From a virus: a stretch of DNA of 30,517 nt. The stretch spans positions 1 to 30,517 of the IMG/VR virus record IMGVR_UViG_3300020469_000167; one strand, given 5' to 3'. The first letter of the stretch is position 1, and each line of letters begins with the position of its first letter. This document shows, one piece after another, positions 1 through 30,517 of this stretch. Position numbers and translations under genes: made by a program. Under the pieces are notes generated by a model. The model was not told the DNA's origin, made no database searches, and saw only the letters and a program-made list of their open reading frames with translations.

Positions 1-336
1 AAAGAGACTGAACTTATCAATGAAAGATTGGGAGTAGTCGCTGCTGTCGATCCTTACATTGGTAAATATTTCTCACTGGACTATGTTCGTAGACATATTC
101 TCAAGCAAAAGGATGAAGAGATCATCGAGATCGACAAGCAAATGGCACAGGAAATCAAGGATGGCAAAGTTGCTGATCCTATGGAAGTACAACAACTAGA
201 AATGGGTGTACATCCAGAACAGATGCCTGGCGGTGCTATGAATCCTGATCCTAGTATGGGTCAAATGCCAGAAGATCCTGGCATAGATGGTAGTGCCACA
301 GAAGCTCCTGAGATGCCCAACGGCGGCGAAATATAA
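1..336 (+). CDS. 20: Portal vertex protein gp20, C-terminal part (5' end outside window)
   Basis: Open from base 1 to a TAA at 334-336, about 111 residues, with no start in the window. In T4-like phages gp20 forms the dodecameric portal through which DNA enters the capsid and on which the prohead is initiated. The visible part has a helical stretch with DYVRRHILKQ followed by a charged segment, then a low-complexity tail rich in Met, Pro, Gly and Asp, as cyanophage portals often have. The identification rests mainly on synteny: it directly precedes the core protein, protease, scaffold and capsid genes in T4 order. The tail alone is not diagnostic. The stop codon overlaps a late-promoter box for the next gene. 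Confidence 0.85.
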   Translation, partial: KETELINERLGVVAAVDPYIGKYFSLDYVRRHILKQKDEEIIEIDKQMAQEIKDGKVADPMEVQQLEMGVHPEQMPGGAMNPDPSMGQMPEDPGIDGSATEAPEMPNGGEI

Positions 337-339
337 ATA
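332..339 (+). promoter_or_regulatory. T4-type late promoter box TATAAATA
   Basis: An exact TATAAATA octamer spans the gp20 stop codon and lies 30 bases before the gp67-like start. T4 late promoters consist of just this element, read by the phage sigma factor gp55, and cyanophage late promoters use NATAAATA. The position ahead of the prohead core genes fits late expression. Confidence 0.7.
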
Positions 340-368
340 ATACTAGTCTAATTCTATATTGACAATAA

Positions 369-671
369 ATGGATAATGATTTACTTGATATGATCGCTGC
401 AGGCCAAGACGGATCTGCAACCGACATACATGACAAGATCAAGGATCTACTGTATGCTAAGGCAGCAGAGAACGTTGACATAGTGAAACCAGCAGTCACC
501 GCTGACATGTTTGGTGGACCTAATCCTCATCTAAACACTGAGGAAGAGCCAGAAGAAGAAGAATCTCCTGGCACACCCAGTTCTGTTGAGGATACAGCAG
601 AAGTTGAAGAACCTGTCGCAGAGACAGAACCAGTTGATGATGCAGTAGAAGAGGAACAACCTGAGGCTTAA
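369..671 (+). CDS. 67: Small acidic prohead core protein, gp67-like
   Basis: 100 residues. The N-terminal part (about 1-45) is probably helical. The remainder is extremely acidic (runs of Glu with Pro, Val and Thr), typical of a disordered scaffold-core protein. In T4 the gene between portal and protease encodes gp67, an acidic prohead core component that the gp21 protease degrades during maturation. The assignment rests on position and composition, because this class diverges too fast for sequence recognition. It ends two bases before the gp21 start, so the two are translationally coupled. No membrane segment is visible. Confidence 0.6.
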   Translation: MDNDLLDMIAAGQDGSATDIHDKIKDLLYAKAAENVDIVKPAVTADMFGGPNPHLNTEEEPEEEESPGTPSSVEDTAEVEEPVAETEPVDDAVEEEQPEA

Positions 672-672
672 C

Positions 673-1407
673 ATGAAACTCATCACAGAAGAGATCGAAA
701 CCGCTAAGGTTCTTATCGAAGAAAAAGACGGTAAGAGGAATATGTTTATTGAGGGTATCTTTTTACAAGGAAACCTTAAGAACAGAAACGGACGTTTTTA
801 TCCAGTAGAAACTCTTGAAAAAGAGGTAAGCAGATATAACGAAGCGTTTGTTGGCAAAGGTCGTGCTCTTGGTGAGTTAGGTCACCCAGAAGGTCCTACT
901 GTAAACTTAGACAGAGTATCCCACAAGATTGTAGACCTTCATAGAGAAGGAACCAATTTTGTTGGTAAAGCACAAATCCTCAATACACCAATGGGTAAGA
1001 TTGCACAGTCACTATTAGATGACGGTGTTACTCTTGGAGTATCATCAAGAGGTATGGGAAGTCTTAAAGACACTAGCGAAGGCTACAAAGTTGTCGGTGA
1101 AGACTTTATGCTTGCCACTGCTGCTGATATAGTAGCAGATCCTTCTGCCCCTGACGCTTTCGTCAATGGCATCATGGAAGGAGTTGATTGGGTTTGGGAG
1201 GCAGGAATCCTAAAGGCAAAACAGTCACAGATTGCAGTTGTAGAACAAAAGACTATGACTCACCCTGCGATTGCGGTTGCTGAGCCTGAAAGGGCAGTGG
1301 AGGAAGTCATTGAGAAGACTCAAAAAACTATAAATAAACTAGTAGATCAAGGTCAACTTGACGAGAAGAAGTTGGAAATCTTCCAAAACTTCTTATCAAA
1401 TCTTTGA
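673..1407 (+). CDS. 21: Prohead core protease gp21
   Basis: 244 residues. This serine protease of the T4 prohead has a herpesvirus-assemblin-like fold. It cleaves scaffold and capsid proteins at sites ending (L/I)-x-E, emptying the core before DNA packaging. Visible landmarks are NRNGRFYP (about 38-44), the GELGHP segment with the probable catalytic His71, and GVSSRG with the probable nucleophile Ser124 or Ser125. The C-terminal 50 residues are charged and helical and may be a self-cleaved tether. It starts at ATG 673 directly after the gp67-like stop. Length and order match other T4-like phages. Confidence 0.93.
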   Translation: MKLITEEIETAKVLIEEKDGKRNMFIEGIFLQGNLKNRNGRFYPVETLEKEVSRYNEAFVGKGRALGELGHPEGPTVNLDRVSHKIVDLHREGTNFVGKAQILNTPMGKIAQSLLDDGVTLGVSSRGMGSLKDTSEGYKVVGEDFMLATAADIVADPSAPDAFVNGIMEGVDWVWEAGILKAKQSQIAVVEQKTMTHPAIAVAEPERAVEEVIEKTQKTINKLVDQGQLDEKKLEIFQNFLSNL

Positions 1408-1410
1408 TTT

Positions 1411-1418
1411 AATAAATA
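1411..1418 (+). promoter_or_regulatory. Candidate late promoter AATAAATA before gp22
   Basis: AATAAATA lies just after the gp21 stop and about 50 bases before the gp22 ATG, matching the cyanophage late consensus NATAAATA. The spacing leaves a leader of roughly 40 bases with GACGGAGAG upstream of the start codon. Short AT-rich motifs occur by chance, so this rests on position. Confidence 0.5.
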
Positions 1419-1467
1419 AACATAGATTATACGATATCTAAACACGTTTTACGACGGAGAGTTCAAA

Positions 1468-2556
1468 ATGTCCCGTGGAGATTTACAAGAAATGGATGTA
1501 AAGACACAGCAATCTAATACCGCTGTAAATAGTGGAGCAGGCAAAGGTGATCCAATGCCCTCTACTCCCAATTACGTTCCTGATGGTCAAGGTTCCGTTG
1601 AAGATCTTGGTGGTCCTACGCCTGAGAACTCAAAGCCTGATGACAACAGCAACATGCTTAAAACGCCAACCGTTACTATTAAGCAAGTTAAAGACGTAAT
1701 TACTAAAAACGCTGGTAAAGCTGACCCAATGCCTACTGCACCAAAGTATGCCGAAGAGGCAGAAGCCGACGAATCCCAAGAGGTTGTCGCGGAAGAGGAA
1801 GCAACTGAAGAGAAAGAGAAGATCGATCTCAACAGTGCTATCGAGGAAGATGTTAACGCACTTCTTTCTGGAGAAGACCTTTCTGAGGAATTCAGAGAAA
1901 AGGCTAAGGTGATTTTCGAGGCATCTATCAATGCTAAGATCACAGATATCGAGAATCAGTTAAACGAAGAGTATGAGAAAGCACTCAACGAACAGGTTGA
2001 GGAAATCAAAGTCGAACTCACTGAGAGAACCGACTCATACCTCGAATATGTCGCCCAAGAATGGATGGAGGAAAATGCTATCGCTATCGAGAAAGGCATT
2101 AAATCCGAAATGACTGAATCCTTCATGGAAGGCATGAAAAATCTTTTTGAAACACATTATGTAACCTTACCTGAAGATAAATATGATGTACTAGAAAATA
2201 TGGTAGACAAGCTTGATGAAATGGAGACGAAGCTCAACGAGCAGATAGAGAAGAATGTTGCACTCAACCAAAGACTTGGTAAGTCAACTGCCTCCACTAT
2301 CCTAAATGATGTTGCTGAAGGTCTTGCAGTATCTCAAAAAGAGAAACTACAAACCCTCGCAGAAAGTGTTGAGTTTGAAAGTGAAGAATCCTATCGTGGA
2401 AAACTGGAGACCCTTAAGGAGTCATACTTCAAAGGTAATAAGTCTCAAGCAACTGCCACGTCTGCACCTCAAGAACTCAAAGAAGAAGCAGAACATGTAG
2501 AACCATCAACTGGATCTATGGCTGCATATCTTGATGCACTAGGACGTATGAAATAG
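1468..2556 (+). CDS. 22: Prohead core scaffold protein gp22
   Basis: 362 residues. This is the internal scaffold on which gp23 assembles, later removed by gp21. The first 100 residues are Pro/Gly-rich and contain a repeat: a block around GKGDPMPSTP (24-37) recurs as GKADPMPTAP (82-95). Residues about 95-340 are highly charged, Glu/Lys-rich and probably long helices or coiled coil, with many L-x-E tripeptides that could be gp21 cleavage sites (LSE, LNE, LTE). A purine-rich GACGGAGAG before ATG 1468 supports the start. T4 gp22 is about 270 residues, so this one is longer, mainly at the N-terminus. It sits between gp21 and gp23 as expected. Confidence 0.9.
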   Translation: MSRGDLQEMDVKTQQSNTAVNSGAGKGDPMPSTPNYVPDGQGSVEDLGGPTPENSKPDDNSNMLKTPTVTIKQVKDVITKNAGKADPMPTAPKYAEEAEADESQEVVAEEEATEEKEKIDLNSAIEEDVNALLSGEDLSEEFREKAKVIFEASINAKITDIENQLNEEYEKALNEQVEEIKVELTERTDSYLEYVAQEWMEENAIAIEKGIKSEMTESFMEGMKNLFETHYVTLPEDKYDVLENMVDKLDEMETKLNEQIEKNVALNQRLGKSTASTILNDVAEGLAVSQKEKLQTLAESVEFESEESYRGKLETLKESYFKGNKSQATATSAPQELKEEAEHVEPSTGSMAAYLDALGRMK

Positions 2557-2595
2557 GAATTCGTTAATTTTTAAGTAAACAACTCTTACAGACCG

Positions 2596-4002
2596 ATGCA
2601 ACAAAACATCAATTATCAACAACTCACTGAAAAGTGGGCCCCCCTTCTAGATCACGAAGGGTCAGATCCAATTAAAGATTCACACAGAAGGAACGTTACT
2701 GCGGTTCTTCTCGAAAACCAAGAGCAAATGCTCAGAGAAGAGAATGCTTTCCAGTCTTTGACAGAAGCATCTCCTACTAACTCCGCTGGAACTGGTGGAT
2801 TTAGTGGCGGTTCAGCTGCAGGTGGTCCTGTTGCTGGTTTCGACCCTGTGTTGATTAGTCTTATCAGACGTGCAATGCCTAACTTGGTCGCATATGACCT
2901 TGCTGGTGTTCAACCAATGTCTGGTCCTACAGGACTTATCTTCGCAATGAGATCCAGATTCACTAATCAGAGTGGAACTGAGGCTCTATTCGACGAACCA
3001 GATACAAGCTTCTCTGGACAGAACTCCTCCCAGAACCTTACAGGTGGCATGACCGATGTTGCCGCTGGTTTCGGTACTACATCTGGACCTAACGGCACGA
3101 ACCCAGGCGTTCTTAACCCCGTTGGTTCTGCAACTACCACTGACTACTCTGTTGGTCAAGGTATGCAGACAGGTGATTCTGAGGCACTAGGAGACGCTGC
3201 TGGAAATGCTTTCCAAGAGATGGCGTTCAGTATTGAGAAAGTTACTGTGACTGCGAAGTCCAGAGCACTCAAAGCTGAGTACAGTTTAGAATTGGCTCAA
3301 GACCTTAAGGCAATTCACGGATTAAACGCTGAGTCTGAACTCGCAAACATTCTCTCCACAGAGATTCTTGCAGAGATCAACCGCGAAGTCATCCGTACAA
3401 TCTATAAGGTTGCTGAGCAAGGTGCAACAATCAACACTGCAACTGCTGGTACATTCGACCTTGACACTGACTCCAACGGTCGTTGGTCAGTTGAGAAGTT
3501 CAAAGGACTTCTATTCCAGATCGAAAGAGATGCGAACCAAATCGCACAAAGAACTCGTAGAGGGAAGGGTAACGTTGTCCTTTGTTCTGCTGACGTTGCT
3601 TCTGCCCTTACAATGGCGGGAATCCTTGATTACACCCCTGCACTTAACGCTAACTTAAACGTTGACGACACTGGCAACACATTTGCTGGTACACTTGCTG
3701 GTAAGTACAAAGTTTACATCGATCCTTTCGCTGCAAACAACGACGCTAATCAGTACTACGTTGTCGGTTACAAGGGTACTAACCCTTATGACGCTGGACT
3801 GTTCTACTGCCCTTACGTTCCTCTTCAGATGGTTCGTGCCGTGGGTCAGGACACCTTCCAACCAAAAATCGGGTTTAAGACTCGTTACGGAATCGTTGCA
3901 AACCCATTTGCCGAAGGTAACGTATCTAACCAAGGTCTTGGAAGACTTCTTTCCAACGCTAACCGTTACTACAGACGTGTTAAGGTTGCTAACCTTATGT
4001 GA
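2596..4002 (+). CDS. 23: Major capsid protein precursor gp23
   Basis: 468 residues, HK97 fold by family. It forms the hexamers of the capsid. The N-terminal about 57 residues are charged and helical and end in SLTE followed by Ala58. This matches the gp21 cleavage rule and the T4 site (after residue 65), so the mature protein should begin at Ala58. Downstream are the conserved ISLIRRAMPNLVAYDLAGVQPM block and the TRYG-containing C-terminal region (part of KIGFKTRYGIVANPFAEG) typical of T4-like capsids. The codon choice looks richer in C-ending codons than in neighbouring small genes, as expected for a highly expressed gene. A strong terminator follows. Confidence 0.97.
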   Translation: MQQNINYQQLTEKWAPLLDHEGSDPIKDSHRRNVTAVLLENQEQMLREENAFQSLTEASPTNSAGTGGFSGGSAAGGPVAGFDPVLISLIRRAMPNLVAYDLAGVQPMSGPTGLIFAMRSRFTNQSGTEALFDEPDTSFSGQNSSQNLTGGMTDVAAGFGTTSGPNGTNPGVLNPVGSATTTDYSVGQGMQTGDSEALGDAAGNAFQEMAFSIEKVTVTAKSRALKAEYSLELAQDLKAIHGLNAESELANILSTEILAEINREVIRTIYKVAEQGATINTATAGTFDLDTDSNGRWSVEKFKGLLFQIERDANQIAQRTRRGKGNVVLCSADVASALTMAGILDYTPALNANLNVDDTGNTFAGTLAGKYKVYIDPFAANNDANQYYVVGYKGTNPYDAGLFYCPYVPLQMVRAVGQDTFQPKIGFKTRYGIVANPFAEGNVSNQGLGRLLSNANRYYRRVKVANLM

Positions 4003-4023
4003 TTTAGATATTACATATCTTAC

Positions 4024-4051
4024 AGAGAGACCCGAAAGGGTCTCTTTTTTT
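4024..4051 (+). terminator. Rho-independent terminator after gp23
   Basis: Perfect 8-bp stem AGAGACCC / GGGTCTCT closed by a GAAA tetraloop and followed by a T-run. It lies 22 bases after the capsid stop and ends the head transcript. Confidence 0.95.
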
Positions 4052-4057
4052 GTGCCT

Positions 4058-4075
4058 ATATAGTAAGCACTATAT
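4058..4075 (+). repeat. Short inverted repeat in leader of the next gene
   Basis: ATATAGT (4058-4064), AAGC loop, ACTATAT (4069-4075), a perfect 7-bp palindrome ending 11 bases before ATG 4087. It could be an operator, a promoter element or a hairpin in the mRNA leader. Nothing else in the sequence decides between these. Confidence 0.4.
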
Positions 4076-4086
4076 TGTGTGAAATC

Positions 4087-4710
4087 ATGACACAACCAAA
4101 CGGAAGTAAGTGGAAGTGGATCTCTATAGGCACGGTTGGTAGTCTCTTGGCAGTATCACATATCGGTATGATAGGTATGTTAAGTCAAAGAGGATCTAAA
4201 CTACCAAATATAAATTTGCCTGTAGGTGACTACACCTCTTATAGAGCTGAAGTAGGAAAAGATGGATACCGCATTGACTATAAGGGTAATGACCCTACAG
4301 TTATGCGTGTGGAAAGGGATAAGAATGTAAAGGCTGGCTTTCTGGGACTGGGTAATAATAAAATCACAGTCGTGGAAGAGTACGCTATGGACGGCGCTCA
4401 TCACCAAGGAGGACCTACATCCAACGCAAGGTCTTGGCAAGATGATACCAACGGAGGAAATCAGTCGGGAAAGCTCACTGCCCAACAAGTCGAGTGTATC
4501 GAGGCGGTCGGTGGAGGCAAACAGACAGGCAGGGTTGTTGGGACTAGTGTGGGTGCTGCTGTTGCTCCTGCCGTTATGGGGATTCCCTTTGTTGGGTGGC
4601 TTGCTGCTGGTTGGGTCGCTATGTTTGGCGGGAACCAAGGAGCGGAAATAGGTGGTAATATGGCTTCTGAACTTTCAGATGTCTGTGAAGACCCCGACTT
4701 TGCTGAATAA
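4087..4710 (+). CDS. Hypothetical protein with N-terminal anchor and C-terminal glycine zipper
   Basis: 207 residues from ATG 4087; a TTG at 4075 in frame is less likely because it lies at the edge of an inverted repeat. Residues about 9-33 form a hydrophobic segment (WISIGTVGSLLAVSHIGMIG) like an uncleaved signal anchor. The middle is soluble and charged. Residues about 145-190 are rich in Gly/Ala/Val (GTSVGAAVAPAVMG...) and look like a glycine-zipper membrane hairpin of the kind seen in pore-forming or membrane-spanning proteins. I do not recognise a family. It stands alone between the gp23 terminator and the gp3 promoter, so it is probably its own transcription unit. A role at the cell envelope is inference. 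Confidence 0.75.
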   Translation: MTQPNGSKWKWISIGTVGSLLAVSHIGMIGMLSQRGSKLPNINLPVGDYTSYRAEVGKDGYRIDYKGNDPTVMRVERDKNVKAGFLGLGNNKITVVEEYAMDGAHHQGGPTSNARSWQDDTNGGNQSGKLTAQQVECIEAVGGGKQTGRVVGTSVGAAVAPAVMGIPFVGWLAAGWVAMFGGNQGAEIGGNMASELSDVCEDPDFAE

Positions 4711-4713
4711 ATA
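4706..4713 (+). promoter_or_regulatory. Candidate late promoter AATAAATA before gp3-like gene
   Basis: AATAAATA overlaps the stop of the preceding gene and lies 12 bases upstream of ATG 4726. It matches the NATAAATA late consensus. If used, the mRNA leader would be only a few bases, which fits the lack of a clear Shine-Dalgarno sequence before this start. Confidence 0.5.
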
Positions 4714-4725
4714 AAGATAAAACCC

Positions 4726-5292
4726 ATGAGCAGAGATTACACGGAGGTTGCAGGATCTGACCTCTTTGATAGACAAATCAAAAATAGGAATTTTCTGTCT
4801 CCAGCTGGATTCAAATTCTCCTTACAGAAAGCTCCAAAGGTTGATTTCTTTTCCAAGTCAGTATCCTTACCAAACATAACGTTAGGTGCTGCAATCCAAA
4901 GCACATATCTCAGAGACATTCCTGTTCCTGGCGATAAGTTGCAGTATGGTGATCTGGATGTAGAATTCTTTATAGATGAAAACTTAGAGAACTATCTACA
5001 GATCGAACAGTGGATGAGAGCTCTTGGATTTCCTGAGTCTTTATCAGAGGCAATCAGTTTGGATCCTCAAGAGACAAATCTGTTGCAAGCTGCCAGATCA
5101 GACGGAACAATACTAGTTTACAACAGTAGTTTCCTTCCTATCGCTAAGGTTGATTTCAAAGATATGTTCCCAACTTCTTTGACACCAGTTCAATTTACAG
5201 CTGATGCAACTGATATAAATTATATTGTAGCGACTGCTACTTTCAAATATACTATTTTTAATGTGGAGAGTCTATTAGGTGATGAATCTTGA
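4726..5292 (+). CDS. 3: Probable tail completion and sheath stabiliser, gp3-like (tail-tube-like fold)
   Basis: 188 residues, no membrane segment. Proteins of this type begin with a conserved N-terminus (FLSPAGFKFSLQ) and contain VSLPNITLGAAIQST and a FFIDENLENYLQIEQWM block, a pattern shared by tail-tube and tube-terminator proteins. In cyanophages the gene between gp23 and uvsY is usually annotated gp3, which in T4 ends the tail tube and stabilises the sheath. A second gp19-like tube protein is the alternative. I rely on synteny and length (T4 gp3 is about 176 residues). Its end overlaps uvsY by 11 bases. Confidence 0.65.
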   Translation: MSRDYTEVAGSDLFDRQIKNRNFLSPAGFKFSLQKAPKVDFFSKSVSLPNITLGAAIQSTYLRDIPVPGDKLQYGDLDVEFFIDENLENYLQIEQWMRALGFPESLSEAISLDPQETNLLQAARSDGTILVYNSSFLPIAKVDFKDMFPTSLTPVQFTADATDINYIVATATFKYTIFNVESLLGDES

Positions 5293-5707
5293 ATTTATAC
5301 AAAATTTATGGGATAAAGATTCCATAATTGATAATGAATTATTACACAATGAGTCAACAAAAATCCCCGCCTTACACGCAAAGTACTACAAAATTTACAC
5401 CAACATCCTGACACTACAGAAGGCTCAGGAAACTCAGTACAAAATTTTAAAGAAGGAGAAGTGGCAATACTATACAGGTAAGTCATCGCCAGAAGTATAT
5501 GTAGAAAAACCTTTTGACTATAAAGTTTTAAAAGCAGACTTAGACAAATATTTTGACGCAGATCCAGAACTTATCAGGTGTACTGCAAAGATAGAATACT
5601 ATCAGATCATGTTAGATTATCTGGAAAGTATTCTCAAGGTTATACAGAATCGAACGTATCAAATTAAAAATGCCATTGAGTGGCAGCGATTTACGAATGG
5701 ATTATGA
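5282..5707 (+). CDS. uvsY: Recombination mediator UvsY
   Basis: 141 residues from ATG 5282; a GTG at 5279 is in frame. UvsY loads the UvsX recombinase onto gp32-covered single-stranded DNA. The protein is small, lysine-rich and largely helical, with the family-like NLEFIQNLWDKDS start and a KVIQNRTYQIKNAIEWQRF helix at the end. T4 UvsY has 137 residues. It overlaps the gp3-like gene upstream and shares ATGA with uvsW downstream, so the three are translated as a coupled set. The partner uvsX lies at the other end of the window. Confidence 0.9.
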   Translation: MNLEFIQNLWDKDSIIDNELLHNESTKIPALHAKYYKIYTNILTLQKAQETQYKILKKEKWQYYTGKSSPEVYVEKPFDYKVLKADLDKYFDADPELIRCTAKIEYYQIMLDYLESILKVIQNRTYQIKNAIEWQRFTNGL

Positions 5708-7158
5708 GTGATCTTATTATTGTTAAGAAGAATGAGGTACATCTCACAGTAGATGCACCACCCCATGTACAACAAGAACTGTCAGACTATTTTACCTTTG
5801 ATGTTCCAGGCGCCAAGTATATGCCTCAGTATAGGAACAGACATTGGGATGGTAAGATCAGACTGTTCTCTACTGCAACAGGTGAGTTGTATGTGGGATT
5901 ATTGGATAAAGTTATTGCTTGGGCAAGAAAAGCAAATTACAGTGTAGAGTTCAAAAATAATGAAACCTATGGTACTCCTTTTGAAGAGAATGAGGAGATA
6001 TCATTAGAAGGCGTGAAAGATTATATGTCTGCAATTTCTAGTTTCAAACCTAGAGATTATCAAGTAGATGGTGTATATGATGCACTCAAATACAATAGAA
6101 GATTAATTATATCTCCAACTGGGTCAGGCAAGTCTCTGATGATATATGCCGTTGCGAGATATCATGTAGGGAGAAAGAGAAGAATATTATTAGTCGTCCC
6201 CACTACCTCTCTCGTAGAACAGATGTATAAGGACTTTATAGATTACGGATGGGATGTCGAGAAATATTGTCATAAGGTCTATGCAGGTAGGAAAAAGACT
6301 ACACAACAACGTGTGACCATATCAACATGGCAGTCTATCTATACTATGGATAAGACATTCTTTGCTCAGTTTGATGTGATTATAGGAGACGAAGCGCATC
6401 AATTCAAGTCCAAATCTCTGATTGGTATCATGTCTAAGATGAGAGATACTAAGTATAGGTATGGATTTACTGGAACTCTGAGTGGGTCACAGACACACAA
6501 ATGGGTACTAGAAGGATTGTTTGGTCCTTCTTACAAAGTAACTCAGACATCAGATCTGCAAAAGAAAGGTCAACTCGCCAAGTTGGATATTAGAATTATA
6601 TTGTTAAAGCATCCAGCAATTCCCTTTGATGATTATAGGGAAGAGATGAATTATATCATAGAACATGAGAAGAGAAACTTGTTCATTAGAAATCTTACTT
6701 TAAGTTTGAAGGGTAACACCCTAGTCCTATTCAGTAGAGTAGAAGCTCATGGTGAACCACTATATAATTTAATCAACAACGATAACGATAGAAAAGTCTT
6801 TTATGTTCATGGAGGTGTGGATAGTGAAGAGAGGGAAGAGGTTAGATCTATCGTTGATAGAGAAGCAGACGCTATCATTGTTGCGTCTTATGGAACTTTT
6901 TCTACAGGAATTAACATTAAAAACTTACATAATGTCATTTTTGCATCACCTAGCAAATCTAGAATTAGAAATCTACAAAGTATTGGTAGGGTACTTAGAA
7001 AAGGAAAGAACAAAAACAAAGCAATGTTATATGATATCGCAGATGACATCACAGTCAATAATAAAAAGAACTACACATTGAATCATTTGATGGAACGTGT
7101 TAAAATATACAATGAGGAAAACTTTGATTATGAAATTAGAACTGTTTACTTAAAATAA
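5704..7158 (+). CDS. uvsW: RNA-DNA and DNA helicase UvsW
   Basis: 484 residues from ATG 5704, chosen because it overlaps the uvsY stop as ATGA; an upstream in-frame start at 5680 would lie deep inside uvsY. UvsW is an SF2 helicase that unwinds R-loops and branched DNA and shifts T4 from origin to recombination-dependent replication. Seen: an N-terminal domain with HWDGKIRLF (about 47-55), Q-motif-like FKPRDYQ (114-120), Walker A TGSGKS (139-144), DEAH box (GDEAHQF), motif III (FTGTL) and motif VI (SIGRVLRKG). Length is close to T4 UvsW plus UvsW.1. Confidence 0.96.
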   Translation: MSDLIIVKKNEVHLTVDAPPHVQQELSDYFTFDVPGAKYMPQYRNRHWDGKIRLFSTATGELYVGLLDKVIAWARKANYSVEFKNNETYGTPFEENEEISLEGVKDYMSAISSFKPRDYQVDGVYDALKYNRRLIISPTGSGKSLMIYAVARYHVGRKRRILLVVPTTSLVEQMYKDFIDYGWDVEKYCHKVYAGRKKTTQQRVTISTWQSIYTMDKTFFAQFDVIIGDEAHQFKSKSLIGIMSKMRDTKYRYGFTGTLSGSQTHKWVLEGLFGPSYKVTQTSDLQKKGQLAKLDIRIILLKHPAIPFDDYREEMNYIIEHEKRNLFIRNLTLSLKGNTLVLFSRVEAHGEPLYNLINNDNDRKVFYVHGGVDSEEREEVRSIVDREADAIIVASYGTFSTGINIKNLHNVIFASPSKSRIRNLQSIGRVLRKGKNKNKAMLYDIADDITVNNKKNYTLNHLMERVKIYNEENFDYEIRTVYLK

Positions 7159-7356
7159 AAGTCTTATTTGAGGAATCCCTGATAGAACTAATCGAAAGAT
7201 TTAATGAAGATTACTTAGAACTGTTATTTGTTTAACTGGCAGAGCGTTTCTTAATATCAATGCTAATACAAATCACACCTTTTGTGAGTGACTAAATATG
7301 AATATAGACTACTTATCAACAGTATTATAAACAAAACTACTACAGGAAAAGATTAA
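7159..7356 (+). other. Intergenic region with a small hairpin and a short coding-like remnant
   Basis: 198 bases without a full gene. The frame at 7161-7232 reads VLFEESLIELIERFNEDYLE and ends LLFV-stop, which looks like real acidic helical protein but has no ATG, GTG or TTG start in a sensible place. A weak hairpin (TCACA 7273-7277 / TGTGA 7283-7287) follows. The AT-rich stretch 7300-7335 probably carries a promoter for the next gene, but I cannot pick a convincing pair of boxes. Confidence 0.4.
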
Positions 7357-7773
7357 ATGGAAGAAGATTTCTACGCCTCAATCAAATTAGTATCGGGAGA
7401 GGAAATCTTTGGTGAAGTCATGCCGTCTGAAGAAAATGGTCGCACGGTTTTAATTATAAGTGATCCTGTAGAAATTGAAACAATAAGCATGGATGGGAGA
7501 CATGAAGGTCTCCGCATGATGCCATGGTTGAGAAGTATGCCTGTTGACAATATTATTATTATTCCTATGGACAGAGTAATTACTGTTGTTGAGGCACGCG
7601 AAGACTCAGATGTAGTAAAGTATTATCAGAAATTTATTTTCTCTAATCTCAATGGGGGATCTGGCGAGAAGATAAAGGTAACAAAAAAGATGGGATATGT
7701 AATTTCAGTTGAGAAGGCCAGAGAAAGTCTTGAGAAGCTATATAAGAAAGATGAAACATCTGAAGCTTCATAG
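7357..7773 (+). CDS. Sm-like small beta-barrel protein (first of three paralogues in the window)
   Basis: 138 residues. The first 90 residues read as a beta-rich Sm-like module: IKLVSGEEIFGEV (9-21, first strand pair), DPVEIETI, MMPWLRSMP, then IIIIPMDRVITVVEA (Sm2-like end). The tail is charged and helical. The same pattern (strand pair, a Pro-Trp in the middle, then V-T/A-x-V-E) recurs in the genes at 25282 and 25583. Sm/Hfq proteins form rings that bind RNA. That function here is inference from pattern only. It stands alone upstream of the late sigma factor gene, with a promoter between them. Confidence 0.75.
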   Translation: MEEDFYASIKLVSGEEIFGEVMPSEENGRTVLIISDPVEIETISMDGRHEGLRMMPWLRSMPVDNIIIIPMDRVITVVEAREDSDVVKYYQKFIFSNLNGGSGEKIKVTKKMGYVISVEKARESLEKLYKKDETSEAS

Positions 7774-7820
7774 CATTCCCTTGAACCCTTACAGAGTTAT
7801 TGTACACACATTTACATGAC

Positions 7821-7849
7821 TTGTCAAGTATCTCGTTTTGAGGTATAAT
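7821..7849 (+). promoter_or_regulatory. Host-type sigma-70 promoter for gp55
   Basis: TTGTCA (7821-7826), 17-base spacer, TATAAT (7844-7849). The predicted start site is near 7856, giving a short leader with GAGG (7863-7866) before ATG 7875. It is a near-consensus promoter for host polymerase, as expected for a gene that must be made before late transcription can begin. Confidence 0.85.
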
Positions 7850-7874
7850 AAAAGTAACACAAGAGGTAATATAG

Positions 7875-8360
7875 ATGCCCGCAAAAGGTACTCGAAAACG
7901 GTCTGAACACTACGTTAACAACAAAGAGTTCCTGTATGCGATCGTTCAATATAAAGCAGATGTAAAAGCGGCGGAGGTAGCGGGTGATACAAAACCACGC
8001 ATCACTAATTACCTTGGAGAGTGTTTTGTAAAAATTGCTACGCACTTATCATATAAGCCAAACTTTGTAAACTACATGTTCCGTGAGGACATGATATCTG
8101 ATGGCATCGAGAACTGTGTCCAGTACATACATAACTTCAATCCAGAAAAATCTACGAATCCCTTTGCTTACTTCACTCAGATCATACATTACGCTTTCCT
8201 AAGACGTATACAGAAAGAGAAAAAGCAAATGGAGATCCGTGAAAAGATCATTGAGAAGTCGGGGTACGATGAGGTTATGCACGTTGACGATCCTTTCGGC
8301 GGTAATGCTAGTGACTATAACTCTATAAAAGAAGCAGTTCAAACAAAGATGAATCAATGA
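7875..8360 (+). CDS. 55: Late-transcription sigma factor gp55
   Basis: 161 residues. gp55 is a minimal sigma that directs host RNA polymerase to late promoters (NATAAATA), with the sliding clamp gp45 as activator in T4. Seen: NYLGECFVKIATHLSYKPNF followed by MFREDMISDGIENCVQYIHNF and NPFAYFTQIIHYAFLRRI, which correspond to the sigma region 2 core and the aromatic -10 recognition helix. A basic C-terminal helix (QKEKKQMEIREKI) follows. T4 gp55 has 185 residues. The start has a GAGG Shine-Dalgarno element. Its stop overlaps the next gene by ATGA. Confidence 0.94.
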   Translation: MPAKGTRKRSEHYVNNKEFLYAIVQYKADVKAAEVAGDTKPRITNYLGECFVKIATHLSYKPNFVNYMFREDMISDGIENCVQYIHNFNPEKSTNPFAYFTQIIHYAFLRRIQKEKKQMEIREKIIEKSGYDEVMHVDDPFGGNASDYNSIKEAVQTKMNQ

Positions 8361-8581
8361 AGTTAACACAAGAAATGATTGACAAGATCCAAGAGTTGAT
8401 GAATCACACTAAGAAAGATGGATCTATGAATTGGGTTGAAGGTGAAGAGATTACGATCAGTTTGGCAGGGACATTTGCTGCTGATAGATTTATAGTCATC
8501 GGTAATGAATCTAAAAAACCTTGGGTTCCTTCTGAACCTCACCCTAGATTTGATTATGAGAAAGGAGAGTTCAAGAAGTGA
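8357..8581 (+). CDS. Small hypothetical protein between gp55 and gp47
   Basis: 74 residues, starting in an ATGA overlap with the gp55 stop and itself overlapped by the GTG start of gp47, so it is locked into the operon. It has an N-terminal helix (LTQEMIDKIQELMNHT), a possible beta segment (EEITISLAG, DRFIVIGN) and a Pro-rich end. No motif is recognised. Tight coupling on both sides argues that it is real. Confidence 0.75.
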   Translation: MKLTQEMIDKIQELMNHTKKDGSMNWVEGEEITISLAGTFAADRFIVIGNESKKPWVPSEPHPRFDYEKGEFKK

Positions 8582-9621
8582 AGATTGCAATCATAACAGA
8601 CACACACTTCGGCGGTAGACGAGGTAATAAGGTCTTTCATGACTTCTTTCAAAAATTTTATGACGATATATTCTTTCCAGAACTAGAGAAGAGAGGTATC
8701 AAGTATTGCATCCATATGGGAGATGCCTTTGACAATAGAAAGAATATAGATTACTGGTCTTTAGACTGGGCAAAACAACATGTATATGATAAGTTTAAAA
8801 ATCTGGGCGTGAAAGTTTGGCAACTTGTAGGTAATCATGACGTTTACTATAAGAATACAAACAAGATCAACTCAATTGATGCACTCCTAGAACATTACGA
8901 CAATATCACTCCCATCTCATCACCAGACACATATGATATAGATGGATTCAAAGCAATGATGTTGCCTTGGATATGTGATGATAACTATCAAGAGACTCTT
9001 GCAGCGATAGAAAGATCAGATGCAAAGATGGCATTTAGTCATTTGGAACTAAATGGATTTGAATTATATCCAGGCATGAAACAGCAAGGTGGTATTGATA
9101 AGGGTATCATTGCTAAGTTTCCTACAGTATTCTCAGGACATTATCACACCAGAAGTAATGATGGTCAGGTATTTTACCTAGGCAATCCTTATCAAATATA
9201 TTGGAATGACTGTGGAGATAAGAGAGGATTTAATATATTAGACACAGAAACAGGAGAGATTGAGTTTGTAGAAAACCCATATACAATATACGAGAAGATA
9301 TACTTCGATTCTACCCCTGCTGCAACATTCAAGGCACACTTATATAAAGATAAGATTGTAAAATTATTTGTCAGATCTAGAAAGAGTCAGTTAGAATATG
9401 ACAAGTTCCTTGAAAAAATTCTGAAAGCTGGTATAATAGATCTGAAGGTAGTGGAAAATACCGAGATCAATGACAAGGAAGTAGATCTTGATGGTGAGAA
9501 AGTTGAGGATACTCTCACGCTTTTAAATAAATACATCGAGGACTCTGACTTTGAATTAGAAAAGGAGAGAGTCAAAAAACTTCTCAAGGAAGTCTACTTA
9601 GAGGCTTGCGAAGCGGATTAA
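8578..9621 (+). CDS. 47: Recombination nuclease subunit gp47 (SbcD/Mre11 type)
   Basis: 347 residues starting at GTG 8578, which overlaps the upstream stop (GTGA). It is the calcineurin-like phosphoesterase half of the gp46/gp47 complex that resects double-strand ends for recombination-dependent replication. All metal-site motifs are present: DTHFGG (8-13), GDAFDNR (48 on), GNHD (85-88), SHLEL and GHYHTR. T4 gp47 has 339 residues. The C-terminal third is charged and helical and would contact gp46. A GTG start is typical for a gene coupled to its neighbour. Confidence 0.96.
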   Translation: MKIAIITDTHFGGRRGNKVFHDFFQKFYDDIFFPELEKRGIKYCIHMGDAFDNRKNIDYWSLDWAKQHVYDKFKNLGVKVWQLVGNHDVYYKNTNKINSIDALLEHYDNITPISSPDTYDIDGFKAMMLPWICDDNYQETLAAIERSDAKMAFSHLELNGFELYPGMKQQGGIDKGIIAKFPTVFSGHYHTRSNDGQVFYLGNPYQIYWNDCGDKRGFNILDTETGEIEFVENPYTIYEKIYFDSTPAATFKAHLYKDKIVKLFVRSRKSQLEYDKFLEKILKAGIIDLKVVENTEINDKEVDLDGEKVEDTLTLLNKYIEDSDFELEKERVKKLLKEVYLEACEAD

Positions 9622-9908
9622 TGTACATCTTATCACTTGTTGATCACGAAGGAGAAGGAGCTTATGCTGTCACAAATGATGACGGTCAGAAGGCTCTTTA
9701 TCTTTTCCAGCAAGAAGATGATGCTACTAGATACGCAGGGCTTCTAGAAGCAAATGAATCCACGGTATTGACAGTTGTAGAAATAGATGATATGCTAGCT
9801 GTTGAAACCTGCAAAAAACACAAATACAAATACGTTATTATCACACCTGATGACATTGTGATTCCGCCAAAAGATTATGATAACATTCAAGACGATACGG
9901 TGGCGTAA
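9621..9908 (+). CDS. DUF3110-family protein of cyanobacterial type
   Basis: 95 residues from ATG 9621, chosen because it overlaps the gp47 stop (TAATG); an in-frame start at 9606 is inside gp47. The pattern MYILSLVDHEGEGAYAV, then ALYLFQQEDDATRYAGLLE, then VVEIDD and a terminal ITPDDIVIPP matches DUF3110, a small family of cyanobacteria, plastids and their phages with no established function. It sits between the two halves of the nuclease and its last 32 bases lie inside the gp46 gene. Acquisition from a host is plausible. Confidence 0.85.
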   Translation: MYILSLVDHEGEGAYAVTNDDGQKALYLFQQEDDATRYAGLLEANESTVLTVVEIDDMLAVETCKKHKYKYVIITPDDIVIPPKDYDNIQDDTVA

Positions 9909-11601
9909 CTTTTTATCTACTGGTAACCAGTTTATAATTGTTAGTTTCCAAAAGTCTCCTACAAATTTGATAGTCGGTGCTAATGGTGCAGGGAAGTCCA
10001 CGATATTGGACGCTCTGACATTTGTTTTATACAACAAACCATTCAGAAAGATTAAAAAAGCACAGTTAGTCAACACTGTGAATGATAAAGAGTGCGAAGT
10101 TAATATTGAGTTTGAGATTCAAGGTAAGATTTATACCATTGTTAGAGGTATGAAACCAACTTTGTTTGAAATTTACATTGATGGTAAGAAGCAAGATCAA
10201 TTTGCTAATTCAAATGATCAACAACAACACCTAGAAGATAATATTTTACGACTAAACTATAAATCCTTTACTCAAACTACTATTTTAGGTGCTGCAACCT
10301 TTGTTCCCTTTATGCAGTTGAGTCAAACTCACCGTAGAGAGATTGTAGAAGACGTTCTGGACATTAAAATTTTCTCTGGAATGGCAAAAATTCTTCGTGA
10401 GAAGATGAGTAAAGCGAATACGGAGATCCGAGAACTCACAATCAAGAAAGAATTGGTTGAAGAGAAGATTGAAATGCAAAAAAGTTTCATTTCTGATCTA
10501 GACAAGACAGGCAAGAAGAAAATAACAGACATTCGAGGTAAAATTGATACACTTTTGAAGGATACCTCATCCTTAATGTATGAAAATGACCAGACATCTG
10601 CGGACATTAGAGAAAAATATGAACCAGAATTAGAAACTCTTACATCTGCTTCATCTTCTCTTAAGAAATTCAACAATGTCAAGGGCAAACTGGAACAGAA
10701 GATTAAGATTATCACCAAAGAACACCAGTTCTTCAAGGAAAACGTATCATGCCCTACCTGTGAACAAAAAATAGAGGAAGACTTTCGCTTAAATAAGATT
10801 GGGGATATCGAAGGGAAGGTAAAGGAGATTAACTCCGCTTACAAAGAACTTCAAAAGTCTATAAACTCAGAACAAAAAAAAGAAGCCAGGTTTATAGATG
10901 TTTCTAAGCAGATCTCAACACTAACGCATGACATTTCAACAAACAATTTTAAAATTTCTGAATATCAACGACAAGTCCGCAATTATGAACAAGAAGTTCA
11001 AGACATTACCGAACAAATTGCAAATAGAAATACTGAAAGAGCCACGCTTAGAAACCTCAAGAATGATTTAACACTAGTAGAAACAAATAAAGCAGATCAC
11101 ACCCAAGATATTGAATACTTAGACTTCGCAAACGCCATGATGAAAGACTCTGGTGTCAAGGCAAAGATTATGAAGAGGTATTTGCCTATCATGAATCAGA
11201 AGATCAATAAGTATCTTCAAATGATGGACTTCTATATCAATTTTACATTGGATGAACAGTTCAATGAGTGTATCAAGTCGCCTATTCATGAGAAATTCAG
11301 TTATGAATCTTTCTCTGAGGGAGAGAAGATGCGAATTGACCTTGCTATACTATTCACATGGCGTGATATTGCAAAGATGAAGAACTCATCATCCACAAAC
11401 ATCCTCATCCTTGACGAAATATTTGACAGTTCTCTGGATAGTAATGGTACAGATGAATTTGTGAAGATTATCAGATATGTCATCAAGGATGCTTACATCT
11501 TTATGATCTCTCATAAGGTAGATGAGTTAACAGATAGATTAGATAATATGATTACATTTGAAAAGATGAATGGGTTCTCAAAAGTGACGTATTCTACATA
11601 G
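9877..11601 (+). CDS. 46: Recombination nuclease subunit gp46 (SbcC/Rad50 type)
   Basis: 574 residues. It is the ABC-type ATPase of the gp46/gp47 complex. Seen: Walker A GANGAGKST (34-42), Q-loop region, two long coiled-coil arms, the zinc hook CPTC at the tip (about 291-294), signature SEGEKMRIDLA, Walker B NILILDEIFD with the catalytic Glu, and the H-loop ISHK. T4 gp46 has 560 residues. Starting at ATG 9877 means a 32-base overlap with the DUF3110 gene. The first residues MITFKTIRWRNFLS fit the family start, so the overlap is believable. Confidence 0.96.
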   Translation: MITFKTIRWRNFLSTGNQFIIVSFQKSPTNLIVGANGAGKSTILDALTFVLYNKPFRKIKKAQLVNTVNDKECEVNIEFEIQGKIYTIVRGMKPTLFEIYIDGKKQDQFANSNDQQQHLEDNILRLNYKSFTQTTILGAATFVPFMQLSQTHRREIVEDVLDIKIFSGMAKILREKMSKANTEIRELTIKKELVEEKIEMQKSFISDLDKTGKKKITDIRGKIDTLLKDTSSLMYENDQTSADIREKYEPELETLTSASSSLKKFNNVKGKLEQKIKIITKEHQFFKENVSCPTCEQKIEEDFRLNKIGDIEGKVKEINSAYKELQKSINSEQKKEARFIDVSKQISTLTHDISTNNFKISEYQRQVRNYEQEVQDITEQIANRNTERATLRNLKNDLTLVETNKADHTQDIEYLDFANAMMKDSGVKAKIMKRYLPIMNQKINKYLQMMDFYINFTLDEQFNECIKSPIHEKFSYESFSEGEKMRIDLAILFTWRDIAKMKNSSSTNILILDEIFDSSLDSNGTDEFVKIIRYVIKDAYIFMISHKVDELTDRLDNMITFEKMNGFSKVTYST

Positions 11602-11622
11602 TAGCACAGGTTTCGGGCCCGT

Positions 11623-11871
11623 ATGATACTAATAGATGGATGTCATTCACTAAAACTTGAGTGTGCTCTAAGAGAGTTGGGTTTTATTGATATGGAATGG
11701 AGAACAGTGGCACATGCTGGAATATTTTTTGTTCAACCTGTAGGTATGCCAAATGATCCCGAAGGAGATCTTCTAGGATTTACGATTACCTATGAGAGTA
11801 AAGTTATAAAAATGCAGAATACTGCAAAGAAAGCATTAGATACAGCTATAAGATGGTCAGGGGACAGTTGA
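11623..11871 (+). CDS. Small hypothetical protein
   Basis: 82 residues, soluble, with two Cys and mixed alpha/beta character (TVAHAGIFFVQPVG, GDLLGFTITYES, then a final helix NTAKKALDTAIRW). No family is recognised. It follows gp46 by 21 bases, where no clear Shine-Dalgarno is seen. Its stop overlaps the TTGACA element of the next promoter region, so the operon probably ends or is re-initiated here. Confidence 0.65.
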   Translation: MILIDGCHSLKLECALRELGFIDMEWRTVAHAGIFFVQPVGMPNDPEGDLLGFTITYESKVIKMQNTAKKALDTAIRWSGDS

Positions 11872-11918
11872 CAGGCTGGCACACTCATGGTTGTAATTGG
11901 CACAGGATCGATTATCAT
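11865..11918 (+). promoter_or_regulatory. Promoter region of the VWA gene with upstream hairpin element
   Basis: CAGTT-GACA-GGCTG (11865-11878) contains TTGACA and can form a hairpin as RNA through G-U pairs. TTGTAA (11891-11896) and TATCAT (11913-11918) with a 16-base spacer are the likely -35 and -10. The same layout, with identical offsets, precedes the CobS-like gene at 14198-14252. Both share a closing leader reading ATAGACAAGAA close to the ATG. Confidence 0.65.
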
Positions 11919-11940
11919 ATGTGTATAGACAAGAAAACAA

Positions 11941-14196
11941 ATGCTTACAAAGGTTAATTACGAAGTTAAAGGTCAACTCGCTAAACTCCTTGCTACCGAA
12001 GATTTAATCATCGAGAACAAGAAAGTCCCTACAGCCTCCTTTGATGTAGAACGTAGAGTTCTTACCCTTCCAATGTGGGAGAAGGCCTCTGCGACCGTAT
12101 ACGACCTTCTGGTAGGTCATGAGGTTGGCCATGCACTATTCACACCCAATGTGAACTGGAAACTAAAATATCCAGATGTTCCTATGTCATTTGTGAACAT
12201 CCTTGAGGATGCTCGTATTGAGAAGTTGATGAAACGTAAGTATGCTGGTATCGTCAAGACATTCTATATGGGATACAGCGAACTTTCCGATCAAGATTTC
12301 TTTGAACTAGAGAAGAATGATGTTGAAGATATGAATCTTCCTGATCGTATCAACATCTACCATAAGGTTGGTAAGTTTATTGATGTTCCTTTTGTTTATG
12401 ATGAAGAATATTTTCGTGACGCTGCATCCAAAACAGATACTTTTGATCAGGTTCTAGATCTTGCTTTTGAACTTCATGAGTTTATGAAGAATCAAAATGC
12501 AGAATCACTTGAGATGTCGTTAAACATTGACAACATCACAATGGGTCAAGGTGGTGGAGATTTAACTCTAGAAGATCTTATCGATGCAAAAGAAACTGAT
12601 CAAGAAGGAGAGGGTGATTCTATTCCTTCTGGCCAAGGAGAGTTTGATGATGAGCGTCCTGACTTGGGAGAAGATACTACTGAGTATGAAGAGCCTGAGT
12701 ACAATCCTTACGGTGGTGGAGAACATAGTGACTTTGAGACTATCACTGACAAGACTCTCTCAGACAACTTGGAGAACTTGAATGATAAGAAAGCAATACA
12801 AAGTATGTACGATACTGAGTACTGCACTATTCCTACTCTAAATCTAAAAACTCTTCATGCTAAAAATGCAGAGGTTCATTCTTACCTTGAACAGTGGTGG
12901 GCCCAACAACAAAAAAACTACGATGATGAGATCCAACAGGCGGACAACTATCGTCTTCCTCTGAATCTTTATGCAAGTGTTGACAATGAGTACAGACTCT
13001 TCCGTCGTTCTGCACAGAAAGAAGTCAACTATCTTGTAAAAGAGTTTGAGTGTAAGAAGTCTGCTGACGCATATGCTCGTGCTACAGTATCAAAGACAGG
13101 TGTTCTTGATTGCTCAAAGCTTCACTCATATAAGTACAACGAAGATTTATTCAAAAAGATCACCACTCTACCTGACGGTAAGAATCATGGACTTATCTTT
13201 GTCCTTGATTGGTCTGGATCTATGAGTAATGTTCTCTTGGATACAATCAAACAGTTGTTCAATTTGATCTGGTTCTGTAAGAAAGTTCAAATTCCTTTCC
13301 AAGTATTTGCTTTCACTAATGAGTGGAATCGTGGAGAGAAAGAGTTTGATGAGATGGGTAACTACAGAGGTTATTCATATCCTAAAGATCATCACGAAAA
13401 AATAGATGGTCAACTCTATGTTGAAGGCATGTTTTCAATGGTTGAGTTTCTAACTAGTGATTGTAAGAAAGGAGATCTAGAAACTCAAATGATGAACATC
13501 TGGAGAGTCACAAATTGTCTTGACAGTCGTGGCCGTTGGGCATCTCACATGTTTTACCAGTGCCCACATCGTTTGGGTTTATCTGGAACTCCTTTGAATG
13601 AAGCACTTCTCTCTTTGAATCAACTCATTCCTCAGTTCCAAAAGAAAACAGGAGTTCAAAAAATTCAGTGCATCACTCTTACTGATGGTGAAGCACATCC
13701 TCTTAAATTCCACAAAGAGTTTAAGAACAGAGCGGGTGAAGAACCATACTTAGGAACACGTTCTACTACACATGGTAACGTATTCATTCGTGATACAAAT
13801 GGTAAAACTTATCACTGTGCAGACGCATACTATGAGTTGACCTCTTCCCTACTCAATCAACTCAAGGGTCGTTTCCCTAACGTCAACTTCCTTGGCATCC
13901 GAGTTATTGAGAGTCGTGATTGCAACAGTTTCGTTCGACGTTATGTTGACTTCGATTACGACAAACACAAGTCCATCATGGAACAGTGGAGAAAAACAAA
14001 ATCTCTGATGATCACTGATGGTGGTGGATACCATGCTTACTTTGGATTATCCTCATCCGCACTCAACTCTGATTCTAGTTTTGAAGTGAAAGAAGATGCG
14101 ACTAAAGCACAGATCAAGTCCGCTTTCAAGAAATCACTTTCTGCAAAGAAAATGAACAAGAAAGTTCTAGGACAGTTCATGACCTACATCGCATAG
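11941..14196 (+). CDS. VWA-domain protein with HExxH motif, CobT-like partner of the AAA+ ATPase
   Basis: 751 residues. N-terminal region: a zinc-peptidase-like HEVGH at 60-64 (context LLVGHEVGHALF). The centre holds an acidic, Pro/Gly-rich segment (about 205-260). The C-terminal half is a von Willebrand A domain whose MIDAS motif DWSGS is at 423-427. VWA proteins paired with a neighbouring MoxR-type AAA+ ATPase act as substrate adaptors, as CobT does for CobS in cobalt chelation. The HExxH suggests a peptidase activity, but no third ligand can be assigned by eye. It is co-regulated with the next gene, judging from duplicated promoters. Confidence 0.85.
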   Translation: MLTKVNYEVKGQLAKLLATEDLIIENKKVPTASFDVERRVLTLPMWEKASATVYDLLVGHEVGHALFTPNVNWKLKYPDVPMSFVNILEDARIEKLMKRKYAGIVKTFYMGYSELSDQDFFELEKNDVEDMNLPDRINIYHKVGKFIDVPFVYDEEYFRDAASKTDTFDQVLDLAFELHEFMKNQNAESLEMSLNIDNITMGQGGGDLTLEDLIDAKETDQEGEGDSIPSGQGEFDDERPDLGEDTTEYEEPEYNPYGGGEHSDFETITDKTLSDNLENLNDKKAIQSMYDTEYCTIPTLNLKTLHAKNAEVHSYLEQWWAQQQKNYDDEIQQADNYRLPLNLYASVDNEYRLFRRSAQKEVNYLVKEFECKKSADAYARATVSKTGVLDCSKLHSYKYNEDLFKKITTLPDGKNHGLIFVLDWSGSMSNVLLDTIKQLFNLIWFCKKVQIPFQVFAFTNEWNRGEKEFDEMGNYRGYSYPKDHHEKIDGQLYVEGMFSMVEFLTSDCKKGDLETQMMNIWRVTNCLDSRGRWASHMFYQCPHRLGLSGTPLNEALLSLNQLIPQFQKKTGVQKIQCITLTDGEAHPLKFHKEFKNRAGEEPYLGTRSTTHGNVFIRDTNGKTYHCADAYYELTSSLLNQLKGRFPNVNFLGIRVIESRDCNSFVRRYVDFDYDKHKSIMEQWRKTKSLMITDGGGYHAYFGLSSSALNSDSSFEVKEDATKAQIKSAFKKSLSAKKMNKKVLGQFMTYIA

Positions 14197-14197
14197 A

Positions 14198-14252
14198 CCA
14201 GTTGACAAACTGGCATAGAGGTGGTTGATTCCATCTCTACTTCCATTATAAT
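14198..14252 (+). promoter_or_regulatory. Promoter region of the CobS-like gene with perfect palindrome
   Basis: CCAGTT-GACA-AACTGG (14198-14213) is a perfect 6-bp inverted repeat containing TTGACA. TTGATT (14225-14230) and TATAAT (14247-14252), spaced 16 bases, form the probable promoter. The TTGACA sits 23 bases before the -35-like box here and at 11868, and 73-74 bases before each ATG, so the whole block appears duplicated. The palindrome could also be an operator. Confidence 0.7.
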
Positions 14253-14275
14253 GTATACATAGACAAGAACAAACA

Positions 14276-16948
<2,673 letters not shown>

Positions 16949-16965
<17 letters not shown>

Positions 16966-17641
16966 GATTCCTATGAAACTTTCCGATAGAACTATTAACC
17001 TGTTGAAGAACTTTGCTTCTATCAATCAGTCTATCTTATTCAAGCAAGGTAAGTCCTTGAGAACTATTTCTGTAATGAAAAACATTCTTGCAGAGGCAAA
17101 TATTGATGAAGACATTCCTCAAGAGTTTGGTGTTTATGATCTTAGTCAGTTCTTGAACTCTCTTGGTCTTTTTCAAGATCCAGAATTAAACTTTACAGGA
17201 CAAAGTTTCGTCAATATCAAAGAAGGTAAACAGAAGTCTAAGTATTTCTTTGCTGATCCAAGTGTTATTGTCTCTCCTCCTGATAAATCAATCACTCTTC
17301 CATCTGTAGATGTTGAGTTCCCTCTCAAGAGTTCTCAACTTGATCGTCTTCTAAAGGCTGCAGCGGTCTACCATCTAACAGATCTTTCCGTTGTGGGTGA
17401 TGGTAAAGAAATCAAGATGGTTGTTTCTGATCGTAAGAACGATACATCAAATGATTTCTCTATCGTTGTAGGAGAAACTACTAATACTTTTGGATTACAC
17501 TTCAAGGTAGAAAACATTAAGATTGTTCCAGGCACATATGATGTCAAGATCTCTCGTAAACTTTTGTCACAGTTTACCTCATCTGAGTATGACCTCACCT
17601 ACTATATAGCTTTGGAACCAGATCTCACATGGGAGGACTAA
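16949..17641 (+). CDS. 45: Sliding clamp gp45
   Basis: 230 residues; T4 gp45 has 228. It forms a trimeric ring that tethers DNA polymerase gp43 and, in T4, activates late transcription with gp55. Landmarks: MKLSDRTINLLKNFASINQS at the start, FGVYDLSQFLNSLGLFQDPE, DVEFPLKSSQLDRLLKAAAV, and a C-terminal EYDLTYYIALEPD. The start overlaps the DUF3310 gene, and the stop overlaps the next mini-gene as TAATG. The loader genes gp44 and gp62 lie further downstream rather than adjacent as in T4. Confidence 0.96.
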
Positions 17642-17808
17642 TGTTATTTGCATCACATCCAAGTGTCTACACACTGCCAGGCACTTGGGAAGCACAACCC
17701 GACGTATTATTTGATCCCACAAATCTTCTTGCGTCAGCCGCAGTTGTTTTTGCAACCGCAGCAATTATATCCGTAATTTCAATTAAGCAAAAAAGAAAAA
17801 GAGCTTAG
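17641..17808 (+). CDS. Single-pass membrane mini-protein
   Basis: 55 residues. The ATG overlaps the gp45 stop (TAATG), which supports translation. It has a polar N-terminus with aromatic residues, one membrane helix at about 29-48 (LLASAAVVFATAAIISVIS), then a basic tail KQKRKRA that would stay in the cytoplasm by the positive-inside rule. The size and layout recall small photosystem subunits, but I see no specific match and would not name it. Confidence 0.7.
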   Translation: MLFASHPSVYTLPGTWEAQPDVLFDPTNLLASAAVVFATAAIISVISIKQKRKRA

Positions 17809-17826
17809 TTAACTTACTATTTTATT

Positions 17827-18291
17827 ATGAAAGAATTTGATTATGAACTCGATTATAAGAGTCTCGATTTTTCAGATGAAGAAAATCGCAAACTTTATCG
17901 TATTGGAAGGGGAGAACAGGGAGTACTATTGGTTCGCCCTTATACTGACACTATTTGTGCTCATTGGAGATTTAGAAATCCAGATGAAGCCGTAAAATCA
18001 TCTAACAAAATCTTTTCCATGTACCTAGATTATAGGGATGGTAAGGATTTTATTGGTATGGATATGTGTCGTAAATTTTTAGAGATGGGATTTACTAGAT
18101 CAAGAAGATACGCTAACCATAATACAGGTCAAAAGTACAAGAAAGGAACGAAAGAAATATTACCACAAGAAGAAGATCACATGACAAGTAAGTATGCAGA
18201 GTCTGCTCGCATATTTAAAAAGGTTCGTGACATCGTTGCCAAAAGTGAAACTTATGTTACAATGAGGAAGAGCTGGAGGTTAGAAGAATGA
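17827..18291 (+). CDS. DUF4385-family protein
   Basis: 154 residues. The signature FDYELDYKSLDF, LYRIGRGEQGVLLVRPY, HWRFRNPDEA, DFIGMDMCRKFLEMGFTRSRRYANH matches DUF4385, which is found in T4-like phages and some bacteria. No activity has been established for the family to my knowledge. The many Arg and aromatic residues suggest nucleic-acid or nucleotide binding, which is inference. It overlaps the next gene as ATGA. Confidence 0.85.
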   Translation: MKEFDYELDYKSLDFSDEENRKLYRIGRGEQGVLLVRPYTDTICAHWRFRNPDEAVKSSNKIFSMYLDYRDGKDFIGMDMCRKFLEMGFTRSRRYANHNTGQKYKKGTKEILPQEEDHMTSKYAESARIFKKVRDIVAKSETYVTMRKSWRLEE

Positions 18292-18821
18292 ACATCTTTG
18301 TGACAGATGACAGTCCACAAAAGTCTGCTCAGGTATTACCTGACAAACATGTGGTCAAGATGCCATTGGAAACATGTCAAATGCTTTCCATTGTGTTCTC
18401 ACATTGGTATTTTGATTGGGGTGATGATCTCCTACACAAGAAGGATGGTACTCCATACAAAACAAGTAAAGGTGCTTTCCGTAATCATCCATGTACACAA
18501 TGGGCAGGCAAAAGTTTGTTCAACACAGCATGGTTGATTCAACATGGATGTGCATTGTCAACAGAGTACACCCATCGTTATGGGAAAGAACATGGATGTC
18601 GCAAGACGTTGTTTGAAGCGAAGAAAATCTTTCATCGGTTCGCAGACGAAGCGATTACATGCTACAGTTACGTTCAAGATTACGCATTTGCAGGACCAGA
18701 TGAGTTTAAATATGACACAAGCATTGACACTCTCACTGCTTACAAACGTTACATTAGGAGCAAACCTTGGGTTGCATCTAATTATCTTCGTGACCCATCC
18801 AGAAAACCAGATTGGATCTGA
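18288..18821 (+). CDS. Pyrimidine-dimer glycosylase-like protein (Pyr_excise pattern)
   Basis: 177 residues. The N-terminus reads MNIFVTDDSPQKSAQVLPDK with HVVKMPLETCQMLS, resembling the opening of T4 endonuclease V type proteins and of a broader phage family with DKHVVKM. Other features are the HPCTQWAGKS block and a C-terminal SKPWVASNYLRDPSRKPDWI. DenV cleaves at UV dimers using the N-terminal amine. Here the second residue is Asn rather than Thr, so catalysis by the same route is uncertain. A role in DNA repair would suit a phage in sunlit water. Confidence 0.6.
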   Translation: MNIFVTDDSPQKSAQVLPDKHVVKMPLETCQMLSIVFSHWYFDWGDDLLHKKDGTPYKTSKGAFRNHPCTQWAGKSLFNTAWLIQHGCALSTEYTHRYGKEHGCRKTLFEAKKIFHRFADEAITCYSYVQDYAFAGPDEFKYDTSIDTLTAYKRYIRSKPWVASNYLRDPSRKPDWI

Positions 18822-18828
18822 CTAAATT

Positions 18829-18987
18829 ATGAACACTATGGACGCAGATCGTATTGCATCTGCACTTGAAAGAATTGCAAACTCTTTAGAGCATCTGCAT
18901 ATTGAATCTATTGACCACGCTCACATAGATGAGATACAACATAATCATGTTGAAGGTGATGTCAACACACACAGTAAAACTTGGTGA
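18829..18987 (+). CDS. Histidine-rich mini-protein
   Basis: 52 residues from ATG 18829; ATG 18838 is also in frame. An N-terminal amphipathic helix (DADRIASALERIANSLEHLH) is followed by a His/Asp-rich tail (IDHAHIDEIQHNHVEGD) that might bind metal. No family is recognised. Its stop overlaps the GTG start of the next gene (GTGA), which supports it. Confidence 0.6.
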   Translation: MNTMDADRIASALERIANSLEHLHIESIDHAHIDEIQHNHVEGDVNTHSKTW

Positions 18988-19205
18988 CTAACTTAATTGA
19001 AAAGACTGATCCACGTTACTTCTCACAGACAAGTAACGAACCCTATGACAGGCATCATTATAAGATAGTTTACAAAGACCATTCTATTGTGGTAGAATCA
19101 TGGGAAGAAGTTCAAGAGCATTGGTGGAACAATGCACATAAGTTTGAACTCCCAGTTATTGAGGTTCTAGACAAACCAAAGAAAAAATCCAAAGGATTTA
19201 TTTAA
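18984..19205 (+). CDS. Small hypothetical protein
   Basis: 73 residues from GTG 18984, chosen because it overlaps the previous stop as GTGA. It contains HHYKIVYKDHSIVVESWEE and VQEHWWNNAHKFELPVIEVL, then a lysine-rich end (KPKKKSKGF). The compact, aromatic, possibly two-strand/one-helix character gives no recognised family. The next gene starts three bases after its stop. Confidence 0.65.
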   Translation: MTNLIEKTDPRYFSQTSNEPYDRHHYKIVYKDHSIVVESWEEVQEHWWNNAHKFELPVIEVLDKPKKKSKGFI

Positions 19206-19207
19206 TT

Positions 19208-19444
19208 ATGAGTAAAAAAAAGGAAGAACTCGCTCTTGAGTTCGTAAAATATACCGTCAGTTTGATGGACGAGGAATCTCTTAGGAAGATTGCTGAGATC
19301 AATTTACTTGCTAACCTGAGTGGAGAGACAGATCTTCCAACTTGGGAAGACTATGTAGCACAAATGAAAGGTCTAACCACGGCCGAAAAATGTCTTGAGT
19401 TGATCAAACCAGCAATGCTTTTAAGGGGAACTAATGAGGGATGA
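19208..19444 (+). CDS. Small helical protein upstream of gp44
   Basis: 78 residues, probably all-helical: KEELALEFVKYTVSLMDEES, LRKIAEINLLANLSG, then WEDYVAQMKG and TTAEKCLELIKPAMLL. No motif is recognised. It overlaps gp44 by 11 bases, so translation is coupled and a role with the clamp loader is possible but unproven. It is not gp62, which is found at 22161. Confidence 0.65.
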   Translation: MSKKKEELALEFVKYTVSLMDEESLRKIAEINLLANLSGETDLPTWEDYVAQMKGLTTAEKCLELIKPAMLLRGTNEG

Positions 19445-20381
19445 ATTTATTTGGGTAGAGAAGTATCGCCCAAAAACTATTGATGAATGTATTCTCCCAG
19501 AGAGTACAAAGAAAACATTCAAAGAGTTTCTAAAGAAGGGAGAGATTCCCAATCTTTTGTTGTCAGGACCTCCTGGCGTTGGTAAGACTACAGTTGCAAA
19601 AGCGTTATGTGCAGAACTAGGAGTTGATTGTTATGTCATCAATGGGTCCGATGAAGGACGATTTCTTGACACGGTACGGAATCAAGCAAAGAACTTTGCT
19701 TCGACCGTATCACTTCAAGGGATGGATGCAAAGCACAAAGTCATCATTATTGACGAGGCTGACAACACAACCCATGATGTACAACTCCTCTTACGGGCGA
19801 ATATTGAGGCATTTTATAAGAACTGTAGATTCATCTTCACCTGTAACTTCAAGAATAGAATCATCGAACCTCTCCACTCCAGATGTGCAGTGGTCGAGTT
19901 CGGAATTAAGGGAAAAGACAGACAGGGAATTGCAGCCCAATTCTTCAAACGTCTCCAACAAATCTTGGTTACAGAAGGTGTTGAATATGATAACAAGGTA
20001 CTAGTAGAACTTATTAATAAGCACTTCCCTGACTGGAGACGTGTTCTTAATGAGTGTCAACGACATTCTACAAGTGGTAGGATTGATTCATCTATTCTTG
20101 CCAGTTTTTCTGAGGTAAACATAAATGACCTTATCAAAAATCTTAAAGGTAAGAACTTTAAAGAGGTTCGTAAGTGGGCTGTCAATAACTTGGATAATGA
20201 TCCTTCTGTACTATTGCGTCGTATCTACGATGCTCTTTTTGAGTCCCTTGAAGGTCCTAGTATTGCTGCTGCTGTGCTCATTATTGCTAAGTATCAGTAT
20301 CAGATCGCGTTCGTAGCAGATCAAGAAATTAACCTGTTAGCATGTCTAACAGAAATTATGGTGGAGTGTGAATTCAAATGA
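19434..20381 (+). CDS. 44: Clamp loader large subunit gp44
   Basis: 315 residues; T4 gp44 has 319. It is the AAA+ ATPase that with gp62 opens and loads the gp45 ring. Seen: WVEKYRPKTIDE at the N-terminus (RFC box), Walker A GPPGVGKT (45-52), Walker B KVIIIDEADN, sensor 1 RFIFTCNFKNRI and the SRC arginine finger motif. The C-terminal collar is helical. The start overlaps the preceding small gene, and the stop overlaps the next as ATGA. In T4, gp62 follows directly. Here four genes intervene. Confidence 0.96.
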   Translation: MRDEFIWVEKYRPKTIDECILPESTKKTFKEFLKKGEIPNLLLSGPPGVGKTTVAKALCAELGVDCYVINGSDEGRFLDTVRNQAKNFASTVSLQGMDAKHKVIIIDEADNTTHDVQLLLRANIEAFYKNCRFIFTCNFKNRIIEPLHSRCAVVEFGIKGKDRQGIAAQFFKRLQQILVTEGVEYDNKVLVELINKHFPDWRRVLNECQRHSTSGRIDSSILASFSEVNINDLIKNLKGKNFKEVRKWAVNNLDNDPSVLLRRIYDALFESLEGPSIAAAVLIIAKYQYQIAFVADQEINLLACLTEIMVECEFK

Positions 20382-20602
20382 CTACAGATTTAATCGAACT
20401 ACTGACTTACTATGTGATTGGAGGTGCCCTTATCATTGGACCACCTACAGTCTTCCTGATCATTGCTATGATGGGAGCAATCCAAAATACGAAAGGTCGT
20501 ATGGTTGGATACAAAGACCACAAAACTTATGGTGATATCTCATTCTATGAGAACGCACCAACAGATCAAACTAAATTTTATCTGGAGTTATCAAATGACT
20601 AA
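20378..20602 (+). CDS. Small membrane protein
   Basis: 74 residues starting in an ATGA overlap with gp44. One long hydrophobic segment at about 9-33 (LTYYVIGGALIIGPPTVFLI...) with a Gly/Pro-containing middle, then a soluble tail with KGRMVGYKDHKTYGD. No family is recognised. It overlaps another membrane mini-protein by 8 bases, suggesting that the pair acts together. Confidence 0.7.
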   Translation: MTTDLIELLTYYVIGGALIIGPPTVFLIIAMMGAIQNTKGRMVGYKDHKTYGDISFYENAPTDQTKFYLELSND

Positions 20603-20846
20603 GAAAAAAGTACGACATCAAGTTAAAAGCAAATTCTACTATCTGTTCTGGGGAACTGCAACAACATCTGTACTTGTAGGCCAACTCTTTGTTGGAACCT
20701 CATACAATAAAATGGCAAGATCAATGAACAGATGGTTTGAGGAAACCATTGACATGTTGCAAGTACCAATTTCACCCAGAGGATACTATGCACCTTTAGT
20801 TCCACCTCCTCCCATGACTGATTATATGATCGATGATATTAACTGA
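20595..20846 (+). CDS. Small membrane protein with Pro-rich tail
   Basis: 83 residues from ATG 20595, which overlaps the upstream stop; a longer in-frame opening to 20505 lies inside the neighbour. A basic N-terminus (MTKKKVRHQVKSK) is followed by one membrane helix at about 14-36 (FYYLFWGTATTSVLVGQL), an amphipathic stretch and a tail with LVPPPPM. No family is recognised. Its end overlaps the next gene by 14 bases. Confidence 0.7.
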   Translation: MTKKKVRHQVKSKFYYLFWGTATTSVLVGQLFVGTSYNKMARSMNRWFEETIDMLQVPISPRGYYAPLVPPPPMTDYMIDDIN

Positions 20847-21975
20847 AAGTGAAGCTGTATACGCAGCAGATAAATTTATTGATTACTTTTCTAATACAGG
20901 AAGGATCGATGAATATCTTCGTAATGTAAAATTAGATAGGATAGCACAGCAACCCTCTGATCTATCAGCGTTCTTTGATGGGGGTGGTGGTGCAACTGAG
21001 GATGATCTCTTCGGCAAGTTTGATATGCACCCTTCTGACATGAGGATTAAAATTTATAGTGCTGGCCAGCCTGGTGGATTGACTAATGAGTTCTTCAATG
21101 AAAGATTGCAGATCACAATGTCTCATGCTTTTGAAAGTTGTATCCCAGGCAAATCACTCAAGTGGATTGTTAAAGAAGAGAACACAGGGAAGGTTATCGG
21201 ATTCATAAGGTTCGGTTCTCCCACCATCAATTCTAAACCAAGGAATGATTGGTTGGGTGATGTACCTGATTTGGGTCGGTTTAACCGCCATGCAATCATG
21301 GGTTTCATCATTGTACCTACTCAACCATTTGGTTTTAACTACCTTGGTGGCAAACTCTTAGCAATGTTATGTTGTTCTCATCAAGCAAGAGAAGAACTTA
21401 ATGCAAAATATAATACAGATATTTGTTTGTTTGAAACTACTTCATTGTATGGATCTACTAAATCATCATCACAGTATGATGGACTGAAACCATACATGAG
21501 ATACAAGGGTTTGACTGTTAGTGACTTTACCCCACTGTTACATGACTCTATATTCCAAGAATTGAACAAATGGTTTATAGCAAGGAATAATAATAAATGT
21601 TTAGTAAAGGAAGATGCCTCTAGTAGAAAACTAAAGATCCAGACAAAGATGATTTCTGTTATCAAAAAGTCCTTACAGGATAGAGATAAACTAGAATCAT
21701 TCAACACTGCGATTAAATCTGCCAAGGATCTAACTGAACAGAAACGTTTCTATATGTCTACCTATGGTTTCAAGAATGCTAGAGAAGTTATCTTGGGAGA
21801 GCAAGATACTTTGGTTAAAGCTGAAAACTATGATAGATTCTCTGTTGATCAGATTGTTTCTTGGTGGAGAAAAAAAGCTTCTCGTCGCTACGAAGCGCTC
21901 AGAGAAGACGGAAGACTAAGAACCAAGTTGGAAACTTGGAACAAAAACCCTGACGAGATTGATATCATACGATGA
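20833..21975 (+). CDS. DruA-like protein (DUF4338-type pattern)
   Basis: 380 residues. The central block follows the order seen in DUF4338/DruA: KWIVKEENTGKVIGFIRFGS (110-129), NDWLG (138-142), RHAIMGFIIVPTQPF, a helix LGGKLLAMLCCS, then FETTSLYGST (200-209) and a YKGLT turn. DUF4338 is the domain of DruA in the Druantia anti-phage system and of mobile-element genes; its biochemical activity is not settled. The C-terminal half is helical and basic (SWWRKKASRRYEALREDG). It sits between gp44 and gp62 among replication genes, so a DNA-linked task is likely. The match is by eye. Confidence 0.55.
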   Translation: MILTESEAVYAADKFIDYFSNTGRIDEYLRNVKLDRIAQQPSDLSAFFDGGGGATEDDLFGKFDMHPSDMRIKIYSAGQPGGLTNEFFNERLQITMSHAFESCIPGKSLKWIVKEENTGKVIGFIRFGSPTINSKPRNDWLGDVPDLGRFNRHAIMGFIIVPTQPFGFNYLGGKLLAMLCCSHQAREELNAKYNTDICLFETTSLYGSTKSSSQYDGLKPYMRYKGLTVSDFTPLLHDSIFQELNKWFIARNNNKCLVKEDASSRKLKIQTKMISVIKKSLQDRDKLESFNTAIKSAKDLTEQKRFYMSTYGFKNAREVILGEQDTLVKAENYDRFSVDQIVSWWRKKASRRYEALREDGRLRTKLETWNKNPDEIDIIR

Positions 21976-21978
21976 CTA

Positions 21979-22170
21979 ATGACACCTGAAGAATATCAGT
22001 ACGGTGGCAGAGAGATATCTCCCGTTAATATTTTGTTGCTTATTAGTGACCTTGAGGGAACATATCAAAATCTCAAGTATATGGGATTTGGTGATGACAT
22101 GAAAGTCCTTGAAGAAATGAAAGGACGATACTATAAAATGTACTTTAAAGTGAAAAAAGAATGGAACTAA
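21979..22170 (+). CDS. Small hypothetical protein upstream of gp62
   Basis: 63 residues. It has an N-terminal turn (YQYGGREISP) and a helix pair (VNILLLISDLEGTYQNLKYMGF, then DMKVLEEMKGRYYKMYFKVK). No motif is recognised. Its 3' end overlaps gp62 by 10 bases, which supports translation and ties it to the clamp loader transcript. Confidence 0.65.
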   Translation: MTPEEYQYGGREISPVNILLLISDLEGTYQNLKYMGFGDDMKVLEEMKGRYYKMYFKVKKEWN

Positions 22171-22541
22171 AAGACTGGTTGAACTCTGTAAACCTCACCA
22201 AACAGGATCTTACGAAGGATGACCCCGAAGCGATCAAGAAGTATCCACCATTCATTGTGAACAAATGTATGTCAGCACATACTGATTGTATTATGTTTGC
22301 TAATGAAATGAATATCAATCATCACCTATCAAAGGATCTTCAATATCACTTTTATCTAAATAGCATCAGGAAGAAGAAGAGATTCTCTCCTTGGCTCCGC
22401 AAAGATAAGATCAAAGATCTTGACGTTGTGAAACAATACTATGGTTATAGTAATGATAAAGCAATGCAAGCGTTGAAAATCTTAACCAAAGAGCAGTTGA
22501 ATTTTATTAAAGAACGCATTGACGTTGGAGGTACAGGATGA
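22161..22541 (+). CDS. 62: Clamp loader small subunit gp62
   Basis: 126 residues. It completes the loader with gp44. Diagnostic block: YPPFIVNKCMSAHTDCIMFA, NEMNINHHLSKDLQYHFYLN, SIRKKKRFSPWLRKDKI. T4 gp62 is about 187 residues, so this is a short form, as is usual in cyanophages as far as I recall. It overlaps the gene before it and shares ATGA with regA. Confidence 0.88.
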   Translation: MELKDWLNSVNLTKQDLTKDDPEAIKKYPPFIVNKCMSAHTDCIMFANEMNINHHLSKDLQYHFYLNSIRKKKRFSPWLRKDKIKDLDVVKQYYGYSNDKAMQALKILTKEQLNFIKERIDVGGTG

Positions 22542-22999
22542 GTGGGTTTACAGAACCTGAGATTGCTTGGTCACAAGATCAAATGATCGAAGTCACACTT
22601 AACGAACCAGATGATTTCCTAAAGGTAAGAGAAACTCTGACGAGAATCGGTGTTGCTTCACGCAAAGAAAAAAAGATTTATCAATCGTGCCATATTCTGC
22701 ACAAACAAGGTAGATACTATATCGTTCATTTCAAAGAATTGTTTGCATTGGATGGAAAGTCCGCTAATCTTTCTATCAATGATGTTCAACGTAGGAATAG
22801 AATCATCACTCTGCTATCAGATTGGGGATTGATTACTATTCTCAGACCAGAACAAATTGTAGATGTTGCTCCTTTGAATCAAATCAAAGTTCTTTCTTAT
22901 AAGGATAAAGGAGACTGGACTTTAGAAACTAAGTATAATATTGGTAAGAAGAAAAAGGTAGTACAATCCTCACAAAGCACGTTCGTCAAGGCAGACTGA
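22538..22999 (+). CDS. regA: Translational repressor RegA
   Basis: 153 residues; T4 RegA has 122. RegA binds start regions of early mRNAs and blocks ribosomes, including its own. The core shows MIEVTLNEPDDFLKVRETLT with RIGVASRKEKKIYQSCHILH and YYIVHFKELFALDGK, which are family hallmarks, followed by RNRIITLLSDWGLITIL. About 30 residues at the C-terminus (KKKKVVQSSQSTFVKAD) are extra compared with T4 and are basic. A strong terminator follows 20 bases later, ending the loader transcript. Confidence 0.93.
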   Translation: MSGFTEPEIAWSQDQMIEVTLNEPDDFLKVRETLTRIGVASRKEKKIYQSCHILHKQGRYYIVHFKELFALDGKSANLSINDVQRRNRIITLLSDWGLITILRPEQIVDVAPLNQIKVLSYKDKGDWTLETKYNIGKKKKVVQSSQSTFVKAD

Positions 23000-23019
23000 C
23001 GGTTACCACTATGATCTTT

Positions 23020-23046
23020 GAGGGTTTATACAACCCTCTTTTTTTA
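23020..23046 (+). terminator. Rho-independent terminator after regA
   Basis: Perfect 7-bp stem GAGGGTT (23020-23026) / AACCCTC (23032-23038), 5-base loop, then a T-run. It closes the long replication transcript that began upstream of gp45. Confidence 0.93.
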
Positions 23047-23055
23047 TGCTCATCG

Positions 23056-23061
23056 TATAAT
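23056..23061 (+). promoter_or_regulatory. Probable -10 box upstream of hsp20
   Basis: TATAAT directly after the regA terminator. No good -35 lies at 17 bases, since that region is the terminator itself. An extended or activator-dependent promoter for the chaperone gene is likely, with a leader of about 45 bases ending in AAAAGGAGAAAC before ATG 23113. Confidence 0.5.
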
Positions 23062-23112
23062 TAGTAATGTCGCCGTAAGGGACAAAACTAAACTCGCTTT
23101 AAAAGGAGAAAC

Positions 23113-23544
23113 ATGACGAACATTCAAAGATATCATACTGAGGATCTGGGAACACTAGTTGACAAGATCATGAAGAACAGCGTCGGTATGGACGACTACT
23201 TCAACCAGTTCTTTAATTTTGATTCCACTACTAATTACCCACCATATAATCTTGTACAGATAAACAATGTAGATTCTAGACTAGAGATTGCACTTGCTGG
23301 ATTCAGTAAAGAGGAAGTTAATGTCTACACAGAGTATGGAAGGATTGTTGTAGAGGGCAAGAAAGAGAAAACAGAAGAAGAATCTGAGTACCTACACAGA
23401 GGTTTGGCTCAGAGATCTTTCCAGAGAGCCTGGGCATTGTCAGAAGACATTACAGTTAAGGATGTAGATTTTGCAGATGGACTTCTCACAATTAAACTAG
23501 GTAAAATAGTACCAGAACATCATGCTCGAATTAACTACCTATAA
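23113..23544 (+). CDS. hsp20: Small heat-shock protein Hsp20 (alpha-crystallin domain)
   Basis: 143 residues. An ATP-independent holdase that keeps unfolding proteins soluble. The alpha-crystallin domain spans about 45-140: YNLVQINNVDSRLEIALAGF, SKEEVNVYTEYGRIVVEGKK, then GLAQRSFQRAWALSEDITV and VDFADGLLTIKLGKI, the typical A-x-x-x-G-x-L-x-I region. A strong Shine-Dalgarno (AAGGAG) lies 6 bases before the ATG. Hsp20 is a near-universal cyanophage gene. The usual C-terminal I-x-I motif is replaced by KIVPEHHARINYL. Confidence 0.95.
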   Translation: MTNIQRYHTEDLGTLVDKIMKNSVGMDDYFNQFFNFDSTTNYPPYNLVQINNVDSRLEIALAGFSKEEVNVYTEYGRIVVEGKKEKTEEESEYLHRGLAQRSFQRAWALSEDITVKDVDFADGLLTIKLGKIVPEHHARINYL

Positions 23545-23547
23545 ATA
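23540..23547 (+). promoter_or_regulatory. Late promoter box TATAAATA after hsp20
   Basis: An exact TATAAATA overlaps the hsp20 stop. The predicted start site would be near 23553, just before the ATG at 23561 and a terminator hairpin. The octamer is perfect, but the short distance to the terminator makes its output unclear. Confidence 0.55.
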
Positions 23548-23560
23548 ATAGTAGTTCGAG

Positions 23561-24166
23561 ATGGATCACCCTCCTAACGGAGGGTTTTTTTTTGTGGATA
23601 TAAGTAAACTAAAATACAACAAACTGCCTGGATTGACTTCTCCATTTGAACCTGTAATATGCGAATGTCCGTATTCAGAACAGATAGGAGATCCATTGAT
23701 CAAGTGGATAACTGATAGGGCAAACACCAGTGTAAATGGTGAAGCATTAAAAACAAAATTCTACACAGGTAACGAAAGAGATCTGCCAGAACATCATATA
23801 TTATTTGATTGGATAGAAAGTATATTAGTAGAATCGGTTCATGAGATGTCTAGATGGACTAACTCAGCATATAACGAAAGTCCTGAGTCTTCTAAAAAAT
23901 TTAAGATTGCTGATTATTGGGGAATGAGTTACCCTAAAGGTGGAGGAGCAGTGATGCACAATCACTGGCCATACTCTTTATCATTTGGATATTATCTTAA
24001 TGCACCAGAAGGCAGTTCACCATTAAGAGTAGAAGGAATTGATATTCAAGTTATAGAAGGTAGACTAATACTTTTTGCTGGACACCAATCACATGAGGTT
24101 CCAGACTCGGAAGTTGGTGGTAGATGTATGATTGCTGGTAATATTTTATATCTTGGTGTCACTTAA
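23561..24166 (+). CDS. 2OG-Fe(II) oxygenase-like protein
   Basis: 201 residues if started at ATG 23561, about 190 if started at GTG 23594. The first start puts the terminator stem inside codons 3-9. The second has no Shine-Dalgarno because a T-run precedes it. The body has the pattern of the phage 2OG-FeII_Oxy_5-type family: DYWGMSYPKGGGAVMHNHW, LSFGYYLNAPEGSSPL, EGRLILFAGHQSHEVPDSE, then Arg in VGGRCMIAGNILY. His of HNH, His of SHEV and the late Arg fit metal and 2-oxoglutarate binding. The substrate is unknown. A distant paralogue lies at 29178. Confidence 0.75.
   Translation: MDHPPNGGFFFVDISKLKYNKLPGLTSPFEPVICECPYSEQIGDPLIKWITDRANTSVNGEALKTKFYTGNERDLPEHHILFDWIESILVESVHEMSRWTNSAYNESPESSKKFKIADYWGMSYPKGGGAVMHNHWPYSLSFGYYLNAPEGSSPLRVEGIDIQVIEGRLILFAGHQSHEVPDSEVGGRCMIAGNILYLGVT
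23568..23593 (+). terminator. Rho-independent terminator after hsp20
   Basis: ACCCTCC (23568-23574) / GGAGGGT (23579-23585) with a TAAC loop and a T-run to 23593. It would end the hsp20 transcript, but it lies inside the 5' end of the longest version of the next gene. Confidence 0.9.
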
Positions 24167-24191
24167 TCAATGCAGGGGTCTTTTTTTGTGG

Positions 24192-24197
24192 TATAAT
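24192..24197 (+). promoter_or_regulatory. -10 box before the exported HExxH gene
   Basis: TATAAT follows a T-run and precedes the GTG start at 24222 by 24 bases, with GGGAG as Shine-Dalgarno at 24211. No clear -35 is seen at 16-18 bases. It is probably the promoter of this single gene. Confidence 0.5.
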
Positions 24198-24221
24198 GTA
24201 GGCATATTTTGGGAGTAATCC

Positions 24222-24920
24222 GTGAAAAAGTTCATTGCTACATGTATTGGTCTTGCATTGAGCGTACCTGTACTAGCAAATCCATTGCCTAAACCCATCG
24301 AAGGTAAGATTACTAAAGGATGGCACAGTGCTGATGCAATGGGATGTATGATTCTTCGGGAATGTACTGAAGATGTGGAAGAAGTATTCTCTCTCCTTGA
24401 TGTTTCTAATAACTACAACAATACTGCTAGTTTCAATACTGTTGCTGACGAGTTCAATGAGATGTTGGTGGCACTTAACCAAGTGGGAGTAAGGGTTTAT
24501 CTGGCAGATGAAAAATATTTTCCTGTAGGAAATCGTGGAGTGTATCACACAGTTAGTAATGCTTTCTTCTTGAACAAAGCATTCATGGGTCGTCCTAGTA
24601 CACTCATGAGTGTCATGCGACATGAAGGATGGCACGCTGCACAAGATTGTATGGCAGGCACTATCAATAATAGTATGATTGCTATCATTCTGGATGAGGA
24701 AAAAGTACCTCAGATCTGGCAAAACATTGCCACTAAAACTTATGCTGCAACTCCCAGTGCAATTCCTTGGGAGAAAGAAGCATTTTGGGCAGGGAAGACT
24801 GAGAACATGACTATGAACGCATTGAAAGCATGTGCTAATGGTAACATGTGGGAAGTCTACACACCCACCCCTATGACTGGGGAATGGTTAGAGAAAAATG
24901 GATTTATCAAAGGGGGTTGA
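24222..24920 (+). CDS. Exported protein with HExxH metallopeptidase motif
   Basis: 232 residues from GTG 24222. Residues 1-19 form a classical Sec signal peptide (KKFIATCIGLALSVPVLA) with likely cleavage after Ala19 before NPLPKP. The mature part carries RHEGWHAAQD, with HEGWH at 134-138. Two His plus Glu in that motif are the zinc-binding and catalytic residues of many metallopeptidases. A third ligand is not obvious; Glu or His further on are candidates. Several Cys could form disulfides, which suits the periplasm. A role in lysis or envelope remodelling is possible but unproven. It ends at a strong promoter. Confidence 0.8.
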   Translation: MKKFIATCIGLALSVPVLANPLPKPIEGKITKGWHSADAMGCMILRECTEDVEEVFSLLDVSNNYNNTASFNTVADEFNEMLVALNQVGVRVYLADEKYFPVGNRGVYHTVSNAFFLNKAFMGRPSTLMSVMRHEGWHAAQDCMAGTINNSMIAIILDEEKVPQIWQNIATKTYAATPSAIPWEKEAFWAGKTENMTMNALKACANGNMWEVYTPTPMTGEWLEKNGFIKGG

Positions 24921-24945
24921 CACTCCACACAGACCGTACTATAAT
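24917..24945 (+). promoter_or_regulatory. Consensus sigma-70 promoter leading into the structured RNA region
   Basis: TTGACA (24917-24922), 17-base spacer, TATAAT (24940-24945): both boxes and the spacing match the consensus. It overlaps the stop of the preceding gene. The start site should be near 24951-24953, exactly where the first hairpin begins. It is the strongest-looking promoter in the window. Confidence 0.92.
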
Positions 24946-24950
24946 AAGTT

Positions 24951-25184
24951 TGTTGGACGCAACATTGGGAGTGACTGAATAAACTTACTGGCATACTGCT
25001 GGTTAAGGTGATGAGACACAGGTGGTGCTGCTGCGAAAGCAGAATCGACTTACCAGTCGGGTCTCAGGCAAGAATGTATTTACTCTGTAGTAATGCCCAT
25101 TCTTTGTTGGTACACAGGAACCCAACCTCCCCTCTTTCTTTCAAGACCTAAGATGCAACTCAAGAGAGTCGGGCAGATGGTCTT
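24951..25184 (+). ncRNA. Structured RNA region of unknown family
   Basis: About 235 bases with no convincing ORF. Stems seen: TGTTG/CAACA (24951-24964); a three-way junction closed by TGAGAC (25012-25017) and GTCTCA (25061-25066), holding CTGC-GAAA-GCAG (25031-25042) and CGACT/AGTCG (25046-25059); AAGAATG/CATTCTT (25070-25104) with inner TTACT/AGTAA; GTTGG/CCAAC (25106-25126); and AAGACC/GGTCTT (25143-25184) with inner ACTC-AAGA-GAGT. It follows a consensus promoter and precedes a tRNA, so it may be an independent RNA, a leader, or a tRNA precursor. The cyanophage manA and wcaG RNA motifs are candidates I cannot test by eye. Confidence 0.6.
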
Positions 25185-25188
25185 TCAT

Positions 25189-25259
25189 GCGGGTGTCGTA
25201 TAAAAGTATTACGACAGGTTTCCAACTTGTAAACGGTGGTGCAATACCACCCATCCGCT
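25189..25259 (+). tRNA. tRNA-Gly(UCC) with altered D/T-loop contact bases
   Basis: A full cloverleaf: acceptor GCGGGTG/CATCCGC with one G-U pair, U8, D-stem GTAT/TTAC, anticodon stem ACAGG/CTTGT with loop TTTCCAA (anticodon UCC, reads GGA), 4-base variable loop, T-stem GGTGG/CCACC, discriminator T; CCA is not encoded. It resembles T4 and E. coli tRNA-Gly(UCC) in the 5' half (TCGTATAA). The D-loop AAAAGTA has A at position 18, and the T-loop TGCAATA has G at position 55, where nearly all tRNAs have G18 and U55. It may be functional with a compensating contact, or decaying. It lies 22 bases upstream of the next gene. Confidence 0.85.
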
Positions 25260-25281
25260 TTACAAACTATATACTGGTGCA

Positions 25282-25617
25282 ATGACCGTCAAACTAGTTC
25301 TACTAAAATCTAACGAAGAAGTCATCGCAGATGTGAAAGAACTTGTAGATGAGGATCAAAAACCTATCTTCATCGTTCTTGAAAACGCTTACTGTTGTAA
25401 GTTGGTTGAATCACCTGTGTTACTTACAGAAGGAAAAGAGGAAGAAGAAACACAGTACAGTGTACAATACTATCCTTGGATGCCTTTATCTGATGAGAAA
25501 AAGATATCTATTGATCCCAGCTGGGTCGTTGCGATAGTAGAACCAAAACCTATGGTAAAACAATCTTACGAGACTAAAATTTATGGAACAGGAAGTAAAG
25601 ATACTAATCCTAGTTAA
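25282..25617 (+). CDS. Sm-like small protein (second paralogue)
   Basis: 111 residues. It starts with TVKLVLLKSNEEVIADVKEL (first strand pair), continues FIVLENAYCCKLV, then YYPWMPLSDEKKISIDPSWV with VVAIVEPKP, and ends in a short polar tail. The order matches the gene at 7357 and the one that follows: strand pair with a polar turn, Pro-Trp, then V-x-x-V-E. No Shine-Dalgarno is seen before the ATG, and the tRNA 3' end is only 22 bases away, so expression may depend on RNA processing. Its 3' end overlaps the next gene by 35 bases. Confidence 0.75.
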   Translation: MTVKLVLLKSNEEVIADVKELVDEDQKPIFIVLENAYCCKLVESPVLLTEGKEEEETQYSVQYYPWMPLSDEKKISIDPSWVVAIVEPKPMVKQSYETKIYGTGSKDTNPS

Positions 25618-25843
25618 TGGCGCCGTTATTATCTCAAAGATAGAGGAAGTCGGTGCTGTTGATATTGGAGATCCAAACTGCAAACTTGTATCACCTTATG
25701 AACTTGAGGGTGATGATATGTCGCCTTGGTTAAAGAAGGTAACAGACGACGTTGAAATTATGATATGTTCTGATAAAATAGTAACATTGGTGGAACCCCA
25801 CCGAGAACTCATTGATTCTTATTTGAAACTGGCAACTGCATGA
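25583..25843 (+). CDS. Sm-like small protein (third paralogue)
   Basis: 86 residues, the shortest of the trio. EVKILILVNGAVIISKIEEV gives the first strand pair, CKLVSPYEL the middle, MSPWLKKVTDDVEIMICSDK the Pro-Trp and following strand, and IVTLVEPHRELIDSYLKL the Sm2-like end plus a helix. It starts 35 bases inside the preceding gene and shares ATGA with gp43, so it is translated together with DNA polymerase. An RNA-binding role for the group is inference. Confidence 0.75.
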   Translation: MEQEVKILILVNGAVIISKIEEVGAVDIGDPNCKLVSPYELEGDDMSPWLKKVTDDVEIMICSDKIVTLVEPHRELIDSYLKLATA

Positions 25844-28344
25844 AATTCTACACTAATGTTTTCCAGATCGGCAACAGTATGTTGGTCAGGGGATATGAAA
25901 ATGGAAAACATTTTAGTGACAGGGAGGAGTTTCATCCTACCTTTTATGTACCTACAAAGAAAAGAAGTAAGTGGAAGACTCTTGACGGTCAATCTGTAGA
26001 GCCGATCAAACCTGGCACAATCAAGGATTGTAGGCAGTTTATCGACAAGTATTCGCAAGTACAAAACTTTAATATTTTTGGTAATGAGAGATATGTACAT
26101 CAATATATCTCTGATAATTATCCAGAGGATGATATCAAGTTTGATCTAAGCAAAATTAATCTAGTTACTATTGACATCGAGGTTGCTGCGGAGAGTGGTT
26201 TCCCTGATGTCTTTAATGTTGCAGAAGAACTTCTACTGATCACAATACAGGATTACAATACTAAAAGAATTACTACCTTTGGATCACGTCCATACCAGAC
26301 CAATCCAAACAGAAAGAACTACTCTTACATTGACTGCCACAACGAGGAAGGTCTGATCTATACATTCCTAGACTGGTGGCAGAAACACACGCCTGAGGTC
26401 ATTACAGGGTGGAACTGTGAACTGTATGATATCCCTTACCTTGTGGGTAGGGTAGAACGTCTCATGGGTGAGAAGGTGGCCAAGAAGTTCTCTCCTTGGG
26501 GCATTGTAAGAAAGAATGAAATCACAATAATGGGTCGTGCAAATATCGTCTTTGATATTGCAGGCGTATCTGTAATTGATTACTTGGATCTATACAAGAA
26601 ATCTCCTGCAACTTCAAACCAAGAGAGTTTCAAATTGGATCATATTGCCATGGTGGAACTCGGTCAAAAGAAGTTGGATCACAGTGAGTTTGATACATTC
26701 CGTGAGTTCTATACAAAGAACTGGCAGAAGTTTGTAGATTACAACATCGTTGACGTGGAACTGGTTGACCGTCTTGAGGATAAACTCAAGTTGATTGACC
26801 TATGTTGTACTCGAGCATATGATGCAAAGATCAACTTTACTGATGTTGCGTTTCAAGTTCGTACATGGGATGCGATCATCTACAACTATCTCAAAAAGAA
26901 AAACATTGTGATCCCACAGAAGGATCGTAACAAGAAAGATGAGAAATATGCTGGTGCGTATGTCAAAGAACCTAAGCCTGGTAGATATGAATGGGTGGTA
27001 TCTTTTGACTTGAACTCACTGTATCCGCATTTGATTATGCAATACAATATCTCCCCAGAAACATTACAGGAAAAGAGACATCCTAGTGCCACAGTGGATA
27101 AACTTCTCAATCAAGAGATTACTTTTGAGATGTATAAGGAATATGCAGTTTGTGCCAACGGTGCAATGTTTAGTAAGGACAAGAAAGGTTTCCTACCTGA
27201 GTTGATGGAGAAGATGTATAATGAACGTGTCATCTTCAAGAAGAGGATGATCAAAGCAAAACAAGCCTATGAAAAAACCCCTACTAAAGAACTTGAAAAG
27301 GAGATTGCAAGATGCAACAACGTCCAAATGTCCAAGAAGATTGCCCTTAACAGTGCTTATGGTGCTATTGGTAATCAATACTTTCGCTATTATAAACTTG
27401 CGAACGCAGAAGCCATTACCCTATCTGGACAAGTATCAATCCGATGGATTGAGAATAAAATAAACCAGAAGATGAATACCATTTTAAAAACAAAAGATAT
27501 TGATTATGTTATTGCTAGTGATACCGATTCTATTTACTTGCATATGGGTCCTTTGGTTGACCGTGTATACGAGGGGAGAGAGAAAACTACTGAAGGCATT
27601 GTCACGTTCCTTAATAAAGTCTGTGAGATGGAACTTGAACCTTATATTGAAAGTTCTTACCAAGAACTGGCAGACTACGTTAACGCCTACGACCAAAAGA
27701 TGATCATGAAGCGAGAGAACATCGCTTCAACTGGTATATGGACTGCAAAGAAAAGATATATTCTAAACGTATGGGATAGTGAGGGAGTTAGATATGAAGA
27801 TGCTAAACTTAAGATCATGGGTATTGAAGCAATCAAAACTTCTACGCCTGCACCATGTCGTAAGTTCTTGAAAGATGCTTTTACTTTACTGATGAATGGA
27901 ACAGAGGATGAAGTGATTGATTATATTGAGGAGTGTCGAACTAAATTCAAATCATTACCACCAGAAGAAGTGGCATTCCCTCGTAGTGTATCCAACGTGG
28001 AGAAGTGGAAGTCATCTTCTGACATGTATAACAAGGGTTGTCCTATTCATGTTCGTGGTGCCATCCTATACAATCACTATACAAAGAAGAAGGGGATAGA
28101 CAATAAGTATGCCGCGATTAATAATGGTGAGAAGATCAAGTTCTGTTACTTGAAGACACCTAATTGGATGCACGAAAATGTTATATCTTTCATTCAAGAT
28201 TTCCCAACTGAACTCGACCTAGATAAACATGTAGACTATGAATTGCAATTTAGCAAATCATTCCTAGAACCTGTAAAGGTTATTCTAGATTGTATCGGTT
28301 GGGAGACCGAACGTAAGAATACACTTGAATCCTTCTTCGCATGA
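25840..28344 (+). CDS. 43: DNA polymerase gp43 (family B)
   Basis: 834 residues; T4 gp43 has 898. The replicative polymerase with 3'-5' proofreading. Seen: exonuclease I LVTIDIEVAAE (Asp/Glu), exonuclease II GWNCELYDIPYLVGR, exonuclease III region YNIVDVELVDRL, polymerase motif A DLNSLYPHLIMQYNISPE, motif B KKIALNSAYGAIGNQYFRY, motif C ASDTDSIYL. The extreme C-terminus ENTLESFFA-like (NTLESFFA) fits a clamp-binding peptide as in T4. It overlaps the Sm-like gene and the next mini-gene as ATGA on both sides. No intron or split is seen. Confidence 0.98.
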   Translation: MKFYTNVFQIGNSMLVRGYENGKHFSDREEFHPTFYVPTKKRSKWKTLDGQSVEPIKPGTIKDCRQFIDKYSQVQNFNIFGNERYVHQYISDNYPEDDIKFDLSKINLVTIDIEVAAESGFPDVFNVAEELLLITIQDYNTKRITTFGSRPYQTNPNRKNYSYIDCHNEEGLIYTFLDWWQKHTPEVITGWNCELYDIPYLVGRVERLMGEKVAKKFSPWGIVRKNEITIMGRANIVFDIAGVSVIDYLDLYKKSPATSNQESFKLDHIAMVELGQKKLDHSEFDTFREFYTKNWQKFVDYNIVDVELVDRLEDKLKLIDLCCTRAYDAKINFTDVAFQVRTWDAIIYNYLKKKNIVIPQKDRNKKDEKYAGAYVKEPKPGRYEWVVSFDLNSLYPHLIMQYNISPETLQEKRHPSATVDKLLNQEITFEMYKEYAVCANGAMFSKDKKGFLPELMEKMYNERVIFKKRMIKAKQAYEKTPTKELEKEIARCNNVQMSKKIALNSAYGAIGNQYFRYYKLANAEAITLSGQVSIRWIENKINQKMNTILKTKDIDYVIASDTDSIYLHMGPLVDRVYEGREKTTEGIVTFLNKVCEMELEPYIESSYQELADYVNAYDQKMIMKRENIASTGIWTAKKRYILNVWDSEGVRYEDAKLKIMGIEAIKTSTPAPCRKFLKDAFTLLMNGTEDEVIDYIEECRTKFKSLPPEEVAFPRSVSNVEKWKSSSDMYNKGCPIHVRGAILYNHYTKKKGIDNKYAAINNGEKIKFCYLKTPNWMHENVISFIQDFPTELDLDKHVDYELQFSKSFLEPVKVILDCIGWETERKNTLESFFA

Positions 28345-28505
28345 CACGTTACATTGTATGTTGGACAGACAACGGCATATTTTCTGAATCACAGATGAAA
28401 GTTTTTGAATCAAGAGATCCAGCAAATTGGTTTGCACAAAGTATAGAAAAGCATTATAATAATGTTAAAGTATATTTAGCTAGAAAAGGAGAGTTTGATG
28501 ACTAA
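28341..28505 (+). CDS. Mini-protein downstream of gp43
   Basis: 54 residues. It starts in an ATGA overlap with the gp43 stop and ends inside the start of the next gene, so both junctions support translation. Sequence character: TRYIVCWTDNGIFSESQMKV, a helix ANWFAQSIEKHY, then VKVYLARKGEF. This strand-helix-strand mini-fold is not one I recognise. Confidence 0.7.
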   Translation: MTRYIVCWTDNGIFSESQMKVFESRDPANWFAQSIEKHYNNVKVYLARKGEFDD

Positions 28506-28962
28506 GAAAAGAATACTTACTCTAGTCACAGGCGGTTTTGATCCTCTTCATAGTGGCCACATTGCTTACTTCGAGCAAGCAAAAGATCTTACAAATTACC
28601 TAGTAGTGGGGTTAAACACGGAAGAATGGTTGACTAAGAAGAAAGGACAATACTTCATGTCATGGAAAGAACGTGCAGAGATCATTCGTCACTTGGATGT
28701 TGTTGATGCCGTGATTACCGTAGAGGATGATGAACACGGTTCTGCGTGTCATGCCATCGAAAGATGTTTAGAGATCGCACAAACTGTTGTCTTTGCCAAT
28801 GGAGGTGATCGTGGTAAAGGTAATACACCAGAGATGGATCAGTTTGGTGATGATCCCAGAGTAGAGATGGAGTTTGGTGTAGGCGGAACCGATAAGAAAA
28901 ATAGTAGTTCATGGTTGCTCCACAACTACTTTGAAAGACAAAGAAAAATAGTAGGTCTATGA
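28498..28962 (+). CDS. Cytidylyltransferase-like nucleotidyltransferase
   Basis: 154 residues from ATG 28498. The N-terminal TLVTGGFDPLHSGHIAYFEQ has the HxGH motif (HSGH, 18-21) of the nucleotidyltransferase alpha/beta phosphodiesterase superfamily, which joins a nucleotide to glycerol-3-phosphate, heptose phosphate or similar. VVGLNTEEWLTKKKG and SWKERAEIIRHLDVVDAV match the sugar-phosphate branch. The usual late ISSTxxR-type motif is replaced by KKNSSSWLLHNYF. The substrate cannot be read from the sequence. It may act on glycans or on lipid head groups of host or phage. Confidence 0.85.
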   Translation: MTKKRILTLVTGGFDPLHSGHIAYFEQAKDLTNYLVVGLNTEEWLTKKKGQYFMSWKERAEIIRHLDVVDAVITVEDDEHGSACHAIERCLEIAQTVVFANGGDRGKGNTPEMDQFGDDPRVEMEFGVGGTDKKNSSSWLLHNYFERQRKIVGL

Positions 28963-29042
28963 ATAATATAGGATTAGAAGTTGTATTCTGGACAATATTG
29001 TCAGTATATCTACTAGCAAAACTTGGAGTTTTTAAGAAATGA
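28959..29042 (+). CDS. 27-residue membrane peptide
   Basis: ATG 28959 overlaps the previous stop (ATGA), and its own stop overlaps the next ATG the same way. The peptide is one hydrophobic helix, LEVVFWTILSVYLLAKLGVF, with a KK end. Overlaps on both sides are the main reason to believe it. The function is unknown. Confidence 0.55.
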   Translation: MNNIGLEVVFWTILSVYLLAKLGVFKK

Positions 29043-29185
29043 ATTGTTGGCACTGCAACACTGAACTCATATGGGGAGGGGATACTGATTGTCCCTTTGC
29101 TGAGGAGTATAGTTTCGTAACTAATCTTTCATGTCCTAAGTGTGAATCTTATGTAGAAGTTTATTATCCAAAGAGAGATGAGTGA
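29039..29185 (+). CDS. Zinc-ribbon mini-protein
   Basis: 48 residues. Two Cys-x-x-C knuckles, CWHC (3-6) and CPKC (32-35), framed by short strands (NTELIWGG, ESYVEVYYP), make a typical zinc ribbon. Such proteins often bind nucleic acid or RNA polymerase, but no specific match is seen. It overlaps its neighbours on both sides. Confidence 0.7.
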   Translation: MNCWHCNTELIWGGDTDCPFAEEYSFVTNLSCPKCESYVEVYYPKRDE

Positions 29186-29837
29186 CATAGCATGGGAAGG
29201 GTTTAAATTACCCAATATGCCATTGTATAAGACTAAACTTAATGATAAGTGGATGACTTATCTTTGGTCTGTGGTTAAACAGGCGGAGAAAGATAATGTC
29301 AATAATAGTAACGATTACAGTTACAGACTTGCTGGAAATATAACTGGCAGTCTAGGATTGAAAGACGACGCTAACAAATTCAAAGATGAAGTTGTAGGTC
29401 CTCTAACACAACAGTTGATAGATGAAGACCCAAAGCATTACTTTCCTCCTATAGATCTTGACCCAAGTTTAGATCTAAAATATACAACAGAACTTAGAAT
29501 GAATTGGTGGGTAAACTACCAATATCAAACTGAGTTCAATCCAGAACACGCCCACTCAGGGATTACATCATTTGTGATCTGGATGAAGATCCCCACACAC
29601 CATGAGGATCAACACAACCTACCATTCCATTCTAAAGCTGCATCTGATTTTCAGTTTACCTACAATGATATTCTAGGGAATACCATTGAGTATCCTATCT
29701 TCATGAGTCCAGAAATGGAAGGCACCCTGATGTTATTTCCATCGACATTACATCATCAAGTGTATCCATTTTATAACACAAATGAACCAAGAATATCAAT
29801 TGCTGGTAATTTATTGTGGTCTGTGGTAGAATTATAA
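29178..29837 (+). CDS. 2OG-Fe(II) oxygenase-like protein (second copy)
   Basis: 219 residues. The C-terminal half has the oxygenase pattern: RMNWWVNYQYQTEFNPEHAH, GITSFVIWMKIP, then EGTLMLFPSTLHHQVYPFY and NEPRISIAGNLLW. The candidate ligands are His in EHAH, His in LHHQ, and the 2-oxoglutarate Arg in PRIS. The N-terminal 80 residues are helical. It is related to the protein at 23561 only in this core. A cyanophage gene of this type commonly sits between gp43 and uvsX. The substrate is unknown; hydroxylation of a protein or nucleotide is possible. Confidence 0.75.
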   Translation: MSDIAWEGFKLPNMPLYKTKLNDKWMTYLWSVVKQAEKDNVNNSNDYSYRLAGNITGSLGLKDDANKFKDEVVGPLTQQLIDEDPKHYFPPIDLDPSLDLKYTTELRMNWWVNYQYQTEFNPEHAHSGITSFVIWMKIPTHHEDQHNLPFHSKAASDFQFTYNDILGNTIEYPIFMSPEMEGTLMLFPSTLHHQVYPFYNTNEPRISIAGNLLWSVVEL

Positions 29838-29852
29838 TAGAAGTGAATCATT

Positions 29853-30517
29853 ATGGATTTTTTAAAAGAAATAGTCAAAGAGATAGGAGATGAGTACACC
29901 CACCTTGCCTCCGAGGCAGAATCGACTGAAGAATTTATTGACACAGGTTCGTACATTTTTAACGGACTCGTATCAGGTAGTATATTTGGTGGTGTATCTC
30001 GGAATAAGATTACTGCTATTGCTGGGGAGTCTAGCACTGGAAAAACTTTCTTCAGCCTCGCTGTCGTTAAAAATTTCCTTGACACTAACCCTGATGGGTA
30101 TTGTCTCTATTTTGATACTGAAGCTGCTGTCAATAGGGGACTCCTTGAGTCTAGAGGAGTTGATCTCGAAAGGCTCGTTGTTGTCAATGTGGTAACAATC
30201 GAAGAGTTTAGACAGAAGGCACTTAAAGCCGTAGATATATACCTTAAGACAGATGAGGACAATCGCAAACCTTGTATGTTTGTATTGGATTCTCTTGGTA
30301 TGTTATCCACAGAGAAAGAGATTCGTGACGCACTAGATGATAAACAAGTCAGAGACATGACCAAATCTCAACTTGTCAAGGGTGCATTTAGAATGTTAAC
30401 TCTTAAACTTGGTCAGGCAAAGATTCCACTAATAGTTACTAATCATACCTATGATGTCATCGGATCATACGTTCCCACCAAAGAGATGGGCGGAGGCAGC
30501 GGTCTCAAGTATGCAGC
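29853..30517 (+). CDS. uvsX: Recombinase UvsX (3' end outside window)
   Basis: 221 codons, open to the window end. UvsX is the RecA/Rad51-type strand-exchange protein of T4-like phages. Seen: an N-terminal helix (DFLKEIVKEIGDEYTHLAS), FIDTGSYIFNGLVSGSIFGG, Walker A GESSTGKT (58-65), GYCLYFDTEAAV with the catalytic Glu, Walker B CMFVLDSLG, and KIPLIVTNHTYDVIG followed by the DNA-binding loop EMGGGSGLKYA at the edge. T4 UvsX has about 390 residues, so about 45% is missing. UvsY and UvsW are at 5282 and 5704. Confidence 0.97.
   Translation, partial: MDFLKEIVKEIGDEYTHLASEAESTEEFIDTGSYIFNGLVSGSIFGGVSRNKITAIAGESSTGKTFFSLAVVKNFLDTNPDGYCLYFDTEAAVNRGLLESRGVDLERLVVVNVVTIEEFRQKALKAVDIYLKTDEDNRKPCMFVLDSLGMLSTEKEIRDALDDKQVRDMTKSQLVKGAFRMLTLKLGQAKIPLIVTNHTYDVIGSYVPTKEMGGGSGLKYA

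What the first reader, a model, noticed from the sequence alone, without database searches (positions are those of the whole stretch)
24917..25281. Consensus promoter followed by a densely structured RNA of unknown family
The best host-type promoter of the window drives about 235 bases without a gene but with at least six stem groups, including a three-way junction and a GAAA-capped hairpin. AAGAATG/CATTCTT competes with GGCA/TGCC, so switching is conceivable. It could be a phage regulatory RNA, a riboswitch-like leader of the two Sm-like genes, or a remnant of an intron or tRNA array.
Basis: partly seen in the sequence, partly recalled or inferred. Interest (0 to 1): 0.85.

Follow-up and report, generated by a model that had tools for sequence, protein, structure and literature searches.

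The report
Cyanophage manA RNA with extra hairpin
The stretch is a known but functionally unsolved structured RNA of marine cyanophages (manA), here with its own strong promoter, a companion hairpin that the known model lacks and a worn transfer-RNA gene behind it; what it controls is still unproven.

Summary
Window 24951-25136 is manA RNA (Rfam RF01745, 186.7 bits, cut-off 55.2). On 117 distinct sequences 94.0% of 6035 helix cells are paired. The promoter is the only 12-of-12 sigma-70 match in the window, and a promoter of this kind lies at the same place before 113 of 118 manA core loci; the other five follow a tRNA. So the RNA starts at about manA nucleotide 1.

Two parts lie behind it. A 42-nt hairpin (25143-25184) with an invariant internal loop matches no Rfam family at E<=10. 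Of 136 occurrences held, 135 lie directly behind manA and one is cut off by its contig end. A tRNA-Gly(UCC)-like element (25189-25259) lacks normal D-loop and T-loop signals.

A U-tract follows the hairpin in 75 of 135 cases; 58 of the other 60 are followed by a gene 32-type start or this tRNA. Most likely manA is a promoter-born cis-acting leader governing whether transcription continues; a stand-alone RNA is the main rival. The proposed GGCA/UGCC switch has no covariation support. Function is untested.

The parts
24917..24945 (+). sigma-70 promoter TTGACA-17-TATAAT; the -35 box overlaps the stop codon (24918-24920) of the upstream gene
   Evidence: position conserved in 113 of 118 core-pattern loci, window included; -10 end to manA nucleotide 1 is 4-6 nt in 91 of 113
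24951..25136 (+). manA RNA (RF01745), whole model 1-192; predicted transcription start at 24951/24952
   Evidence: 186.7 bits, E 8.7e-51; pair counts over 117 distinct sequences
24967..25131 (+). long-range closing helix (the 'pseudoknot?' of the 2010 paper): GGGAG 24967-24971 with CUCCC 25127-25131
   Evidence: four pairs GC in 117 of 117; 24970-25128 is AU in 111, UA in 5, unpaired in 1
25143..25184 (+). manA-linked 3' hairpin module AAGACC-UAAGA-UGC-A-ACUC(AAGA)GAGU-CGG-GCA-GAU-GGUCUU
   Evidence: folds to -12.9 kcal/mol, z -2.28; 98.5% of 474 cells paired, 4 pairs with two-sided change; manA-linked in 135 of 136 occurrences, 1 uninformative; no Rfam match at E<=10
25189..25259 (+). tRNA-Gly(UCC)-like element, no GG in the D loop, UGCAAUA in place of the usual T loop
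   Evidence: RF00005 51.3 bits; ARAGORN finds nothing; S-SSM7 has an ARAGORN-accepted tRNA-Gly at the same place
25282..25617 (+). downstream gene (DUF6561/phrog_431; its S-SSM7 counterpart is T4-GC 176), first gene before gene 43
25583..25843 (+). second DUF6561/phrog_483 gene (S-SSM7 counterpart T4-GC 177), followed by gene 43 DNA polymerase at 25840

Best explanation
Shown by sequence comparison: the region is a manA RNA at the head of a transcription unit. A host-type sigma-70 promoter should start the transcript at about manA nucleotide 1; the manA fold is followed by a manA-linked hairpin and, here, a tRNA-Gly-like element, then two DUF6561 genes and gene 43. Inferred: manA works in cis as a nascent-RNA control element. 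The folded core (closed by GGGAG/CUCCC) and the hairpin module decide whether RNA polymerase stops at a U-tract just behind them or continues into the gene; the module is a conditional terminator in most settings. Where a gene 32-type gene or tRNA-Gly follows, as in this window, the U-tract is missing, so transcription would run on and the tRNA would be cut out. Whether the trigger is a ligand (riboswitch), a phage protein, or direct binding to the polymerase (put-like) is open.
For: Promoter fixed at the RNA 5' end. Upstream hairpin terminators: 47 of 115 against 13 of 493 control windows. A T-run lies within 8 nt of the manA 3' CUCCC in 61 of 113 copies against 4.8% of 3322 control positions; hairpin terminators follow in 28 of 115 against 19 of 290. 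Behind the module: 75 of 135 have a U-tract; of 60 without, 41 precede a gene 32-type start, 17 the tRNA-Gly-like element, 2 neither. Downstream neighbours are less diverse than upstream ones: 14 families in 36 representatives against 28 in 38; over all loci 25 in 79 against 36 in 82. Genes next downstream include gene 32 (P-HM2 annotation), talC, thyX and purS (Pfam) and the gene 43 cluster.
Against: One copy per genome in 13 of 13 named phage genomes and in Mosig, with no single target gene: 18 downstream families in 41 representatives. In 12 of 117 loci a tRNA separates manA from the gene, so tRNA processing would cut the leader off. 37 of 115 loci show no T-run, hairpin terminator, module or tRNA. 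T-runs within 35 nt before the next start codon are only modestly enriched: 36 of 99 (13 of 41 representatives) against 119 of 630 other ORFs. 29 of 117 have a late-promoter-like [CA]TAAATA behind manA, so the gene may be transcribed independently. A simple hairpin scan saw no clear downstream terminator excess (14 of 114 against 28 of 304). Among 90% representatives the T-run falls to 15 of 49. Control windows are mostly coding sequence, so intergenic composition may explain part of the enrichments.
Confidence: 0.42

Rival explanations
1. manA is a stand-alone, trans-acting noncoding RNA of the phage. It is made from its own consensus promoter, one gene per genome, and its 3' end is made by the module terminator, by the U-run, or by tRNA processing; the neighbouring genes do not matter.
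For: One copy in 13 of 13 named genomes, in about eight different gene neighbourhoods. Near-perfect promoters. The five core loci without a promoter lie behind a tRNA: four tRNA-Thr by ARAGORN (L013, L061, L113, L123), one tRNA-Gly-like read by eye (L062). A tRNA directly behind manA in 12 of 117. The module U-tract is missing in 17 cases where the tRNA could make the end.
Against: 41 module copies lead into a gene 32-type start without U-tract or tRNA. One 4.8-kb contig (L079) has two copies. Downstream neighbours are less diverse than upstream ones. P-TIM68, whose annotated next gene is antisense, has a + strand ORF of a shared family 15 nt behind manA.
Confidence: 0.3
2. manA is an ordinary metabolite riboswitch, as proposed in 2010, controlling mannose/fructose, nucleotide and photosynthesis genes.
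For: Complexity and covariation (48 significant pairs stated in the Rfam 14 paper, PMC7779021, passages read). Weinberg et al. 2010 rate it Y/Y/y for RNA, cis-regulation and switch (PMC2864571, passages read). L062 has manA RNA 18 nt before a mannose-6-phosphate isomerase domain; talC, thyX and purS are metabolic.
Against: Gene 32, the gene 43 cluster, a carbamoyltransferase and capsid-gene neighbourhoods share no obvious ligand. One copy per genome is unusual for a switch with so many possible targets.
Confidence: 0.2
3. The hairpin module is a plain intrinsic terminator that travels with manA by descent, and has no role of its own.
For: A U-tract follows in 75 of 135. The module is present in only 6 of 51 representatives, so the counts are inflated by relatedness; 136 occurrences have 119 distinct contexts.
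Against: The internal loop stays intact or with one change in 25 of 26 hits of a search that allowed three substitutions per half. The module persists without U-tract in 60 of 135. Terminators do not need a conserved internal loop (general knowledge).
Confidence: 0.25

Closest known systems
manA RNA, Rfam RF01745 (Weinberg et al. 2010, PMC2864571, passages read)
   Same: Full-length match, 186.7 bits, its helices and closing helix, cyanophage setting.
   Different: The model ends before the 3' hairpin module and the tRNA. The passages I read of six papers found mention neither a promoter at nucleotide 1 nor the module; other listed papers were not opened for this and supplements could not be read.
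HK022 put RNA (PMC9378689, abstract read)
   Same: Works like: a structured phage RNA in early transcripts that can suppress termination.
   Different: No sequence or structure relation tested; put RNA acts on the polymerase directly, which is untested for manA.
ROOL and GOLLD RNAs (PMC12286853, passages read)
   Same: Ornate phage RNAs, often near tRNAs.
   Different: Different and larger RNAs; only manA and tRNA reach a gathering score in the window.
Bacterial tRNA-Gly(UCC)
   Same: Cloverleaf, anticodon UCC, 51.3 bits to RF00005; an ARAGORN-accepted copy at the same place in S-SSM7.
   Different: No GG in the D loop, altered T loop, missed by ARAGORN.

Membership tests
manA RNA RF01745 | covariance score above the curated cut-off over the whole model | tested here: met
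   186.7 against 55.2 bits, model 1-192
manA RNA RF01745 | consensus helices with compensatory changes | tested here: met
   94.0% of 6035 cells paired, two-sided changes in most helices; the 5' hairpin is poorly kept in this alignment (16 to 58 unpaired of about 116 per pair) and no shuffle control was run
manA RNA RF01745 | position in a possible 5' UTR | tested here: inconclusive
   A same-strand gene follows at 25282, but a tRNA-Gly-like element lies between
riboswitch | ligand binding that changes gene expression | not testable with these tools
   needs probing and reporters
   GGCA/UGCC shows no two-sided standard change in 117 sequences; other pairings not tested
functional tRNA-Gly | cloverleaf with anticodon UCC | tested here: met
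   RF00005 51.3 bits over 1-71
functional tRNA-Gly | recognised by ARAGORN; GG in the D loop and standard T loop | tested here: not met
intrinsic terminator (module) | hairpin followed by a U-tract | tested here: not met
   In the window only UUUC follows the GGUC strand, then the tRNA; met in 75 of 135 relatives
put-type antiterminator RNA | RNA alone makes the polymerase resistant to terminators | not testable with these tools
   only the anatomy fits
ROOL/GOLLD | match to the Rfam models | tested here: not met
   only manA and tRNA reach gathering scores in the window

The most novel reading that the evidence does not exclude
manA is a two-domain phage RNA machine that acts on transcription: a mobile promoter-plus-RNA cassette whose core and invariant-loop hairpin form a regulated terminator (or a put-like antitermination signal), set down in front of replication and nucleotide genes and rewired by gaining or losing the U-tract or by fusing to a specialised, possibly non-decoding tRNA-Gly.
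Probability: 0.25. Interest if true: 0.75.

Novelty: new variant of a known kind. Interest (0 to 1): 0.5.

Why it matters
manA has stood as an unsolved riboswitch candidate since 2010. The evidence here changes the question: the RNA seems to be born at its own host-type promoter, a subset carries a 3' domain outside the Rfam model, and that domain's 3' side is a terminator, a tRNA or a gene 32-type gene. That gives direct, cheap tests (start and end mapping, terminator reporters in vitro) and tells where a test construct should begin and end.

Tried and rejected
Single-sequence energy as evidence for structure: rejected, z -0.56. Intron remnant: not supported; nothing but manA and tRNA reaches an Rfam cut-off in the window. 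Switch between AAGAATG/CATTCTT and GGCA/TGCC: rejected as a conserved feature. An argument that P-TIM68 has only an antisense gene behind manA was dropped, because a + strand ORF of a family shared with L085 lies 15 nt downstream. A link between GNRA loop type in the core and presence of the module: none seen. A simple terminator scan with loops of 3-8 nt showed no clear downstream excess (14 of 114 against 28 of 304) though an upstream one (45 of 125 against 12 of 304); the energy-based scan (28 of 115 against 19 of 290) and the T-run count (61 of 113) do show one, so the downstream result depends on the method. The genome collection gave 17 pattern hits, of which 3 hold manA (L142, L144, L150). 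Expression evidence: the passages seen of PMC5082946 (P-HM2 RNA-seq) and PMC2518516 name no manA transcript. PMC3037559 and PMC10976474 (passages) gave promoter background only.

112 of 120 (L005-L116) were scored by the covariance model and 108 passed the cut-off; L117-L124 were not scored. The 118 loci are core-pattern matches, not all model-scored: L061 is a cut copy below the cut-off, L123 unscored. The working set of 120 full-length copies has 103 viral contig copies, 13 named phage genomes, 3 genome-collection contigs and the window; 7 truncated copies were dropped. Counts contained five contigs fetched twice (through); one search recounts without them and its numbers are used (136 for 141, 42 for 43).

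Full report
What is there. Rfam at gathering thresholds gives two matches in the window: manA RNA (RF01745) at 24951-25136, 186.7 bits, and a tRNA at 25189-25259, 51.3 bits. The window is a 30517-base virus record. The best matching named phages for its first 25 kb are Synechococcus phages S-SSM6a and S-SSM7 (86.5-86.7% identity over 90-92%). In S-SSM7 the same place holds manA (123.6 bits) directly abutting an annotated tRNA-Gly, then two counterparts of the DUF6561 genes and gene 43. Aligned to it, the window carries about 50 extra bases between manA and the tRNA.

Structure. I placed the Rfam consensus structure on a MAFFT alignment of 117 distinct manA sequences: 5673 of 6035 cells (94.0%) form standard pairs, with many two-sided changes (for example 76 sequences at 25072-25102 and 45 at 25049-25056). 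Against this, the 5' hairpin is poorly kept in this alignment (16 to 58 unpaired per pair), as are 25031-25042 (25) and 25082-25091 (53), and no shuffle control was run on this count. The long-range GGGAG/CUCCC helix, marked 'pseudoknot?' in the 2010 paper (PMC2864571, passages read), is AU in 111, UA in 5 and unpaired in 1 at 24970-25128, and GC in all 117 at the other four pairs. The core search pattern fixed most of its 5' strand, so only that one pair could vary freely. The energy of the single sequence is unremarkable.

Promoter. The window's only 12/12 sigma-70 match lies just before manA. Among 118 core-pattern loci with enough upstream sequence (window included), 113 have a match of 9/12 or more, 97 of them 11 or 12; of 455 control windows 72 reach 9 and one reaches 11. 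The five exceptions follow a tRNA: four tRNA-Thr (ARAGORN) and L062, where a tRNA-Gly-like sequence is read by eye. On the model-aligned set, 113 of 115 copies have the promoter (49 of 51 representatives), and the -10 box ends 4-6 nt before manA nucleotide 1 in 91 of 113; controls reach 9/12 in 106 of 955. A hairpin terminator lies within 70 nt upstream in 47 of 115 against 13 of 493 control windows, and in many of the printed sequences the -35 box lies inside it. I saw no such terminator before manA in the window.

The 3' module. Behind manA, 26 of 117 loci carry CUAAGAUGCA-stem-GGGCAGANGGU, the window included. A pattern scan of viral contigs found 97 exact cases; 83 have the manA core 169-186 nt upstream, 13 of the other 14, cut by contig ends, show the manA 3' end, and one shows only 2 nt. 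On 40 distinct sequences the hairpin has 98.5% of 474 cells paired and 17 cells with two-sided change (shuffles 3.4); slid versions pair 36.5-42.7%; the number of further pair types does not exceed shuffles (7 against 7.0). The search pattern fixed the loop and part of the stems, so in the 117 loci chosen without it I searched with three substitutions allowed per half: 26 hits, 25 with at most one difference; the same search hits 21 of 2388 control windows. By pattern the module is absent from 21 of 21 named phage genomes searched. Its loop UAAGA/GAU, with GA on both strands, recalls a kink-turn or the 11-nt tetraloop receptor; that is from memory and untested.

What follows the module. Of 135 modules with at least 60 nt behind them, 75 have a U-tract (2 of these also before a gene 32-type start), 41 have no U-tract and a gene 32-type start, 17 have no U-tract and the tRNA-Gly-like element, and 2 have none of these. 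The gene 32 start was recognised by a short sequence pattern; the gene's name comes from the P-HM2 annotation. Counts are of sequences, not events.

The tRNA. The window's element has a cloverleaf with anticodon UCC but no GG in the D loop and UGCAAUA as T loop; ARAGORN rejects it and accepts S-SSM7's. The variant occurs 42 times in the loci held: 31 with the manA core upstream, 10 near contig ends (8 of them showing manA or module, 2 uninformative), 1 without manA (L268). tRNAs follow manA in 12 of 117 loci (4 Asn, 8 Gly: six by ARAGORN, two by Rfam or annotation, four by identity to this variant).

Where manA sits. In 13 of 13 named genomes chosen for a match there, it occurs once (12 isolates and the metagenome-assembled MbCM1; stricter filters that lose weak matches): behind the capsid gene, behind pstS, before purS, talC, gene 32, a carbamoyltransferase, the gene 43 cluster, or behind a NAD synthetase gene. 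The SAR11 phage Mosig has one weak copy (64.0 bits); seven other cyanophages have none. One short contig (L079) has two. Of 51 representatives under 90% identity, 41 have a usable first downstream gene, in 18 families. With up- and downstream treated alike there are 14 families in 36 downstream and 28 in 38 upstream; over all loci 25 in 79 and 36 in 82.

Reading. The promoter, upstream insulation, terminators behind the RNA and the narrower downstream neighbourhood point to a cis-acting transcription leader; T-runs just before the next start codon add little (36 of 99 against 119 of 630 other ORFs). The single copy, shifting neighbourhoods and tRNA punctuation point to a discrete RNA. I hold the first at 0.42 and the second at 0.30. 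Either way the item is a known family with a 3' domain outside its model. Of the papers listed, I read passages of six for manA (PMC2864571, PMC9964418, PMC7657543, PMC7779021, PMC12197685, PMC10665884); they treat manA as a candidate regulatory RNA without a tested function, and none of the passages mentions the module. The other listed papers were seen as listings only, and supplements could not be read.

Noticed in passing
window 25189-25259; L021, L051, L083, L155 and others: A conserved tRNA-Gly(UCC)-like variant without GG in the D loop and with an altered T loop, mostly behind manA; loss of these contacts recalls (from memory) tRNA-Gly species used outside the ribosome.
   Followed up: partly
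L003 2481-2657, L128 2571-2744, L132 2556-2730, L134 2505-2711, L001 2815-2946: Annotated hypothetical proteins (for example T4-GC 428, 524, 569, 570, 1355) overlap the manA RNA in named phages and may not be genes.
   Followed up: no
L037, L078, L089, L104 behind manA: Sequences resembling glutamine-type (glnA) motifs, with GTTCATC and GACGCAAGTAAG or close variants, follow manA; recognised from memory only.
   Followed up: no
upstream of manA in many viral contigs (output): The -35 box TTGACA lies in the loop or stem of a hairpin followed by T's: a fused terminator-promoter.
   Followed up: partly
0-80 nt behind manA, 29 of 117 loci: Late-promoter-like [CA]TAAATA is enriched (70 of 2296 control windows; 16 of 50 representatives), hinting that some downstream genes have their own late promoter; the CTAAATA form is recalled, not from a paper read here.
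   Followed up: partly
L297 (Pelagibacter phage Mosig), record 108164-108371: A weak manA copy (64.0 bits) in a SAR11 phage, followed by a rubrerythrin gene and then an ssDNA-binding protein gene; the same phage has a stretch like the window's tRNA (76.7%) at 7782-7854, annotated as protein.
   Followed up: partly
L144: manA in a 189-kb contig of a Prochlorococcus single-cell genome; the contig size suggests a phage genome in the cell, not checked.
   Followed up: no
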